Shown one piece after another: positions 1 through 64,000 of a stretch of DNA of 64,000 nucleotides (the stretch's first letter is position 1; every line of letters starts with the position of its first letter). The notes below the pieces were generated by a model that was not told the origin of the DNA, searched no databases, and saw only the letters and a program-made list of their open reading frames with translations. Both the position numbers and the translations under genes were made by a program. Source of the stretch: Bacteroidota bacterium (GTDB taxonomy: Bacteria; Bacteroidota; Bacteroidia; Flavobacteriales; Schleiferiaceae); the NCBI GenBank assembly GCA_024742495.1, contig JANSYJ010000003.1, positions 124,001-188,000 of the forward strand, in the 5' to 3' direction.

Positions 1-65
1 CTGCTTCCTTCATAGATTTTTCCAAATAACTAGCATAGGCCTATTTTGTTTGCGAAATTGCGGCC

Positions 66-464
66 ATGTTAAAAGATTTAAAATTTGATCCTGTAACTGG
101 GGTGCAAGTGGCAATTGCCAAAACACCTGAAGACAACGGAGAAAGCACCTTTTACCTTTATCTGATTAATTCAAAGGAGGTTTCTTTGAAGAATGTCTTG
201 CTTATGACGGAAGCGTCGGAAGAAGAGTCGGGCAAAGGCCGCAAAACATCTAAACTGCGTCACTTTTTTGAAAAGGTAGAAGCAGAACAATCGATTAAGG
301 TTGAAACAGTGGATCCTTCGGTACTAAGTTTTTACAATCGCATTTGGTTGAGCTTTTATGTGGATGGTCAGGTTTATGACAAACGCTATATTATCGAGCC
401 CTTCAAAGAGTGGGAACTCGAGCCCATTCAAGCACTGGGAATTGAGGGTAAGCTAGCATCATAG
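66..464 (+). CDS. conserved hypothetical protein, 132 aa
   Basis: I do not recognise a named family. The protein is soluble, with no signal peptide or membrane segment. It has alternating beta-type strands and an acidic, lysine-rich loop at about residues 49-62, and it ends in a conserved-looking aromatic and acidic stretch (residues 96-120, including RIWLSFYVDG and KEWELEP). Composition and codon use match the neighbours, so it looks like a real gene. The ATG lies 18 nt after a TATTTTGT string (42-49) that resembles a shortened -7 box of this phylum. It lies 41 nt before a lipoprotein gene on the same strand; co-transcription is possible but unproven. Function unknown. Confidence 0.75.
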   Translation: MLKDLKFDPVTGVQVAIAKTPEDNGESTFYLYLINSKEVSLKNVLLMTEASEEESGKGRKTSKLRHFFEKVEAEQSIKVETVDPSVLSFYNRIWLSFYVDGQVYDKRYIIEPFKEWELEPIQALGIEGKLAS

Positions 465-505
465 CAAACCGACTAATTGATTAATTCGTATTTATAGAAA
501 AGATT

Positions 506-1033
506 ATGCGCAAATTATTTTTATTCATCATTCTCGCATTTACCTTCAACTCTTGCACTAGAGGCGAAAACGAGGTGAGCTTCCGATTAAAGTATGAGCA
601 GCAATTTTCCATCGATAGCAGTATTGGGGTAAACTTCCCCATAAATTTAGAAGGCCCACCAGTAACTACTCAGTCGAGCCAAGCCTTTGCCAATAATAAT
701 ACTGCCGCCAATTTAATAACTAGCGTAACAATGGATTATGCCGAATTGGTTTTAGACAATCCATCGGAAGAGGATTTTTCCTTTTTAAAATCGGTTGAAA
801 TCTCAATTGAGGCGGAAGGTTTAGATCCATTGGTCTTGGCTTTTGCAGATCCCGTGCCCGATGAAACTACCAATACCTTGGTATTAACTACTAGTAATCG
901 TCAGTTTCAAGACTATATTAAAGCGGATGAAATTGTGATTTCCACCCGCAGTGTTACTGATGAGTTTTTAACTCAAGATCACAGCTTCACTTTCAAGTGT
1001 GAGTTCCTTATAAAAGGTAATGTGCTGAACTAG
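506..1033 (+). CDS. predicted lipoprotein of unknown function, 175 aa
   Basis: The N-terminus is a lipoprotein signal: two basic residues, a hydrophobic run, and a lipobox ending in Cys17 (FNSC). The mature part begins CTRGENE, acidic shortly after the cysteine, which in this phylum can favour surface export. The remainder (about 150 residues) is rich in beta-strand, Asn, Thr and Ser, and resembles a single beta-sandwich domain. No catalytic motif is visible. It is followed by a small GC-rich hairpin at 1044-1071 and then by mdh, which has its own promoter box, so the gene probably ends a short unit with the preceding hypothetical gene. Function not known. Confidence 0.75.
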   Translation: MRKLFLFIILAFTFNSCTRGENEVSFRLKYEQQFSIDSSIGVNFPINLEGPPVTTQSSQAFANNNTAANLITSVTMDYAELVLDNPSEEDFSFLKSVEISIEAEGLDPLVLAFADPVPDETTNTLVLTTSNRQFQDYIKADEIVISTRSVTDEFLTQDHSFTFKCEFLIKGNVLN

Positions 1034-1043
1034 ACTAAAAAAT

Positions 1044-1071
1044 AGGGCGCTGCAGCCTTTATTCGCGCCCT
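1044..1071 (+). terminator. possible terminator hairpin after the 506-1033 lipoprotein gene
   Basis: AGGGCGC (1044-1050) pairs perfectly with GCGCCCT (1065-1071) across a 14-nt loop. The stem is GC-rich, but the following run is only weakly U-rich (GCTTCTTAATTTTG), so termination may be partial. Confidence 0.45.
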
Positions 1072-1077
1072 GCTTCT

Positions 1078-1085
1078 TAATTTTG
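1078..1085 (+). promoter_or_regulatory. TAnnTTTG -7 box for mdh
   Basis: TAATTTTG matches the Bacteroidota -7 consensus TAnnTTTG exactly. It lies 31 nt before the mdh ATG, immediately after the preceding hairpin. No clear -33 element is seen. Confidence 0.6.
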
Positions 1086-1116
1086 CCTTTTAGTTAAACT
1101 CAAATCTCAAAAAAGT

Positions 1117-2037
1117 ATGAAAGTTACCGTTGTTGGTGCAGGAGCCGTAGGTGCTAGTTGCGCGGAATACATTGCCATGAAGGATTTTGCCTCTGAAGTG
1201 GTTTTAGTAGACATCAAAGAAGGTTTTGCAGAAGGTAAGGCCATGGACTTAATGCAAACGGCGTCCTTAAATGGTTTCGACACCAAAATTACTGGTAGCA
1301 CAAACGACTATAGTAAGACCGCAAATAGCGATGTTGCTGTAATTACCTCCGGTATTCCCAGAAAGCCGGGCATGACTCGTGAAGAGCTTATTAGCACCAA
1401 TGCTGGTATAGTAAAAACAGTGGCGGAGAATCTTATTAAAGAATCCCCAGAAGTAATCATCATTGTGGTTTCCAATCCTATGGATACCATGACCTATTTA
1501 GCGCATCAGGCAACTGGCCTACCGAAGCACCGCATCATTGGTATGGGTGGAGCTTTAGATTCGGCTCGCTTTAAGTACCGCTTAGCAGAAGCAACTGAAG
1601 CTCCAATTAGTGATATTGATGGAATGGTAATTGGCGGGCATAGCGATACCGGTATGATTCCATTAACCCGTTTAGCGACTCGTAACTCTGTTCCGGTTTC
1701 GGCCTTTATTTCTGAGGACCGCATGCAGGAAGTTAAAGAGGCAACCAAAGTTGGAGGCGCAACGCTTACCAAGTTATTAGGTACTTCTGCTTGGTATGCT
1801 CCAGGTGCGGCGGTAGCGGCAATGGTGCACGCTATTGCTACTGATGCTCATAAAATGTTCCCTTGTTCTTGTCTTTTGGAAGGGGAATTTGGCTTAAATG
1901 ACATTTGCATTGGTGTTCCAGCTTTAATTGGAGCTAATGGAATTGAAAAGATTGTTGAGATTGATTTGGATGAAACTGAAAAATCAGAATTAACAAATTC
2001 AGCGGAAGCTGTTCGTAAAACCAACGGCCTCCTTTAA
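1117..2037 (+). CDS. mdh: malate dehydrogenase
   Basis: Cytoplasmic NAD-dependent malate dehydrogenase, interconverting malate and oxaloacetate in the TCA cycle. The 306-residue length fits the LDH-like malate dehydrogenase family. An N-terminal Rossmann fold begins with GAGAVG (residues 7-12), and Asp32 at the end of the second strand indicates preference for NAD over NADP. Substrate-binding Arg82 and Arg88 lie in the IPRKPGMTREEL loop, with Asn120 in VVSNPMD, Asp148 and Arg151, and the catalytic His175 in GGHSDTGM. Gln/Arg82 at the specificity loop supports malate rather than lactate. It is monocistronic: its own -7 box is at 1078-1085 and a strong terminator follows at 2061-2097. Confidence 0.96.
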   Translation: MKVTVVGAGAVGASCAEYIAMKDFASEVVLVDIKEGFAEGKAMDLMQTASLNGFDTKITGSTNDYSKTANSDVAVITSGIPRKPGMTREELISTNAGIVKTVAENLIKESPEVIIIVVSNPMDTMTYLAHQATGLPKHRIIGMGGALDSARFKYRLAEATEAPISDIDGMVIGGHSDTGMIPLTRLATRNSVPVSAFISEDRMQEVKEATKVGGATLTKLLGTSAWYAPGAAVAAMVHAIATDAHKMFPCSCLLEGEFGLNDICIGVPALIGANGIEKIVEIDLDETEKSELTNSAEAVRKTNGLL

Positions 2038-2060
2038 GGATATATTGGGTTTTAGATTTC

Positions 2061-2097
2061 AAATCCCAGTTTCCAAACGGAAGCTGGGATTTTTTTT
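2061..2097 (+). terminator. rho-independent terminator after mdh
   Basis: A 14-bp stem with one G-U pair (2061-2074 with 2079-2092), an AAAC loop, and a run of eight T at 2090-2097. It lies 24 nt past the mdh stop. Confidence 0.92.
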
Positions 2098-2284
2098 GGA
2101 CTTTATTTTTACCAATTGGATCTCCTACCGCCAGATCTATTTTCAGATTGAAGATTAACATCAGGAGCAGATGGTTAGGGAATTCCAAAGGATCAAAGAG
2201 TTCAATTTTCAAGAGCGCTTTAAAATGAGCGCTAAAAATTACCTTAGGCCTTTCTGAGTTTGTAAATTAGACCAAAATTTAAAG

Positions 2285-2830
2285 ATGAAAATTGTAAAGT
2301 GGATCTTAATTAGTCTGGCCGCAATAGCATTAGTGCTTTTTCTAGCCTTCCAATGGATGAAATCTAATACCAAGAAGATGTCGCCAGAAGGAAATGTTTC
2401 CTTTAAGCAGGAGCAATATGACATTAGCATTTTTTACAATCGCCCATCGGTAAAGGGCCGTACCATTTTTGGGGAATTAGTTCCTTATGGCAAAGTATGG
2501 CGCACCGGAGCCAACGAGGCTACAACTTTTACTACTAAAACGGATTTAGAAATTGATGGGCAAACCTTGCCGGCTGGCACCTATTCGCTTTGGACGATTC
2601 CTGGAGAAACAGAATGGCAGTTTATTTGGAATTCCAACATTCCTGGATGGGGCGTAAATTGGGAAGCTGAGGCGAGTAGAGAAGCCGAATACGATGTTTT
2701 AACTACTACCGTTTACAAGGAAACTACCCCCAATATTATTGAAACATTCACCATTAGCCTAGTACAATCGGAAGGAGTGGAACTGCAATTGGCATGGGAA
2801 AATGTATTGGCGAGAGTGCCAATGAAGTAA
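2285..2830 (+). CDS. DUF2911 domain protein, membrane anchored
   Basis: A 181-residue protein with an N-terminal hydrophobic anchor (about residues 4-24), then an extracytoplasmic domain matching the DUF2911 family, which is common in Bacteroidota. Typical features are the YNRPSVKGRTIFG segment, the VWRTGANEATTF segment, and the LPAGTYSLWTIPGE strand pair. The family is a beta-rich domain of unknown biochemical role. The gene starts a three-gene run: the next ORF begins 1 nt after its stop, and the third overlaps that one by 4 nt. The 247-nt gap upstream holds the mdh terminator; no clear -7 box was found near the ATG. Confidence 0.85.
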   Translation: MKIVKWILISLAAIALVLFLAFQWMKSNTKKMSPEGNVSFKQEQYDISIFYNRPSVKGRTIFGELVPYGKVWRTGANEATTFTTKTDLEIDGQTLPAGTYSLWTIPGETEWQFIWNSNIPGWGVNWEAEASREAEYDVLTTTVYKETTPNIIETFTISLVQSEGVELQLAWENVLARVPMK

Positions 2831-2831
2831 T

Positions 2832-3971
2832 ATGCACAAAGCCCTTTATTTTGCTTTATTATTGATTGGATTCGGGCTACTCAACTTAAGCGCTCAGAAT
2901 GATAGCGTGGTTAGTTTTGAGCTTCGATTTCAATTAGATAGTGATCAACTTAGTAGCTCTCAAAAGAAAAGGGTAGACTCCCTTTTGCAGTACTACCCCA
3001 TGTCGATTACTAAACAAGTGAAGCTCTACGGACACACTGATAGCTTGGCCGATATTGATTATAACCGTGCCCTTTCAAAAAGAAGGGTGCAAACGGTATT
3101 GCAGTATTTGGTGTATAAGGGTTTAGATCCTCAATTGGTTGTAACCGATTTTTACGGGGAAGAGCAACCCCGTTATTCCAATGCCCCAGAAGAGCGATTT
3201 AAAAATCGAAGGGTGGAAATTGAATTCACGGTTGATCTTTCCATTTTGCCCGACCCAGAACGAAAGCTGAGTGAGCAAGTGCTGAAAACCGGGGATAAGG
3301 TTCGTTTAGCTAATTTGAACTTTGTTGGAAATCAAGCTATCCCCATGTGGCATAGCATGGATGAATTGCGAGAGCTTTTACTGGTAATGCAAAGAAATCC
3401 AGACCTAGAGATTTCACTTGAAGGTCATGTTTGTTGCAGTAATGATTTTCAACTTTCCGTGGCTAGGGCCAAGATGGTTTATGATTTCTTGATTGCCAAC
3501 GGCGTTTCCAAATTGCGATTAGAGTACAAAGGCTTTGGCAATAAATCACCCTTGTTCGATGAAGTTGATGAAGTTTCGAGAGCCTTAAATAGAAGGGTAG
3601 AGGTGGCTGTTCTTTATAATAGCTCATCTAAAGTGGAAGCCAAGGCCAAGAATAGGATTAGAGTGGAGGCCCCGGTAATGAGTATTAATTTTATTGGCGG
3701 TACCGCACGCTTAAGTCCAACGGGTGATTTTATGTTGGGCTTAATAGCGAACATGTTCAAAGAATCGGAAGGTTTTAGGTATGAATTCTTCATTTACGAC
3801 AATATTGATAATAAGAAGCTAAGTGCCCAAAGAGCGTCCACCATTGAGCGGGTTTTACGGTCGAAACGAGTAAAGCCAAAAACCTTTAAGGTTACGGTAA
3901 ATAATAATCGACCTGGACTACCCAAAACCGCGGATCATAATTTGATAAAGCTTGAAATAATTGAATCATGA
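2832..3971 (+). CDS. periplasmic protein with tandem OmpA-like domains
   Basis: A 379-residue protein with a signal peptide (residues 1-21, cleavage after LSAQ) and no beta-barrel. Residues about 30-133 form an OmpA-like peptidoglycan-binding domain (YGHTDS, YNRALSKRR, NRRVEI). A second copy follows at about 153-262 (LEGHVCC, LSVARAK, LNRRVEV); in it the usual GHTD motif has changed to GHVC. A third, degenerate copy seems to occupy about 280-379. OmpA-like domains usually bind peptidoglycan; the modified repeats may bind something else or serve structurally. The start lies 1 nt after the DUF2911 gene and the end overlaps the DinB-like gene by 4 nt, so translation is probably coupled. Confidence 0.85.
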   Translation: MHKALYFALLLIGFGLLNLSAQNDSVVSFELRFQLDSDQLSSSQKKRVDSLLQYYPMSITKQVKLYGHTDSLADIDYNRALSKRRVQTVLQYLVYKGLDPQLVVTDFYGEEQPRYSNAPEERFKNRRVEIEFTVDLSILPDPERKLSEQVLKTGDKVRLANLNFVGNQAIPMWHSMDELRELLLVMQRNPDLEISLEGHVCCSNDFQLSVARAKMVYDFLIANGVSKLRLEYKGFGNKSPLFDEVDEVSRALNRRVEVAVLYNSSSKVEAKAKNRIRVEAPVMSINFIGGTARLSPTGDFMLGLIANMFKESEGFRYEFFIYDNIDNKKLSAQRASTIERVLRSKRVKPKTFKVTVNNNRPGLPKTADHNLIKLEIIES

Positions 3972-4423
3972 AGAATTTACATCGCTACCTTCTCTTAGAT
4001 TTCCCGGTGAAGTTAAAAGCACTTGAGCCAGATGCGAAAGCTCGTTTTGGTGAAATGAACGTAATTCAAATGCTAGATCATCTGCGTAAAGCATTTGTTT
4101 TGAGCTACTCCCAAGGCGATATAGAAGTAAGAACGCCAGAGGAGCATATAGAACGAGCGCAAGCTTTTTTAGCTTCCGACAAACCCATCTTACCGGGTGC
4201 TGAAATCCCAAGGGAATATGCGGACATTGAAGCAATAGAAGATGATTTGGATGAAATGAAGCTTTTGGTCTTAAAAGAGATGGTGGCCATGCTTTCGCAT
4301 TATGAAAACAATCCTCGTTTTAGCCAGAATCATCCTGTGTTTGGACGATTAACAAGGCGTCAATGGTTACAGCTTCATAAGAAGCATACGGAGCATCATT
4401 TGCGGCAATTTGGCATTGATTAA
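3968..4423 (+). CDS. DinB-like / DUF1569 family protein
   Basis: A 151-residue soluble protein with an all-helical pattern that fits the DinB/YfiT four-helix-bundle superfamily, nearest DUF1569. Candidate metal ligands are in NVIQMLDHLRKAF (His38) and the C-terminal HKKHTEHHLRQF segment (His136, His139 or His140), the usual three-histidine arrangement. Members of this superfamily are metal-dependent transferases or orphan proteins; the substrate here is unknown. Its ATG overlaps the stop of the OmpA-like gene (ATGA) and a terminator follows at 4445-4477, so it ends the 2285-4423 unit. Confidence 0.8.
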   Translation: MKNLHRYLLLDFPVKLKALEPDAKARFGEMNVIQMLDHLRKAFVLSYSQGDIEVRTPEEHIERAQAFLASDKPILPGAEIPREYADIEAIEDDLDEMKLLVLKEMVAMLSHYENNPRFSQNHPVFGRLTRRQWLQLHKKHTEHHLRQFGID

Positions 4424-4444
4424 ACAAAGCGTATTCATAAAATG

Positions 4445-4477
4445 AAAACCGCCTCCTTAAAAGGAAGCGGTTTTTTT
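4445..4477. terminator. bidirectional terminator between DinB-like and first LruC gene
   Basis: A 14-bp stem with one mismatch (4445-4458 with 4461-4474), followed on the plus strand by seven T (4471-4477). On the minus strand the stem is followed by TTTTCATTTT, so it can serve both convergent genes. Confidence 0.85.
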
Positions 4478-4501
4478 ATGATTGTTTGTTTTGTGAAGAT
4501 C

Positions 4502-6223
4502 TTAGTTTGTAAGGTCAATTACGTTGCCTATGCTTGGTGTTTGATACCAGTCGGCATTGCTACTTCCGCCACTAGAAGCCCAAATACTAAATTGAGGGTA
4601 GGCCGTAATCATATCCGTTTTCTCGTAAGGGTGTTCAAAGCTGCTTCCTTCAGGAAGTATGAGCTCCATTCCCCAGGGTAGTCCATTGGTGGTTAGGAAG
4701 CTTCCATTCACGTCATCGCCAGTGTTATTGCGACTAGCATCGGCTTTGGAAGTTCCAGCAAAACCAGGAAGGTGCACCTCCAAAGTTCGATCTAGGGTTT
4801 GAAAGATGTAAAAATCTGGAATAAAGGCAGTACCATTATTATTGCCAAAAGTTATGGTAAAGCGTGCTGTGTCTGGCGTGGCGAATAAACCATTTTCGGT
4901 ATTGGTATAATAGTCGCTACGAATCGCATCGGGATCAGAGAATACAATTATACCGTTAGTTACATCAGGGTCTAAACTTGCATCCCCGCTCACACTAATA
5001 TTCATATTATTCATAGTGGCTTTGTTGCCATCTACTAATTGAATTGCTAATCCATTTTCGATACCACCACCAAAGGCGTCTAATGCAATTTCTACTTCTG
5101 CAGAAACCCAATTGTTACTAGCATCTTGAATTAAAGTCATTTTGCTATTTACAATCATGTCATTAAAGTCGTAGTCACCTTTTACCGGCCACATGTCTTC
5201 AAAGGCAATCGTTTGACGACCGCTATTAGGATAGTAGCTTAAGTAAGCTTTAGTAGCATCATTGGGGAAGTCATCTTGATCGTCGGCAACACCATCTCCA
5301 TCGGCATCTGTAACAGCCGGAGTATTGCTGAAATAAGCATTATCGATCCAAGTGTTATTATAAATGTAAAACAGTCCACTGGCAACGGTTGCGCCTGCTG
5401 GAACCACCATCTGTACGCCATTGGCATCACTATTAAGATCAACTCTGCGATAGCTCGACCAGCTGGAAGAATTTTGATGCTGCCAAAAGAATACGTAGGC
5501 GTAAGCAAATGCGCCATTAAAATCGGCAGTTAAGAAAATACTATCACCCGGGCTAACGGTATGATTTTGCCAGAAGTAGGTGTATTCGCCATTGTCTGCC
5601 TTAATAACGGTGGAGCCATTAACCGTAGGTTGACTAAAATCCGCATCAATGGTTTTCCATTGAGTATTATTTACGCCGCTATTATAGGGTGAGAATGGAC
5701 CTACGCTTTGGTTTGAAGCGGGAATCGCTGTTTCAAAACCTGGATTGGCCAGAAGGTTAGCACTTGCCATTGAGGCTTTTGCTCTGCGAATATTTCCTTT
5801 CGCTTTAAAAGAGTTAAGATCAGTGATATCGAAGGGATCACTCAGGGCGAGGTTTACTTTGTTTTTAACTTCTAATGGCCAGTATTCCTTTGTGGCGGTT
5901 AAATAGAATTGATATCCCTCCGACATGCTAGGCAGGGCCACATTAATTCGCGCTTTATCATCTTTTACAAGCGAACGAGCTACACGCTGATTACTCGCAT
6001 CAACTACCCACAGTTCGCTTCCTTGTAATTCAATATCGCGATTTAGGCTTTTATCAAAACTAACTTCGATATAGTCGGAAAGGCTATTGCTCCATTCAAA
6101 ATTAGATGGAACCACCAATTCGTCAAAGCTTTGCGCTACGGGTGCATCTTGATTGCTATCCTCATCTTGAGAACAAGCTGCGAACAACAAAGCTGTTGCT
6201 AAAATGAAAATTGACTTTTTCAT
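4502..6223 (-). CDS. LruC-domain lipoprotein, copy 1
   Basis: A 573-residue predicted lipoprotein. The signal peptide ends at a lipobox (LFAAC, Cys17), followed by SQDEDSN, an acidic stretch like the Bacteroidota lipoprotein export signal for surface display. Residues about 30-135 form an N-terminal beta domain. Residues about 155-300 begin NPGFE and end WIDNAYF, like a carbohydrate-binding jelly-roll. A calcium-loop-like segment follows (DADGDGVADDQDDFPND, about 306-322), then the LruC/DUF4842 domain (about 323-573), recognised by the SGRQTIAFEDMWP and GDYDFNDM motifs. LruC was first named from a Leptospira lipoprotein; its function is unknown. It is the last of three tandem paralogues, each with its own 3' hairpin, so they are probably separate transcripts. 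Confidence 0.88.
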   Translation of the reverse strand: MKKSIFILATALLFAACSQDEDSNQDAPVAQSFDELVVPSNFEWSNSLSDYIEVSFDKSLNRDIELQGSELWVVDASNQRVARSLVKDDKARINVALPSMSEGYQFYLTATKEYWPLEVKNKVNLALSDPFDITDLNSFKAKGNIRRAKASMASANLLANPGFETAIPASNQSVGPFSPYNSGVNNTQWKTIDADFSQPTVNGSTVIKADNGEYTYFWQNHTVSPGDSIFLTADFNGAFAYAYVFFWQHQNSSSWSSYRRVDLNSDANGVQMVVPAGATVASGLFYIYNNTWIDNAYFSNTPAVTDADGDGVADDQDDFPNDATKAYLSYYPNSGRQTIAFEDMWPVKGDYDFNDMIVNSKMTLIQDASNNWVSAEVEIALDAFGGGIENGLAIQLVDGNKATMNNMNISVSGDASLDPDVTNGIIVFSDPDAIRSDYYTNTENGLFATPDTARFTITFGNNNGTAFIPDFYIFQTLDRTLEVHLPGFAGTSKADASRNNTGDDVNGSFLTTNGLPWGMELILPEGSSFEHPYEKTDMITAYPQFSIWASSGGSSNADWYQTPSIGNVIDLTN

Positions 6224-6255
6224 GACTCAATATCTTTTGGTTGACGATTTAAAAG

Positions 6256-6266
6256 TCGATAAACCG
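6256..6266 (-). promoter_or_regulatory. motif shared upstream of LruC genes (copy 1)
   Basis: TCGATAAACCG on the plus strand (CGGTTTATCGA on the coding strand), 33 nt upstream of the copy 1 ATG. Near-identical 11-mers lie upstream of the other two LruC genes. A shared operator or promoter part is inferred. Confidence 0.4.
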
Positions 6267-6449
6267 ATTCTTAAAGCATCAAGTATTTCGTTGAAGCGTT
6301 AAAAATCATAGACCTTCAGCGCTCCTTACTATATATTCCTAATTGTGAGATAAATATGGATCCAAAACTGGTATCCAATCCCATTGTCCTTCCGTATACG
6401 AAATTAGTAAATTGTTGTAAGCCAATGACATTGAAAGGAGTATAAAAGG

Positions 6450-6491
6450 AAAAGGTAAAAGCTCCGAGCGTTTAGGGAGCTTTTACCTTTT
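6450..6491 (-). terminator. terminator after LruC copy 2
   Basis: A perfect 16-bp stem (6450-6465 with 6476-6491) with a 9-nt loop. On the minus strand the stem ends ACCTTTT and runs into CCTTTTA, downstream of the copy 2 stop. Confidence 0.85.
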
Positions 6492-6502
6492 GTTATGGGA
6501 AT

Positions 6503-6523
6503 AGCCCCAGCAATGCCGGGGCT
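6503..6523 (-). other. small GC-rich hairpin in the 3' region of LruC copy 2
   Basis: AGCCCC (6503-6508) pairs with GGGGCT (6518-6523). It sits between the copy 2 stop and its terminator and may protect the mRNA 3' end. Confidence 0.4.
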
Positions 6524-6548
6524 TCCATTTGGTTGTTGTTAGGGCTTA

Positions 6549-8273
6549 TTAAAGTCCTAGGTCTACGAGGTTTCCGAGTATCCCGTTTAAATACCAATCG
6601 CTATTGCTAGCACCGCCGCTGGCGGCCCAAGCTGAGAATTGAGGATAAGCCGAAATCATATCAATTTTTTCGTAAGGGTGTTTAAAGCTAGTTCCTTCTG
6701 GTAATACAAGCTCCATCCCCCATGGAAGACCAGTTACCGTTTGGTAGCTTCCATTTACATCATCACCAGTGTTGTATAGGCTGGCATCCGCCTGAGAAGT
6801 TCCGCTAAAACCTGGAAGATGTACTTCAACTCCACGATCTTCAGTTTGGAAGATGTAAAAATCTGGAATGAAAGATGTTCCGTTATTAGAGCCGAAGTTA
6901 ATGGTAAAGCGTACCGTATCTGGAGTGGCCATTAAACCTGCTTCTGTATTGGTATAATAGCTACTGCGCTTCTCATCTGGATCAGAGAAAACAATAATTC
7001 CATTGTTTACATTGGGATCTAAACTAGCATCTCCACTCACGCTAATATTCATACTGCTCATGGCTGCTTTGCTTCCATTTACTAGCTGAATGGCTAATCC
7101 ATTTTCAATGCCACCACCAAAGGCGTCTAAGGCTAATTCAACTTCTGCAGAAACCCATTCGTTGGCAGCATTTTTCACTAAGGTCATTTTACTATTTATA
7201 ATTACATCGTTGAAGTCGTAATCGCCACGAATTGGCCACATATCTTCAAATGCAATAGTCTGACGACCGCTGTTAGGGTAGTAGCTTAAATAAGCTTTGC
7301 TAGGGTCATTCGGGAAATCATCCTGATCATCAGAAACTCCATCTCCATCCGCATCAGTAACTGCCGGGCTGTTGCTGTAAAATGCATTATCAACCCATTG
7401 GCCATTTCCAAGGTAAAACAATCCTGTTGCTACGGTGGCACCATTTGGAACAATGGTAGCTACTCCTTCAGGGAAACTGTTAAGATCCACACGTTGGTAG
7501 CTTAACCAACTGGAAGAATTTTGATTGGCAAAGAAGAATACATATACGTAGCTAAAAGAGCTTCCACCAGTTTCGGCATTAATAAAAATGCTATCGCCAG
7601 CACTAACGCTATGATTTTGCCAAAACCAATTGCTACCGGTGGCTTTAAAGCCTAAAGTTCCGTTTACATTGGTTTGAGTAAACTTATTGGTATATGTCTT
7701 CCATTGGTTATTTAAACCGCTATGGTAAGGCATAAAGGTGTTACCCACGGCAATGTTTGAATTTAGGATTGTGGTTTCAAAATCGCTGTTAGCAAAGGCA
7801 TTGATCCCACTCATGTTTGCCTGCTTCATACGATTTTTACCTAGGGCTCTTTTAGAAAAGGCCGCGCTTTCAAGATCAAAAGGATCACTAAGGCTTAAGC
7901 TTACTTTTTCAGAAACTTCTAAAGGCCAAAACTCTCCAGTCGCCGGAAGGTGAAATTGATATCCACTGGCTGATGCCGGAAGGCTAATATTAAATTCTGC
8001 CTTATTGGATTTAATAATTTCTCTAGCAATGCGATCACCAGTTGAGTTTAAAATTAAAATCTCTGCTCCCTGGAGCTCGATGTCTTTATGCAAGTTCTTA
8101 TCAAATTGAACTTCCATGTTTGCAGAAATACTGTTACTCCAATTAAAGTTGCTTGGTGCAACAAGCTCATTAAAGTTCTGAGCCATTGGGGCTGCAGCAA
8201 CAACTTCTTCGGTGTCATTAGAACAGGAGGCCAAAACGAGACCTGCTGAAATAAGGGTGATTAATTTTTTCAT
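6549..8273 (-). CDS. LruC-domain lipoprotein, copy 2
   Basis: A 574-residue paralogue of the neighbouring genes with the same architecture: lipobox LVLASC (Cys16) followed by SNDTEE, an N-terminal beta domain, a jelly-roll-like region starting near FANSDFET, a DADGDGVSDDQDDFPND calcium-type loop, and the LruC domain with GRQTIAFEDMWP and GDYDFNDV. By eye the C-terminal half is nearly identical to copy 1 apart from scattered substitutions, while the N-terminal half has diverged clearly. That suggests duplication with constraint mainly on the LruC domain. Probably an outer-membrane surface lipoprotein. The upstream region carries TCGATAAGCCG at 8339-8349. Confidence 0.88.
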   Translation of the reverse strand: MKKLITLISAGLVLASCSNDTEEVVAAAPMAQNFNELVAPSNFNWSNSISANMEVQFDKNLHKDIELQGAEILILNSTGDRIAREIIKSNKAEFNISLPASASGYQFHLPATGEFWPLEVSEKVSLSLSDPFDLESAAFSKRALGKNRMKQANMSGINAFANSDFETTILNSNIAVGNTFMPYHSGLNNQWKTYTNKFTQTNVNGTLGFKATGSNWFWQNHSVSAGDSIFINAETGGSSFSYVYVFFFANQNSSSWLSYQRVDLNSFPEGVATIVPNGATVATGLFYLGNGQWVDNAFYSNSPAVTDADGDGVSDDQDDFPNDPSKAYLSYYPNSGRQTIAFEDMWPIRGDYDFNDVIINSKMTLVKNAANEWVSAEVELALDAFGGGIENGLAIQLVNGSKAAMSSMNISVSGDASLDPNVNNGIIVFSDPDEKRSSYYTNTEAGLMATPDTVRFTINFGSNNGTSFIPDFYIFQTEDRGVEVHLPGFSGTSQADASLYNTGDDVNGSYQTVTGLPWGMELVLPEGTSFKHPYEKIDMISAYPQFSAWAASGGASNSDWYLNGILGNLVDLGL

Positions 8274-8338
8274 AACGCTCTATATCTTTTGTTTGAATAC
8301 TCAAATGTCTATTTTTCAGGGTCTAGGGCTGTAATAAA

Positions 8339-8349
8339 TCGATAAGCCG
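8339..8349 (-). promoter_or_regulatory. motif shared upstream of LruC genes (copy 2)
   Basis: TCGATAAGCCG, 66 nt upstream of the copy 2 ATG. It differs by one base from the copy 1 motif. Flanking sequence is not conserved, which argues against simple recent duplication. Confidence 0.4.
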
Positions 8350-8454
8350 TCGAAATGTTAAGATGAAAGGTATTTTGATGCGTTTTCGCTTAGGTATAAG
8401 GACCAATCCTGCCAATGAAATAGCTAGTGCTCTGTATTTCAGTGTAAAAGAAAA

Positions 8455-8478
8455 GAGCCCCCTTGTGAAAGAGGGCTC
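8455..8478 (-). terminator. terminator after LruC copy 3
   Basis: GAGCCC (8455-8460) pairs with the complementary arm near 8473-8478 around a pyrimidine/purine inner stem. On the minus strand the stem runs into CTCTTTTCTTTT. Confidence 0.78.
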
Positions 8479-8503
8479 CTTAATGGATAATCAATAAAAG
8501 TCT

Positions 8504-10219
8504 TTACAGCAGGAGATCTACAATATCTCCTAGAGTTGGGTTTTGATACCAATCTGTATTAGCACTGCCGCCGCTGCTTGCCCAATTGCTAAATTGGGGA
8601 TAGGCGCTAATCATGTCAATTTTCTCGTAAGGGTGCTGAAAGTTTTCTCCATCGAGCACTAAATCCATTGCCCAAGGTAAACCGTTAACGGTTTGGTAGC
8701 TGCCATTTACATCATCGCCGGTATTATTCAAACTTGCATCTGCCGCGGCAGTTCCGGAAAAACCAACTAAGTGAACTTCGCGACCTCTTTCTTCTCTATG
8801 AAAGATGTAGAAATCTGGGCTAAATGCTGCTCCATTATTTGCTCCAAAGTTGATGGTGAAGCTAATCGTGTCTGGTGTGCGAATTAAACCGGCCTCGGTA
8901 TTATTATAATATTGGGAACGCACGTCATCAGGATCGTTAAATATGATGATGCCATTTGTTACATCTTGATCTAAACTGGCATTTCCGCTTACTGAAGAAA
9001 TAATACTGGACATAGTGTTCTTATTGCCATCAAGTAGGCGAAGCGCCAAGCCGCTTTCAATTCCACCACCAAAGGCGTCGAGGGCAATTTTATACTCTGC
9101 CGATACCCAATTTCCAGAGGCATCCTTTATAAGGTCAGCTTCTATGCTTACCACCATATCATTAAAGTCATAGTCGCCTTGTACCGGCCACATATCTTCA
9201 AAAGCTATTGTCTGACGACCAGCAGCAGGATAAAAGGTAAGGTAGGCACGGCTAGGGTCATTCGGGAAATCATCTTGATCATCCGCTACACCGTCGCCAT
9301 CGGTATCAGTAATAGCAGGGGGATTGCTTAAAAAGGTATTATCAATCCAGGCATTATCTCTTAAATTAAATAAGGCTGAAACTACGGTGGCATTTTGAGG
9401 TACTATAGAACTTATTACGTCACTGCCTGCTGCGAAGGGAATATACTCGTAAGATATTGGACTGGTAGAATTAGCATCAGCATAAAAGAAGAGGTAGGCT
9501 CTAGTGGTACCATCCCAGTCGGCAGTGATATGGATGCTATCACCCGGATTTACCGTATGTAGTTGCCATAAGTGTGTCCAACGGTTAGCAGCGGCTTTAA
9601 AAACGGTTGATCCGTTTTCGGTAGCAGCATTCCAATCGTTATCAGCCACATACCACTTTCCGTCATCTACCGTTCCGGTGGTTGGATCATAAGGGTAACC
9701 TTGGTTGCTATAAACAATGTTGTTTTCAAAGCCGGCATTGCCAAACATATTGGTACCGGGAGGATTTGCCATGGCGCCTTTAGCCAGCGTCGTTTTGGCA
9801 TTGAGGTTAAGATTATCTAAAGGCTCTTGTAGATTAAGTTCCACTTGTTCGCTTAATTCCAATGGCCATTCCTCACCAGTTGCAGGTAAGCTAAATTTAT
9901 AGCCTTGAGGATTGCTAGGCAAAGTAATGTTGAAGGATGCTTTATGGGCAGCGTTGATTTTTTCAATCGCCACGCGCTCGCCAGCAGCATTAATTATATA
10001 AATGAAAGATCCATCTAAACTTAATGGAAGTAGTTCAGGAACTTTAAGGCTAATTTCAATCTGAGCTTTTTCGCCAGCAGTCCAATTAAAATCAACGGGC
10101 ACAGTTAGTTCACTAAAATTAGTAGCTGCTGCTGGGGCTTGAGTACTATTCTCATCCTTCTGGCAAGAGGCCAAAACTAAGTAGAGGGCTAGGAGGGAGG
10201 CTGCTTTTTTCATATCCAT
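8504..10219 (-). CDS. LruC-domain lipoprotein, copy 3
   Basis: A 571-residue paralogue, the most diverged of the three. Two in-frame ATGs lie 6 nt apart (10219 and 10213); the second gives the more typical MKKAASLL signal start. The lipobox LVLASC is followed by QKDENS, matching the acidic export-signal pattern. The jelly-roll-like region starts near FGNAGFEN and ends WIDNTFL. Then come a DTDGDGVADDQDDFPND loop and the LruC domain with GRQTIAFEDMWP and GDYDFNDM. No catalytic residues are evident; a binding or adhesive surface role is inferred only from the architecture. The shared upstream motif is at 10271-10281. Confidence 0.88.
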   Translation of the reverse strand: MDMKKAASLLALYLVLASCQKDENSTQAPAAATNFSELTVPVDFNWTAGEKAQIEISLKVPELLPLSLDGSFIYIINAAGERVAIEKINAAHKASFNITLPSNPQGYKFSLPATGEEWPLELSEQVELNLQEPLDNLNLNAKTTLAKGAMANPPGTNMFGNAGFENNIVYSNQGYPYDPTTGTVDDGKWYVADNDWNAATENGSTVFKAAANRWTHLWQLHTVNPGDSIHITADWDGTTRAYLFFYADANSTSPISYEYIPFAAGSDVISSIVPQNATVVSALFNLRDNAWIDNTFLSNPPAITDTDGDGVADDQDDFPNDPSRAYLTFYPAAGRQTIAFEDMWPVQGDYDFNDMVVSIEADLIKDASGNWVSAEYKIALDAFGGGIESGLALRLLDGNKNTMSSIISSVSGNASLDQDVTNGIIIFNDPDDVRSQYYNNTEAGLIRTPDTISFTINFGANNGAAFSPDFYIFHREERGREVHLVGFSGTAAADASLNNTGDDVNGSYQTVNGLPWAMDLVLDGENFQHPYEKIDMISAYPQFSNWASSGGSANTDWYQNPTLGDIVDLLL

Positions 10220-10270
10220 TAAATTGATGTGATAAATATCACAGATACTTCATGATCAAGAGCTTAAGAT

Positions 10271-10281
10271 TCGATAAACGG
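10271..10281 (-). promoter_or_regulatory. motif shared upstream of LruC genes (copy 3)
   Basis: TCGATAAACGG, about 52 nt upstream of the copy 3 start. The consensus over the three copies is TCGATAA(A/G)C(C/G)G. Confidence 0.4.
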
Positions 10282-10312
10282 TAATTTTGAATAGATTTAT
10301 TGAATCGGAAAC

Positions 10313-10357
10313 AAAAAAAAGCCGGACAAAACCTCTGATGAGGTGCATCCGGCTTTT
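10313..10357 (-). terminator. rho-independent terminator after the fasciclin gene
   Basis: The outer stem AAAAGCCGGA / TCCGGCTTTT encloses an inner CCTC/GAGG hairpin. On the minus strand it is followed by eight T. It lies about 100 nt past the fasciclin stop. Confidence 0.9.
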
Positions 10358-10455
10358 CAACCAACCAAACAAAACTATTACTCCTATTAAAGGACCTAGC
10401 TAATAATGCGCTAGGGTTTCCTAGTAAACTCCATTTGGAGTCGAGTCGTATATCG

Positions 10456-11433
10456 TTAAGGAAGTTTTAACACTTCGTCTATTATGTTTAAGCTACCATT
10501 GAAGGAGCTAATATCAGTAAGCAAAACATGTGCCGATTTAGCATTAGCCAAACCATTGCGTTGCACCAATATATTTCCATCTTCTAGGTAAATGTTTAAG
10601 CCAGCATTTAGGGCTAAACTGCTTTGCTGAGAGCCCACCAATTGACTTAATTTATGAGAGCCAGTAATTAAATGCGCTTCTATGAGCTCCTTTAATTTTA
10701 AGACCCCAAATTCTTCTATATAACCATCTAGGTCGCCACAGTCTTTGGCCTGGAAGAAGGCATCAAAGGCTTGATCATTAGGTGCTAAAAATGTAAATTT
10801 AGATTGATCATTATTTAGCATAGAAGCCAAATTGGATACGCGCAAAGCTCTTTCTAATATCGAAAAATTAGCCATATTAGAGCGCACAAGCTTACTTAAA
10901 GTAGAAGGATACAAGACCTGATCAATACTATGTATTATGCCAGATGATAATTCGAGATCCTTTTCGCCGACGGTAATCCATTGCCCATTAATACGCAGTA
11001 ATCCTTTATTATGCAAAAGGTGCAGATAGATATCTTGGTTTTCAGAATTCTTTGCTAGAGTTGGAACAAAGGCTGTACGTAAATTCTCCACCTTAACGGC
11101 TTGAGGTAAGATATGTGAACCTAACCAGGCATTGTAGTAAGTTGCTCCAATGTTCTGTTTTACCTCGCTAAAATCTTTAGCATTTAAATCGATGAGAAAC
11201 TGATTTAAGGCATCTTCACCGGGCACTAAAAGTGTAAACTCCTGTCCATTTAAATCAATGTCGCTACATGCCAAAGCATCAAGGAAAAGTTGATTTTGGG
11301 TTTTGTCCAAAATCTGTTCTTCCAAGCTTGGAGCCACCTGTACCAGAGGTACTGCATCATCTTTTGCGCAGGACCCCAGAATAAATAGGAGACAGAGTAT
11401 TTTTAAGGATCGCATCATTAACTTGTTCTTCAT
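10456..11433 (-). CDS. two-domain fasciclin (FAS1) lipoprotein
   Basis: A lipoprotein of about 325 residues. The start is uncertain: an ATG at 11451 also reads through, but ATGs at 11433 and 11415 give more normal signal peptides ending at the lipobox ILGSC, followed by AKDDAV (acidic export-signal type). The mature part holds two FAS1 repeats. Each has the H1 and H2 family motifs, FLDALACSDIDLNGQEFTLL-type in the first and SKFTFLAPNDQAFDAF in the second. Each ends in a short hydrophobic IIHSIDQVLYP or LNIIDEVLKLP strand. FAS1 domains mediate adhesion and matrix binding. The gene is divergent from the orphan ABC ATPase, only 36 nt away, and lies beside the LruC cluster, which suggests a shared surface theme. 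Confidence 0.85.
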   Translation of the reverse strand: MKNKLMMRSLKILCLLFILGSCAKDDAVPLVQVAPSLEEQILDKTQNQLFLDALACSDIDLNGQEFTLLVPGEDALNQFLIDLNAKDFSEVKQNIGATYYNAWLGSHILPQAVKVENLRTAFVPTLAKNSENQDIYLHLLHNKGLLRINGQWITVGEKDLELSSGIIHSIDQVLYPSTLSKLVRSNMANFSILERALRVSNLASMLNNDQSKFTFLAPNDQAFDAFFQAKDCGDLDGYIEEFGVLKLKELIEAHLITGSHKLSQLVGSQQSSLALNAGLNIYLEDGNILVQRNGLANAKSAHVLLTDISSFNGSLNIIDEVLKLP

Positions 11434-11469
11434 TAAAGGAACGATAAACATGCCCTTAAGGTTTGGTAT

Positions 11470-12429
11470 ATGATAGAAAATTCTAAGCTCCTAAATGTTA
11501 AAGGTCTTTCTTTTGCTTATGAAGATAAAGAGGTACTTAAAAACGTCAGTTTCAAATTATTAGCCAATGAACGTTTGGGAGTGGTAGGCTCAAGCGGTTC
11601 TGGGAAAAGTACCTTATTAAAGCTTATTCAAGCTCGCATCCTGCCAAGGAAGGGTTCATTACATCTCAATGGGGTTCCATTTCACGAATCACGAAACAAT
11701 TTGTTGAAGCTTCATCCTGGGGTTTCATTAATGAGTCAGGATTTTGACCTTGACCCCAGCATCAGTGCTGATGAAAATATCGCAAGGGCCGGCCGACATT
11801 TAAGCGAAAGTTTACAAAGCCGTTTAAAAGGGAAAATGCTGCGGGCCTTTCAGATGCAAGCCTTTAAACATCAGAAAATTCGTTTTTTATCAGGTGGTCA
11901 AAAGCAGCGGGTAGCCTTGGCTTGCGCTTTAATTGGCAAATGTGAATTATTACTATTAGACGAACCTTTCAGTCAGCTCGATTATCAATTAAAACAGCAG
12001 GTCTTAGAGTTTTTAGAGGAAGTAGACTTGGCTAAGGCCTTGATTATTGTAGGGCATGAGCCGAGCGATTTAATGCGCTTCTGTGATCGCATTGCGGTTC
12101 TCGACAAAGGGCGATTATTGCAAATTGCTGAGGTGGAAGAGATTTACCACCGGCCTAAAAATCGAAGGGTAGGAGAGCTAAGCGGTATAATAAATTCGCT
12201 AAGTAAGGAGGAAAAAGAGAGCTTGGGCTTGGAGCATCAATTATTTCGACCCTTGCATTGCCGCCTCAGCCCAGATGGCCCTTGGAAGCTACTTTCCATT
12301 AGCTACCATGCTTTTGGGCAAATCGGAGTATTGGAACATAATAGTGGTGTGAAGGTAAGAGCCCAAATTCCAATGGAGGGTAGCTATGTTATTGGCAGTT
12401 GGTGGACATTAAGTCAAAAAAAACCCTGA
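11470..12429 (+). CDS. orphan ABC transporter ATP-binding protein
   Basis: A 319-residue ATPase subunit with all ABC hallmarks: Walker A GSSGSGKST (about 41-49), Q-loop MSQD, signature LSGGQKQR (about 143), Walker B LLLLDEP and the H-loop VGHE. A C-terminal extension of about 90 residues (from about 225) resembles the regulatory TOBE-like tail of importer ATPases of the PotA/CysA/FbpC type. No permease or binding-protein gene is adjacent, so the substrate cannot be inferred. The stop codon lies inside the terminator shared with the convergent rplT gene. It is divergent from the fasciclin gene, with the control regions overlapping. Confidence 0.85.
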   Translation: MIENSKLLNVKGLSFAYEDKEVLKNVSFKLLANERLGVVGSSGSGKSTLLKLIQARILPRKGSLHLNGVPFHESRNNLLKLHPGVSLMSQDFDLDPSISADENIARAGRHLSESLQSRLKGKMLRAFQMQAFKHQKIRFLSGGQKQRVALACALIGKCELLLLDEPFSQLDYQLKQQVLEFLEEVDLAKALIIVGHEPSDLMRFCDRIAVLDKGRLLQIAEVEEIYHRPKNRRVGELSGIINSLSKEEKESLGLEHQLFRPLHCRLSPDGPWKLLSISYHAFGQIGVLEHNSGVKVRAQIPMEGSYVIGSWWTLSQKKP

Positions 12430-12454
12430 CGATTCGAGATGAATGTCAGGGTTT
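12421..12454. terminator. bidirectional terminator between ABC ATPase and rplT
   Basis: A 10-bp perfect stem (12421-12430 with 12445-12454). On the minus strand it is followed by eight T, giving a strong end for the thrS-infC-rpmI-rplT operon. On the plus strand AAGTTTTT follows. The ABC gene stop lies in the left arm. Confidence 0.9.
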
Positions 12455-12480
12455 AAGTTTTTCAGAAACCGAATTGCTAA

Positions 12481-12828
12481 TTACTTCTTTACTCGATTAA
12501 CTACGGCTTTGAACGCTTCCGGATGGTTCATGGCCAAATCGGCTAAAACTTTACGGTTAAGTTCAATTCCGTCTTTCTTAAGTAATCCCATAAAAACGGA
12601 ATAAGACATTCCATGTTCGCGGGCTCCAGCGTTGATACGCTGAATCCATAAGCTGCGGAAATTACGTTTTTTGGTACGACGGTCGCGGTAGCTGTATACT
12701 AATCCTTTTTCTACGGCATTTTTTGCAACGGTCCATACATTTTTACGACGTCCAAAGTATCCTTTGGCCATCTTCATCACCTTTTTACGGCGAGCTCTTG
12801 AAGCTACTGAATTTACTGATCTTGGCAT
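12481..12828 (-). CDS. rplT: 50S ribosomal protein L20
   Basis: L20 is an early-assembly 23S rRNA-binding protein of the large subunit. The 115-residue length is normal. The N-terminal basic arm [17 protein letters not shown] and the KGYFGRRKN segment are diagnostic, and the C-terminal globular part carries [15 protein letters not shown]. It is the last gene of the thrS-infC-rpmI-rplT unit, 82 nt after rpmI. In other bacteria L20 represses this operon; no leader structure equivalent to the known one could be confirmed here. Confidence 0.97.
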
Positions 12829-12910
12829 TTTCTTTTAATTTTTTGTGCAAGGCGATCTAAAACGATTCTTAGGGGCCTTACCCAGGGTTAATTAATAACT
12901 CTCGTTATAC

Positions 12911-13105
12911 TTAAATGGTAAGCTGACGCTTAATGTTCGCCTCATCTGCTTTGTCAACCAAACCAGATTGTGTGAGGTTACGCTTTTGCTTAGTCTCCTT
13001 TTTGGTAAGGATATGACTTTTAAAAGCGTGCTTTCTTTTAATTTTTCCGGTACCGGTAAGCTTAAAACGCTTTTTGGCACTGGATTTAGTTTTCATTTTT
13101 GGCAT
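12911..13105 (-). CDS. rpmI: 50S ribosomal protein L35
   Basis: A 64-residue, highly basic large-subunit protein. The start [20 protein letters not shown] and the [11 protein letters not shown] segment are typical of L35. It sits between infC and rplT in the conserved order, 32 nt after the infC stop. Confidence 0.97.
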
Positions 13106-13137
13106 TGCTATTCGCTTTTATCTCGGTTTCTGAAAAA

Positions 13138-13695
13138 CTATTTCTTGGGCGCAATCATCATGATCATGCGCTTTCCTTCCAATTTTGGAAGGCTTTCCAC
13201 TTTACCCAAATCTTCAAGATCTTGGGCTAAGCGTAATAGGAGAATCTCTCCTTTATCTTTAAACACAATCGAACGACCCTTGAAGAATACATAAGCTTTT
13301 AACTTAGCTCCTTCTTGTAGGAAGTTCTCGGCATGCTTGCGTTTGAACTCGTAATCGTGATCGTCCGTGTTTGGTCCAAATCGGATTTCCTTTACAACCG
13401 TTTTTTGGGCCTTTTGGGCAATCTCCTTCTGCTTCTTTTTCTGATCGTAAAGAAATTTCTTGTAGTCGATAACTTTCGCTACCGGAGGATCGGCCTTCTC
13501 GGTGATTACTACCAAATCCAAACCACGGTCCAAGGCCATTTTAAGGGCATCTTTAGTGGAATAGACATTCGGCTCTACATCTTCACCAACCACCCTTAAG
13601 TTTGGGTAATTGATCTTCTCGTTGATCTTGTGTTTATCCTCTTGAGGTTCTCTTCTTGGACCTCTTCTCCTGTGGTGAAATCTCTTTGCCAGAAT
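13138..13695 (-). CDS. infC: translation initiation factor IF-3 with non-AUG start
   Basis: IF-3 binds the 30S subunit, checks start-codon pairing and prevents subunit joining. The C-terminal domain ([32 protein letters not shown]) and the N-terminal domain ([25 protein letters not shown]) are both complete only if translation begins well before the first GTG at 13593. The frame is open back to the thrS stop with no ATG. The family-typical basic start [14 protein letters not shown] follows an ATT codon at 13695-13693 and a CTG at 13692-13690. The ATT is analogous to the AUU start of the E. coli gene and gives about 185 residues. It begins 24 nt after thrS. Confidence 0.92.
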
Positions 13696-13719
13696 TAAGC
13701 TTTTTAGTTCAAATTTATT

Positions 13720-15660
13720 TTACACTTCAAATTCTCCAATCTCCTCGCTAATTTGGGCATCCAATAGTTTTATCAATTCTTGGATTCCCATGGCTCCTAA
13801 ATCTTCACCTCCGTGCTTTCGCACTGAAACGGTTTCATTAGCAGCCTCTTTTTCCCCAACGATCAACATGTATGGGATTTTGGAAACTTCAGCGTCTCTA
13901 ATTTTACGACCGGTTTTTTCTGCCCGCTCGTCAATAAGGGCGCGAAGGTCGTAATTTTTAAGCAATCCTGAAACTTTCTTTGCATAATCCAGATATTTAT
14001 CCGAAATCGGCAAAATTGCTATCTGAGTGGGCATCAGCCATAAAGGGAAATTTCCAGCACAATGCTCTAATAAGACCGCTACGAAACGCTCCATACTACC
14101 GAATGGCGCTCTATGAATCATTACCGGGCGATGGGTTTCATTATCCGATCCCTTATACTCAAGCTCAAAGCGCTCCGGTAGGGTATAATCCACCTGGATG
14201 GTGCCTAATTGCCATTGACGACCAAGGGCATCCTTTACCATGAAGTCTAACTTAGGACCATAAAATGCCGCTTCGCCATATTCAATAATATAGTCCAAGC
14301 CTTTTTCTACCACTGCTTCTTTAATGGCGGCTTCCGCTTTTTCCCAGTTTTCATCACTTCCGATATACTTCGAATGATCCTCTTGGTCTCTTAATGACAC
14401 CTGAGCAGTGAAGTTCTCGAAATCGAGGGTTTTAAAAATATAGAGTACTAAATCGATAACTTTTTGGAATTCACCTTTTAGTTGATCGGGCGTACAGAAG
14501 ATATGGGCATCATCTTGAGTAAAACCTCTTACACGCGTTAAACCATGTAACTCTCCACTTTGCTCATAACGATATACGGTTCCAAATTCAGCGAAGCGAA
14601 TAGGCAAATCGCGATAAGATCGAGGAGAGCTCTTGTAAATTTCACAATGATGAGGGCAATTCATCGGCTTTAATAAATACTCCTCATCTTCATCTGGGGT
14701 ATTTATTGGCTGAAAACTGTCTTTCCCATATTTCGCGTAATGGCCACTGGTAACATATAGTTCCTTGTTTCCGATATGCGGAGTAATAACCGGATCGTAG
14801 CCAGCTGTGCGTTGAGCTTTCTTTAAAAATTGCTCTAAGCGTTCTCTTAATTCAGCTCCCTTGGGTAACCATAGGGGTAAGCCCTGGCCAACTTTTCTTG
14901 AAAAGGTAAAAAGCTCGAGCTCCTTTCCCAGTTTTCGGTGATCGCGTTTCTTGGCTTCCTCAAGAAGTTCGAGATGTTCCTTTAACATGGAGGCCTTAGG
15001 GAAAGACACACCATAAACTCTAGTTAACTGCGGATTATTCTCGTTTCCACGCCAATAGGCGCCCGCTACGCTCATAACTTTTACGGCCTTAATGAAGCCG
15101 GTATTGGGAATATGACCGCCTCGACATAAGTCGGTAAACTCCGCGTGATCACAAAAAGTGATAGTGCCATCCTCAAGGTTTTCAATGAGTTCTGTTTTAA
15201 ACTCATTGTCTTTGTAAAGTTCTAATGCCTTGGCTTTGCTTACTGGATGTAATTGAAATTCGGATTTCTGCCTAGCATTATCCAACATAGTTTTTTCGAC
15301 TTTATCAAAATCGCCTTCACCAAATTCATGGCCATTAAAGTCAACATCGTAATAAAATCCATTCTCAATGGCCGGACCAATAGTAAGCTTAATGCCGGGG
15401 TATAATTGCTCTAATGTTTGGGCTAATAAGTGAGCCGATGAATGCCAAAAAGCTGTTTTGCCTTCGGGACTTTCCCAAGTATGAAGCTGAAGTGCTCCAT
15501 CGCCGGGTAAGGGGTCTTGTGCCTCAACCGTGGTGCCATTGAATGTTGCGGATAAAACATTTCGAGCCAGTCCATGACTGATGCTTTTCGCTACGTCCAA
15601 TGCAGAACTTCCCTCAGGAACTTCCTTAATGCTGCCGTCGGGCAAGGTAATTTTGATCAT
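13720..15660 (-). CDS. thrS: threonyl-tRNA synthetase
   Basis: Class II synthetase charging tRNA-Thr. With the start at 15660 ([10 protein letters not shown]) it has 646 residues, normal for the family. In order it has a TGS domain (1-62), an editing domain with HSSAHLLAQ and the SVAGAYWRG segment, a catalytic core with zinc ligands in NCPHHCEIY and later histidine, and an anticodon-binding domain (from about 540, QIAILPIS). An in-frame extension back to 15705 was rejected because it would contain the TATCTTTG promoter box. It is the first gene of the thrS-infC-rpmI-rplT operon. Confidence 0.97.
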
Positions 15661-15682
15661 GATCCCTAGTTTTTTGGGAGGG

Positions 15683-15690
15683 CAAAGATA
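15683..15690 (-). promoter_or_regulatory. TAnnTTTG -7 box for the thrS operon
   Basis: TATCTTTG on the minus strand, about 22 nt before the thrS ATG at 15660. It predicts a leader of roughly 15 nt and settles the start choice. Confidence 0.65.
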
Positions 15691-15717
15691 GTAAGCCCAC
15701 GGCATTGAGCCTTTTGC

Positions 15718-16137
15718 TTATAGCGGATATTTTTCGGCCATAAAATTAAAGCTCCCGGCTATTAATAATTCAAGGACCTCAAGGTCGATATCCTCTAATC
15801 TTCTGATGTATAAGCAGGATTTCCCAGTTTTATACTTCCCTAATTTTGCTAAAAGCGATCCATAATCGTCAAATCCATTCATAATGTAAATGGAAAATTT
15901 CCCTTTGCGAGGCGAGAATCCACCACGCATCCACTCACCCTCGTGACCACTCGCATACTTGTAAGTATAATGCCCGAAGCCAACTATGCTATCACCCCAC
16001 ATTCTGGGGCTATCTGGACTGATCTTCTTGAAAATTCCCAGAATCTGAAGCGATTCTTCCCTTTGCCTCTCGTCTAAGTTAGCTTTTAGGAACTCTTCTA
16101 CGGAAGCGTCGTTCTCCGCTGTTTTTGGTGCCTTCAT
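15718..16137 (-). CDS. DUF1801 domain protein
   Basis: A 139-residue soluble protein of the DUF1801 (YdhG/YjbR-like fold) family. Recognisable parts are SPRMWGDSIVGFGHYTYKY, the FSPRKGKFSIYIM strand, and the LGKYKTGKSCLYIRRLEDID region, which are the three conserved blocks of the family. Biochemical role unknown; members occur as stand-alone proteins in many bacteria. The gene has its own promoter box (16163-16170) and is followed, 57 nt on, by the thrS start. It is divergent from the menaquinone cluster. Confidence 0.85.
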   Translation of the reverse strand: MKAPKTAENDASVEEFLKANLDERQREESLQILGIFKKISPDSPRMWGDSIVGFGHYTYKYASGHEGEWMRGGFSPRKGKFSIYIMNGFDDYGSLLAKLGKYKTGKSCLYIRRLEDIDLEVLELLIAGSFNFMAEKYPL

Positions 16138-16162
16138 TCAATTTGTTTTGATGCTTAAAGGT

Positions 16163-16170
16163 CAAAAATA
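16163..16170 (-). promoter_or_regulatory. TAnnTTTG -7 box for the DUF1801 gene
   Basis: TATTTTTG on the minus strand, 26 nt upstream of the ATG at 16137. Confidence 0.55.
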
Positions 16171-16203
16171 TTTTCATTGGCCCTAAATTCGCCTAAGAAA
16201 TTA

Positions 16204-16638
16204 ATGCCCATGAAGAAGGAGGAACTATTAGCGCTTTACAATTCAGGAAATAAGAACACCCTGATGGAAACCTTAAAGATCAACTTTGTGGATGTTTCAT
16301 TGGATCCGCCGATGTTGAAAGCAACGATGCCTGTGGATTCCAGTGTGCATCAGCCAGCCGGCCTTTTACATGGAGGAGCGAGTGCGGCATTGGCGGAAAG
16401 CCTTGGTAGCGCCTCTAGTTTTATGCTTATTGATCGCAGTAAATTTTCGGTAGTTGGCATCGAGCTTAGTTGCAATCATGTTCGATCGGTGCGAGAAGGT
16501 AAAGTTATCGGAACCGCCAAGGTGATTCATCAAGGTCGCTCTACTCACCTGTGGGAAATAGAAATTCGCGATGAAGAAGGTCGATTGGTTTCGCATTGCA
16601 AGCTCACCAATATGGTTATCCCCAAAAGGAAATCCTAA
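16204..16638 (+). CDS. menI: hotdog-fold acyl-CoA thioesterase, probably DHNA-CoA hydrolase
   Basis: A 144-residue PaaI-type hotdog thioesterase. The catalytic-helix region HQPAGLLHGGASAALAESLGS holds the expected Gly-Gly-x-x-x-x-Leu-x-Glu pattern, and SCNHVRSVREGKVIGTA is the following family strand. It lies directly upstream of menF (2-nt gap), so hydrolysis of 1,4-dihydroxy-2-naphthoyl-CoA in menaquinone synthesis is the likely role. The symbol rests partly on this context. The start was chosen at 16204 (an ATG six nt later is also possible); a TTG at 16177 is less likely because a near-consensus box TAAATTCG lies at 16184-16191. Confidence 0.85.
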   Translation: MPMKKEELLALYNSGNKNTLMETLKINFVDVSLDPPMLKATMPVDSSVHQPAGLLHGGASAALAESLGSASSFMLIDRSKFSVVGIELSCNHVRSVREGKVIGTAKVIHQGRSTHLWEIEIRDEEGRLVSHCKLTNMVIPKRKS

Positions 16639-16640
16639 AC

Positions 16641-17606
16641 ATGCTGGAAGCAAACATTTTTTTAGCCTACCGAGGACCAAATGAAAGCTTGAGATATTAT
16701 GAAGAGGATAGCAGCTCAAACGCTATCTTCCATTTTGTGGATTTTAATAGCAAACAGCCGCTTAAGGTTGCCATGCGCGAAACAGCAAAGCCCGATGCAT
16801 TTCAATTCCACCAAGGTGTTGCGCAAAGTCCAATAGCTAAAGAGCAGCAAATAAAGCTTTTAGCTCAAACTATTGAAGCCCTTAAAAAAGGCTTTGGTGA
16901 GAAAGTCGTGATTTCACGATTCAGAGTGGAACAATCATCTAAATCAATTTGGGAAATTTTACGGGACCTAGACCATCAATATCCCGATGCCTGTGTTTAT
17001 TGTTTTTCCCATCCCAAACTTGGAACTTGGTTCGGTGCTAGTCCTGAGAATTTGATGCGCCTAAGTGAAGGTTTTTTACAGATTGATAGCTTAGCCGGCA
17101 CAAGAACCTGGGAAGAACGAGGAACTTTCACGGAAAAGGAGGAACATGAACAAGGCTTAGTTACCGAGGAAATTTTAGGCCTTTTGCAAGAACAAGAGGG
17201 AGTACTGTCGGTAAGGGCGCAGAATAGAAGTATCAAGAAGGCTGGAACATTGGCACATTTGTACACCTTAATCGAAGCTAGGCTTGATGATGGCTTCCCT
17301 CTCACGGAACTACTTTATAAATTGCATCCTACACCCGCGGTTGGTGGAAGACCCAAAGAATGGGCACAGCAATGGATAAGTGAAAAGGAATTATATAATC
17401 GACGCTATTATTCGGGGTATTTTGGTTGGTCCAATGATTCAGAAGCAACTGCCCAATTTTGGGTAAACTTGCGTTGCGCTGAGCTGTTAGCTAAATCGAA
17501 TTTTGCCCTTTACCTTGGCGGCGGAATTACTTCTAAAAGCGTCGCCATCGACGAATGGGATGAAACGGAGGCCAAAGCTCAAACAATTCTCAAGGTCTTG
17601 GATTAA
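16641..17606 (+). CDS. menF: isochorismate synthase
   Basis: Converts chorismate to isochorismate, the first committed step of classical menaquinone synthesis. With the start at 16641 it has 321 residues. The chorismate-binding fold is shown by SLAGTRTWEE, the LHPTPAVGGRPKEWA segment, RRYYSGYFG and the C-terminal GGGITSKSVAIDEWDETEAKAQ segment, where Glu residues bind magnesium. A reading frame from a TTG at 16596 overlaps menI and is less likely. It is followed by menD after 6 nt. Confidence 0.93.
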   Translation: MLEANIFLAYRGPNESLRYYEEDSSSNAIFHFVDFNSKQPLKVAMRETAKPDAFQFHQGVAQSPIAKEQQIKLLAQTIEALKKGFGEKVVISRFRVEQSSKSIWEILRDLDHQYPDACVYCFSHPKLGTWFGASPENLMRLSEGFLQIDSLAGTRTWEERGTFTEKEEHEQGLVTEEILGLLQEQEGVLSVRAQNRSIKKAGTLAHLYTLIEARLDDGFPLTELLYKLHPTPAVGGRPKEWAQQWISEKELYNRRYYSGYFGWSNDSEATAQFWVNLRCAELLAKSNFALYLGGGITSKSVAIDEWDETEAKAQTILKVLD

Positions 17607-17612
17607 GATAAT

Positions 17613-19289
17613 ATGCTAAAAACTTCATCGCTTTATAACGCTCGTTTATTAGCCCGAATTTTAAAGGAGCATGGCTGCCAGCATCTTGTGGTGGCTCCAG
17701 GAAGCAGAAATGCTCCTCTTATTAAAGCCTGTACGGCGGAGGGCTTTGAAACCTATTCTATTCCCGATGAAAGAGCAGCCGCCTTTACCGCCTTGGGAAT
17801 GGCCCTTGAAAATGGAAAACCAGCGGCAGTAATTTGCACCAGTGGCTCTGCCGCCGCCAATTTTTTACCAGCTGTTACCGAGGCTTTTTACCAAAAGGTT
17901 CCCTTGGTGGTTATAAGCGCAGATAGACCAAAGGAATGGATAGGCCAGGGCGCCGGGCAAACTATTCAACAAGAGGGATTATACGGTAAGCATATTTTAG
18001 GTGAAGCGAATTTAATTCGCGAACCAAAAGATGATTTGGCCAAGCAATATAATTTAAGGATTAGTCAAGAGGCTTTGTTGAAACTTCACAAGGGTCCCGT
18101 TCACATAAACGTGCCTTTTGATGAACCGCTTTACGGCGATTTCAATTCGGAGGGCGAAGAATTTCGAATTATTCGGCGGCCAGCAACGGAACGCCATTTA
18201 AATGATGAGGACTTTGAAGAACTAAAGTCAAGATTTGAAAAAGCAAAGCGCCCGATGATATTAGTTGGGCAAATGCGACCCGATCCGGCGCTGCAAAAGG
18301 CTTTATCGGAGCTTATGGAACGGCGACCATATCTGCTCTTAAGTGAAACCATATCCAATTTAAATCACATTGCTGGCATCCATTCCATCGATCGTATGGT
18401 GAATACACTAAAGGAGGAAGAAGCAAAATTGCTGGAACCCGATTTATTGATTAGTCTTGGTGGAGAAGTAGTAAGTAAAATGGTGAAGAACTATCTGCGC
18501 CAAGCAAAAGGTTTTGAGCATTGGCACTTTACAGAGGATGAGATATTTAAAGATACCTTTCACAAGCTGAGTTTAAATTTAGATTGCCAGGCAGCATGGT
18601 TCTTTACCAAGCTCAGCCAAAGCATAGAAGGCAACACCAACGATTGGCTTAAGCAAGTATTAAACTTGGAAAGTAGAAGGGCGGAGGCTCATCAGAAATT
18701 TATTGAGGATTGCCCTTTTAGTGATTTAAAGGCCTACGATTATATACTAAAGCATATACCAAAAGATAGCGTCTTACATTGTGCCAATAGCGCTGGCATA
18801 CGTTATGCCCAATTGTTTGATCAAGATGCGGGCATTCGCCATTACGCTAATAGAGGCACAAGCGGCATTGATGGCAGCACATCTACCGCGATAGGTCATG
18901 CCACGGTGAGTAAATCTCCGGTTAGTTTAATAAGCGGTGATATTGCTTTTCAATACGATAATGCTGCATTTTGGAACGACCGGCTGCCTGCGAATTTAAA
19001 GTTGATTATAATTAATAATCAAGGTGGTAATATCTTCCGAATTATAAAAGGGCCCGATCAGGTGCAGGAGTTTGAAAGGTTTCAGGAAACGCAACATCAT
19101 CTTGATTTATCGGCCATAGCAAAGTTATATGGCATAAATTACCGCTCGGTAGATAATGAGCAAGCTTTGAAAGATGTCATTGCTGGATTTTTTGACCAAG
19201 CAGGATTAGAGATATTAGAAATTAAAACCCCACGGAAGAAAAGCCCGGAAGTACTGAAGGCCTATTTTTCGTATCTGAAAGAATATTAA
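17613..19289 (+). CDS. menD: SEPHCHC synthase (MenD)
   Basis: Thiamine-diphosphate enzyme that joins isochorismate and 2-oxoglutarate to give SEPHCHC. The 558-residue length is typical. The N-terminal pyrimidine-binding domain has VVAPGSRNAPL and the activating glutamate in IPDERAAAF. The Pro-Phe-Asp-Glu-Pro segment marks the end of that domain. The C-terminal domain has GDIAFQYDN and IIINNQGGNIF, the metal and diphosphate motif. It is tightly spaced after menF, and its stop abuts the start of the first PH-domain gene with no gap. Confidence 0.96.
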   Translation: MLKTSSLYNARLLARILKEHGCQHLVVAPGSRNAPLIKACTAEGFETYSIPDERAAAFTALGMALENGKPAAVICTSGSAAANFLPAVTEAFYQKVPLVVISADRPKEWIGQGAGQTIQQEGLYGKHILGEANLIREPKDDLAKQYNLRISQEALLKLHKGPVHINVPFDEPLYGDFNSEGEEFRIIRRPATERHLNDEDFEELKSRFEKAKRPMILVGQMRPDPALQKALSELMERRPYLLLSETISNLNHIAGIHSIDRMVNTLKEEEAKLLEPDLLISLGGEVVSKMVKNYLRQAKGFEHWHFTEDEIFKDTFHKLSLNLDCQAAWFFTKLSQSIEGNTNDWLKQVLNLESRRAEAHQKFIEDCPFSDLKAYDYILKHIPKDSVLHCANSAGIRYAQLFDQDAGIRHYANRGTSGIDGSTSTAIGHATVSKSPVSLISGDIAFQYDNAAFWNDRLPANLKLIIINNQGGNIFRIIKGPDQVQEFERFQETQHHLDLSAIAKLYGINYRSVDNEQALKDVIAGFFDQAGLEILEIKTPRKKSPEVLKAYFSYLKEY

Positions 19290-19793
19290 ATGCTATTGCA
19301 AAACTTAAATGTTGATGTCGAAGAGCTTCCTCGATTGGAAGAACGCGATTTTACTTTATTGGAGCGCGACTACTTGTATTACCGAATTACCGGTAAAGTT
19401 TTATTTCTCCTGGCCCTTAGCGGTATAGGCGCCAGCATTAGCTTATTTGGTAAGCTGTACTTCGGCTATTGGCTCTATCCTATCTTAGGATTGTTAGCTC
19501 TAATATTACTACTCGAATTGGTCGGTTTTAAACATCGAGGCTATTCCATTCGTGATAAAGATGTTTCTTTTCGTAGTGGCTGGCTTTTCCATAGAATGAC
19601 CACGGTGCCCTTAAATCGAGTTCAACATTGCGAGTTTAATCAGGGCATTTTAGGAAGACTTTTCGACTTAGCTACGGTAAAGGTCTTTACTGCCGGTGGA
19701 ACTTCGAGTGATTTAGATATTCGAGGATTGCGAAAAAAGGATGCCATTAAGGTGCGCGATTATATCACGAAGTTGAGCGCTCTCTATGAATAA
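19290..19793 (+). CDS. bacterial PH-domain membrane protein, YdbS-like
   Basis: A 167-residue protein with two membrane segments (about 30-50 and 56-76) followed by one bPH2 (bacterial pleckstrin-homology) domain. The domain is recognised by the RGYSIRDKDVSFRSGWLF start, the TTVPLNRVQHCEF strand and the FTAGG...IRGL ending. This is the short partner of the YdbS/YdbT pair. The pair's role is not established; in Bacillus it is linked to resistance to certain bacteriocins. Start abuts the menD stop, and the end overlaps the next gene by 8 nt, so all are likely co-translated. Confidence 0.85.
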   Translation: MLLQNLNVDVEELPRLEERDFTLLERDYLYYRITGKVLFLLALSGIGASISLFGKLYFGYWLYPILGLLALILLLELVGFKHRGYSIRDKDVSFRSGWLFHRMTTVPLNRVQHCEFNQGILGRLFDLATVKVFTAGGTSSDLDIRGLRKKDAIKVRDYITKLSALYE

Positions 19794-21285
19794 GCTCGCC
19801 CTGCATGAGCCCCAAAGGCAAGCCCCCCTTGGTGTGGCCATCATGTTCTTTCAAAACCTGCGAAGAGCCATCAACTTCGTCTTGGCGGTTTTGGTGGTTA
19901 ACCTTGGCAACGATTTCGAAATCCTTGGCATGGGATTCAAAGGTTGGGGAATCATTTTAAGTATCTTTTTTCTCATTTACAGTTTCCTGCAGTATCGAAA
20001 GTTTTACTTCTATGTTAGTGGCGACAATTTTGTGATTGAGAAGGGAGTATTACGACAAGATAAAATCAACGTTCCTTTTGCTCGAATTCAAACCGTAAAT
20101 ACCAAGCAAAATATTATTCAAAGGGCTTTAAAGCTGGTAGGCCTTAAAATTGATACGGCGGGAAGTATCGCTCAAGAAATTCAAATTCCCGCTTTATCTA
20201 AGACTTATGCGGGGGAGCTGCGTAGTTTTTTAATGCAGAAACGCTATGAGCACCAGGAGGAAAATGAAGAAGAAGTAGAGGAAGTAGATCGAACAGAGGA
20301 GCATAAGGAGCCATTACTAAAATTGAGTGTTGGTGACCTATTTAAGGTAGGCTTTACCCAAAACCATTTGCGGTCAGGTCTATTGCTTTTCGCCATTGTG
20401 AATGGCTATATCTGGCAATTTGAAGATTATCTAATTAAACCCTTTGAGCCCTATTTAGAAGAAACGGCGAAAAACCTCCTAACAACTTGGGTGCTGTTGC
20501 TGCCATTTGCCATAGCGGTATTTATTGTACTGTCGGTTATATCAAGTTTAGTGACGACCATTTTAAGGTATTATGGCTTTAGTTTTTATCTAACCAAGGC
20601 CGGTTTAGAGATTGAGTCGGGTTTATTTAACCGCAATAGCTACAATGTTCCATTTGAGAAGATCCAGTATTTCAAATGGGAATCCAACCCCCTACGAAGG
20701 ATAATTGGCTATCGAACTTTAAAGGTTAAGCAGGCAGGAAATCAGGCGGTAAACGAGCGGAAGTTGATTGGAATTCCTGGTTTAAAATCAAGGGCACTAT
20801 TAAGGGTTATTCAAAGCCAGTATCCAAATCGTAAGGGATCCACTTATACTTACTTTGCGCCTCATCGGCTGATGTTCATTCAAAGATTCATATGGTTGGG
20901 ATTAATTCCTAGTTTGGGCTTTGCAGCCGTGTTTTACTTCAATCAACTTGATTACCTATTCTACCTTCCCTTACCGGTATTTCTATTGATTATCGGCTTC
21001 TTAACTTATCGCTATTGGCGAAGCATAGTTTTAAGGGTTAATGCTAATTTCATTGAAATTAGACGCGGTTATGTGTTTCCTAAACGTATAGTTATTCCCA
21101 ATTATAAGCTTCAGAATATTAGTCAAAGTCAAAGTTTTCTTCAAGCTTTCCGTGGACTTCGAACTTTGCATTTACATACTGCGGCTGGTAGTTTAAGAGT
21201 ATCACACTTGCCAAAAAAGGCCATTTCAGAATTGCACGATTACCTCTGTTATTGTATTGAGTCCAGTAATGAAAAGTGGATGTAA
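19786..21285 (+). CDS. bacterial PH-domain membrane protein, YdbT-like
   Basis: A 499-residue partner of the preceding protein. It carries three bPH2 domains, each following one or two membrane helices: near residues 80-150 (FYVSGDNFVIEKGVLRQD), 255-340 (FYLTKAGLEIESGLFNR) and 405-490 (LRVNANFIEIRRGYVFPK). An acidic glutamate-rich linker lies at about 155-180. The arrangement matches YdbT. Its location inside the menaquinone cluster, between menD and menA, is a frequent position for menB in related clusters, so a link to membrane or quinone homeostasis is possible but only inferred. Confidence 0.85.
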   Translation: MNKLALHEPQRQAPLGVAIMFFQNLRRAINFVLAVLVVNLGNDFEILGMGFKGWGIILSIFFLIYSFLQYRKFYFYVSGDNFVIEKGVLRQDKINVPFARIQTVNTKQNIIQRALKLVGLKIDTAGSIAQEIQIPALSKTYAGELRSFLMQKRYEHQEENEEEVEEVDRTEEHKEPLLKLSVGDLFKVGFTQNHLRSGLLLFAIVNGYIWQFEDYLIKPFEPYLEETAKNLLTTWVLLLPFAIAVFIVLSVISSLVTTILRYYGFSFYLTKAGLEIESGLFNRNSYNVPFEKIQYFKWESNPLRRIIGYRTLKVKQAGNQAVNERKLIGIPGLKSRALLRVIQSQYPNRKGSTYTYFAPHRLMFIQRFIWLGLIPSLGFAAVFYFNQLDYLFYLPLPVFLLIIGFLTYRYWRSIVLRVNANFIEIRRGYVFPKRIVIPNYKLQNISQSQSFLQAFRGLRTLHLHTAAGSLRVSHLPKKAISELHDYLCYCIESSNEKWM

Positions 21286-21295
21286 AAGGGAAGAT

Positions 21296-21303
21296 TATAT
21301 TTG
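21296..21303 (+). promoter_or_regulatory. TAnnTTTG -7 box for menA
   Basis: TATATTTG, 16 nt before the menA ATG. It suggests menA-menC can be transcribed independently of the upstream men genes. Confidence 0.6.
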
Positions 21304-21319
21304 CCAGTCAATTTAGAGG

Positions 21320-22216
21320 ATGGGTATTAAGGTATGGATACAGGCTGCTAGGTTAAGAACCTTGCCACTAGCCTTTGCAAGTATAATATTAGGCAACTTT
21401 TTAGCTTATAGTAAAGGCCATTTCGATATTTGGGTTTTTTCTTTGGCCCTACTAACAACCTTATGCTATCAAATACTTTCAAATTACGCCAATGACTATG
21501 GCGATGGAGTTAAGGGAACTGATGCCAATAGAGTAGGCGAGGCAAGGGCTACCGCATCAGGTTTAATTCCAGTTACTACAATGAAAAGAGCGGTGATTAT
21601 TTTCACCCTTTTGTCCATACTTTCCGGTACCTTATTAAGTATTTATGCCTGCCGAAAGCTCGGTTGGGAATATCAATTGGGCTTCAGCCTATTGGGTTTG
21701 TTTGCGACCTGGGCGGCAATTAATTATACCATGGGAGATAAGGCCTATGGCTATGCGGGCTTAGGTGACTTATTTGTTTTAATTTTCTTCGGATTCGTTG
21801 GAGTAGGGGGGTCCTACTACATTCAAACGGGACAATGGACCTATGATATATTATTACCAGCAAGTAGTTTGGGCCTAATGGCAATTGCCGTTTTAAACCT
21901 AAATAATATGCGGGATAGAGAGGGAGATGCCAAAAGTGGCAAGCGCACTTTAGCTTTGCGATTGGGTGAAAAAGGAGCTAAGGCTTATCATGCTTTCCTA
22001 TTAATTATTGCCTTCGACGCGAGCTTTCTGTACAATAGATTAAATCCATCGAGTTTTTGGCAAAACTTGTACTTTTTGACGGTACCTTTATTGATCTTAA
22101 ATTTGTTAAAAGTTCTTAAAGCAAATCGCCCTCAGGATTATGAACCTTTGTTGAAACAAATGGCGATAACTTCGCTTTTGTTTGCCCTATTATTTGGGCT
22201 TGGAAAAATTATATGA
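21320..22216 (+). CDS. menA: 1,4-dihydroxy-2-naphthoate polyprenyltransferase
   Basis: Integral membrane prenyltransferase that attaches the isoprenoid tail to DHNA, giving demethylmenaquinone. The 298-residue UbiA-type fold has about eight hydrophobic segments. The first aspartate motif is NYANDYGDGVKGTD (about 56-69), and the second lies in NNMRDREGDAKSGKRTLA (about 194-211). It starts 34 nt after the YdbT-like gene, with its own promoter box, and overlaps menC by 4 nt (ATGA). Confidence 0.94.
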   Translation: MGIKVWIQAARLRTLPLAFASIILGNFLAYSKGHFDIWVFSLALLTTLCYQILSNYANDYGDGVKGTDANRVGEARATASGLIPVTTMKRAVIIFTLLSILSGTLLSIYACRKLGWEYQLGFSLLGLFATWAAINYTMGDKAYGYAGLGDLFVLIFFGFVGVGGSYYIQTGQWTYDILLPASSLGLMAIAVLNLNNMRDREGDAKSGKRTLALRLGEKGAKAYHAFLLIIAFDASFLYNRLNPSSFWQNLYFLTVPLLILNLLKVLKANRPQDYEPLLKQMAITSLLFALLFGLGKII

Positions 22217-23259
22217 GCCTTCGCTGGACAAAATATACACTTCAATTTAAACAAGCAGCAGGAACCTCTCGTGGCGTGCTAAAAACTAAGGATTCCTATT
22301 TCCTTAAACTCGAGCATGAAGGGAATTTTGGTATTGGGGAATGCGGTTTATTAAGAGGGCTTAGCGCCGATGACAGACCGAACTACGAAGAGCGCTTAGA
22401 GCAAATAGCCAAGGCAATTGAGGAAGGGGAAGATCCAATTGAAATTGTAGCTACTCTTGATGAATGGCCGAGCATTCAGGCCGGATTAGAGATGGCCATA
22501 CTCGACCTAAAGAGTAAGAATCACATTCTTTATCCCAGCGATTTTACCGATGGCGAGGGAAGACAACCCATAAATGGCTTAATATGGATGGGGGATTTAG
22601 ACTTTATGCAAAGTCAGCTAGAGGAAAGGATAAAGCAGGGCTTCTTGGTTATTAAAATGAAAATAGGTGCCTTAGATATTGAAAAGGAATTAGAGGTATT
22701 AGCCAATATCAGATCTCAATTTGGCCCCCATGAAATTCAACTTAGAGTTGATGCCAATGGCGCTTTTGATGCAGAAAATGTTCTACCAATTTTGGATCGA
22801 TTGGATAAGCTGCGAATTCATTCCATTGAACAACCCATAAAAGCCGGCCAGTGGAATGCCATGGCTAAGCTTTGCCAGCAATCGCCAATTCCTATTGCTT
22901 TGGATGAAGAGTTAATAGGTCTTTATTCAGAAAAGGATAAAATCGCCCTTCTGGATAACTTAAAGCCTCGCTATATAATTTTGAAGCCTAGTTTTTTAGG
23001 AGGATTTAAAAAGTCCGAAGAATGGGTCGATTGGGCCGAAGAACGAAATATTGGCTGGTGGGTAACTTCTGCCTTAGAATCTAACTTCGGTTTAAGCGCA
23101 ATCGCCCAATGGAATTATAACCTATTTGGTCATCTGGCCTCAGGATTAGGAACGGGATCTTTATACAGCAATAATTTTCAAAGCCCCTTGCATACCGTAA
23201 GGGGGACCATCGCTTATGATCCAAGGGCAAAATGGGATTTAGATACTTTAGACTTTTAG
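22213..23259 (+). CDS. menC: o-succinylbenzoate synthase
   Basis: Enolase-superfamily enzyme that dehydrates SHCHC to o-succinylbenzoate. The 348 residues form a capping domain followed by a barrel. The catalytic lysine pair is in VIKMKIGA (about 147-151). Metal ligands are in LRVDANGAF, the SIEQP strand and the ALDEEL strand, with the second catalytic lysine in ILKPSFLGG. Members can also act as dipeptide epimerases, but the men context favours MenC. It overlaps menA and is followed by a hairpin at 23274-23299. Confidence 0.93.
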   Translation: MSLRWTKYTLQFKQAAGTSRGVLKTKDSYFLKLEHEGNFGIGECGLLRGLSADDRPNYEERLEQIAKAIEEGEDPIEIVATLDEWPSIQAGLEMAILDLKSKNHILYPSDFTDGEGRQPINGLIWMGDLDFMQSQLEERIKQGFLVIKMKIGALDIEKELEVLANIRSQFGPHEIQLRVDANGAFDAENVLPILDRLDKLRIHSIEQPIKAGQWNAMAKLCQQSPIPIALDEELIGLYSEKDKIALLDNLKPRYIILKPSFLGGFKKSEEWVDWAEERNIGWWVTSALESNFGLSAIAQWNYNLFGHLASGLGTGSLYSNNFQSPLHTVRGTIAYDPRAKWDLDTLDF

Positions 23260-23273
23260 TTATAGAAAAAGGA

Positions 23274-23299
23274 AAAGCGCCGCAGGGTAACGGCGCTTT
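23274..23299. terminator. hairpin between menC and menE
   Basis: A 9-bp perfect stem AAAGCGCCG / CGGCGCTTT with an 8-nt loop, 15 nt past the menC stop. On the plus strand the following run is short (TTTCTAACT); on the minus strand it is more U-rich. It may be a partial terminator or an mRNA-processing hairpin that reduces menE expression. Confidence 0.6.
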
Positions 23300-23322
23300 C
23301 TAACTAAACAGGGTACTAATGG

Positions 23323-24420
23323 TTGTTAAACCAATCTATAAGGAACTGTATAGAAGAAACGGCGAGGCTTGGTTTCCGGTTGGGTAGTAGCACTAAAAAA
23401 ATTAAATTAAGTATTAAGTCCTTGAAAGTCAGTTCGAAAAAATTTGCTTCTAATTCATTTTATCAGCGCTTAGAACAAATCTGGCAGTGGTACCAATCTT
23501 CGAATGACTATCTAGAGGTATCAACTTCTGGAACCACTGGTCCTCCGAAAGTGATTGGCTTAAAAAGATCGGAAATATTGGCCTCAGCGCGGCTTAGTAT
23601 TGATCACTTTGGTTTAAATAAGGATAGCAGGATATTGATTTGTCTTCCCCTCACAAAAATCGGAGGTATCATGTTGGCCATAAGAGCTTTTAAGGCTCGA
23701 GCCGATATCGTCCTTATTGAACCTCAGGTGGATCCTTTAAAGTTAATTGAAGAAGGCCAAGAGATTGATTTTGTGTCTTTAGCACCCAATCAGGCGGCAG
23801 CCTCTAAAGACCATTGGCATAAATGCAAGCAGATTTTAATTGGAGGAGGACCCATCAGCGCCAAGCTAGAAGGGGAAATAATGGTGCATAAAGGCAATAG
23901 TGAGTTTTGGCATAGCTATGCCAGTACCGAAACCCTATCGCATGTTGCCTTGCGAAGAATTGGTGAAACAACTTATAGCGCTTTGGCAGGGGTGGAGTTT
24001 AAGCTTTCAGAGCAGGATACCTTAGTTATTAATGCCACTAATTTGGGGATTAAAGATCTAGAAACGAACGATCTAGTTCAATTGATAGATAGTTGGACCT
24101 TTATTTGGATTGGTCGCAAGGATAATGTGGTATTGAGTGGTGGTTTAAAACTGTATCCAGAAACTATTGAAGCTAAAATCGAGTTCAACTTTCCATTCTT
24201 TTTAGCGGCTAGGGCCGATGATAGTTTAGGCCAAAAGTTAGTGATGGTCGTGGAAGAAGATCACTATGATTTAAATGAAATAAAGCAAAAGCTTAGTCAA
24301 CTTAGTGGTTTAGAACGACCAAAGGAATTAATAGTAGTAGCTCAGATTTCCTTTACAGAGGCCAAAAAGATTAAGCGCAAGGACAGTCAAGGAAAACAAC
24401 TTTACAGCATTAAGCTTTAA
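23323..24420 (+). CDS. menE: o-succinylbenzoate--CoA ligase, probable TTG start
   Basis: Acyl-adenylate-forming enzyme that activates o-succinylbenzoate with CoA. The P-loop STSGTTGPPK (about 67-76), the SYASTETLSHVA core motif, the WIGRKDNVVLSGG hinge and a C-terminal lysine (KKIKRKDSQGK) are present, so it appears active. At up to 365 residues it has the short form common in this phylum. No ATG precedes the conserved region: the frame opens at a TAA (23317), and the first possible starts are TTG at 23323 and TTG at 23380. An upstream hairpin separates it from menC. Confidence 0.88.
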   Translation: MLNQSIRNCIEETARLGFRLGSSTKKIKLSIKSLKVSSKKFASNSFYQRLEQIWQWYQSSNDYLEVSTSGTTGPPKVIGLKRSEILASARLSIDHFGLNKDSRILICLPLTKIGGIMLAIRAFKARADIVLIEPQVDPLKLIEEGQEIDFVSLAPNQAAASKDHWHKCKQILIGGGPISAKLEGEIMVHKGNSEFWHSYASTETLSHVALRRIGETTYSALAGVEFKLSEQDTLVINATNLGIKDLETNDLVQLIDSWTFIWIGRKDNVVLSGGLKLYPETIEAKIEFNFPFFLAARADDSLGQKLVMVVEEDHYDLNEIKQKLSQLSGLERPKELIVVAQISFTEAKKIKRKDSQGKQLYSIKL

Positions 24421-25327
24421 GTCCTTCTTTGGAAGGAGCCCTTCGCGACCAATAAGCGGCTAAGGAAAGTCCGCTGATAATATGCCAAATGCCCCACCAT
24501 GCGGCGACCATGGCCATTCCTCCTAAACCTTCAAAAAAGGTGAATATTAATACTAGCCCTAATCCGGAGTTCTGAATCCCAGTTTCTATGGCTAAAGTGC
24601 GTCGGTCGCGATGGGCCAAACCTGCTAAACTGGCCACCGAGTAGCCGGTAAGCAAGGCCAATAGGTTATGAAGAAATACGAGTCCGATTACCAAGTGAAT
24701 ATAATTCACGAAGAAGTTTAGATTTTTACTGAAAGCGATAACAACGAAAGCGATAAAAATCAAGATGGAACTATAGCGGAAGAAAGGCGCTACCTTTTTG
24801 GCTATTGTCGCTAGTTTAAATTGAACAATTAATCCGGTCACTAGCGGTAGAAATATAATAAGAACCACCACTTTAGTTACACTCCAGAAGTCCAATTCTA
24901 TGCTCGTTAATAGTTCCGCAGTGGGTTCGTATAAGGAGCCGTAAAGTTTAAAGTTTAGGGGTGTCATCAATAAACTCAAAAAGGTGGATACCGAGGTTAG
25001 TCCCACCGATAATGCGGCATTGGCATTGGCGAGGTGACTCATGAAATTAGAGATGTTTCCACCAGGGCATGCCGCCACCAAAATCATTCCTAGAGCTATA
25101 CTGGGATGAGGCTTTAATGCTAATATTAGGAGAAAGGTTAGCAAGGGAAGAACAACAAATTGCGAGAGTAGTCCAATAATAGCAGGACCGGGTTTTTGAA
25201 GCAAGTTCTTAAAGTCACTTACCTTTATTTCCAAGGCTATACCAAACATGATAATGGCCAAGCAAAGATTGAGCAGGAAAAGAGAATCCTTATCAAAATT
25301 GAGCCTTATGGCATCTATATTTTCCAT
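24410..25327 (-). CDS. bile acid:sodium symporter family (BASS) transporter
   Basis: A 305-residue membrane protein with nine to ten hydrophobic segments matching the SBF/BASS family. The conserved crossover motifs are CPGGNISNFMSHLANANAALS (about 90-110) and ETGIQNSGLGLVLIF (about 250-264), which form the sodium sites in studied members. The substrate cannot be assigned; bacterial members carry organic anions such as keto acids as well as bile acids. It is convergent with menE, with a 11-nt overlap of the ends, and no terminator was identified between them. Confidence 0.9.
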   Translation of the reverse strand: MENIDAIRLNFDKDSLFLLNLCLAIIMFGIALEIKVSDFKNLLQKPGPAIIGLLSQFVVLPLLTFLLILALKPHPSIALGMILVAACPGGNISNFMSHLANANAALSVGLTSVSTFLSLLMTPLNFKLYGSLYEPTAELLTSIELDFWSVTKVVVLIIFLPLVTGLIVQFKLATIAKKVAPFFRYSSILIFIAFVVIAFSKNLNFFVNYIHLVIGLVFLHNLLALLTGYSVASLAGLAHRDRRTLAIETGIQNSGLGLVLIFTFFEGLGGMAMVAAWWGIWHIISGLSLAAYWSRRAPSKEGLKA

Positions 25328-25377
25328 TCAATAGCATTCAAAGCTCCAAATTAGGCTTTGCAATTGAAAAGACAATT

Positions 25378-25869
25378 TTATGACTTTGCTATAATTCTAC
25401 TAATTTCATAGACCGCAGGGCAGTAGGCCACATTTTTCTCGGTCAACTTTAGGATTTGATGCATACCATTTCTATCGGTATGGGGATAATCGCGACAAGC
25501 TTTGGGCCGTGCCTCGTAAACGCTACAATAATTGTCATCACCTAAAAAAGGACAGGGTAGGGATTTCATTACCCAGTCGCCATCTTCATCCGTACGAACG
25601 TATTTATCCATGAAAGTGCCCACCTTTAAACGCAAATTTTTCGCGAGTCGATCAATATCGGCTTGTAATAATCTAGGGCCAGCAGTTTTACAGCAATTTC
25701 CGCAAGAAAGACAGTCTATTTTGGAGAAAGCCTCCTCATGTGCCTCGTGGAATTGCTGATCTAATTGTTTGGGCTTTTGTTTTCTTAAAGTCTCGAAAAT
25801 TCGTTTGGTTTCCTTTTTTTCGAGCTTAACTTTAGCCTTGAAGGCTTGAAGATCCAGTTTATTTTCCAC
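25378..25869 (-). CDS. YkgJ-family cysteine-cluster protein
   Basis: A 163-residue protein of the CxxCxxCC (YkgJ/UPF0153) family thought to bind zinc or an iron-sulfur cluster. Metal-ligand candidates are CLSCGNCC (from about 53), CPFLGDDNYCSVYEARPKAC and the late CP. A GTG at 25869 was chosen because it gives a natural start (MENKLDL) and an 11-nt overlap with the preceding gene; a TTG at 25884 is the alternative. It is the last gene of the 29190-25378 unit. Its link to polysaccharide synthesis is unclear. Confidence 0.85.
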   Translation of the reverse strand: MENKLDLQAFKAKVKLEKKETKRIFETLRKQKPKQLDQQFHEAHEEAFSKIDCLSCGNCCKTAGPRLLQADIDRLAKNLRLKVGTFMDKYVRTDEDGDWVMKSLPCPFLGDDNYCSVYEARPKACRDYPHTDRNGMHQILKLTEKNVAYCPAVYEISRIIAKS

Positions 25870-27277
25870 GACCTTGTAAAACAATAATTACCGTGTAGAT
25901 CAATATTTTGATGTCGTTTAAGAGTGACATATTCTCAATATAAATCACGTCGTATTTTAAGCGCTCCACCATTTCTTCAACATTGGAGGCATAACCAAAC
26001 TTTACCATGCCCCAAGAGGTAATTCCCGGTCTTACTTTTTGTAGATAGCGATAATGTGGGGCATGCTTAGAAATTAGCTCCATAAAATAACGTCGCTCTG
26101 GTCTGGGGCCTACAATTGACATATCGCCCACTAATACATTATAGAATTGGGGTAGTTCATCTAATCTATACTTGCGCATAATCCGTCCCCAAGGCGTAAT
26201 GCGTTCATCCAATTCACTGCTGAGTTGCGGCCCGTCTTTTTCGGCATCAACCACCATTGAACGAAATTTGTACATATAAAACTCCTTACCTTGAATCCCG
26301 ACCCTTTTTTGCTTAAAAAAGACCGGTCCTTTATCGCTAAAGCGTGTAATAAGCGTAACGATTAATAGGAGGGGAGAAAGTAAGGTGAATACTAAAAGTG
26401 AAGAAATAATATCAAATAGTCGCTTTAGTACCATTTGCCATCCCGGCATCAATTGATGGTTTATTTCAACCAATGGAATTGAGCGCATAGACTCCATTCG
26501 CACTTTGCCGCTAATGATATCGTAGGTATCAGGAATCATCTTAATCTTAACCTGTGAGGCTTCCAATAAGTTAACTACTTCTTCCAGCTTATTATGCTCC
26601 GAAGATTCAATGGCAATGATCACTTCCTCCACTTCGTATTTTTCGATAATGGAAGGTAATTCTTGATGATTTCCCAGATGTTCCAGGTTTTTCTCGAGTA
26701 AAAAACGAATGTTATTATCTACGCTGGCGAATCCTACAAAGTGATGTCCTGTTTTGCGATTATCCCTACTCTCAAGCTTAGCATACAGCTCCGCAGCCTT
26801 TTCGTTGGAGCCTATCATTAGGGTGTTAAAAGCAATCTTACCTGATCTTGTGCGGTAAGCGGTACGTGTGCTTAAGAGGGTTCTAAAAAAGGCCGTAAAG
26901 AAAAAGTGACTGCAGAAATAAACTAGAAAACCACGGTAATAATCGGTATAACTGGAAACGGGATCATCTAAAATTAGGGTGAAGAAAATAAAGATGCTCC
27001 CAAGTAAACTGCTATTAAAGGAATAAAAGAGATCTCTTAAACGGGAGCGACGATAGATATCGCGATAGAAATCGGTAATATTATAAATGGTGAGCCAAAA
27101 AACGGGAATTACTACTAAACCGATGTAATAGCTCTGAGAAAACTCCAAATTAGTAAGACCAAACTTTTCTGCCTCAACCACCAGCTTGCGAAAAACAAAC
27201 AGGGTGGTGTAGGCTAAAATGGCGGCTAGCCCATCCCAGACTTGATACTTAATGGTTTGGAGTGCCGCTTTTTTCAC
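25859..27277 (-). CDS. undecaprenyl-phosphate sugar phosphotransferase
   Basis: A 472-residue polyprenyl glycosylphosphotransferase of the WcaJ/exopolysaccharide-initiating type, which moves a sugar-1-phosphate from a nucleotide sugar to undecaprenyl phosphate at the inner membrane. Four to five N-terminal membrane helices are followed by a nucleotide-binding-like middle domain (about 150-260) and the catalytic domain (about 280-470). Catalytic motifs are KRLFDIISSLLVF, GPVFFKQKRVG, MYKFRSMVVDAE and DELPQFYNVLVGDMSIVGPRPE. The sugar is unknown. It overlaps both neighbours (ATGA with the upstream lipoprotein gene), so it is within an operon. Confidence 0.92.
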   Translation of the reverse strand: MKKAALQTIKYQVWDGLAAILAYTTLFVFRKLVVEAEKFGLTNLEFSQSYYIGLVVIPVFWLTIYNITDFYRDIYRRSRLRDLFYSFNSSLLGSIFIFFTLILDDPVSSYTDYYRGFLVYFCSHFFFTAFFRTLLSTRTAYRTRSGKIAFNTLMIGSNEKAAELYAKLESRDNRKTGHHFVGFASVDNNIRFLLEKNLEHLGNHQELPSIIEKYEVEEVIIAIESSEHNKLEEVVNLLEASQVKIKMIPDTYDIISGKVRMESMRSIPLVEINHQLMPGWQMVLKRLFDIISSLLVFTLLSPLLLIVTLITRFSDKGPVFFKQKRVGIQGKEFYMYKFRSMVVDAEKDGPQLSSELDERITPWGRIMRKYRLDELPQFYNVLVGDMSIVGPRPERRYFMELISKHAPHYRYLQKVRPGITSWGMVKFGYASNVEEMVERLKYDVIYIENMSLLNDIKILIYTVIIVLQGRGK

Positions 27278-28194
27278 TGCTGGTACACCAATTTTATGTT
27301 ATCCAAGTAAATTCGGGCCTCGGGCAGATCATCGGGTTTTTCGGCCCTAATCATTATTTGATAATCGGTAGCGCCCTGAAAGGCTTGAAACTCGGAAATA
27401 AGGTTAATGTAAATTTTGCTCCATTCCGTTTTGGGAAGAACCCCAGCGGTAATATCACCCCGATCGCCAGAGGGTAAATTTGCCCATAAACCAAAGCCAA
27501 TATTTACATTACTGCGATAGCTTACTTCGAGATAAACATTTAATACACCCAAGGGAATGTCGTAGCCAATGTTGGAAAGTAGGTCTACTTGTGGGTTCAA
27601 AGCATCCAAATAAATAACTCCTGATTCTGCATTGGGCTCTGGACTATTTGCACCAAAAGGGGTGAACTGGAAGATGCTATCGGCATTATCCGTTTTTACA
27701 AAATTGGTATCGCTAAAATTGGTACGTTGAAAGTTGAGTCCCGGATCATCAAAATCTTCAACAATATTAACCGAGAAAAAAGAACGGTAACTAAGCTGTA
27801 AATCCGCTTCGGGAATTGTAATCGTATCTGGAGCGCTGCCCGTTGATTGATACTCTAGCTCGTAATTGATTGGGGTAAAGGAGGTATTAATGGCTTTAAA
27901 AGAGGTGATGCCATTAGTATTGATCCCCGCTTCTAAACGCAAATCATTAGAGCCATTTTTAAGAATTAGGGGTACAATGGCTGGCAGCTCGAAAGCACCG
28001 GCGCTCTGTCCATTTAAAGTGATCCAAACGGTAGTAATTTTGCTGTGGGCACTGCCCTCTTCGGTATAATCCGTTTGGAGATGAAGGGCATCAATTTTTA
28101 CGTAGGTTGGCTTGGCAGCCTCTTCTGGGCTGCAGGAAACCAAACAAATGAGTAGAAGCCCCGCGAAGGAGCTATGGTGTAGTTTTGTTATCAT
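27274..28194 (-). CDS. predicted lipoprotein with a jelly-roll-like C-terminus
   Basis: A 306-residue lipoprotein with signal peptide and lipobox LVSC (Cys21) followed by SPEEAA. The middle is beta-rich; the C-terminal part (about 160-306) ends ARIYLDNIKLVY, like carbohydrate-binding galactose-binding-type folds. No catalytic motif is visible. It lies between a Gfo/Idh oxidoreductase (9-nt gap) and a sugar phosphotransferase (4-nt overlap), which suggests an envelope polysaccharide role, by context only. Confidence 0.78.
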   Translation of the reverse strand: MITKLHHSSFAGLLLICLVSCSPEEAAKPTYVKIDALHLQTDYTEEGSAHSKITTVWITLNGQSAGAFELPAIVPLILKNGSNDLRLEAGINTNGITSFKAINTSFTPINYELEYQSTGSAPDTITIPEADLQLSYRSFFSVNIVEDFDDPGLNFQRTNFSDTNFVKTDNADSIFQFTPFGANSPEPNAESGVIYLDALNPQVDLLSNIGYDIPLGVLNVYLEVSYRSNVNIGFGLWANLPSGDRGDITAGVLPKTEWSKIYINLISEFQAFQGATDYQIMIRAEKPDDLPEARIYLDNIKLVYQQ

Positions 28195-28203
28195 CTATTG
28201 CTC

Positions 28204-29190
28204 TTAAGCAATGAGGTTTTGGTTGAGTTCGATTTGGTCTAGGATGTCATGAGCCACTTTTAAGGCTTTATAACCATCCTGCAGACTAACGTCAACATCA
28301 TGATTTTTATTGATTGCGGATGCAAAAGAATGTAATTCTTCTTGAATAGCATTACTCGCGGGACAATCTGGCCTCTCGAAATAGATTTGCTTTCGCTTAC
28401 CAGAGCCCAGTTCCATGATCATGGCATAGGGATCAGATTCGTCCACTTCATTTTTAATGCGGACCAATTCACTCTGTTTTTCAAGGAAGTCGATTGTGAT
28501 ATAGGCGTCTTTTTGAAAGAGTCGCGTTTTACGCATATTCTTAAGAGATATTCGGCTGGCGGTTAAATTGGCAACACAGCCATTTGCAAACTCCAAACGC
28601 ACATTGGCAATGTCTGGACTATCGCTAAGCACAGCCACCCCACTGGCAGAGATTTTCACAAGCTCGGAATTAACGGTATGCAGAACAATATCCAAATCAT
28701 GGATCATTAGGTCGAGCACCACAGGAACGTCTGTTCCTCGCGGATTAAATTCTGCCAAACGATGGGTTTCGATGAACAGGGGATTTTGAATATGATCTTT
28801 TGTAGCTCTAAAGGCCGGATTAAATCGCTCCACATGCCCTACCTGCGCTTTTATTCCAGCTTCTTCTGTAAGCCTAATAAGCTCTTTGGCTTGCTCTGGC
28901 GTTTCAGTAATTGGCTTTTCAATAAAAAAGTGCTTTCCTTTTTGGATGGCTTTTAGCCCCAAATCGTAATGATTCAATGTTGGGGTAACTATGTCAATAA
29001 GATCAACTGCATCAAGCAAATCGTCTATTGTAGTGAAGGCGGGAATATTGAATTCGGCGCTTACTTTTTTGGCATTTTCGGAATCGGGGTCATAAAAACC
29101 CACCAGTTGATAAACCTCTCCTAAGTTTAAAATGCACTTTATATGAATCTTGCCCAGGTGACCAGCACCTAATACTCCAATTTTAAGCAT
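28204..29190 (-). CDS. Gfo/Idh/MocA-family oxidoreductase
   Basis: A 328-residue NAD(P)-dependent sugar oxidoreductase. The N-terminal Rossmann motif is GVLGAGHLGKIH (about 5-16), and the family FIEKPITETPEQA motif with the catalytic lysine lies near 93-105. The C-terminal domain is the usual alpha/beta substrate domain, with a histidine in the DLMIHDLDIV motif. Members act on UDP-sugars, inositols and other polyols. As first gene of an operon with a polyprenyl sugar phosphotransferase, a nucleotide-sugar substrate is likely. The promoter box is at 29208-29215. Confidence 0.9.
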   Translation of the reverse strand: MLKIGVLGAGHLGKIHIKCILNLGEVYQLVGFYDPDSENAKKVSAEFNIPAFTTIDDLLDAVDLIDIVTPTLNHYDLGLKAIQKGKHFFIEKPITETPEQAKELIRLTEEAGIKAQVGHVERFNPAFRATKDHIQNPLFIETHRLAEFNPRGTDVPVVLDLMIHDLDIVLHTVNSELVKISASGVAVLSDSPDIANVRLEFANGCVANLTASRISLKNMRKTRLFQKDAYITIDFLEKQSELVRIKNEVDESDPYAMIMELGSGKRKQIYFERPDCPASNAIQEELHSFASAINKNHDVDVSLQDGYKALKVAHDILDQIELNQNLIA

Positions 29191-29207
29191 ATTTTCATTT
29201 CAAAGCC

Positions 29208-29215
29208 CAAAGGTA
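29208..29215 (-). promoter_or_regulatory. TAnnTTTG -7 box for the sugar-oxidoreductase operon
   Basis: TACCTTTG on the minus strand, 18 nt before the ATG at 29190. It predicts a leader near 10 nt for the whole four-gene unit. Confidence 0.6.
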
Positions 29216-29326
29216 AGCTTCTACACTTGGTCTTTAGAGTTTTTCGACTTTCAACTGTTCACAAATTCGTGTTTATTTTCCCCAATTTAAGATCAGCTCA
29301 AGCTGCATTTTGAACATTTTTGCAAG

Positions 29327-29968
29327 GTGGCAGACTTAGCGCGACATAGGGGCAAAAGAAATAGCTTGGTGAAGCTTTTAATTGATAAGGGTATTCGCGA
29401 CCGATTGGTACTAAAAGCTATTGGTAATGTTCCAAGGCACTTGTTTATCGACAGTAGCTTTGAGGATTTTGCTTACCAAGATAAAGCCTTTCCCATTGCG
29501 GCAGGTCAAACTATTTCTCAGCCATTTACCGTCGCTTTTCAGTCGGAGAAATTGGCGCTAAGCCCAGGGCAAAAAGTACTGGAGGTAGGAACCGGAAGTG
29601 GTTATCAGTCGGCAGTTTTATGCGAAATGGGAATGAAGGTTTACAGTATAGAGCGCCAAAAGGAACTCTTTGATAATACGAGACCATTACTCCAGAAGTT
29701 AGATTATAAACTCTTTATGAAGTTTGGCGATGGTTATGCCGGACTTCCAAATCACGCACCCTTTGATGGTATTGTGGTTACCGCCGGAGCTCCAGAAATT
29801 CCCAAAGCCCTATTGAGTCAATTAAAAGTTGGTGGTCGCCTGGTTATTCCGGTTGGCGCTCCAGTGCAAAGAATGAAGGTATTGCATCGAAAATCGGAAT
29901 CAGACTTTGAAATTCAAGATTTTGGTGATTTTCGATTTGTGCCGATGTTGCACAATAAAAATGTTTAA
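29327..29968 (+). CDS. pcm: protein-L-isoaspartate O-methyltransferase
   Basis: SAM-dependent repair enzyme that methylates isoaspartyl residues of damaged proteins. The 213-residue sequence has the family order: PRHLFIDSSFEDFAYQD, the catalytic GQTISQPFTVAFQ (substrate Ser), SAM motif VLEVGTGSGYQSAVL and the DGIVVTAGAPEIPKALL strand. The start is a GTG four nt after a near-consensus box CATTTTTG (29316-29323), so the mRNA may be nearly leaderless. Its 3' end overlaps the convergent hypothetical gene by 4 nt. Confidence 0.94.
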   Translation: MADLARHRGKRNSLVKLLIDKGIRDRLVLKAIGNVPRHLFIDSSFEDFAYQDKAFPIAAGQTISQPFTVAFQSEKLALSPGQKVLEVGTGSGYQSAVLCEMGMKVYSIERQKELFDNTRPLLQKLDYKLFMKFGDGYAGLPNHAPFDGIVVTAGAPEIPKALLSQLKVGGRLVIPVGAPVQRMKVLHRKSESDFEIQDFGDFRFVPMLHNKNV

Positions 29969-30462
29969 AACAGCTCTTCGAGCTCTGTGCCAATAAACAT
30001 TAGGCCCTTTCCATTATAATAAAGTTGGTAGTTAAGCTGAACTATAGTTTGAAGCTCCTCTGTTTGCAGGATGAAACGCAGTTGACAGTGATACCAGTTT
30101 TTCCATCTTTTATCAGCTTGGAAATCAGCATTTAAAAATTCCAATGAAGCACCATTTCCCAAAGCTTTATGGTAGGATTCAATTAGGCTTCCTAGTTTTT
30201 GTCGAAAAGCAGCTTCCTCCTGAGGGTAGTCCTTGTTTTTTCTAATAATCCAATCTTGCTGCTCCAGGGAACTGAGGTCCTGCTCCTCAATGAGCTGCTT
30301 CCATGTTTTTATGCGGATGTATTCCAAAGGTGGAATAGTACTGGTGTCACTCAAAAGAATAAAGAAGTCTTGAGCGAAATCATCAAATAAGGCCTTCGTT
30401 TGCGCTTTTGCCGAGCCGGTGGCCATAATAATGGCGATAATCAAAAGGAATCTATTTCTCAT
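29965..30462 (-). CDS. secreted hypothetical protein, 165 aa
   Basis: I do not recognise this family. A signal peptide (MRNRFLLIIAIIMATGSAKAQ) directs it to the periplasm or beyond. The mature 145 residues are helical in the first half (WKQLIEEQ, EEAAFRQKLGSL), with a beta-rich second half (KNWYHCQLRFILQT, LNYQLYYNGKGLMFIG), resembling a small ligand-binding or nuclear-transport-factor-like fold. One cysteine is present. It is convergent with pcm. The gene is isolated, with 86 nt between it and the next hypothetical gene on the same strand. Confidence 0.7.
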   Translation of the reverse strand: MRNRFLLIIAIIMATGSAKAQTKALFDDFAQDFFILLSDTSTIPPLEYIRIKTWKQLIEEQDLSSLEQQDWIIRKNKDYPQEEAAFRQKLGSLIESYHKALGNGASLEFLNADFQADKRWKNWYHCQLRFILQTEELQTIVQLNYQLYYNGKGLMFIGTELEELF

Positions 30463-30548
30463 AGCTTCAGCAAGGATAAGAAGATTTTTAAATCGATTAA
30501 CGCAAAGGAAATGACCTTATTTGATTTAAGGAGAATCCTCCACTTATT

Positions 30549-30893
30549 TTAAAAGCGCAGCTTTAGGCGGTACTTCTGAAATTCTTGTGCTTGGGCAACA
30601 TAAATTTTTAGGGATTCAATTTGCTTACGCAGATGAAGGGCCACAAAATTATCCGTGCATTGCAAGTGGAGTATCTTAATTTGATGATTCTCCTGAATTT
30701 CAAATTCGATTAATACCGGACCGCTACTCATGTGGTTAATTAGCGCTTCGGGCATTTGTAATTTACTTGAGATCTGAAGAACGATTAAATTATTCTGTTG
30801 AGCCGAATCAAGTTTTTGGCTTTCTAAACCGCTGGCAAAAGCACTACTGGTACTTAAGGATGCTAAGAGCACTAAAAGTTTTAAGGATTTCAT
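30549..30893 (-). CDS. small secreted hypothetical protein, about 114 aa
   Basis: The family is not recognised. The likely start at 30893 (or 30914) gives a clear signal peptide ending AFASG; a further upstream reading to 30977 adds non-signal residues and was rejected. The mature 90 residues carry GPVLIEFEIQENHQIKILHLQ and a terminal KYRLKLRF, a pattern of strands and one helix that faintly resembles TonB C-terminal-like folds in this phylum. That resemblance is weak. No motif gives a function. Confidence 0.65.
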   Translation of the reverse strand: MKSLKLLVLLASLSTSSAFASGLESQKLDSAQQNNLIVLQISSKLQMPEALINHMSSGPVLIEFEIQENHQIKILHLQCTDNFVALHLRKQIESLKIYVAQAQEFQKYRLKLRF

Positions 30894-31070
30894 AATTAAG
30901 TTTTTTGTTTTCATAAGGTTAGTAGTGACATGGCTTAGAAAATTACAATGGCCCTTAAAATTAAAGGCCAGTTCCATCTAATTGATGAAACAATTATGCT
31001 GCTTCTTATGCATTAGATAGTCTCTTTCGATACTAGCTAAATAGGCATTGTCTAAGCAGCTCTAGGTATG

Positions 31071-31078
31071 TACTTTTG
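31071..31078 (+). promoter_or_regulatory. TAnnTTTG -7 box abutting queE
   Basis: TACTTTTG is five nt upstream of the queE ATG at 31083. The predicted transcription start falls at or near the start codon. Confidence 0.6.
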
Positions 31079-31082
31079 CCAA

Positions 31083-31712
31083 ATGGACGAATTGGTGAAG
31101 AAGCAGGTGGAGGCAGGAACGATGCTGCCTTTAATGGAAGAGTTTTATACCATACAGGGTGAAGGTTTCCATACCGGGAAAGCAGCTTATTTTATTCGCA
31201 TCGGAGGTTGTGATGTTGGTTGTCACTGGTGTGATGTAAAGGAAAGTTGGAATGCAGATCTGCATCCGCCAACCGCAATTTCACAAGTGGTAGAAAATGC
31301 TGCTCATTATTCCAATACGGTGGTAGTTACCGGTGGTGAACCATTAACTTGGAATATGAATCCGTTAACCGAAGCTTTAAAAGCTAAGGATTTACAAATT
31401 CACATTGAAACCTCTGGGGCTTATGATTTAAGTGGGGAATGGGATTGGATTTGTCTCTCACCCAAGAAAACGAAACCGCCAGTTGCGGAAATCTACCGAG
31501 AAGCTCATGAGCTCAAAGTAATCGTTTATAATAATCACGATTTAAAGTGGGCGGAAGAACATGCTGCCAAGGTTGGTCCAAATTGCAAGCTGTTTTTACA
31601 AGCCGAATGGAGTAGGAGAGATAAAATGCTTCCGATTATTAGCGACTATGTTATGGCTAATCCTCAATGGCAAATTTCGCTGCAGAGTCATAAGTATATC
31701 GGCCTACCTTAA
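31083..31712 (+). CDS. queE: 7-carboxy-7-deazaguanine synthase
   Basis: Radical-SAM enzyme of queuosine precursor synthesis; it converts 6-carboxytetrahydropterin to carboxydeazaguanine. The 4Fe-4S ligands are the CxxxCxxC set Cys43, Cys47 and Cys50 (GGCDVGCHWCDVK). The EFYTIQGEG N-terminus, VVVTGGEPL and HIETSGAYDL are typical. The start at 31083 is preferred: an ATG 15 nt upstream would place the TACTTTTG promoter box within the coding sequence. It is not next to other queuosine genes and converges with tag, with the stops nearly touching. Confidence 0.94.
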   Translation: MDELVKKQVEAGTMLPLMEEFYTIQGEGFHTGKAAYFIRIGGCDVGCHWCDVKESWNADLHPPTAISQVVENAAHYSNTVVVTGGEPLTWNMNPLTEALKAKDLQIHIETSGAYDLSGEWDWICLSPKKTKPPVAEIYREAHELKVIVYNNHDLKWAEEHAAKVGPNCKLFLQAEWSRRDKMLPIISDYVMANPQWQISLQSHKYIGLP

Positions 31713-31713
31713 G

Positions 31714-32271
31714 CTAGCTCTTATACAGTTCTGAAATTGTTTCTTGAGCTAGAGGAAAATGGCGGCATTCCGGATCGTGGGCACCTTCTTTAAAACCAGT
31801 GCTCATCAAGAATTCGTTCACTATTTCGGGCCCGGTAAACTTGAAGTGTTTTTTAAAGAGCTTTACCCATTCGGGAAGGCTTAATGAATCTTGACTTAAA
31901 AGCCATTTTTGGAAACTTCCAAATTCTTCTTGAATGCCTTCTATGGCTTGTGCATTGTAAATGGCTGCTTTCACCTTAAGCTTATTCCTAATTATGCCCG
32001 CATTAGAAAGCAACTCCGCCTCATCCTCTTCGCTAAACCGCGCCACCTTAGCAATACTAAATTGCGCATAAGCAGCTCTAAAATTTTCCTGTTTCTTAAG
32101 GATGGTAATCCAGTTTAATCCTGCTTGATTAATCTCCAAAATTAGCCGACCAAAAAGCTCATCATCAGAATCTAAGGCAAAACCATATTGTTGATCGTGA
32201 TAAATACGATGCAAATCATCGGCCGCTAGGTCCCTAACGAATGCGCAATAAGACTTTGGATTTAAGGCCAT
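31714..32271 (-). CDS. tag: DNA-3-methyladenine glycosylase I
   Basis: Base-excision repair enzyme that removes 3-methyladenine from alkylated DNA. The 185-residue protein has YCAFVRD and YHDQQYGFA near the N-terminus, the LILEINQAGLNWITILKKQENFRAA block, and a C-terminal zinc-site motif AHDPECRHF, where His and Cys bind zinc with N-terminal Cys and His. The rho stop and tag start share one base (TAATG), so the two are co-transcribed and probably translationally coupled. Confidence 0.93.
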   Translation of the reverse strand: MALNPKSYCAFVRDLAADDLHRIYHDQQYGFALDSDDELFGRLILEINQAGLNWITILKKQENFRAAYAQFSIAKVARFSEEDEAELLSNAGIIRNKLKVKAAIYNAQAIEGIQEEFGSFQKWLLSQDSLSLPEWVKLFKKHFKFTGPEIVNEFLMSTGFKEGAHDPECRHFPLAQETISELYKS

Positions 32272-34088
32272 TATCCATTCATGCTTGCCAAGAACTCTGC
32301 ATTATCTTGCGTTTTACTAATGCGGTCAAAAAGAAATTCCATCGCTTCCACCGAATTCATATCAGCTAAATGACGACGAAGGATATACATACGTTGCAAT
32401 ACATCGCGACCTAAAAGTAAGTCTTCCTTGCGCGTTCCAGAGCTCATAAGGTCAATGGCTGGCCAAATTCTGCGGTTGGCAATTCTGCGATCCAATTGCA
32501 TTTCCATATTGCCAGTTCCCTTAAATTCTTCGAAGATTACCTCGTCCATTTTAGATCCGGTATCAATTAGAGCAGTAGCAAGAATTGTTAATGACCCTCC
32601 ATCCTCAATTTTTCGCGCAGCACCAAAGAAGCGTTTTGGTTTGTGCAGAGCATTAGCATCCACACCACCAGAAAGTACCTTTCCAGAGGCCGGTGAAACC
32701 GTATTGTAAGCACGCGCTAAGCGAGTGATGGAATCAAGTAAAATAACTACATCATGACCGCATTCGGTCATGCGTTTTGCTTTTTCCAAAACAATATTCG
32801 CCACTTTCACATGACGGTCAGCGGGCTCATCAAAGGTAGAGGCAACCACCTCTGCATTCACAGAACGCGCCATATCGGTTACTTCCTCAGGACGTTCATC
32901 AATAAGTAAGATGATTAGGTAGCATTCTGGGTGATTTGCAGCAATGGCATTAGCAACCTCTTTTAATAAGGTGGTTTTACCTGTTTTTGGCTGGGCCACA
33001 AGTAATCCCCTTTGTCCTTTTCCAATAGGTGAAAAGAGATCAATTATTCGAGTGGATAAAGTACCTCTACGATTGGTAATATTAAACTTCTCTTGAGGGA
33101 AAAGCGGGGTAAGATGCTCAAAGGCCACGCGATCGCGAATCCAATCTGGTTCGCGCCCATTAATACTTTCAACTTTTACCAGTGGGAAATACTTTTCCCC
33201 TTCCTTGGGCGGACGAATTTGTCCTTTTACCGTATCACCAGTGCGTAATCCAAATAATTTAATTTGGTTTTGACTCACATAAATGTCATCCGGTGAATTG
33301 AGGTAGTTAAAATCACTAGAGCGTAAAAAACCATAGCCATCAGGCATCATTTCTAGCACTCCTTCACTTACTACAATGCCTCCAAAATCATATTCTTGAC
33401 GACGATGGCGATTGGAATTCTGTTGGTTGCCTTTGGGGCCTTGATTTTGTTTTGGACCTTGATCACCTCTGTTCTGATCACTTCTGTTCTGATCATTTCG
33501 GCTTCGGTCATTCCTGTTTTGATCATTCTTGTTCTGATCGTTTCTGTTCTGATCATTCCTATTCTGATCATTCCGACTACTATTGCGGCTGTCCCTATTC
33601 TGATCCCGGTTTTGATCTCTGCTCTGATCTCGGTCGCGATTACGATTATCTCGATTGTCGCGATTTTCGCTGCGATCCTTTTGTTGGTTATCGCGGTTCG
33701 GCTCCTTGTTTGGCTTGCGCTGAGGGGCTTCCTTGCTAGCTTCTTGCTCCTTATTTACATTCGTGCTGTTATCGGCACTTCGATCTTGGTCTTTCGATCG
33801 GTTCTGTGGTTTCCGATTTCTTTCTCGAGGATTTGGCTTCTCTGATTTCTCCTCAGTATACTCAGCCTTTGGCTTTTCTGCCGCAGCGCTATCTTTTTGA
33901 GTTTCTTCCTTTTGGCCTTCTTCGCTTGGCGGAGCCGCAATAGCTTTTGGGTCAATGGCTTGCTTATCTAAAATAGCATAGATAAGGTCCATTTTTTTTA
34001 ATGACTTAAACTTGGAAATGCGAGAGCCCTCGGCGATTTGGCGCAATTCAGGCAATTTCATTGCCTTTAGTTGATTGATATCGTACAT
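32271..34088 (-). CDS. rho: transcription termination factor Rho with a long disordered insertion
   Basis: Hexameric RNA helicase that ends transcription of untranslated RNAs. Residues 1-45 form the Rho_N helix bundle. About 50-232 is a disordered insertion rich in Asn, Asp, Arg, Gln and Lys, with eight tandem pentapeptides (172-210). Then come the cold-shock RNA-binding domain (233-310) and the ATPase domain with Walker A QPKTGKTT (366-373) and the [16 protein letters not shown]-loop region. At 605 residues it is longer than the usual 420. Insertions of this kind are known in Bacteroidota, and in a gut Bacteroides the region was reported to drive phase separation. A 100-nt leader could support autoregulation. 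Confidence 0.97.
33459..33575. repeat. 15-bp tandem repeat within rho
   Basis: Eight degenerate 15-bp units encode (R/K)-(N/S/G)-D-(Q/R)-(N/S/G) pentapeptides, for example RNDQN three times in a row then KNDQN. Unit number may vary between strains through slippage without shifting frame. Confidence 0.85.
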
Positions 34089-34264
34089 GTATTACAACAA
34101 GAAATGAAAGAATATAATTTACGAGAAGAGTAAATTCAGGGGAATGTCTAAAAGTCTAATGGATAGACCTCGATTATTTTGACACAGGCAATAATACAAA
34201 GAATTGACCAAAGGGAAATACCCAGTCGCTTTTTTTAGCAATTTTGCAGACCAAATATAATTTC

Positions 34265-34669
34265 ATGATTCAAAGAATTCAGTCGATATATTTTTTGCTA
34301 AGTGCTTTAATTAGCGGAGGCTTGGCCTTCTTCCTTTCTTTATTTGCTGGAGATGAAGGACCACGTATGTTGCACCAGTACCCCATTTTTATGGCGGGTT
34401 TCCTAATTATCGCTGTACTTTCGATTATGGCTTTGATCTCTTTTAAAAATAGAAAGAACCAAGTGGTTTATGGCCGCCTAGCCATTTTACTATCATTTGT
34501 GGTCTTTGGATTTATGCTTTACCACTGGTATGAAGTTTATCAAGCGGAAGCGAGCAGACTGGGAACGGGCGTGTTTTTACCATTAATTTTGGTGGTATTA
34601 CTATCCATGGCAAATCGCGCAGTAATGAATGATGAGGCTAAAGTTCAGGCGGCAGACCGTTTTCGTTAA
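34265..34669 (+). CDS. DUF4293 family membrane protein
   Basis: A 134-residue membrane protein with four hydrophobic segments and the N-terminal MIQRIQSIYFLL that is characteristic of the Bacteroidota DUF4293 family. The function is unknown; the family is often encoded beside rho in this phylum, as here (divergent from rho). The start was set at 34265: a TTG at 34244 lies inside a near-consensus promoter box (CAATTTTG, 34239-34246). The 3' end overlaps the convergent phosphoesterase gene by 4 nt. Confidence 0.9.
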   Translation: MIQRIQSIYFLLSALISGGLAFFLSLFAGDEGPRMLHQYPIFMAGFLIIAVLSIMALISFKNRKNQVVYGRLAILLSFVVFGFMLYHWYEVYQAEASRLGTGVFLPLILVVLLSMANRAVMNDEAKVQAADRFR

Positions 34670-35166
34670 GCAGGCCATCGGGGCCATTCGGCTACCTCAA
34701 GATCCGCAATTTTGCCATCTTTCAAGTTAAACTGAAGAAGGGTTCTCTTTTGGTGAAATCCTTGAAGGCCAATAGCACCCGGGTTCATATGCAGATGCCC
34801 GGAGATTGGATCTCGCATTACTTTTAAAATGTGGCTATGACCACAGATAAAAACATCGGGCTTTTCTTGGCGGATAAGTTCTTGACTGCGCCGATTGTAT
34901 TTGCGGGGGTACCCTGCAATATGGGTAATTATAACCTTTAATCCATTAAGCTCAAAGATGTTATTTAGCGGGTAGGTGCTCCTAATATCGCTTCCATCAA
35001 TATTTCCATATACAGCACGTAAAGGCGCAATCTCGGCTAATCGATCTGAAATGGTGGGATCACCAATATCCCCAGCATGCCAAATTTCATCGCTAGTTTC
35101 AAGATGCTTCATGATCTTATCATCAATATGTGAATGGCTATCGCTTAATAAGCTAATACGTAACAT
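34666..35166 (-). CDS. YfcE-type metallophosphoesterase
   Basis: A 166-residue calcineurin-like phosphoesterase. All metal motifs are present: SDSHSHID, WHAGDIGD, VYGNIDG, ITHIAGYP and CGHSHI. Small members of this type hydrolyse artificial phosphodiesters, and some act on cyclic nucleotides; the true substrate is unknown. The start lies 43 nt from the truA start on the opposite strand, so control regions are shared. It converges with the DUF4293 gene. Confidence 0.92.
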   Translation of the reverse strand: MLRISLLSDSHSHIDDKIMKHLETSDEIWHAGDIGDPTISDRLAEIAPLRAVYGNIDGSDIRSTYPLNNIFELNGLKVIITHIAGYPRKYNRRSQELIRQEKPDVFICGHSHILKVMRDPISGHLHMNPGAIGLQGFHQKRTLLQFNLKDGKIADLEVAEWPRWPA

Positions 35167-35184
35167 GAACTAGGGCTCTATTTA

Positions 35185-35192
35185 TACCTTTG
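35185..35192 (+). promoter_or_regulatory. TAnnTTTG -7 box for truA
   Basis: TACCTTTG, 17 nt before the TTG start of truA and inside the 43-nt divergent spacer. Confidence 0.6.
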
Positions 35193-35209
35193 CCACAAAG
35201 AAACATCCT

Positions 35210-35965
35210 TTGCGTTACTTTTTAAAATTAGCCTATCGGGGCAGCCCATTTCATGGATGGCAATATCAACCAAATGCTATTTCTGTTCAGGAGGTATTAA
35301 ATACTAAACTGAGTCAAATCTTGGGCTTAGCAATTAATGTTGTTGGCGCGGGAAGAACGGACACGGGTGTACACGCTCGGGAGATGTTTGCTCATTTTGA
35401 TCTTGAGAAGCCAATAGCGAACGGCAATGGTTTTTTAGATTCATTAAATAAAATGCTGGCTCCAGACATTGTAGTGGAAGCCTTGTATAAGGTTAAACCG
35501 GAAGCTCATGCCCGCTTTGATGCCACTGAGCGATCCTATGAATATCATATTCAGCGTAAGCGCAGTCCTTTTCATCAAGATTTAGCTACCGGCATTTATT
35601 ATCCGCTTAACTTGGAGAAGATGAAAGAGGCAACGCAACTTTTAATTTTTAAAGGCGACTTTAGCTCTTTTTCCAAATCGAAAACTCAAACCAAGACCAA
35701 TATTTGCGAGCTTCGCGAAGCTTATTGGGAAATACAAGAAAACCATTGGATTTTCCATATTAGTGCCGATCGATTTTTAAGAAATATGGTACGGGCGATT
35801 GTAGGCAGCTTATTGGAAGTAGGGCGAGAGCGAATGAGCATAGAGGATTTTGGGAAGATGATTGCTGGCAAAGATCGCAGAGAAGCCGGTGAGTCCGTAC
35901 CGCCACAAGGGCTTTATTTAACAAAGGTGAAATACCCTGAAACAATATTTTTAAATGGCGAATAG
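35210..35965 (+). CDS. truA: tRNA pseudouridine synthase A
   Basis: Forms pseudouridine at positions 38-40 of the tRNA anticodon arm. The 251-residue protein has the catalytic aspartate 51 in GAGRTDTGVHA, the family N-terminus LKLAYRGSPFHGWQYQP and the RFLRNMVRAIVGSLLEVG C-terminal motif. No ATG precedes the conserved N-terminus; the start is a TTG at 35210, supported by the family start pattern and promoter spacing. Its end overlaps the MsbA-like exporter by 11 nt. Confidence 0.93.
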   Translation: MRYFLKLAYRGSPFHGWQYQPNAISVQEVLNTKLSQILGLAINVVGAGRTDTGVHAREMFAHFDLEKPIANGNGFLDSLNKMLAPDIVVEALYKVKPEAHARFDATERSYEYHIQRKRSPFHQDLATGIYYPLNLEKMKEATQLLIFKGDFSSFSKSKTQTKTNICELREAYWEIQENHWIFHISADRFLRNMVRAIVGSLLEVGRERMSIEDFGKMIAGKDRREAGESVPPQGLYLTKVKYPETIFLNGE

Positions 35966-37790
35966 CGTTAGCGGAAAAGCATTTGATCTTAAGCTGTTAG
36001 GAAAGATTTTGAGGTATATCAAGCCTTATCGATTTCTTTTCTACGGTTCCTTCTTCTTAACTATTCTACTCAGTGTTCTTTCTACCGCTCGACCTTTATT
36101 AATTCAATATTTAATTGACAATTTTATTGTTAATGGGAATTTAGAAGGTCTTACGAATTACACCTTGCTTTTAACGGGATTGCTCGTTATTGAAGCCTTG
36201 GTTCAGTTTTTATTCATTTATGGAGCCAACTTTTTAGGTCAAAGCATCATTCGCGATTTAAGGGTTCAACTTTATGAGCATATTCTTTCTTTTAAATTAA
36301 AATACTTCGATCAAACACCTATTGGAACCCTGGTTACCAGGGCGGTATCGGATATTGAAACTATAGCAGATATTTTCGCCCAAGGGATTTTAGTGATTTT
36401 TGGAGACCTGCTGAAAATCACAGTCATGGTGTCGGCCATGTTTTATTTCTTCGATTATCGCATGGTTTTAATTGCCCTATCTGTTGTGCCAGTGCTATAC
36501 TATGCCACGAGGATGTTTCAGTTAAAAATAAAGTCGGCATTTCAGGAAGTCCGCACCCAGGTTTCGGAGTTAAACGCCTTTGTGCAGGAGCATATAAGCG
36601 GTATGAACGTGCTGCAAATTTTTAATCGCGAAAAGGAAGCGATGGAGGATTTTAAAGCGATTAATGCCAAACACCGTGATGCTAATATCCGCTCCATTTG
36701 GTATTTCTCCATTTTTCTGCCGGTTATTGAAATTATGAGCGCCATTAGTATTGGCCTAGTAGTTTGGTATGGAGGCTTTCAAGCGGCTGGCCTCAATGAG
36801 AAACTGAGTTTACAGTTATGGCTGCTTGATACCATGTCTTGGTCTACCGACGGTTTAATCCGCGAGATTACCCTTGGAGAGATTACCGCAATCATTATTT
36901 TCATTAACATGCTATTTCGTCCACTGCGCCAACTGGCCGATCGCTTTAACACCCTGCAAATGGGAATGGTAAGTAGCGAAAGGGTATTTAAAATATTGGA
37001 TACCAAGGATCGAATTGAAGACAAGGGCGAACAGGAGCTGCAAGATGTTAAAGGGGAAATAGAATTTAAGGATGTGAGCTTCGGCTATAAGGAAGGGGAG
37101 CCCATCATTAAAAACCTAAGTTTTAAAGCGGAGCCTGGAAAAATGCTGGCTATAGTTGGTGCTACGGGTGCAGGGAAATCGACCTTAATTAACCTCTTGG
37201 GACGATTTTATGAAATTTGGTCGGGACAGATTTTATTAGATGGGGTTGATATTAGAACGGTTAAGCTGAGTAATTTAAGGACGCATTTAGCAGTAGTTTT
37301 ACAAGATGTATTTCTATTTAGTGATAGCATACGAAATAATATAACCTTAAATAAGGATGTATCCCATGAAGAGGTGGCCGAGGCGGCAGCCTTTATCGGG
37401 GTAAATGATTTTATCGAAACCCTGCCGGATCAATACGATTATAATGTTCAAGAGCGAGGTAATATGCTTTCCGTTGGACAAAGACAGCTACTTTCATTTT
37501 TAAGAGCTTATGTATCCGACCCATCCGTTTTAATTTTGGATGAAGCTACTAGTTCCATAGATACCCAAAGCGAATTATTGATTCAAAAGGCGATTGAGAA
37601 AATAACTAAAGGCCGCACTTCTGTGGTAATTGCGCATCGCTTGGCTACGATAAAAGCGGCGGATAAGATTTTGGTTATGGATAAAGGAAGGGTAGTAGAA
37701 GAGGGGAATCATGAGGAATTACTTGCCAAAGACGGTTACTATACCCGCTTGTATCAAATGCAATTTAAATCGGAAGAAAGGGATTCCTAA
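35955..37790 (+). CDS. MsbA-like ABC exporter (fused permease and ATPase)
   Basis: A 611-residue half-transporter. Six membrane helices occupy about residues 20-340. The ATPase follows, with Walker A GATGAGKST (about 401-409), signature LSVGQ (about 505), Walker B VLILDEAT and the H-loop AHRLATIK. The transmembrane part contains the YFDQTPIGTLVTRAVSDIE coupling helix typical of lipid or drug exporters. It probably works as a homodimer, and lipid A flipping or drug export are possible roles; the sequence does not decide between them. It overlaps truA and is followed 2 nt later by a small membrane-protein gene. Confidence 0.92.
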   Translation: MANSVSGKAFDLKLLGKILRYIKPYRFLFYGSFFLTILLSVLSTARPLLIQYLIDNFIVNGNLEGLTNYTLLLTGLLVIEALVQFLFIYGANFLGQSIIRDLRVQLYEHILSFKLKYFDQTPIGTLVTRAVSDIETIADIFAQGILVIFGDLLKITVMVSAMFYFFDYRMVLIALSVVPVLYYATRMFQLKIKSAFQEVRTQVSELNAFVQEHISGMNVLQIFNREKEAMEDFKAINAKHRDANIRSIWYFSIFLPVIEIMSAISIGLVVWYGGFQAAGLNEKLSLQLWLLDTMSWSTDGLIREITLGEITAIIIFINMLFRPLRQLADRFNTLQMGMVSSERVFKILDTKDRIEDKGEQELQDVKGEIEFKDVSFGYKEGEPIIKNLSFKAEPGKMLAIVGATGAGKSTLINLLGRFYEIWSGQILLDGVDIRTVKLSNLRTHLAVVLQDVFLFSDSIRNNITLNKDVSHEEVAEAAAFIGVNDFIETLPDQYDYNVQERGNMLSVGQRQLLSFLRAYVSDPSVLILDEATSSIDTQSELLIQKAIEKITKGRTSVVIAHRLATIKAADKILVMDKGRVVEEGNHEELLAKDGYYTRLYQMQFKSEERDS

Positions 37791-37792
37791 GA

Positions 37793-38152
37793 ATGAAGCA
37801 AGAAGAAAATACAAAGATTAATTCGAGCTTAAATACGGCCTTTTGGTTTCACCTGCTTATTACCCTACTTGCCTGGATTGGTCCTTTTTTATTCAGCTGG
37901 TATCTCATGATTACCGCATACGGCATAGTAATGTTGCAGTTTCAAATTTTTGGCCGTTGCCTTTTAAACAAAAGTCATGATCTTAAGGATCAAGATGATG
38001 CAACATTCTATTCGGTGGTTTTTGATTTGATTGGTATTCCTTATGATGCCGCTCGTTTAAAGTACTGGGTTCGGAATTGGTTTTATCCCTTACTCGCCTT
38101 ATTTACGATACTGCTGCAGTTGGTACTAAATATTGAGCCTTTGCTATTTTAA
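37793..38152 (+). CDS. small membrane protein of unknown function, 119 aa
   Basis: No family recognised. It has about three hydrophobic segments (residues 17-38, 40-55, 95-116) with a charged loop (KSHDLKDQDDATF) between the second and third. Several aromatic and lysine-arginine residues flank the last helix (RLKYWVRNWFYPL). It starts 2 nt after the ABC exporter and ends overlapping the convergent YeiH-type gene by 4 nt, so it is probably co-expressed with the exporter, perhaps as an accessory protein. Confidence 0.75.
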   Translation: MKQEENTKINSSLNTAFWFHLLITLLAWIGPFLFSWYLMITAYGIVMLQFQIFGRCLLNKSHDLKDQDDATFYSVVFDLIGIPYDAARLKYWVRNWFYPLLALFTILLQLVLNIEPLLF

Positions 38153-39069
38153 AAGTAAAGGATAGCCAGTAAGCTGCTAATTGCGATAAACACCCACAAG
38201 GAAATTCCTAATACCAGCGATTGCCAACCCGCTTCTTTAATTTTTGAAATGGATAGTCCAGCACCAACCAAAAACAGAGTTGCCGTTAATACTCTTTTGG
38301 CTAGGTAGCTCATGCCAGTTGAAAACTCACTAGGTAGGGCTAAGAATGTGTTAAGTAGCATGGCGGCAATAAAAAGAAAGATGAAGTAAGGCCATTTTAT
38401 TTTACTACCCTTTCCAAAAAATAGTGCGGTAACCAAGGAAAGTGGAATAATCCATAGGGCTCTAGCTAATTTTACGGTGGTAGCGATTTCTAAGGCCTCA
38501 GAGCCATAGGCACTAGCCGCTCCCACAACCGAACTTGTATCGTGAATGGCCACTGCTGCCCAGGTTCCAAATTCTACTTGGCTTAATTCTAAAAAATGGC
38601 CAATACTAGGGAAGATGAGAAGTGCTATTGAATTAAGTAAGAAAACGGTCCCCAAAGCCATACTAATATCCTTTTCACTCGCCTTAATAATTGGGGAAAT
38701 TGCCGCAATAGCACTACCGCCACAAATTGCCGTACCGCTCGAAAGCAGATAACTGCTTTTTGGATTTAGTTTAAGAAGGCGCCCTAAAAGCCAACCCAAT
38801 AACAAGGTAAATACGATGCCAAATACCGTTAGCAGAAAACCTTCTTTACTGCTATTAAGGGCAGCTTCAGCATTTATGCCAAAGCCTAAACCAACCACCG
38901 CGGTTTTTAAAGACCAATTAATAGCACTTTTATTATGGCTTGGAAAGGGATGCTTTAGAAACAATTGGAAGCCAAAACCTAATAACATGGCAAGGGGAGG
39001 GTTAATCCATGGACTTAAACTGGCGATCAATAAACCAAAGAAAAGTATGCGGCTAATGTTTCCTTTCAA
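38149..39069 (-). CDS. YeiH-family putative sulfate exporter (UPF0324)
   Basis: A 306-residue membrane protein with nine to ten hydrophobic segments. Family markers are the NPKSSYLLSSGTAICGGSAIAAISPIIKA block (about 97-125) and AVAIHDTSSVVGAASAYG (about 170-187). The family has been proposed as a sulfate or sulfonate exporter, but the substrate is not proven. Its own promoter box is at 39084-39091. It converges with the small membrane protein gene. Confidence 0.88.
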   Translation of the reverse strand: MKGNISRILFFGLLIASLSPWINPPLAMLLGFGFQLFLKHPFPSHNKSAINWSLKTAVVGLGFGINAEAALNSSKEGFLLTVFGIVFTLLLGWLLGRLLKLNPKSSYLLSSGTAICGGSAIAAISPIIKASEKDISMALGTVFLLNSIALLIFPSIGHFLELSQVEFGTWAAVAIHDTSSVVGAASAYGSEALEIATTVKLARALWIIPLSLVTALFFGKGSKIKWPYFIFLFIAAMLLNTFLALPSEFSTGMSYLAKRVLTATLFLVGAGLSISKIKEAGWQSLVLGISLWVFIAISSLLAILYF

Positions 39070-39083
39070 AACTAAGATTTAGG

Positions 39084-39091
39084 CAAAGGTA
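39084..39091 (-). promoter_or_regulatory. TAnnTTTG -7 box for the YeiH-type gene
   Basis: TACCTTTG on the minus strand, 15 nt before the ATG at 39069. Confidence 0.6.
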
Positions 39092-39128
39092 GTGGATGTA
39101 GGCCGCTTATTAGAGTGACCTTAATCGC

Positions 39129-39788
39129 TTAATTAAAATTGCGACATAAAGCAAAGCCAACTTTGTAAAGGATGTCGATACGACCATTTGCGTAAGCATA
39201 TATGCCATCTAGATCATCTGTGAAGTTTGTATGTAGGCTAGTATAAAGCTCCACGCTCCAATTTGAGCTACTCGTAAAGCTCATACCGATTTGCCATTCT
39301 ACAAAAGCTAATTTATGCATTCTATCTAGGGAATAAAGGTGTTTGGGCAGTTCGGACTCCGGTTCAATTCTTACCGAAAGGAGATCAATGCCACTGCTTA
39401 TTCCGATAAAAGGTTGAAAAACACGATGGCGATTATTTAGCTGCGGATAGCTTTTTACACCAATGCTAAGACTGCTAATAGCGCAGTTAGCTCGATAGAG
39501 GTAAAAGGATTTATCTTGAATTTCCGAACGGTCGAGATTAGCCTGAAAATAGCTTAATCCCATTATTAGAAAACTCTTTCGAGGAATTAGGCCATAGGCG
39601 TAATGAAATTCAGAAGCAAAGCCAATGTCATCGCTAATAAGCCCAGTTCCAATGGTTTCGCCATGAATGAATCCAATACCCAGTCCTGTAATAAATTTGT
39701 GTTTTTGGCCCTGAACTTCAAAGCCTTGCAAATACAGTAAAAGTGAAATTAATGATAGCCAATGCCCTTGCTTACAAGCCTTTTTCAT
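39129..39788 (-). CDS. outer-membrane beta-barrel protein, paralogue 1
   Basis: A 219-residue protein with a signal peptide and a mature part made of repeated amphipathic beta-strands, ending in YKVGFALCRNFN, a barrel-type terminal strand. The early motif GETIGTGLISDDIGF is shared with the other two barrel genes nearby. The start was placed at 39788 because a TAGCTTTG promoter box ends six nt upstream and a TTG nine nt upstream lies in it. Function unknown; eight-strand barrels in this phylum may be adhesins, assembly factors or porin-like proteins. Confidence 0.75.
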   Translation of the reverse strand: MKKACKQGHWLSLISLLLYLQGFEVQGQKHKFITGLGIGFIHGETIGTGLISDDIGFASEFHYAYGLIPRKSFLIMGLSYFQANLDRSEIQDKSFYLYRANCAISSLSIGVKSYPQLNNRHRVFQPFIGISSGIDLLSVRIEPESELPKHLYSLDRMHKLAFVEWQIGMSFTSSSNWSVELYTSLHTNFTDDLDGIYAYANGRIDILYKVGFALCRNFN

Positions 39789-39794
39789 AGGGCT

Positions 39795-39802
39795 CAAAGC
39801 TA
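39795..39802 (-). promoter_or_regulatory. TAnnTTTG -7 box abutting barrel paralogue 1
   Basis: TAGCTTTG on the minus strand, six nt before the ATG at 39788. Transcription would start at or very near the start codon. Confidence 0.55.
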
Positions 39803-39957
39803 TTTTGTGCTAGTTTAATTATTTGTAAAACAATTAAGCAAGATTTGCAGTAATGGGCTAAAACTTTGTAGTAGATAATTGACAATTAGCAAGGACAGCA
39901 ACTATCTGAAGCCGCTTAATACTCACAAAGAGCAATCAATAATATCTCGGTTTTGCC

Positions 39958-40599
39958 TTAAAGTCTTTTAGAAACTCCAATTCGAACAATCCCCATAATA
40001 TCTGGAGAAGCGGAATTTCCGATTAAACCATCCACATCATCAGAGAAAGTGCTGCGGAAACCTAAGGTTATATTAAAAGACCAAAATGGATTGATACGCA
40101 CTTTTGCCCCACCTCCCAATTCGGCAATAGGAAGAATTAGGGCTCCTTCCACATTAGGGAAATTGAAATTAGGGCTCATTTCAAGCGTATTTATTTGATA
40201 AGCTAGCCCTGCCAAAACAAATATATACGGTCTTAAGGGACGATAAAGATTAGCCATCTTATGATGGTTGCCCAAATAAATATTCAGGCCACCTGTTGCG
40301 GAGGTATGGTGAAAGGTTCCGCGCATAACTGAAATGTTCGTAGGATCAACATCATTGATGTAATCCGCTTTTAGCCAAACATAATCGAATTTAATTCCAA
40401 ATTCATAACGAGGGTTGCCAAAGGGGAAATCGTAACCAAGGCCAAGGCCAAGGCCAATATCGTCGGATAGGATACCTCCACCGGAAGCCTCACCTTGAAC
40501 CACCATGGCATTGAGATTATAATTGACTGTGTTTTGCCCGTTGGATGTCAAAAACACGAACATAAATAAGATGAGGATACCTCCTTTTTTGATGTGCAT
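39958..40599 (-). CDS. outer-membrane beta-barrel protein, paralogue 2
   Basis: A 213-residue protein with a signal peptide (ending TSNGQ) and a beta-barrel pattern. The early motif GEASGGGILSDDIGL corresponds to that of paralogue 1. Strand-like segments alternate hydrophobic and polar residues and end in GIVRIGVSKRL. The start at 40599 was chosen because an upstream ATG at 40629 would overlap the TAGCTTTG promoter box (40627-40634). The two paralogues lie 160-170 nt apart on the same strand, each with its own box, so they look independently transcribed. Confidence 0.75.
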   Translation of the reverse strand: MHIKKGGILILFMFVFLTSNGQNTVNYNLNAMVVQGEASGGGILSDDIGLGLGLGYDFPFGNPRYEFGIKFDYVWLKADYINDVDPTNISVMRGTFHHTSATGGLNIYLGNHHKMANLYRPLRPYIFVLAGLAYQINTLEMSPNFNFPNVEGALILPIAELGGGAKVRINPFWSFNITLGFRSTFSDDVDGLIGNSASPDIMGIVRIGVSKRL

Positions 40600-40626
40600 A
40601 GTTCCTTTTTTATCCCCTTCCCAAGA

Positions 40627-40634
40627 CAAAGCTA
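40627..40634 (-). promoter_or_regulatory. TAnnTTTG -7 box for barrel paralogue 2
   Basis: TAGCTTTG on the minus strand, 28 nt before the ATG at 40599. Identical to the box of paralogue 1. Confidence 0.55.
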
Positions 40635-40688
40635 AAAGAATCCCTTAATTATTTAGGATTGCCGGACTTAAAAGCTTGCGAATAAGGG

Positions 40689-40714
40689 AAAATCCTCTCT
40701 TTGAGAAGGACTTT
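40689..40714 (-). terminator. probable terminator after the SPFH gene
   Basis: On the minus strand AAAGTCCTTCTC pairs with GAGAGGATTTT around a 3-nt loop with one bulge, about 20 nt past the SPFH stop. The run that follows (CCCTTATTC) is only weakly U-rich. Confidence 0.5.
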
Positions 40715-40733
40715 AACCTGTGTAAGGGAAGGC

Positions 40734-41648
40734 TTAAGCCTTATCCTCAGGTTTTGCATTCATTTCTGACACCTTATTTCCTACCGCGAAGGAGGTAACT
40801 AATTCTGATAACATATTGCTAGCAGCATTCGGACTATTAGGTAAAAGAATGAGATTACTGTTGGTGCCCTCACTTACAGCATGCAGGGTATCATAGTGTT
40901 GAGTAATAACAATGAGTGCCGAGGCTTCTTGGGAATTAATTCCAACCTGATTTAATACCTCAACCGACTCTTCTAGGCCTTTAGCAATTTCTCTTCTTTG
41001 ATCGGCAATACCTTGACCTTGTAAACGCTTGCTTTCCGCCTCAGCGGTTGCCTTAGCTACAATGCGAATTCGTTCGGCCTCACCATCGTATTCCGCCGCT
41101 GTTTTCTGTCTTTCCGCAGCATTAATGCGATTCATGGCATTTTTCACTTCTACATCGGGATCAATGTCGGTTACCAAGGCTTTAATAATTCCATAGCCAT
41201 AGGTGTTCATCGCTTCTTCCAACTCTCGGCGAATAGCAATTGCTATGTCGTCCTTCTTTTCAAAAACATCATCCAGCCTTAATTTTGGAACCTCCGCTCT
41301 AACAGTATCAAATACATAACTCCGTATTTGCTCATGCGGATTATCTAATTTGTAAAAAGCCTCATAAACAGACTCTTGTAAAACAACGAACTGAACAGAA
41401 ACCTTCATCTGAACGAAAACATCATCTTTAGTTTTAGTTTCAACGTTTACGTCTAATTGTTGAATTCTGATACTTATACGTCCCGAAATGCGATCAACAA
41501 AAGGAATGAGAATATGTAGCCCCGGGTTTCTTATCGATAGAAATTTACCAAATCGTTCTACCACTGCAACTTGCTGTTGCTTTACTGTAAACAGTCCAAA
41601 AAGTAGAAATACTAATACTGCTACGGTAATAATTATATACTGAGCCAT
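40734..41648 (-). CDS. SPFH/stomatin-family membrane protein (QmcA-like)
   Basis: A 304-residue protein with one N-terminal membrane helix (about 3-20) and a band-7/SPFH domain (about 22-190) with the stomatin signatures VVERFGKFLSIRNPGLHILIPFVD and RAEVPKLRLDDVFEKKDDI. An Ala/Glu/Lys-rich coiled segment follows (RQKTAAEYDGEAERIRIVAKATAEAESKR), then the VITQHYDTLHA region. Stomatin-like proteins oligomerise in membrane microdomains and often regulate proteases; a partner NfeD-type protease gene is not adjacent. Confidence 0.93.
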   Translation of the reverse strand: MAQYIIITVAVLVFLLFGLFTVKQQQVAVVERFGKFLSIRNPGLHILIPFVDRISGRISIRIQQLDVNVETKTKDDVFVQMKVSVQFVVLQESVYEAFYKLDNPHEQIRSYVFDTVRAEVPKLRLDDVFEKKDDIAIAIRRELEEAMNTYGYGIIKALVTDIDPDVEVKNAMNRINAAERQKTAAEYDGEAERIRIVAKATAEAESKRLQGQGIADQRREIAKGLEESVEVLNQVGINSQEASALIVITQHYDTLHAVSEGTNSNLILLPNSPNAASNMLSELVTSFAVGNKVSEMNAKPEDKA

Positions 41649-41720
41649 CCGCTATAAATTTTCCGTCAATTTAGCAAAATCCAGCGCTGAGTATATCACA
41701 ACCGCTCTTCTTTTTTGGTT

Positions 41721-42377
41721 TTAGCGAAATTTATAAAAGGAGTAAGACATTCCAAGGCTAAGATGGAATATCCAATCATTAATTCCCGAAGAGCCTTTAT
41801 AGCCGTCCCATCCATCATAAAAGCCATATTGAAAACCAGTTTTTACTTCATAGCTCCAAAATTCATTTCGAAAAATGCGATAGCCAACTTCCGTCATACT
41901 ATTAAAGCTAAGCTGAATACCTTTATTGTATAAATCTGGTCTGGCATTGGGCATGGAGGGGTTTTGATAATCAGCATAGGAGAGGGCAGGACCAATATAA
42001 ACTCCGGCAAAAAAGGCATCTTGGTTTTTTTCAGGCACATAATCCATTAGCCATTTATCGAGGTAAAAGCGCAAGCCGAATAATGGACTTAACACAAAGG
42101 TATGGGCCTCGTAGGATAGACCGCCATCAGTAGTAGATTGAATTTTTGGATTGTTAAAATCGAAGTTTAAATGAGCTATCAATTGAAATCGTTCATCAGC
42201 AGGTAGCCAATAGCTGTAATAACCATAAAGGTTTAAACCAGGCTCTTCCAATAAAGCTCCGGTTGCAGTTGTTTCTCCTCTAAAGAAAGAACTTCCGGCC
42301 CCAATGCCAAGGCTATTGTATTGTGCATTGGCAATTAAACTTAAGGATACGAATAAAGCAAGGATGGGAGTTTTCAT
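41721..42377 (-). CDS. outer-membrane beta-barrel protein, paralogue 3
   Basis: A 218-residue protein with a signal peptide ending ANAQ and a beta-barrel pattern ending in LSLGMSYSFYKFR. The terminal aromatic-rich strand is typical of outer-membrane insertion. The motif GETTATGALLEEPGL corresponds to the GET-DDIG motif of the other two, though less exact. It lies 72 nt upstream of the SPFH gene on the same strand. Function unknown. Confidence 0.75.
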   Translation of the reverse strand: MKTPILALFVSLSLIANAQYNSLGIGAGSSFFRGETTATGALLEEPGLNLYGYYSYWLPADERFQLIAHLNFDFNNPKIQSTTDGGLSYEAHTFVLSPLFGLRFYLDKWLMDYVPEKNQDAFFAGVYIGPALSYADYQNPSMPNARPDLYNKGIQLSFNSMTEVGYRIFRNEFWSYEVKTGFQYGFYDGWDGYKGSSGINDWIFHLSLGMSYSFYKFR

Positions 42378-42438
42378 AGTACCTGTTTTATATTTTAGCG
42401 TTTGGGAGTATTCTTTTATTGTAGCGCTCTCTTAATTA

Positions 42439-43362
42439 GTGGATTTGGATAAATACTATCGAATTTTGGGTTTAGGCCCAGAAGCCCAAATAGATGAGGT
42501 TAAGAAGGCCTATCGAAAATTAGCCTTAAAGCATCATCCCGACTTAAAAAGTGGGAGCGAGGAGCAATTCAAAAAAATTGTGGAGGCCTACGAGATGGTA
42601 TGCTCACATTTAAACTCTAAGCAAGAACGCCGGGCTATGAGTTCGGATGAATTAGCCCGATTCTACGAACTTTTGAAAAAGGCAGCTGAAGAAAAGGCGC
42701 GTGAAAAGGCTTTCGAGAATGCGGCCCGTGTTCGTGCAAAAAGAGCAAAAGAACAGGAGAAATCGTATCGAAATGCCATCTATTCATTTCTAGGTATCCT
42801 AATCTTTCTTGGCTTTGCTTACAAAGGTTATTTTTGGTTTATTGATTGGCAAATTTCAAAAGCGCCGGCTGAGCAAATTGCCACTGTTACAGGTGTTGAA
42901 CGCAATCGAGTTGTTTTTGAGTTCCCATCGGGAGACTCCTTGGTTGAATATCGAAATTACGTTAGAGGTTCAGGATTAAGAATGTACTCATCCGCGGGAA
43001 TGCCACTAAAACGCGGTGATGAATTTAGAGTGCTTTTTCGTCAGGATGATCCCGACTATCACAAATTGGATACCTACACTATTTCTAGCGAAACCTTTAA
43101 TCGCTATGTTGATTTGGCAGCCAGCGCTCTGGTCCGTTATCATTTAGATCCTTTAGATCCCGGTACAACTACGATTAAGAAATCCAAAGCGACTTGCTTA
43201 GCATTATTGATTTACGAATCCTATGGCTTGGAGGGATTGGTGAAATGTTATCACTTTGATACCCATCCATTGGAGCGATTTACGGCAAACTCCTTAACCT
43301 GGTCCTTTTTCTGGAAAAGCGATGAGATGTTAAAGATTAGGTCTGCCTGCGGGCTCGACTAG
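42439..43362 (+). CDS. membrane-anchored J-domain protein
   Basis: A 307-residue protein with an N-terminal J domain (about 4-65), including the essential HPD at 33-35, which recruits and stimulates Hsp70. A charged coiled segment (about 70-110) precedes one membrane helix (about 113-131). The C-terminal 170 residues are a beta-rich domain of unknown type; there is no Gly/Phe region or zinc finger, so it is not DnaJ itself. It probably tethers Hsp70 to the membrane. The start is a GTG at 42439. It is 36 nt before hisS, which has its own promoter box. Confidence 0.87.
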
Positions 43363-43374
43363 TTGGTATATTGC

Positions 43375-43382
43375 TAATTTTG
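43375..43382 (+). promoter_or_regulatory. TAnnTTTG -7 box for hisS
   Basis: TAATTTTG, 16 nt before the hisS ATG. Confidence 0.6.
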
Positions 43383-43398
43383 CGAGCAAATTCCGACT

Positions 43399-44787
43399 AT
43401 GGCTTCCAAAGCATCTCTACCTAGAGGCACTCGAGATATTCTACCAAATCAAATGATCCAAAGAGAATGGATTATGGATTCCCTTAAAAGCTCCTTTCGC
43501 TCTTACGGTTTTCAGGCTATTGAAACACCTGCGATGGAGAAGCTAGAAACCCTAACGGGGAAATATGGGGAAGAAGGTGATCGACTAATTTTTAAGCTCC
43601 TGCCAAGAGGTGAAAAGTTGGAGAAAGTCTTCCGTGCCGAGGATCTAAACTCAGCTAGAGAAAAGCTAAATCGCAATTTGGAAGAAGCACTGCGCTACGA
43701 TTTAACCGTACCCCTAGCCCGATTTGTAGTTCAAAATCAAAATGAAATAAACTTTCCTTTTAAGCGCTACCAGATTCAACCCGTTTGGCGCGCAGATCGT
43801 CCGGCAAAAGGTCGTTACCGAGAGTTTTATCAATGCGATGCCGATGTAATTGGATCTAAATCGCTTTGGCAAGAAGTTGATTTTATTGGTCTTTACAGTG
43901 AGGTATTCGCCAAACTGGGCCTTCCGATAGAGATTAAAATGAATCACCGTAAGGTACTCCAAGGGATAACCGAAAAGTACGGAGTGAATGAGCACTTCGG
44001 AGCTTTTACAGTGGCCTTAGATAAATTGGATAAAATCGGTTTAGCCGGCGTGCAAAAGGAAATGACCGAAAAAGATCTGCCAGAAGGGGCACTTAAAGCC
44101 TTGGAACTCATCCATAATTTGAAAGGGGATAATAGATCTATTTTAAATACCCTCAAAGAGGAATTAGCCGAAACGGAAGTGGGCATTCAGGGTTTGGGAG
44201 ATTTAAATTTTGTTGTGGAAGCTTGCGCTGATTTAAACATTGGCGCAGCCCTGCAATTGGATTTTACTTTAGCACGCGGTTTAGATTATTATACCGGAGC
44301 AATATTTGAAGTGAAGGCGCTGGATTTAGATTTAGGTTCCATTGGCGGCGGTGGTCGTTATGATGATTTAACCAGCATCTTCGGACTAAAGAACATGCCA
44401 GGTATTGGAATATCCTTTGGCCTTGATCGCATACAATTGGCCTTGGAAGAAAAAGGTATATCATGTCCGGAAGATGAGTTTAGTGGCGATTTTCTATTTG
44501 TGAATTTTGGGGAGAAGGAAGCACGCTTTTCCAATAAATTAGCCAAACAACTGCGGGGCCTAGGATTAAAGGTTGAACTTTATCCAGATGCTACTAAAAT
44601 GAAGAAACAGCTAGACTATGCTAATCGAAAGGGTATTCGCTTTGTGCTTTTAATTGGGTCGGAGGAGATGGAGCAAGGTATTTTCACCTTGAAGGATATG
44701 AAGGAAGGAAGCCAGCGTAAATTAGGAACCATCGAGCTTTTAGAAGCATTTAATCCATCTCAAAGTCAAGATCATGCCAAACACTAA
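43399..44787 (+). CDS. hisS: histidyl-tRNA synthetase
   Basis: Class II synthetase that charges tRNA-His. The 462-residue protein starts SLPRGTRDILP, has motif 2 RYQIQPVWRADRPAKGRYREFYQCDADVIG-type sequence, and the histidine-binding blocks LARGLDYYTGAIFEV and GGGGRYDDL, with motif 3 GIGISFGLDRI. A C-terminal anticodon-binding domain (from about 370) follows. The 3' end overlaps hutH by 14 nt, so synthesis of a histidine-charging and a histidine-consuming enzyme may be coupled. Confidence 0.96.
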   Translation: MASKASLPRGTRDILPNQMIQREWIMDSLKSSFRSYGFQAIETPAMEKLETLTGKYGEEGDRLIFKLLPRGEKLEKVFRAEDLNSAREKLNRNLEEALRYDLTVPLARFVVQNQNEINFPFKRYQIQPVWRADRPAKGRYREFYQCDADVIGSKSLWQEVDFIGLYSEVFAKLGLPIEIKMNHRKVLQGITEKYGVNEHFGAFTVALDKLDKIGLAGVQKEMTEKDLPEGALKALELIHNLKGDNRSILNTLKEELAETEVGIQGLGDLNFVVEACADLNIGAALQLDFTLARGLDYYTGAIFEVKALDLDLGSIGGGGRYDDLTSIFGLKNMPGIGISFGLDRIQLALEEKGISCPEDEFSGDFLFVNFGEKEARFSNKLAKQLRGLGLKVELYPDATKMKKQLDYANRKGIRFVLLIGSEEMEQGIFTLKDMKEGSQRKLGTIELLEAFNPSQSQDHAKH

Positions 44788-46285
44788 GTCCTATTCTTTA
44801 TCCCAAGATCACCTGAGTTTAAAGAGCTTAAATGAAATTTTCGCCTCCAAACAAAATCTGGAACTTTCTGCTGAAGCAGAAAAGGCCATTGCTAAATGTC
44901 GTAGGTATTTAGATGAGAAAATTGATCGCGAGGAAGCGGCGATTTACGGGATTAATACTGGTTTTGGCTCTTTATGCGACGTTGCCATTGAGGGCAGTGA
45001 CCTCAAGCGATTGCAATTAAACTTAGTTCGCTCACATGCCTGTGGAAGTGGTGAGCGCATCGACCCAGAGTTCGTGCGTTTAATGCTTCTACTTAAGGCT
45101 AGAGGTCTTTCCTATGGCTATAGTGGTGTTCAAGTGGCTACGGTTGAACAGCTTTTATTCTTTTACAATCAAAACATCCTACCGGAGGTTTTTGAACAAG
45201 GTTCCTTAGGCGCATCAGGGGATTTGGCACCCTTGGCTCATATTGGCCTTAGCTTAATGGGAGAGGGGCGTGCTTACTATCAAGGGCAGTATTTAGATAC
45301 CTCCGAAATATTAGCCAAGCATCAAAGAAAAGCGATTGAGCTACAATCTAAAGAAGGGATTGCCATTTTAAATGGTACCCAATTTATGTTGGCCTTAGGC
45401 ATAAAGGCCAGCTTCGAATTACGACGCTTATCCTATTTTGCCGACCTAATTGGGGCTATTTCTCTGGATGCATTCGATGGCAGACCAGAGCCTTTTGATG
45501 ATTTAATTCACGCGGTTAGAGCCCATAAAGGCCAGCGTGAAACAGCTGCGAATATTAGAACGGTGCTAAAGGAAAGCCCGCTCTTTAACAGACCAAAGGT
45601 ACATGTGCAGGATCCCTATTCTTTTCGTTGCATTCCTCAGGTACACGGTGCTAGCAAAGATTCCTTAGCCTACGCAGAGTCGGTTTTGGAGCAAGAACTC
45701 AATTCGGTGACCGATAATCCAACCATTTTTCCAGATGAGGATAAAATTATCAGCGGAGGAAATTTCCACGGTCAACCATTAGCCTTAATTTTGGATCAAC
45801 TTGCAATCGCTGCTGCGGAATGGGCCAATATTTCGGAACGCAGAACCTATTTGTTAATTTCAGGACAAAGGGAACTTCCGGCTTTTTTAGTGGCAAAGCC
45901 AGGATTAAATAGTGGTTTAATGATTGCCCAGTACACTGCCGCATCAGTGGTAAGTCAGAATAAGCAATTGTGTACGCCCGCTTCTGTTGATAGCATAGTT
46001 TCATCAAATGGACAGGAAGATCATGTAAGCATGGGGGCTAATGCTGCCACCAAACTACAGAAGGTGATCGATAACTTAAAAACGGTTTTAGCGATAGAGT
46101 TACTCACCGCATCGCAGGCCATGTTTTTTAGATCGGAGAAAACAGCGCCTATGTTGGAAGGCTTACTTGAAGAGTTTAGATCATCGGTGCCTTTCATTAG
46201 CGATGACAGAATTTTATACACTGATATGAAAACCGCAAAGGATTTTATTGAGGCTTACCCCATAGATTTAGATAAGCTTTATTAG
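44774..46285 (+). CDS. hutH: histidine ammonia-lyase
   Basis: Deaminates histidine to urocanate, the first step of histidine degradation. The self-forming MIO cofactor comes from Ala147-Ser148-Gly149 in GSLGASGDLAPLAH. The 503-residue length fits. The substrate-selectivity residues are Ser87-His88 in RSHACGSGE, as in histidine-specific lyases rather than tyrosine or phenylalanine lyases. GGNFHGQPLALILDQLAIA and the later QEDHVSMGANAATKLQK are further family blocks. The other hut genes are not here. It shares 14 nt with hisS and its stop abuts the next gene's stop on the opposite strand. Confidence 0.93.
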   Translation: MPNTKSYSLSQDHLSLKSLNEIFASKQNLELSAEAEKAIAKCRRYLDEKIDREEAAIYGINTGFGSLCDVAIEGSDLKRLQLNLVRSHACGSGERIDPEFVRLMLLLKARGLSYGYSGVQVATVEQLLFFYNQNILPEVFEQGSLGASGDLAPLAHIGLSLMGEGRAYYQGQYLDTSEILAKHQRKAIELQSKEGIAILNGTQFMLALGIKASFELRRLSYFADLIGAISLDAFDGRPEPFDDLIHAVRAHKGQRETAANIRTVLKESPLFNRPKVHVQDPYSFRCIPQVHGASKDSLAYAESVLEQELNSVTDNPTIFPDEDKIISGGNFHGQPLALILDQLAIAAAEWANISERRTYLLISGQRELPAFLVAKPGLNSGLMIAQYTAASVVSQNKQLCTPASVDSIVSSNGQEDHVSMGANAATKLQKVIDNLKTVLAIELLTASQAMFFRSEKTAPMLEGLLEEFRSSVPFISDDRILYTDMKTAKDFIEAYPIDLDKLY

Positions 46286-49200
46286 CTAGCGAATCAGACT
46301 AACGTAACCGGTAGTCTTTTTATCGGAATCTAGTAAGATGTAGGTATATACGCCTCCAGGTGCCGGGCTTCCGCCGATGGTACCATCCCAAAACTGAATA
46401 TATGGTTCTTCAGTTTCATAAACCTTCGCGCCCCAGCGGTTAAAGATCTGTAGGTAGGCGCCTTGCTTGCAAGGATCTCCGAAAATTTGAAACTGATCAT
46501 TAAGGTTATCACCATTGGGTGTAAAGGCATTAGGTGCATAAACCTCATTTCTTATTTCATCAATTTGGATTTTAAAATTCTGGAAGAAGACCTTAGAACA
46601 TAGGGTGTCTTCAACTTTTAAATTGATCTCTTTTAAACCTGGAGTTTCAAAACGAATTGCTGGGCTGCGGCCAAAGTATTGTTTTCCTTCAGTGTCCCAG
46701 AGATAAGTGAGGTTTGGCCGATCAAAGTCCAGGGCTATGTCCACTTCGCCATTGCTACATTCGCTAACATTAGCGGCAATTTCTGGAGCATAGGAACTAT
46801 CTACAAAGGTGATGGTCCTAAAGGTGGTATCGGAGCGCATGCAAATTGTATCGTAGGCAATCAGCTCTACTTGATAAGTACCAAAACCTGGGAATTTATG
46901 CCTGGGATTAGGATCGGTACTGCTACTCCCATCCCCGAAGTTCCATTGATAGGCATTGGCAATTATACTCAGATTGTTAAACTTGGCTTCTAAGTTTTGA
47001 TCGCATCCCGTGTAATCACTTTGGAAATCGGTAATCGGCTTTCGAGCCGTCCCATGTTCAATGAAAATAAAGGCCGTATCGGTTATTTGACAGATGGTAT
47101 CATAGGCAATTAAACGAATTTCATAAGAGCCTAAATCACGATAAGTCACGCTTGGGTTTTCTAAACTGGAAGAATCTCCATTACCAAAATACCATTTGTA
47201 ATTGGTTGCATTTATGGATCCATTACGGAGATTAACAATAAGACCGTCGCATAAACTATCTACCGAGGTGCTGTAATTAATACGAGCATCGGCATCTAAA
47301 ATCTGGTTAAAGCTAAATTTAAACACCGCCATATTACATCCCGGTGCTCCTGCCGAAGGGGAGTAAGCTCCCGCCGTTGTAGGGAAACTTTGATTGTTGC
47401 AATTTGAACAAACCGCCTGATAAATCGTACCATCTTTACTAAAACGGCTGGTGCCACCATCTACATGCTCATTATCCTGACCACCTAAATAACTGGCATA
47501 TAAAAGTTGATTTGCATTATGACCTAAAATCATAAAATAGAAGTCGCTGCCATCGGTGCTATTTTGATAGGCGTCTCCTGTGGTAGGTAAACTAAAAGTA
47601 TTTCCATTTTGCGTACCGGGAAAACCTACTACATTGGATTGGCCATTCCAGCCAGAGAGATAAATGTTAAGACAACGATCTACCATAAATGCACTTGGCA
47701 CAAAATCTTGCTTATTCTGACCGCTACCAACTAAAGTTTGCCATTTTAAAACGCTTAAACTTGAATCTAGTTTGGCGATATATTGCCTAGAACCAGCAGC
47801 GGAATAAACGCCGGGACTTACAACTAAGGAACCCTTGGCATGTCCAGTAATGTAAACGTCACCCGCATAATCAACATCAACCATAAAGGCTTGGTCATCT
47901 TGTGACGTGCCATAACGGCTTGCGTTAATGATGTTACCACTGTTAATCTCGAAACTTACAATGTAGGCGTCATTTTCGCCAATTTGTGAAGGGGCCAAAC
48001 ATCCAGTAGTTGTCAGAAGATCGGCACCAGTTGTGGATCCGCAGATATAAACTCTGTCCTTATAGGGCTGTAGTGAATAGCCCGTTTCGGCGCCAAGGCC
48101 ACCATAATAACGGCCCCAAACTAAGTTTTGAAGATCAGTATCGAAAAGTCCAATGATGGCATCTTGAGAATTTTGCGAACGATCGTTTGAATTGGCCCCA
48201 GCTAAAGGCACGTCCATACTAAAAGTGGAATTCACCACTAAAATTTTACCATCTGGAGCCAACTCCACTTCACCGCGATAATGATCGCCGTAGTTTTCAT
48301 AAATGTCCTTATTAAAACCGTCATTGGCCGAACCACCCCAATAAGTAGAACCTAACAAGCTGCTCCCATCACTGCTTAATCTAGAAATGAAAAGATCGCT
48401 TCCATTGTTGTAATCATTAAAGGCAAAGGAAGTTTGAAAGTCACCTCCGCCATAAATACTCTGATAAGCATCTTGATCGACCGGAAAATCGGAAGAGCCC
48501 GTATTTCCTAAAATCACCAAGTTTCCTTGATCATCGCTAATAATAGAATGAACAACCTCTATGTCTTTACCACCAAGGTAAGTAGCATAGAGAAGCTGGG
48601 CCCCAGAAGCATCAAACTTACTAATGCTCACATCCACATTAAAAATACTGTCCCCAGCGAATTGGGCTTGAAAAACTCCGTTCGTTACAGGATAATTGGC
48701 TCCAAAATTAACACCAGCACCATAGATTGATCCATTGTCGCCATAGGCAGCACTGTTTCCAAAATTTAAGTCGGCTGAGCCCGAAAAGGTGGCAAATTCA
48801 AGAACCGGATCAATAACCAGGGGATAGCCTTCTTTGTAACCCTTTACCTTAAAACTTACCGTGTCGCCGCTTAATTCATATTCTACCCTTACCCTTTTTC
48901 TTTCGCCTTTTATGATTTGGTAGCTATAGGGGATAGACTCTATCACATCGCCATAGGCGGTTTGCAAATGCAATTTACCCTCAACAATGCGCATGCCTTT
49001 GAGTCCATGATAAAGCACCTTAATGGATTCCGGATGAGCCTCTGCATCGAGCTTCAAGTCATATTTGAGCTTTTCAGATTGCTCATAGAATAAAAGATCG
49101 ATTCCCGGAAGATAATCTTCCAGTAGATTGTGCGAATAGGAGCCTAAATTGCTTTTCCAGCGATTTGGGTCATTTCCTAAAAAGTAATTTCGTGGATAGG

Positions 49201-49501
49201 CAGAACTGCCATTAGGTTGCCATCTATTAGCTGGTTTTGCACCGATATATTCTGCTTCAAAAGCTAGGGCCCCTTTCGGGTGATGATGATCGTGGGAGTG
49301 CTGGTGATGTTTAGCCTCGGGTTCTAGAAGTAGAATTTTATAACCGGATGACCGAAAGAATACGGCACCTTGTTTAAGCTCTAGGCGTGCGCTGAAGTCG
49401 CCGTCCCATTGGCCTTGATTTTCTACAAAGTAGGCCTGAGCGTCAACTAGAGACGGAACCCAAATAGCCCCTAGTAATATGATTTTGAGTAGTACCCTCA
49501 C
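46286..49501 (-). CDS. type IX secreted protein with beta-propeller repeats, PKD domains and gliding-motility C-terminal domain
   Basis: A 1071-residue secreted protein. Signal peptide (1-20, cleaved near VDAQA); N-terminal domain of the ENQGQW type (about 23-240) with a His-rich loop HHQHSHDHHH (65-74). Next come repeated SBBP-type propeller blades (about 240-740; repeated LLYATYLGG or similar and DVYITG), two PKD-type domains (about 760-920; ATNYKWYFGNGDSSS and ANAYQWNFGDGSSS), and a C-terminal domain (989-1071) with PNAFTPNGDNLND and IFNRWGAKVYET. This last domain marks type IX secretion cargo in gliding Bacteroidota. It is probably a cell-surface or released adhesin. No terminator separates it from hutH. 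Confidence 0.92.
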   Translation of the reverse strand: MRVLLKIILLGAIWVPSLVDAQAYFVENQGQWDGDFSARLELKQGAVFFRSSGYKILLLEPEAKHHQHSHDHHHPKGALAFEAEYIGAKPANRWQPNGSSAYPRNYFLGNDPNRWKSNLGSYSHNLLEDYLPGIDLLFYEQSEKLKYDLKLDAEAHPESIKVLYHGLKGMRIVEGKLHLQTAYGDVIESIPYSYQIIKGERKRVRVEYELSGDTVSFKVKGYKEGYPLVIDPVLEFATFSGSADLNFGNSAAYGDNGSIYGAGVNFGANYPVTNGVFQAQFAGDSIFNVDVSISKFDASGAQLLYATYLGGKDIEVVHSIISDDQGNLVILGNTGSSDFPVDQDAYQSIYGGGDFQTSFAFNDYNNGSDLFISRLSSDGSSLLGSTYWGGSANDGFNKDIYENYGDHYRGEVELAPDGKILVVNSTFSMDVPLAGANSNDRSQNSQDAIIGLFDTDLQNLVWGRYYGGLGAETGYSLQPYKDRVYICGSTTGADLLTTTGCLAPSQIGENDAYIVSFEINSGNIINASRYGTSQDDQAFMVDVDYAGDVYITGHAKGSLVVSPGVYSAAGSRQYIAKLDSSLSVLKWQTLVGSGQNKQDFVPSAFMVDRCLNIYLSGWNGQSNVVGFPGTQNGNTFSLPTTGDAYQNSTDGSDFYFMILGHNANQLLYASYLGGQDNEHVDGGTSRFSKDGTIYQAVCSNCNNQSFPTTAGAYSPSAGAPGCNMAVFKFSFNQILDADARINYSTSVDSLCDGLIVNLRNGSINATNYKWYFGNGDSSSLENPSVTYRDLGSYEIRLIAYDTICQITDTAFIFIEHGTARKPITDFQSDYTGCDQNLEAKFNNLSIIANAYQWNFGDGSSSTDPNPRHKFPGFGTYQVELIAYDTICMRSDTTFRTITFVDSSYAPEIAANVSECSNGEVDIALDFDRPNLTYLWDTEGKQYFGRSPAIRFETPGLKEINLKVEDTLCSKVFFQNFKIQIDEIRNEVYAPNAFTPNGDNLNDQFQIFGDPCKQGAYLQIFNRWGAKVYETEEPYIQFWDGTIGGSPAPGGVYTYILLDSDKKTTGYVSLIR

Positions 49502-49577
49502 AGTGGGACTAAAAATAAATAAAATTTATAAAGTTCAGGGTCGGATTATCAGTCAATTATCCAACGTTCACTTTCGT

Positions 49578-50771
49578 TTAATTAAAGATCCAGTCGCAAA
49601 GCAGAAATTCGGGCTTCGATTTTACCTTGGTTGCGATAATAAAGGGAGCACCACTTTTGGGTTTTAACTTCAGCTTCGCTTCAATTTGTTGAGCCTTCTC
49701 GGGGAAGTTGCGACTGATTACTTGGTAAGCGCCTTTCCTCAAGGATTTGTCATAAGGCTTCAATCTATCTATTACTTTAAACTTTCGTCCCGGGAAACTG
49801 GGAATGAAAGAATTAGAGGTGTAAAGGTTGCTATTGGTGTCCAGTTTACTCAGGTCGAATTTACTAGCGCTTTGATCCTGCAAATCGGCCTTAAGAATAC
49901 TGCTGTTCGGCAGATAGACATAATCCATAGGCTCTTCTAAGTCAATAGATATTCGATTGGCATAAGGAGCCTCAAAAGCAAGAACCTCATTTTTTTGAAG
50001 GTCAAAAGTGCGCAAAAGCGGAGCGCTACTCTCAATTGAAGGATTAAAAAGAAGCCCCAATTCTTTACATTCATTGCGCTCAGAAAGCACCCAAATTTCA
50101 GACAAGCCCGGAAAGTCCTTGAGTAGTTGCGCGATGCTTAACATCGGACTTAATTTTACATATAGGCGTTTGCTTCTCTTTAGAATAGGTTCAAGGACCT
50201 CGAATAAATTTGGACTGTAGTCATCAAGGTTTAATACTCTTTGATGCGCCTCATCACGACGGGAAGGATCTAGAAACATTAGATCAGCTGAGTCGGAATC
50301 ATGAAGTAAAAATTCCTCAGCACTTTGATTAATGAAGACGATTTGTTTTTCTGGTAATAAGTGACTGAGGTTTATCCTGCTAAGGTCTATGAGATCCAAG
50401 TTTGGTTCAACAAACTTCGCTTCCTGGAAATGCTCCACTAAAAAGCGAAAATCAACTCCGAAGCCAGCGCTAAGATCAACTAGCCTTTTACCACCTCCCA
50501 GTAGCTTTGCTCTAAATCTGGCAATAGCCTCATTAGTACTTTGCTCCAAATTCTGTTTTGGCGCAAGTATCAAATCTAAATTCTGATAATAGGAGGGAAG
50601 CTTTTTCCGTATGGCTTGCCGGCTAGCAATTTGTTCTATCAGTAAACGTCGATTGGAATCATTACTGTACTTAAAGAGAAGCTTTGCTACCGAGTCCTGA
50701 AGGTGTTCCTCAATAAACTTCTGACTGTCAATTTGATCAATAAGGTTTTTAAGATGGTATGTCTTCCTCAT
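49578..50771 (-). CDS. class I SAM-dependent methyltransferase with THUMP-like domain
   Basis: A 397-residue protein: a helical N-terminal region, a Rossmann methyltransferase domain (about 90-250) with SAM motif LVDLSAGFGVDFRFL and the LMFLDPSRRDEAHQRV catalytic-strand motif, and a C-terminal THUMP-like RNA-binding domain (from about 310, LKPYDKSLRKGAYQVISRNFP). The family is found in Bacteroidota and archaea and probably modifies RNA; the target is unknown. Its 5' end overlaps the AI-2E-type transporter gene by 23 nt. It ends the 54264-49578 operon. Confidence 0.88.
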   Translation of the reverse strand: MRKTYHLKNLIDQIDSQKFIEEHLQDSVAKLLFKYSNDSNRRLLIEQIASRQAIRKKLPSYYQNLDLILAPKQNLEQSTNEAIARFRAKLLGGGKRLVDLSAGFGVDFRFLVEHFQEAKFVEPNLDLIDLSRINLSHLLPEKQIVFINQSAEEFLLHDSDSADLMFLDPSRRDEAHQRVLNLDDYSPNLFEVLEPILKRSKRLYVKLSPMLSIAQLLKDFPGLSEIWVLSERNECKELGLLFNPSIESSAPLLRTFDLQKNEVLAFEAPYANRISIDLEEPMDYVYLPNSSILKADLQDQSASKFDLSKLDTNSNLYTSNSFIPSFPGRKFKVIDRLKPYDKSLRKGAYQVISRNFPEKAQQIEAKLKLKPKSGAPFIIATKVKSKPEFLLCDWIFN

Positions 50772-51876
50772 TCAATGAATTTTGGGTCAACCATCGAAAG
50801 AACTTTAAATGGGATAAAAACTCGCCAGCTAATAATCGAATAACGCTGTAAACCGGGACCGCTACAATCATTCCAGAAATCCCAGCCATGGAAGCGGCAA
50901 ATGATATCACCAAAAATATTTCCAAGGGATGAGCGCGAATGGAACGCGAGAAAACAAGGGGCTGGGTCACAAAATTATCGAGCAATTGAACAATACCAAA
51001 TACACCGATAATAATCATAAAGGCAGAACCTAGCTCCAAATTTGTATTACTTAGCGTTTGGGCCAAGCCCAGCAATAGCCCGAAAGACAAACCTATGATA
51101 GGCCCCAGATAGGGTATTACATTTATTAATCCAGCAAAAAAGCCAATAACAATGGTATTATGGAATCCACCTATTTTTAATCCCACCGAAACGAGAGTAG
51201 TAATAATGGTAATTTGAATTAAAAGCCCGAGAAAGTAGCGACTTAAATTATTGCGTAAACGAGGAGTAACCTTGTGCACGCGATCATCATATCGATCGGG
51301 AATTAATGCTAATACGATGTTTCGGAATAAGAACTTCTCTCTTAAAAAGAAGAAGGTGATAAACAAAATACTAAAGATGGCAAAAGCGGTATTACCCAAA
51401 CTGCCGATTAAATTGGTAAAAGTGTTACTCACATTCTGAAAGCTTAGGGCCTCAATAATGCGCGCTCCAATTTGAGTTTCCTCTAAGGCATTAGTCTCCT
51501 CATTAGCCTGCATGCCTAAAGATTGCTGAATCCCGGCAATTTCTTTTTGTATTTCTACATAAAGCGATTCGTAGTCAATATTGCTCAATACGGTAAGCTC
51601 CTGAAGCATAGCCGGAATAAATAATGAAAATAAGGTAGCCACCAAGGTCATCATTATCAATAAGGTAAGTCCGGCTGCTAAGCTTCGGTTTAACTTGATC
51701 TTTTCCCATTTCTCCCCGCTTAATACATCCACTAATGGTTTTCCAATTATGGAAATCACCGCCGAAATTAAAACGTAAATGAGCGTGTATCGCACTTGCC
51801 AAACGGTGTAGCCAAGCCAAACGATAAGGGCCAAATAAAAAACACTTAGAAGAATTTGCCGAGTTACCTTATTCAT
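50749..51876 (-). CDS. AI-2E family transporter
   Basis: A 375-residue membrane protein of the AI-2E/YdiK/TqsA family, with about eight hydrophobic segments. Recognisable parts are the paired helices at residues 8-45, the GLLIQITIITTLVSVGLKIGG region and the conserved GLINVIPYLGPIIGLSFGLLLGL block (about 247-269). Members have been linked to autoinducer export and, in others, to sodium-proton exchange; the substrate here cannot be told. It overlaps both neighbours and belongs to the tsaD operon. Confidence 0.9.
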   Translation of the reverse strand: MNKVTRQILLSVFYLALIVWLGYTVWQVRYTLIYVLISAVISIIGKPLVDVLSGEKWEKIKLNRSLAAGLTLLIMMTLVATLFSLFIPAMLQELTVLSNIDYESLYVEIQKEIAGIQQSLGMQANEETNALEETQIGARIIEALSFQNVSNTFTNLIGSLGNTAFAIFSILFITFFFLREKFLFRNIVLALIPDRYDDRVHKVTPRLRNNLSRYFLGLLIQITIITTLVSVGLKIGGFHNTIVIGFFAGLINVIPYLGPIIGLSFGLLLGLAQTLSNTNLELGSAFMIIIGVFGIVQLLDNFVTQPLVFSRSIRAHPLEIFLVISFAASMAGISGMIVAVPVYSVIRLLAGEFLSHLKFFRWLTQNSLNEEDIPS

Positions 51877-52532
51877 AAAGCGGGTCCATTAAAGGCGTAG
51901 TGAATAATATTGGCCCCCATTTTTAAAGCGGCCTGTCTTTTATCTTCAGGATCATTATGCACCTCTGGGTCTTCCCAACCATCACCCAGGTCACTTTCAA
52001 AAGTGTAAATAAGTACTAATCGCCCATTCAGGTGAACTCCCCAAGCTTCGGGTGGACTAGCGTCGTGCTCATGTATTTTTGGTAAACCATCTGCAAAGCT
52101 ATAAGGCCCTTTAAATATTGGGTGATTCAGGCTTAAGAGTTTAAATTTTTCAGGACCGAAAATGGATAATAGCTGCGGACGAATGTATTCATCCATACCG
52201 TAGTTGTCATCAATATGAATAAAACCTCCAGCATTTAAATATGCTTCCAGGTTTTTACTTTCCTGCTCATCGAAAAGGATATTGCCATGCCCGGTAATAT
52301 GCAAAAAAGGGTATTCAAAAATATCCGAGGAGCCCAATTCTACCGTGGCATAATCGCTTTGTAAATTACTTTGGAGCTCATCGTTACAAAAGCTTATTAA
52401 GTTGGGGAGGGCCGTTGGATTTGCGTACCAATCGCCACCACCGCGGTATTTTACCAATGCCAACTGCGTGCTTTGCGCTGCGAGTGTAAAAAGACTAAAT
52501 GTGAAAAGAAGTAGGAGCAGGAATTTTCGCAT
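51873..52532 (-). CDS. DUF4159 family secreted protein
   Basis: A 219-residue protein with a signal peptide (about 1-19). The mature part starts with LALVKYRGGGDWYANPTAL, then VELGSSDIFEYPFLHITGHGNI and GGFIHIDDNYGMDEYIRPQ, conserved in the DUF4159 family. The fold resembles glutamine-amidotransferase-like domains that lack the catalytic cysteine, so it may bind rather than cut. The role is unknown. Its stop overlaps the transporter start by 4 nt (ATGA), and it lies 17 nt after rsmE. Confidence 0.88.
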   Translation of the reverse strand: MRKFLLLLLFTFSLFTLAAQSTQLALVKYRGGGDWYANPTALPNLISFCNDELQSNLQSDYATVELGSSDIFEYPFLHITGHGNILFDEQESKNLEAYLNAGGFIHIDDNYGMDEYIRPQLLSIFGPEKFKLLSLNHPIFKGPYSFADGLPKIHEHDASPPEAWGVHLNGRLVLIYTFESDLGDGWEDPEVHNDPEDKRQAALKMGANIIHYAFNGPAL

Positions 52533-52549
52533 GCAACAAATTTAAATTT

Positions 52550-53248
52550 TTAAAGGCTTTGGCACTTGTAGGCAAATGTACTGGCAATATGCAAGGCAGC
52601 GGTTTCCGTGCGCAAGACTTCAGGCCCTAGGTCTAAATGATCTACATCGAAACCTTGCAGAAGTTTTATTTCCTTGGCACTAAAATCTCCCTCGGGACCA
52701 ATAAATACCAAACATGACTCATCTGCTTTTAGATGGTGTAAGGATTTTTTAGGTCCTTCATTTAAAGAAGCCACTAGCCTTTGCTGGACTAGGTCTCTCT
52801 TTAAAAATTGCCCCAGGTTTACGGGATCTGATAGGCTAGGCATATAGCCCTTATGACTTTGCTTAAAAGCCGCTTCCATAATTCGCAAGCCCCTATCGGT
52901 TTTATAAACTTTCCGCTCCGAGCGTTCGCAAATAATGGGATGAATCGCTGCAATACCAAGTTCTACGGCTTTTTCTAAAAACCATTCAAAGCGATCATTG
53001 CTCTTTGTGGGAGCGATGGCAATTTCCAATTTAGGCATCGCTTGTTTGCGCAGTAGGACCAAATTAGAAAAGACCACATTCTTTTTGCTCACATTGCAAA
53101 TTTCCGCTTGATAAATGAGGCCATCACCAAAGCTTACCGATATAGAGCTACCCACTTTTAAGCGCAATACCTTAAGGGCATGCTTACTATCCTGCTCGCC
53201 GAGTTGACCAAGCTTCTCATCAATTTTTTGCGCAAAAAAATGATTCAT
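52550..53248 (-). CDS. rsmE: 16S rRNA (uracil1498-N3)-methyltransferase
   Basis: A SPOUT-fold methyltransferase that methylates U1498 of 16S rRNA. The 232-residue protein has a PUA-like N-terminus (HALKVLRLKVG) and the knot region with CLVFIGPEGDFSAKEI and DLGPEVLRTETAALHIASTF. These are diagnostic. It overlaps tsaD by 4 nt (ATGA), so both translation-quality genes are co-expressed. Confidence 0.95.
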   Translation of the reverse strand: MNHFFAQKIDEKLGQLGEQDSKHALKVLRLKVGSSISVSFGDGLIYQAEICNVSKKNVVFSNLVLLRKQAMPKLEIAIAPTKSNDRFEWFLEKAVELGIAAIHPIICERSERKVYKTDRGLRIMEAAFKQSHKGYMPSLSDPVNLGQFLKRDLVQQRLVASLNEGPKKSLHHLKADESCLVFIGPEGDFSAKEIKLLQGFDVDHLDLGPEVLRTETAALHIASTFAYKCQSL

Positions 53249-54264
53249 AAGTTCATCGGTTTTCGAGCCTTGGCCACAACACTGAGGTCACAAAAATCAT
53301 CAGCCAAATATTGATAGTAGCCGCTTATAGCGATCATAGCGCCATTGTCTGTGGTGAATTCAAAAGAGGGAAGGTAGGAAGACCAATCTAGCTTCTTCTC
53401 TCGTTCCAAAAGTGCCTTACGCAGCCCCGAGTTTGCTGAAACCCCACCGGCAATGGCAATCTGCTTAATGTCTTCTTGCAGGGCTGCTTTCTCTAACTTA
53501 TCCATTAAAATATCAACAATACACTTTTGTAAAGAGGCGCAAAGGTCATTGAGGTTTTCCTCTATAAATTTCGGTTCTCTTTTCATTTCCTTCTGCAGAA
53601 AATAGAGGAAACTTGTTTTTAATCCGCTAAAGCTGAAATCCAAATGCGGCACCTTTGGCTTGGCAAATTGAAATCGCTCAGCATTTCCCAGCTTTGCCCT
53701 ACGGTCAATTTCTGGTCCAGCAGGGTAGGCCAAGCCCATAATTTTCCCAGCTTTGTCAAAAGCTTCCCCAGCCGCGTCATCAATGGTGCTACCTAGAAGC
53801 TCAAATTCAGAGGCGGAATTTAACTTTACAATTTGGGTATGTCCGCCACTTACGGTTAGACATAGAAAGGGGAATGTGGGATTTTTTTGACCTGCATCAT
53901 CAATTAAGTGCGCCAAAATATGCGCTTTCATGTGGTGTACCTCAATTAAGGGGACCTTTAAAGAAAGGCTTAGTGACTTTGCGAAACTAGTTCCCACTAA
54001 TAAGGATCCTAATAGGCCAGGTCCTGAAGTGAAGGCTATGGCACTTAGGTCTTTAAGCTCAATATTCGCTATTCTTAATGCTTGATCAAGGGCCGGAACA
54101 ATGTTCTGTTGATGCGCTCGAGAAGCTAATTCTGGAACAACGCCACCATATTGGGCATGTATTTCTTGATTGGCAGTTACATTTGCCAAAATTTTACGAT
54201 TTTGTACGATGGCCACAGATGTGTCGTCACAACTGCTTTCGATACCTAGAATAGTTACATTCAT
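53245..54264 (-). CDS. tsaD: tRNA N6-adenosine threonylcarbamoyltransferase subunit TsaD
   Basis: Transfers the threonylcarbamoyl group to A37 of ANN-reading tRNAs, with TsaB and TsaE. The 339-residue protein has ILGIESSCDDTSVAIV, the VPELASRAHQQN segment, metal ligands in EVHHMKAHILAH, and GGHTQIVKL and IAGGVSANSGLR for nucleotide binding. The start is 54264: an ATG 15 nt upstream would include the TACTTTTG promoter box (54269-54276). It heads the operon that continues to 49578. Confidence 0.96.
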   Translation of the reverse strand: MNVTILGIESSCDDTSVAIVQNRKILANVTANQEIHAQYGGVVPELASRAHQQNIVPALDQALRIANIELKDLSAIAFTSGPGLLGSLLVGTSFAKSLSLSLKVPLIEVHHMKAHILAHLIDDAGQKNPTFPFLCLTVSGGHTQIVKLNSASEFELLGSTIDDAAGEAFDKAGKIMGLAYPAGPEIDRRAKLGNAERFQFAKPKVPHLDFSFSGLKTSFLYFLQKEMKREPKFIEENLNDLCASLQKCIVDILMDKLEKAALQEDIKQIAIAGGVSANSGLRKALLEREKKLDWSSYLPSFEFTTDNGAMIAISGYYQYLADDFCDLSVVAKARKPMNL

Positions 54265-54268
54265 TTTA

Positions 54269-54276
54269 CAAAAGTA
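54269..54276 (-). promoter_or_regulatory. TAnnTTTG -7 box abutting tsaD
   Basis: TACTTTTG on the minus strand, four nt before the ATG at 54264, so the mRNA is predicted to be leaderless or nearly so. It lies in the 68-nt spacer shared with tamB. Confidence 0.6.
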
Positions 54277-54332
54277 CAATCAGAAGACTGCTTAAAATAA
54301 TCCTGCGCTTCTTCCTGTTCATAATAGTTCTT

Positions 54333-57300
54333 ATGCTATTGATGGCGGGAATCTTCATGATTCCTAGTGTGCAAGTAAGAACGGCAAAAAAAGGAGCGGA
54401 TTGGTTCAATGAAAAGTACAGTCAAAATCTTGAAATAGAGAAATTTAGATACAAATTCCCTAACATTTTCTCTTTAGAAGGAGTGCTTCTTCCAGATCAT
54501 CGTGGCGACACGTTGATGTATTTTAAGAAAATTGATACCGAATTACATTCCTTTGATCAAAGCACAAAGGCCTTGCGTTTAAATAATTTTGAGGCCGAAG
54601 AAGCTCGATTTTACCTGCGCACCCATTCGGGAGATACCCTTACCAACTTATCGCAATTTGTTCAAATATTTCAAAGCGATAAGCCCAAAGATGTCAAAAC
54701 TGTTTTTAGCCTAAAGTCTGATGTAGTAAAGCTAAACGGGGGACGCTTTTATTTGGATAATCGAAATGATAGCTCCAAGGTTCATTTCTTTTGGAGGCAA
54801 GTTCAAGCCGATATCGATAACTTTTTTGTACTCGGAAAAGATGTGGGGGGCGAAATCCAAAAACTGAGTTTTAAAGAAGGCAATGAGATAGAATTACGCG
54901 ACACTAAAGGCGACTTTCTTTACAGCCCGAAAGGTATTGTTGTTAATCAAATGGAGCTGATTACCGGCCGTGGATTTATTAAAGGTCACCTAAGTTTAAT
55001 CACGCCTTCGGTTAAGAGTTATAGCTACTTTGTTGACTCGGTACGGATGATCGGGGAAATCGACTACGGCGCAGTGGCAGCGGGAGATGTACGCTATTTC
55101 AGCAGAGCCTATCCACGCTTCCCGGTAATTAATTTTAGCGGCTCTTTCGACGGAACAGTAAACGAACTAAAACTTCGGGAATTTGATATAAGTGCTTTAA
55201 GCAGTATTGCCTTAAAGGGAGATGTCGATTTATACAATTGCACTAGCGGCATTGACCTTAGTTTAAACAGCGAGGATCTTTATGTCGCTGGTTCTGCTGA
55301 GGAAGTTAAGTCGATAGTAAAGCTTTTTAAAGATAGCTTACCGCCCATTATGGATCGCTTGGGTTCCATGCGCTGGCAGGGCTCTTTTAATGGAAGTTTA
55401 TTCAATTTTAAAACCAAGAGTAGGCTTAATTCGGCTCTTGCCGATTTGGAACTTGATGCACAAATAAACAAGCTGCGAAATCTAGATTCCATCACTTACA
55501 AAGGAAAAATAAAGGCCAAGCAATTAAATTTAAGGGCGCTCACCAATTCGGAGGCCCTGCGCACAGCTAGCTTAGATTTGTTTTTGGATGGCCAAGGCCT
55601 AGATCCGGAAACGATGAAAAGTAGGATTGAAGGAAAGATTGGTCATTTTTACTACCAAGACTATCGCTACCAAGCAATGACCATTGATGGCAGTATTCAG
55701 AACGGAGATTTCCAAGGTCGATTTAATGTCTCAGATCCCAATTTGCGGGCACGATTTAATGGTATTGCCAGCTTGAGTAGCGACACTTCGAATTTTGATT
55801 TTACGGCTCAAATAGATTCGGCCAATCTTTATGCCCTAAATTTTGTGAAAGATAGCTTGGCCCAGTTTAAAGGCGATTTAAAGATGGATTTCCTCGCCTT
55901 GGATTATGATCGTTGGGAAGGTCGCATCGACCTCTTTGATGTTTATTACCGAAACTCATCCAATTTATATCCTTTACAGGATGTTAAAATTCTTTCCAAT
56001 GGCTTGGATAGTATCAAAAGCCTCTCGGTTAGATCCAAGATAATGGATGCCGATTTAGAAGGCTATTACAGTTTCAAAGGATTACAGGAAATCATTAGCC
56101 AAAGGATTAAGAAATATCGCATACCTAAAACCAATTTGTTTTTAGAACCACTGAAGCAGGATTTCGAGTATTCCATTGATTTAAAGAATACCGCGGCTTT
56201 AAGTCAAAGCCTTTTACCCCAATTATTAGTTGAACCTGGTACCCATTTAGATGGTAGATTTCGCTCTAATGATCAGCTTTTTGAACTCAATCTACAATCG
56301 GCAGGCATTAGATATCAAAATGAGGTTTTCACCGATGTTAATCTGCGTTGGCTTTCGGGTTATGCCGACCTATTAAATTTCGATATCGGTTCCTATATCC
56401 GTGATGAGAGCAAATTTCAAATGGATAGTATTTCATTAGTAAATGTTTTTGCTGGTGATAGTATGAACTATCAACTAGACATGGTATTAAGGGGCAAGGA
56501 GGATAGCTATGGTAGCTTCGAAGGTTTAATAGCTATAGTGGATAGCAATGCCTATCAAATGCAAATCGACAATGGCAATTTTAATATTGGCCGTCGCGAC
56601 TTTAGCATAGATACCGGAACAGTAATGCGGCTTGATAGTAATGGTTTTTCCATCGACTGGTTGGAATTATCAGGACCGAGCTTAAAGCTGAATGCGGCAG
56701 GATTTGTAAGTGATGATCCCAATAAAATCTTGCGTCTAAATATTGCTGATTTGGATTTGGGCTTGTTTAACGATTTAAGCCAGAAGGAGAAAATACTATT
56801 CCAGGGAGTTCTGTCGGGAGATATTGTAGCCAATGAATTACTGTCGGACCCACGTTTCATGGCTACTGTTGACATCGATAGTTTGCGCTTAAATGAAATC
56901 GACCTCGGTCAAATGCATCTCCTTAGTGATTATGAACAAGAGAGTGATAAAATAAATATTGATGCATTATTGAAGCTGCGGAATCTTGAGATGTTGGAAA
57001 TTGATGGTTTCTATGACAATAATGAAGATGGAAAATTAGACCTCACCTTCGGATTCAACCGCTTTAGGCTGGCCGCTTTGGAACCTTTTGCCGCTCCAAT
57101 CGCCGAGAACCTACGAGGCCTTGTTACGGGCGACCTAACGGTAAAGGGACCGGTGTCAAACCCTGAAATCAAAGGGGAGTTTGCCTTGCCAAAAGCGGGC
57201 ATGACCATTTCATTTTTACAAACCGACTATAATTTGATTGGCGAGCCAAAATTGCTTTTAGATAATCAGAGCATCCGCTTTCCCAACCTTCAGTTAATGG

Positions 57301-58685
57301 ATGCCAATCATTCGGTGAGCTATTTAAATGGAGAAGTAAGGCATAAAGCTTTTCAAGATTTTTATGTTGATCTCCAAATCGATGCCCGTAATCTTCTCGC
57401 TCTAAATACCACTGCGGAGCAGGAAGATGCTTATTATGGTACTGCTTATGCTTCGGGAAATATTAAAGTACAAGGCCCGCCATCTTCTATTAAAGTTAGT
57501 GCCCTGGTTGAGAGCGAGAAAGGAACTGAGTTTTTTATTCCCATTAGCGGGGCTACCGAAGTTAAGAATAGCGGTTATGTAAATTTCCTAGCGCCCGAGG
57601 CTGAACGAAATCAACTATCAATATTAGGTGCGGAATTCGCCTTAGATGAAGGTGTTTCGCTGGATTTTGATATGAATATCAACAGCAATGCTTTGGTTAG
57701 TATTATTCTTAATGAAAGCACGGGAAACCAATTAGATGGTAAGGGGAATGGTTTAATCAATATGAAGCTGGAGCCCAATCGTGATCTGGAATTATTTGGA
57801 ACATATACTGTAGAAGAGGGCATCTACAAGTTTAATATTGAAGGATTATTGGCCAAAAACTTTTTAGTGCAGGAGGGAGGCACTGTGGTTTGGAACGGAG
57901 ATCCATTTGAAGCCCGGCTGGATTTAACCGCAGTTTATAAAACCAAAGCGAATCCTGGTATCCTTACCGGAGAAACGGCTGGCACTGCAACGGAAGTCAA
58001 TATTCTACTTTTCATTAATGGGGCCTTAACCAATCCGAGTATAAACTTCGCCATTCAATTGCCGCGAGCAACCTCCTCCACCCAAGCCATTGTATCCAAT
58101 CGCCTAAATACCGATCAGGCGATTAATCAACAAGTATTTAGCCTACTGGCCTTTAATAGCTTTACACCTCCGAGCAATTTTTTAGATGGTAGTAGGAATG
58201 CAATTAATGAATGGGATTTAATCGCGGGTCAGGCGGCAGCCTTCCTAAACCGCTTTACTGGCGATTATGAATTAAGCCTTTCCTATCAACCGGCAAGTCA
58301 GGGCCAAGACCCTAGCACTACCACCAATAGTCAGGAGGAACTTGAGGTGGGTTTATCTAAAAACTTTTTCGATGATCGCTTAACAGTTAATTCTTCGGTG
58401 GAGGTGCCTTTAAATGAGAATAATAGCAGCATCGCGGGCGACTTCGAATTAATCTATAAACTTACTCCCGACGGTCGTGTTCGCGCCAAAGCCTTTAATC
58501 GTTCTGTGGATAATAATTTCAACCTTAGCGTTGGTCAGCAGCAACTGTATCAGCAAGGGGTAGGCCTCAGCTTTAAAATGGATTTTGAAACTTATCAGGA
58601 GCTTTGGGCACGTGTGCTCAGCAAGGGAAAACGCGAGGATGAGCCTAAGCCCGAGCTAGACTCAGAAAATCAAAATCAGGAATAG
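54333..58685 (+). CDS. tamB: TamB-like translocation and assembly module protein
   Basis: A very long (1450+ residue) periplasm-spanning protein. Its C-terminal DUF490/TamB domain (about 1050-1430) has NILLFINGALTNPSINFAIQLP and LLAFNSFTPPS-type sequence, and the body is a repeated beta-strand groove. TamB-like proteins carry lipids between membranes or help outer-membrane protein assembly. The first ATG (54333) leaves only a stub of the membrane anchor. The in-frame upstream stretch encodes KIILRFFLFIIVL preceded by basic residues, so the true start is probably at a non-AUG codon, such as CTG at 54288 or ATC at 54279. The 3' end overlaps rnz by 10 nt. Confidence 0.9.
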   Translation: MLLMAGIFMIPSVQVRTAKKGADWFNEKYSQNLEIEKFRYKFPNIFSLEGVLLPDHRGDTLMYFKKIDTELHSFDQSTKALRLNNFEAEEARFYLRTHSGDTLTNLSQFVQIFQSDKPKDVKTVFSLKSDVVKLNGGRFYLDNRNDSSKVHFFWRQVQADIDNFFVLGKDVGGEIQKLSFKEGNEIELRDTKGDFLYSPKGIVVNQMELITGRGFIKGHLSLITPSVKSYSYFVDSVRMIGEIDYGAVAAGDVRYFSRAYPRFPVINFSGSFDGTVNELKLREFDISALSSIALKGDVDLYNCTSGIDLSLNSEDLYVAGSAEEVKSIVKLFKDSLPPIMDRLGSMRWQGSFNGSLFNFKTKSRLNSALADLELDAQINKLRNLDSITYKGKIKAKQLNLRALTNSEALRTASLDLFLDGQGLDPETMKSRIEGKIGHFYYQDYRYQAMTIDGSIQNGDFQGRFNVSDPNLRARFNGIASLSSDTSNFDFTAQIDSANLYALNFVKDSLAQFKGDLKMDFLALDYDRWEGRIDLFDVYYRNSSNLYPLQDVKILSNGLDSIKSLSVRSKIMDADLEGYYSFKGLQEIISQRIKKYRIPKTNLFLEPLKQDFEYSIDLKNTAALSQSLLPQLLVEPGTHLDGRFRSNDQLFELNLQSAGIRYQNEVFTDVNLRWLSGYADLLNFDIGSYIRDESKFQMDSISLVNVFAGDSMNYQLDMVLRGKEDSYGSFEGLIAIVDSNAYQMQIDNGNFNIGRRDFSIDTGTVMRLDSNGFSIDWLELSGPSLKLNAAGFVSDDPNKILRLNIADLDLGLFNDLSQKEKILFQGVLSGDIVANELLSDPRFMATVDIDSLRLNEIDLGQMHLLSDYEQESDKINIDALLKLRNLEMLEIDGFYDNNEDGKLDLTFGFNRFRLAALEPFAAPIAENLRGLVTGDLTVKGPVSNPEIKGEFALPKAGMTISFLQTDYNLIGEPKLLLDNQSIRFPNLQLMDANHSVSYLNGEVRHKAFQDFYVDLQIDARNLLALNTTAEQEDAYYGTAYASGNIKVQGPPSSIKVSALVESEKGTEFFIPISGATEVKNSGYVNFLAPEAERNQLSILGAEFALDEGVSLDFDMNINSNALVSIILNESTGNQLDGKGNGLINMKLEPNRDLELFGTYTVEEGIYKFNIEGLLAKNFLVQEGGTVVWNGDPFEARLDLTAVYKTKANPGILTGETAGTATEVNILLFINGALTNPSINFAIQLPRATSSTQAIVSNRLNTDQAINQQVFSLLAFNSFTPPSNFLDGSRNAINEWDLIAGQAAAFLNRFTGDYELSLSYQPASQGQDPSTTTNSQEELEVGLSKNFFDDRLTVNSSVEVPLNENNSSIAGDFELIYKLTPDGRVRAKAFNRSVDNNFNLSVGQQQLYQQGVGLSFKMDFETYQELWARVLSKGKREDEPKPELDSENQNQE

Positions 58686-59638
58686 CTATTTTCCTTTTCG
58701 CTTTCCAGTAATCTAATTTTTCGATCAATGGTAAAAGCATAACCTTCACGAGCAATATGGCTGTTTGCAAAATGCGCTGCTGCCTCCTCTAGCAGAGGCT
58801 TAAGGCTCTTATAGCGAATTGAGAAATGTCCAATAAGTAGGTTCTGAGCCTTGCAGATTTCGGCAATTTCCGCAGCTTGTGCAGCAGTGCTATGATGGGT
58901 TTTTAAAGCTCTATCTGCTTCTGTACTTAAAAATGTGGCCTCGTGGTAGAGCAGATCAATACCTTTAAAAACACGATGGAGGTGTTTAACCGGCAAGCTA
59001 TCTGTAACATAAGCATAGCTCAAAGGTGCTTCTGATGGAAAGGTCAGCTCTTCATTAGCAATGGTTTCACCCTCTGGATTTATCCAATTTGCCCCGGCTT
59101 TTATCCGTCTAATTTCAGCCACTGGTATACTATGCTTAGCTAATTCGGTTTTATTCATTTTCAGAGGAAGTGGCTTCTCTTGAAATAGGAAACCAAAACA
59201 TTCTATGCCATGGCGCAGCGGAAAGGAATGAACTTCAAGATGGTCACTTTCAAAAATTAAAGACTTTTTAGAAGCCTCCAACACTTTAAAATGCAAAGGG
59301 TAGCTAATAATCGAATCGGTTATTTCCAATTGTTGCCTTACCGCTTCTTCCAATTTCGCCGGACCGTAAATATAGAGGGGGGCCTGCCTGTCGAGCAATT
59401 GTAAACTGCTAAGTAAGGGCACTAATCCATAAAAGTGATCACCGTGTAAATGACTGATTAAGATGTGCTTAATGCGTCCAAATCCAATTCGATGTTGCCT
59501 TAACTTCACCTGAGTTCCTTCGCCACAATCGATAAGGAAGTGGGCATTGCCTATTGCTAAAAATTGGGCACTCGGACTACGATTACTGAGAGGAATTGCA
59601 GAGGAAACGCCAAGAATACTGAGTTTGAGCTGCTCCAT
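58676..59638 (-). CDS. rnz: ribonuclease Z
   Basis: Zinc endonuclease that trims tRNA 3' ends. The 320-residue short form has the metallo-beta-lactamase motif HLHGDH (63-68) and the preceding FLIDCGEGTQ. YVTDSLPVK, DLLYHEATF and the late LLIGHFSIRY supply the rest of the metal site. Its start overlaps the pyrB stop by one base (TAATG), so it is translated with the pyr genes, and it converges with tamB. Confidence 0.95.
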   Translation of the reverse strand: MEQLKLSILGVSSAIPLSNRSPSAQFLAIGNAHFLIDCGEGTQVKLRQHRIGFGRIKHILISHLHGDHFYGLVPLLSSLQLLDRQAPLYIYGPAKLEEAVRQQLEITDSIISYPLHFKVLEASKKSLIFESDHLEVHSFPLRHGIECFGFLFQEKPLPLKMNKTELAKHSIPVAEIRRIKAGANWINPEGETIANEELTFPSEAPLSYAYVTDSLPVKHLHRVFKGIDLLYHEATFLSTEADRALKTHHSTAAQAAEIAEICKAQNLLIGHFSIRYKSLKPLLEEAAAHFANSHIAREGYAFTIDRKIRLLESEKENSYS

Positions 59639-60579
59639 TAAGCGCTAAAGCTGATTTTTCTTTTTGCCGCTAAAAGATAAAGGACCGCCATCCGTATGGC
59701 AACTCCATTTTCTACTTGGCTAAGGATTATGCTTTGATCGCTATCGGCCACGTCGCTGCTTATTTCAACGCCACGGTTAATTGGACCAGGGTGCATAATT
59801 ACGATCTTCTCTTCCAAGTCATCTAGCAGCGCTTTATCGATACCGTAAAGTCGGCTGTACTCACGAATACTAGGGAAGTATTTTAGATCCTGACGTTCGT
59901 GTTGTACTCTAAGCATATTGGCCACATCACACCAATCTAGTGTTTCTCGTAAGTTATGACTAACCCTAACATTAAGAGAGCGAATGTGCTTTGGAATAAG
60001 GGTACTTGGCCCACATACTTCCACTTCAGCGCCCATTTTTTGAAGGCATAATATATTGGAAAGAGCCACCCTGGAGTGTAGGATATCGCCAACAATGGCT
60101 ATTTTCTTTCCGTTTAAACTACCTAATTTTTCACGTATTGAAAATGCATCAAGCAAGGCCTGGGTAGGATGCTCATGGGCTCCATCGCCAGCATTAATAA
60201 TTATGCTATCTACCTGTTGACTAAGAAAGTAGGCCGCTCCCGGTTTAGGATGACGCATTACTACTAAGTCAACTTTCATGCTTAATATATTGTTAACCGT
60301 ATCAATCAGCGTTTCACCTTTCGATACCGAGGAGGAGGAAGCGGAGAAATTAACTACATCTGCTGATAAGCGTTTTTCCGCCAGCTCAAAAGAAAGTCGG
60401 GTACGGGTACTGTTTTCAAAAAATAGATTGGCTACCGTTAAATCTCGTAGGGAGGGAACTTTTTTAATAGGTCGATTTATGACCTCCTTAAATTGGGCTG
60501 CGGTTTGAAAAATAAGTTCAATATCCTCGGGCTTGAGGTATTTGATTCCCAATAGGTGGTTTACGGATAATTCACTCAT
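59638..60579 (-). CDS. pyrB: aspartate carbamoyltransferase catalytic subunit
   Basis: Forms carbamoyl-aspartate, the committed step of pyrimidine synthesis. The 313-residue protein has the carbamoyl-phosphate motif FFENSTRTRLSFE (about 53-65), SVSKGET, the GDGAHEHPTQALLD block, and HPGPINRGVEI for the aspartate site. The start at 60579 gives an 8-nt overlap with pyrR; a TTG nine nt upstream was rejected. No pyrI regulatory subunit gene is adjacent. Confidence 0.95.
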   Translation of the reverse strand: MSELSVNHLLGIKYLKPEDIELIFQTAAQFKEVINRPIKKVPSLRDLTVANLFFENSTRTRLSFELAEKRLSADVVNFSASSSSVSKGETLIDTVNNILSMKVDLVVMRHPKPGAAYFLSQQVDSIIINAGDGAHEHPTQALLDAFSIREKLGSLNGKKIAIVGDILHSRVALSNILCLQKMGAEVEVCGPSTLIPKHIRSLNVRVSHNLRETLDWCDVANMLRVQHERQDLKYFPSIREYSRLYGIDKALLDDLEEKIVIMHPGPINRGVEISSDVADSDQSIILSQVENGVAIRMAVLYLLAAKRKISFSA

Positions 60580-61120
60580 TCTCTGCAAATTCTAAGTAAA
60601 CAGCATTTTCACTGGCATCTTGTCCTTCCCATTCAACGGATACGCGGTCGCCAGCTAGGCTATCTACTTGTTGGCCAACATAGTCTGGTTGTATTGGAAG
60701 TTCTCTACTAAAGCGTCGATCGATTAATACCAGTAATTCAATTTCTGCCGGTCTCCCGAAAGATTGGATGGCATCCATAGCCGAGCGCACGCTGCGGCCA
60801 GTAAAAAGTACATCGTCTATAAAAACTACTTTTTTCCCTTCTAAAAGCACGTCTATTTTTGTCATGCTTGGCTCCAAGGGGCTATTCCGTCTTCGAAAGT
60901 CGTCCCTAAAGAAAGTAATATCCAAGGTGCCATTTGCTACCTTCTCAATGCCAAATTGCTCCAAAATTGGCACCAGCCGATCCAGCACATAAATACCTCG
61001 ACTTTGCAATCCGATGAGCACCGTATTTTCAAAATTATCGTGATTTTCAATAAGTTGATGAGCCAACCTATTTAAAGTGATATCAATGCTGCGGGCGTTA
61101 AGAAGCTTCTTTTTATCCAT
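60572..61120 (-). CDS. pyrR: bifunctional pyr operon regulator / uracil phosphoribosyltransferase
   Basis: A 182-residue PyrR-type protein: RNA-binding attenuation regulator and weak uracil phosphoribosyltransferase. The PRPP motif is VVFIDDVLFTGRSVRSAMD (about 93-111), with ENTVLIGLQSRGIYV before it. PyrR normally binds pyr mRNA when UMP is present. In this phylum its regulatory role is less studied, and I could not find a clear attenuator in the 41 nt upstream. It precedes pyrB with an 8-nt overlap. Confidence 0.93.
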   Translation of the reverse strand: MDKKKLLNARSIDITLNRLAHQLIENHDNFENTVLIGLQSRGIYVLDRLVPILEQFGIEKVANGTLDITFFRDDFRRRNSPLEPSMTKIDVLLEGKKVVFIDDVLFTGRSVRSAMDAIQSFGRPAEIELLVLIDRRFSRELPIQPDYVGQQVDSLAGDRVSVEWEGQDASENAVYLEFAENE

Positions 61121-61161
61121 GCTTAATTGCTAAGGCCAAAATACTAAATAGGAGCGAAGTG

Positions 61162-62508
61162 TTAGTTTATTAGTTCCAGCCAATCAATACCATCAAAATT
61201 CCCAGAACTCATAAGTACTAAAATGTCGTGGTTTTTTTCCTGCGCCTTAACCAGCTGTGCTAATTCATCACTACTCTGAACCACTAAAATAGAATCATTT
61301 CCAAAAGCCTCTTGCACAGATAGGCTATCCAATTTCGGCAACTTTTTATGGGCTACTACTTCTGGATTAAAATAAATCACGGCGGTATCCGCAGGGTCCA
61401 TTGAACCGGCATACTGCTTTATGAACTCTAAGTTGAGGCTACTAAAAGTATGGAGTTCGAGGATGGCCATTATTTTTTGATTGGCAAAGGTTTCCCGGCA
61501 ACCATGCATGCTGGCCTTCACTTTGGATGGTGCATGAGCGAAATCGCGGTAAACTTTAAAGCCTTCCTTCTCAACTAAAGGCTCCATGCGCTTGGAAGCC
61601 CCTTCAAAGGCAACAATGGCTTCATAAAACTCCTCGTCGGTAATACCCATCTGAGAGCACACCCAGCGCGCACCTTCCAAGTTATTCATATTGTGAGCTC
61701 CAAAAACGTTAAGCTCCAAATCCCCTTCAATGGTGTTTAATACAAAGCGTTGATTTTCCACATGATAGCTTGGTGTGTGGTAGGGGAATTTCTTGATTTC
61801 TTGTTTGGCCTCCTCAATTAAGTGTTCAACTTCTGTATCGTCCTTATTATAAATTATCTGACCTCCGGGTTCTATATAATCTAGTAACAATTCAAATTGA
61901 TGTCGGTACTGCTCATAAGCAGGAAACACATTGTAATGATCCCAGGCTATGCCCGAAAGCAAGGCGATATTTGGACGGTAATGCACAAATTTTGGACGAG
62001 GATCTAAAGGTGAAGAAAGGTATTCATCCCCTTCAATCAACATAAATTCATTGTGATCGCTTAAGCGAACCATAGTTTCAAAACCTTCTAACTGAGCACC
62101 TACCATGAAATCACAATCTCGATCATGGAAATTCAACACATGCAGAATCATGGATGTGATAGTGGTCTTTCCATGGCTACCAGTAATTACAACTCGGGTT
62201 TTATCCTTGCTACTTTCGTAGAGGAATTCGGGATAGGAGTAAACCGAAAGATTAAGCTCTAATGCCTTTTTCAGCTCTGGATTATCCTTGCGTGCATGCA
62301 TGCCCAGTACAACGATATCCAAATCGTCGTGAATTCTACTCGCGTCCCAGCCTATGGTATCAGGCAACAAGCCCTTTTTGGCCAGTCTAGTTTTGGATGG
62401 TTCAAAAATTTCGTCATCACTTCCGCTAACTTGATGACCTTGTTCTTGAAGGGCTAGGGCTAGGTTATGCATGGCACTTCCGCCAATTGCAATAAGATGA
62501 ATTTTCAT
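61162..62508 (-). CDS. mpl: Mpl-type murein tripeptide ligase
   Basis: A 448-residue Mur-ligase. The N-terminal nucleotide-binding start MKIHLIAIGGSAMHNLA, ATP loop GSHGKTT (110-116) and the C-terminal domain DFAHAPSKVKAS motif match Mpl, which joins recycled cell-wall tripeptide to UDP-MurNAc. MurC is the close relative, but the GGSAMHNLA start and the DEYLSSPLDPRPKFVHY segment are typical of Mpl. The promoter box TAGCTTTG (62524-62531) gives a short leader. It lies 41 nt before pyrR. Confidence 0.9.
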   Translation of the reverse strand: MKIHLIAIGGSAMHNLALALQEQGHQVSGSDDEIFEPSKTRLAKKGLLPDTIGWDASRIHDDLDIVVLGMHARKDNPELKKALELNLSVYSYPEFLYESSKDKTRVVITGSHGKTTITSMILHVLNFHDRDCDFMVGAQLEGFETMVRLSDHNEFMLIEGDEYLSSPLDPRPKFVHYRPNIALLSGIAWDHYNVFPAYEQYRHQFELLLDYIEPGGQIIYNKDDTEVEHLIEEAKQEIKKFPYHTPSYHVENQRFVLNTIEGDLELNVFGAHNMNNLEGARWVCSQMGITDEEFYEAIVAFEGASKRMEPLVEKEGFKVYRDFAHAPSKVKASMHGCRETFANQKIMAILELHTFSSLNLEFIKQYAGSMDPADTAVIYFNPEVVAHKKLPKLDSLSVQEAFGNDSILVVQSSDELAQLVKAQEKNHDILVLMSSGNFDGIDWLELIN

Positions 62509-62523
62509 GAAGGAGCTTTAAGG

Positions 62524-62531
62524 CAAAGCTA
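62524..62531 (-). promoter_or_regulatory. TAnnTTTG -7 box for mpl
   Basis: TAGCTTTG on the minus strand, 16 nt before the ATG at 62508, in the spacer after the MbnP-family gene. Confidence 0.6.
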
Positions 62532-62546
62532 AAGCCATTCGATCAA

Positions 62547-63332
62547 TTAAGGAATTTCTAAGCGGGCTGTTTCCGCCAAGTTATCCATAAACTTTTTAGC
62601 AATATGAAAATCGCCAGGAAAGCTGGAAGAGCCAAGCTCGCTATGTGTTTGAGGCTCTTCTCTCATATCAATTCCTTCTCCCGCAGAAAATAGCTCGTCG
62701 ATATTCACCACTAAATTTATTTGATAAGTGCCATCTGCCGATACCTCCAAATTAATGGGATAATTCACCACGCGATAGAGACTATCTAAACCCGGATGGT
62801 AGGCATTGAGGATATCGGTAGTGTCGCCATTTAAAGCTCCCGTTTTGTCCGAGCGTCCTTCAAGAATTGCAAAACGATATTTGAGCATCGTCCAATACAT
62901 TTGATTCCAAGATGATAAGGGGTGTTCTCGTTCAAAATCCTCAGGATTCTGATTGTTTTGTTCGGCATCTAGGCCAAAGCCCAAACGCAATTGACTGTAA
63001 TTTCCCTCGGGAACCGTGGCATTAAAGGCTCCGGTATTTAAATCGCCAACATCGGCAAGCAGAATGTCTTTAATTTCCTGCTCTCCATCGGCACCTACTA
63101 AAGTTACATTACTTAGATAGAGCTTAAACTTTTTAACATTGAAATCGTAGCCCGTATTCATGCTTAGGGTATCACCAATTTGGTAACTATCACCCCCGTC
63201 ACTCAGAGCCATCTTAGTTTGAAAAGTAATTGATCCTTCTTTGGTATCCTTAGAATCATCATCCTTATTGCAAGCACCGAGCAAAAGGGCAAATGAAAGG
63301 AAACCAATATAGAGGGGCAATCTCATTTTCAT
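62547..63332 (-). CDS. MbnP-family lipoprotein
   Basis: A 261-residue lipoprotein; lipobox LLGAC (Cys21) is followed by NKDDDSKD, an acidic export-signal pattern, suggesting surface exposure. The mature domain matches the MbnP family, whose studied members accompany MbnH and bind copper or process tryptophan; the WNQMYWTMLKYRFAILEGR region holds the conserved tryptophans. A partner mbnH di-heme peroxidase gene is not in view. It lies 1 nt after an upstream MbnP-like gene, so the two are co-transcribed. Confidence 0.87.
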   Translation of the reverse strand: MKMRLPLYIGFLSFALLLGACNKDDDSKDTKEGSITFQTKMALSDGGDSYQIGDTLSMNTGYDFNVKKFKLYLSNVTLVGADGEQEIKDILLADVGDLNTGAFNATVPEGNYSQLRLGFGLDAEQNNQNPEDFEREHPLSSWNQMYWTMLKYRFAILEGRSDKTGALNGDTTDILNAYHPGLDSLYRVVNYPINLEVSADGTYQINLVVNIDELFSAGEGIDMREEPQTHSELGSSSFPGDFHIAKKFMDNLAETARLEIP

Positions 63333-63333
63333 T

Positions 63334-64000
63334 TTAGAAGATTCCTATGGTTAAACTATCGGCCATGGCCTCAGCAATGGTGAAATCTTGAACATCGCTG
63401 GGATCGCTGATGATCTGATCAATAAGATTCATAGGAACTAAATTCAACATGGGCTTAATATCTGCAAGAAGGAATATTCTCATTTGTTGCAAATTGTCAA
63501 CGCTGAAACCGCGAATATCACTATTGGAAGTATCACTTAACATGTAAGTACCGATAGTATATTCTATTGGGTCATAAACCGTATCGCCAATTATGGTAGT
63601 AAAGTCTAAAATGCGTCCTTTAATTTTAAAGAAATCAAATCCATAAGAATCTGTCCGAACAAGCTCAGGGGCTAAGGCTAAAACCTCTTCTTGGTCTCTA
63701 ACCGCACTGAGGGAGTCGGCGCCCAATATCAGTTGAAAGTTCCCGTAATAACCCATGGCTGGCAAAAGACCGGATACCGCTGAAGGACGATACGAAGAAA
63801 GCAATACATAGTTTTTTGCGGTATCTATATCTGCTTCTAGGTTTAAGTCTTTGAATCGGATATCGCTAATTAGCATGCTCACCGTATCAATAATAAATTG
63901 TGATCCGATGGTATTAATGTAAATACTATCCGTTTTCAAAGGCTCATCACCGTAATAGGGCAAAAAGTTAAGTTCTATATTATCTGCTGCTGGAGCTGGA
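63334..64000 (-). CDS. MbnP-like protein, 5' end outside the window
   Basis: The last 222 codons of a gene that continues beyond the right edge; the frame stays open through 64000 with no start in view. The visible N-terminal residues (ADNIELNFLPYYGDEPL) and SMLISDIRFKDL, ILGADSL and FFKIKGRI pattern resemble the MbnP beta domain. The signature tryptophans of the next gene are not apparent, so it may be a diverged paralogue with a different ligand. The stop lies 1 nt before the next MbnP gene. Confidence 0.7.
   Translation of the reverse strand, partial: PAPAADNIELNFLPYYGDEPLKTDSIYINTIGSQFIIDTVSMLISDIRFKDLNLEADIDTAKNYVLLSSYRPSAVSGLLPAMGYYGNFQLILGADSLSAVRDQEEVLALAPELVRTDSYGFDFFKIKGRILDFTTIIGDTVYDPIEYTIGTYMLSDTSNSDIRGFSVDNLQQMRIFLLADIKPMLNLVPMNLIDQIISDPSDVQDFTIAEAMADSLTIGIF

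Follow-up and report, generated by a model that had tools for sequence, protein, structure and literature searches.

What does a bacterium gain from three neighbouring genes for LruC-domain lipoproteins: a wider range of bound ligands, or more of one protein? In the 64-kb window, by which we mean the whole stretch of DNA that was analysed, three adjacent same-strand genes of 571-574 residues encode proteins with a common order of parts, namely a lipobox with an acidic tail, an N-terminal domain, a middle domain, an acidic loop with the consensus DxDGDGVxDDQDDFPND in all three copies, and an LruC domain. The reading we favour, to which sequence and modelled structure lend about an even chance, is that the copies are surface glycan-binding lipoproteins, partly under common LytTR-type control, and that their jelly roll shifted around the first duplication. 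The features on which the argument draws, numbered by position in the window, are these:

4445-4474, minus strand: terminator-like hairpin after copy 1
4502-6223, minus strand: copy 1, LruC-domain lipoprotein, 573 aa (open reading frame; TIGR04456, E 3.8e-50)
4541-5212, minus strand: copy 1 LruC domain, residues 338-561 (TIGR04456)
5258-5308, minus strand: copy 1 acidic loop, thrombospondin-type-3-like (sequence and conservation)
5312-5776, minus strand: copy 1 middle domain, predicted CBM-like jelly roll (AF2; Foldseek and VIA)
6158-6223, minus strand: copy 1 signal peptide, lipobox FAAC, tail SQDED (by eye)
6256-6266, minus strand: lone half-site CGGTTTATCGA ahead of copy 1 (11/18 for the best 21-bp pair)
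6450-6491, minus strand: terminator-like hairpin after copy 2, 16 pairs with a 10-base loop
6549-8273, minus strand: copy 2, LruC-domain lipoprotein, 574 aa (open reading frame; TIGR04456, E 1.5e-52)
6591-7259, minus strand: copy 2 LruC domain, residues 339-561 (TIGR04456)
7305-7355, minus strand: copy 2 acidic loop (sequence and conservation)
7359-7823, minus strand: copy 2 middle domain (alignment to copy 1)
8208-8273, minus strand: copy 2 signal peptide, lipobox LASC, tail SNDTE (by eye; Pfam LPAM_1 below cut-off)
8341-8371, minus strand: direct repeat ACCTTTCATC-N11-ACGGCTTATC of LytTR-like form, upstream of copy 2
8452-8481, minus strand: terminator-like hairpin after copy 3
8504-10219, minus strand: copy 3, LruC-domain lipoprotein, 571 aa, first in the direction of transcription (open reading frame; TIGR04456, E 4.3e-50)
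8543-9211, minus strand: copy 3 LruC domain, residues 337-559 (TIGR04456)
9257-9307, minus strand: copy 3 acidic loop (sequence and conservation)
9311-9778, minus strand: copy 3 middle domain (alignment to copy 1)
10148-10219, minus strand: copy 3 signal peptide, lipobox LASC, tail QKDEN, fitting C-X-K-(D/E)2-X (by eye; motif from the accessible part of PMC5080379)
10273-10303, minus strand: direct repeat TCAATAAATC-N11-ACCGTTTATC, one good and one weak half, upstream of copy 3

The N-terminal residues bear on where the proteins sit. Copy 3 reads C-Q-K-D-E by eye, the exact C-X-K-(D/E)2-X form that the accessible text of PMC5080379 gives as the lipoprotein export signal of Capnocytophaga, and copies 1 and 2 instead carry a polar-acidic run after the lipobox cysteine (also by eye). 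As far as sequence can tell, the three proteins are probably outer-membrane lipoproteins facing outward.

The cluster belongs to a series. Beside the same DUF1569 and fasciclin genes, the slot holds one copy in genome G005, two in G002 and three in the source genome, all of the same genus. In a tree of 34 rows (L059 dropped; the second genes of L049 and L060 left out), copies 1 and 2 group with the second G002 gene (G002b; support 99/95), and copy 3 groups with the first G002 gene (G002a) and the genes present singly in G001, G003 and G005 (99/97). Each of the three domains separately returns the same two-type split with 100% support; the relative order of copies 1, 2 and G002b is not settled by the trees. 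We also considered whether gene conversion has homogenised the C halves; at the scale of whole domains there is no sign of it, for in the C-part tree G002a still joins copy 3 (85%), and copies 1, 2 and G002b stand as a set away from all other sequences (100%).

The sequence-only reading had proposed a conserved C-terminal and a drifting N-terminal half. The contrast is real: amino-acid differences in the N and C halves number 127/280 vs 58/270, 167/278 vs 81/269 and 164/276 vs 81/269 for the three copy pairs (Fisher p <=3.4e-9 for each), so that identity is 40-55% vs 70-79% and divergence is not uniform. The description of the C halves as near identical was too strong, with identities of 79%, 70% and 70% and pS of 0.67-0.75. 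On sequence, the three copies are old paralogues, and synonymous sites between them are near saturation across both halves (pS 0.67-0.82). Values of dN/dS were computed by part (0.03-0.48) and are unusable between copies because dS is about 0.9-5 there; a closer orthologue pair was therefore taken instead, and G001 vs G005, the sole pair with measurable dS, gives a dN/dS of 0.03 and strong purifying selection in all parts.

The drift of the N half had also been taken as a sign of selection for variable ligands, and in that form the idea does not hold. Among orthologues of the copy-3 clade, the N/C ratio of dN is 2.0-3.0 for nine distant pairs and 1.5 for the close pair G001-G005, and paralogue pairs give 1.9-2.9; because the gradient is equally strong between single-copy orthologues, duplication is not its cause. 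Moreover, the N half consists of two parts of unequal rate, and it is the N domain that evolves fastest, ahead of the jelly roll (tree lengths 4.28 for the N domain, 2.86 for the jelly roll and 1.33 for loop plus LruC). Both observations agree with an account that we think quite possible while leaning against it, in which the copies would do one job, the N half would tolerate change family-wide, and duplication would raise the amount of protein, not its range. AIC and BIC likewise favour proportional over domain-specific branch lengths, and type-specific fixed differences occupy 7/147 columns of the jelly roll, 1/127 of the N domain and 10/269 of the C part, which makes such sites hardly denser in the jelly roll than in the C part. 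Against this account, the likelihood-ratio test on the same two branch-length fits gives p 0.004 and thus leaves some heterogeneity of branch patterns, the upstream region of copy 1 differs from the others, and the relative rate of the jelly roll is raised. Its rate divided by that of the N domain is 0.49 within the copy-3 clade, 1.05 between paralogue types and 0.84 within the copy-1/2 clade, and the stem exceeds the copy-3 clade in 98/100 bootstraps when measured against the N domain and in 93/100 against the C part (8 sequences; topology fixed beforehand, copy 1 being sister to copy 2). What is left of the variable-ligand idea is narrower: an apparent, modest relative speed-up of the jelly roll between paralogue types.

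What might the jelly roll bind? The sequence-only reading had suggested a jelly-roll-like region to be compared with carbohydrate-binding modules, and prediction bears this out, with such modules among the best matches in both structure searches. An AF2 model of copy 1 residues 150-304 forms a jelly roll (pLDDT 71.8, pTM 0.69) whose best Foldseek match is CBM16 2zey (E 1.6e-5), among 37 matches at E <=0.001 that include CBM61, CBM4 and CBM6, at TM-scores of about 0.5 or less. VIA aligns it to CBM16 2zew (Z 11.5, 129 residues, 3.3 A) and to CBM61 (Z 10.7); the predicted fold resembles that of CBM16 and CBM61, but identity in their rows is 12-18%. A profile built from 21 middle domains gave a weak match (E 2.7e-5, best single stretch 0.011) to 2ygl, a fragment of a blood-group-cleaving endo-beta-galactosidase that is presumably a CBM51; antibodies came next (E >=0.01). 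None of the 21 middle domains significantly matched a Pfam CBM model, the best being CBM39 for one member (E 0.059), and CBM_4_9 (PF02018) was listed for 0/21 at E <=5, although most matches with E beyond about 0.1 are removed by the HMMER filters. The middle domain is predicted to adopt a CBM-type jelly roll, tied in score with other jelly rolls: level with the CBM16 rows of VIA stand Cry toxins, sugar-binding ubiquitin ligases and a phage tailspike. Two further lines were set aside: a full-length model from a 10-sequence alignment (pLDDT 47.6), which we did not interpret, and kinship of the jelly roll to the DUF642-like middle domain of the paralogue L069 (43 columns, probability 21%).

The C-terminal assignment is firm by profile. 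LruC (TIGR04456) scores 171.4, 179.2 and 171.2 bits for copies 1, 2 and 3 (cut-off 36; E 4.3e-50 to 1.5e-52) and DUF4842 (PF16130) scores 130.6, 139.1 and 132.2 bits (gathering cut-off 22). DUF4114 (PF13448, a sugar/Ca2+ domain; gathering cut-off 27) reaches 27.9-28.5 bits on the three full proteins and 24.7 when the C part of copy 1 is scored by itself, and Pfam DUF4114 also matches 14/14 LruC regions scanned (best E 4.6e-6); profile-profile alignment of LruC with DUF4114 is confined to the acidic motif (probability 22%), and the DUF4114 profile found just two unrelated chains in the PDB (E 0.5-0.8). A 14-row LruC profile matches the 'putative lipoprotein' PDB 3oqq, which we take to be Bacteroides ovatus BACOVA_00967, at E 5.7e-24, including the EDxWP...DFND and ExH motifs; the match is limited to the C-terminal region, and the N half of the copies was not found in 3oqq. 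Leptospira LruC, LIC13086 and 3oqq have in common with the copies a C-terminal domain above curated cut-offs and lipoprotein character.

The literature on LruC/DUF4842, in its accessible parts, concerns mainly a Leptospira antigen and the tail of ice-binding proteins. Those DUF3494-DUF4842 ice-binding proteins likewise place a binding module before a DUF4842 C-terminal domain (accessible text of PMC9957290), with DUF3494 where the copies have a predicted jelly roll in the middle position; a PF11999 search of the source genome gave no match, but the controls were silent too, so this is no proof of absence. As for ligands, a recombinant DUF4114 domain from an Acanthamoeba protein binds mannose-agarose (PMC11934332, in part), and the accessible part of PMC8280789 reports for LIC13086, a Leptospira DUF4842 lipoprotein, no Ca2+ binding by circular dichroism. 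LIC13086 is also described as binding laminin and plasma components and not the glycosaminoglycans tried, which favours an account we consider unlikely, that jelly roll and LruC end are adhesins holding matrix proteins or neighbouring cells instead of sugars. Protein-binding jelly rolls score in VIA too, ephrin-receptor domains reaching Z 9.3-9.6; the best structural matches are mostly sugar-binding domains, although a common fold is by itself no proof of function. It is very improbable that the copies are accessory glycan-binding lipoproteins of a SusCD-type nutrient-uptake system, as the CBM-like domain and probable surface location of these Bacteroidota lipoproteins might suggest, given that both SusD_RagB matches of the genome lie on contig C22 and none on the cluster's own contig (C30), and that the flanking genes look housekeeping-like (among them thrS, infC, rplT and mdh, recognised by eye in their translations).

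Are the copies controlled together? Upstream of copies 2 and 3 (weakly in the latter), and of many further LruC genes of the genus, lies a direct repeat with a 21-bp period. Copy 2 scores 15/18 and copy 1 11/18; copy 3 scores 14/18 at 21 bp, but 15/18 elsewhere upstream with 19-bp spacing. Control genes carry threshold-level repeats in 0/140 and 0/100 cases. The consensus was drawn from ten upstream regions (the three copies, five congener genes, L069 and the fasciclin gene), so independent evidence comes from later genes only: in the source genome L072, L073a and L073b reach 13, with L070 and L071 below, and among congeners G006 reaches 13, as against 12 for L053, the second gene of G003. Altogether 5/9 LruC genes of the source genome reach the threshold, or 6/9 with a longer L072 start (an internal ATG misses the repeat), and 3/9, copy 1 included, have no repeat, as is the case for the second G002 gene. 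In the later LruC gene set (19 regions taken; L210 and L216 without a row), 7/20 rows score >=13, four of the 20 being cut or internal fragments. At other spacings, LruC genes reach 3/9 at 25, 2/9 at 15, 16 and 26, 1/9 at 19 and 24, and 0 at six others; among 12 LruC genes of other genera, taken from six handles between G009 and G041 plus others, G022b alone reaches 13 (at -135).

The weight of the repeat lies in its position before LruC genes and not in its number. The 11-mer CSGYTTATCGA occurs without mismatch three times in the window, once before each copy, and is not enriched genome-wide (15 vs 14 in the reversed control); the 21-bp repeat with <=3 mismatches is mildly enriched (69 vs 48), and of 17 genome-wide sites with <=2 mismatches, 5 fall within other long reading frames. 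LytTR sites, as set out in the accessible part of PMC6193735, consist of 9-bp ACC-type half-sites in the same direction, 12 bp apart, upstream of genes, and the repeat here agrees in half-site form, orientation, spacing and upstream place; it differs from the sites described there in its Flavobacteriales lineage and in half-sites that favour ACCnTTnAT followed by CG. Measured against a LytTR-type promoter, with halves of about 9 bp and 11-13 bp separating them, copy 2 fits, copy 3 fits weakly and copy 1 does not. The LytTR profile finds 11 matches in the source genome. One such gene lies on contig C22, and in six other genomes of the genus the first 110 residues of its product are conserved at 88-96% identity; the repeat beside this gene faces a divergent secreted-protein gene and is strong in G000 and G002 only (16), weak in five others (10-12). 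This gene is only a candidate regulator of the repeat-bearing genes.

Each copy ends, as had been noted, in its own stable, terminator-like 3' hairpin, and the fasciclin gene that precedes copy 3 likewise ends in a hairpin (10316-10358), so a separate transcript per copy is possible. A scan for sigma-70-type promoters found 21 where 18.7 were expected, which is chance level.

We propose that in the favoured reading, that of surface glycan-binding lipoproteins, a lipid at the N terminus would anchor each protein, followed by a fast-evolving, stalk-like N domain, a CBM-like jelly roll that would bind polysaccharide and, behind it, the calcium-type loop and the slow-evolving LruC domain. The slot would have expanded from one gene to two and then three, and the jelly roll of the copy-1/2 type would have changed around the first duplication; from this shift it would follow that glycan preference probably differs between the two types, the LruC end serving one function common to them. 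A LytTR-type regulator would probably act on copy 2, likely on copy 3 and on other LruC genes; copy 1 has one half-site.

A wider conjecture, which we rate as rather doubtful, is that a LytTR-type switch governs a set of displayed LruC lipoproteins, in which LruC would be a common calcium-dependent end that engages glycans or self-assembles, preceded by an exchangeable or duplicated module that sits between it and the anchor: a CBM-like jelly roll, a DUF642-like domain, a beta-helix, a propeller or DUF4114. If so, module swaps would alter what the cell surface holds, and the cluster would be one growing slot of the repertoire. We found no description of this architecture or of the 21-bp element in the accessible parts of the open-access literature on LruC/DUF4842 and LytTR. 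LruC/DUF4842 is a C-terminal domain of so far undescribed function, and the cluster's one-two-three copy series, its sugar-binding-like domain, the candidate common element and the several LruC genes per genome make that function testable.

The three lipoprotein genes stand in tandem, with copy 3 first in the direction of transcription.

4502-6223, minus strand: copy 1, 573 aa
6549-8273, minus strand: copy 2, 574 aa
8504-10219, minus strand: copy 3, 571 aa

All three match the LruC_dom and DUF4842 profiles with scores far over the curated cut-offs, and their parts follow the order proposed from sequence alone: lipobox with acidic tail, N domain, middle domain, calcium-type loop, LruC domain. 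A terminator-like hairpin does follow each copy, as had also been proposed, and another ends the fasciclin gene that precedes copy 3. This gene (10456-11451, minus strand), which encodes a two-stretch fasciclin lipoprotein, adjoins the LruC slot here and in G002 and G005, the two congeners whose slot was inspected; its product is a possible functional partner of the slot.

Copies 1-3 are old duplicates. Overall identity is 66% between copies 1 and 2 and 54% between copies 1 and 3, with synonymous sites close to saturation between copies (pS 0.67-0.82 over halves). The sequence-only reading described a near-identical C half and a drifted N half. The gradient is real, being significant in every copy pair (Fisher p at most 3.4e-9); identity in the C halves nonetheless reaches only 79, 70 and 70%, against 55, 40 and 41% for the N halves.

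The gradient had been read as a sign of selection for variable ligands. We find that it mostly is not, because orthologues show the same N/C ratio as paralogues and a model of proportional branch lengths wins by AIC and BIC. Nine orthologue pairs, all distant and within the copy-3 clade, have N/C dN ratios of 2.0-3.0, and paralogues 1.9-2.9. When the alignment is cut into three partitions and the tree is fixed, the N domain has a tree length of 4.28, the jelly-roll (middle) domain 2.86 and the C part (loop plus LruC) 1.33, and proportional branch lengths are favored over separate ones by AIC (12011.5 vs 12013.2) and BIC (12089.5 vs 12195.1), although the likelihood-ratio test between the two gives p 0.004. 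Between G001 and G005, the sole pair with unsaturated dS, dN/dS is near 0.03 in all parts.

The number of genes in the slot differs among congeners: G005 (locus L051) has one, with DUF1569-like and fasciclin-like neighbors, judged by eye, as in the window; G002 (L046) has two, and our genome, G000, has three. A tree of 34 C-terminal LruC regions places copies 1 and 2 with the second G002 gene (support 99/95); copy 3 falls with the first of the two G002 genes and with the single-copy genes of G001, G003 and G005 (99/97). Since both groups contain a G002 gene and the split has 100% support in each of the three domains, the two types predate the separation of G000 and G002. Type-specific fixed differences occupy 1 of 127 columns in the N domain, 7 of 147 in the jelly roll and 10 of 269 in the C part. 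Dividing the jelly-roll rate by the N-domain rate gives 0.49 within the copy-3 clade and 0.84 within the copy-1/2 clade; on the stem that separates the two types the ratio is 1.05, and it exceeds the copy-3 value in 98 of 100 bootstraps. This shift is the weaker signal that is left of the variable-ligand reading.

The proposed jelly roll in the middle domain is supported by structure prediction. Modeled alone, from five sequences, the domain is a predicted beta sandwich (pLDDT 71.8, pTM 0.69) whose top Foldseek match is the CBM16 structure 2zey (E 1.6e-5, TM about 0.5); the 37 matches at E <=0.001 include CBM61, CBM4 and CBM6, along with same-fold toxin and tailspike domains. VIA scores CBM16 at Z 11.5 and a tailspike domain at 11.6, a tie where rows within 1 count as equal. 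Pfam CBM models gave no significant match to the middle-domain sequence, and a PDB profile search returned a single weak match, the endo-beta-galactosidase fragment 2ygl, which we take to be a CBM51. The models thus support a CBM-type fold, and only suggest a sugar-binding function.

Nine DUF4842 matches occur in our genome, and at least one is present in 36 of 99 genomes, most of them from its own family and order, and in 18 of 296 sampled across the phylum (our own included in both counts). Other LruC paralogues in G000 carry different parts upstream of this end. In L069 the middle slot is filled by a sequence that looks DUF642-like by eye and to which a Pfam search gave no Pfam name. L072 and L071 (also numbered L003 and L001) have, by eye, propeller-like and beta-helix-like N parts respectively, the latter with a Bactofilin match at E 0.046. 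L073 (contig C12) encodes two further LruC lipoproteins in tandem (8059-10080 and 10393 onward; 674 and 676 aa), with N parts of DUF4114 type, the first by Pfam and the second by motif.

For the LruC end, the search for solved relatives found only 3oqq, matched by a 14-row profile at E 5.7e-24. DxDxDG, EDxWPxxGDxDxND and RxxExHL are invariant in the 14-row alignment. Pfam DUF4114 touches all 14 rows, and the profile-profile match between the two families is confined to the acidic motif. A DUF4114 domain of an Acanthamoeba protein is reported to bind mannose (PMC11934332), and a putative Ca2+ residue of DUF4114 is reported to be required in Myxococcus PilY1.1; LIC13086, a Leptospira DUF4842 lipoprotein, is reported not to bind Ca2+, which counts against a calcium role for the LruC end (PMC8280789).

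Two kinds of element recur upstream of LruC genes.

8341-8371: direct repeat upstream of copy 2
10273-10303: direct repeat upstream of copy 3
Loci L047, L048, L054, L056, L057 and L065, -114 to -141 of LruC genes: TTCCC-N5-GGGAA palindrome

The direct repeat, whose ACCnTTnATCG half-sites recur with a period of 21 bp, is found at -84 to -98 ahead of copies 2 and 3, and so it is ahead of four of the five slot genes in congeners; copy 1 has one half-site only, and at copy 3 a 19-bp spacing scores above 21 bp. It has the form of LytTR sites, which are described as 9-bp half-sites with 12 bp in between (PMC6193735). At a threshold of 13 out of 18, the repeat precedes 5/9 own-genome LruC genes and 0/140 others drawn from the window and six own-genome loci (Fisher 2e-7), 3/5 of those outside the drawing of the consensus vs the same 0/140 (2e-5), and, in congeners, 7/20 LruC rows vs 0/100 other genes (Fisher 1e-6). 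Judged from these sites, the LruC genes with the repeat may form a regulon.

Across the genus, many LruC genes have the repeat about 90-130 bp ahead of them, against 0 of 240 control genes in all; besides copies 2 and 3 these include genes of congener loci and those of L069, L072 and L073, where both genes of the pair have it. Further sites precede genes for secreted-looking proteins of 1320 and at least 1304 aa and for a lipoprotein. One of the strongest, at 4864-4895 of L181 (G000 C22:460500-468500), is flanked by the 1320-aa protein gene and a divergent LytTR response regulator gene. This regulator is conserved in 7/7 genus genomes, the adjoining repeat being strong in 2/7. LytTR matches in our genome number 11. 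In other genera of the family, it is instead the palindrome that occurs, at -114 to -141 of 7/12 LruC genes vs 3/108 controls, a count made on the same 12 genes from which the pattern was derived; a looser threshold gives 9/12 vs 20/108. Our own L071 carries it too.

The domains, the copy series and the repeat enrichment are observed here. Beyond them, we propose that the copies would be lipoproteins that are anchored at the cell surface and bind sugars; they would share the LruC end and fall into two types by their binding domain, and shared control would extend to at least one or two of the copies. We regard this whole reading as about evenly balanced between right and wrong. As surface-protein clusters go, this one is good and rather ordinary, and its one useful new lead is the LytTR-like element.
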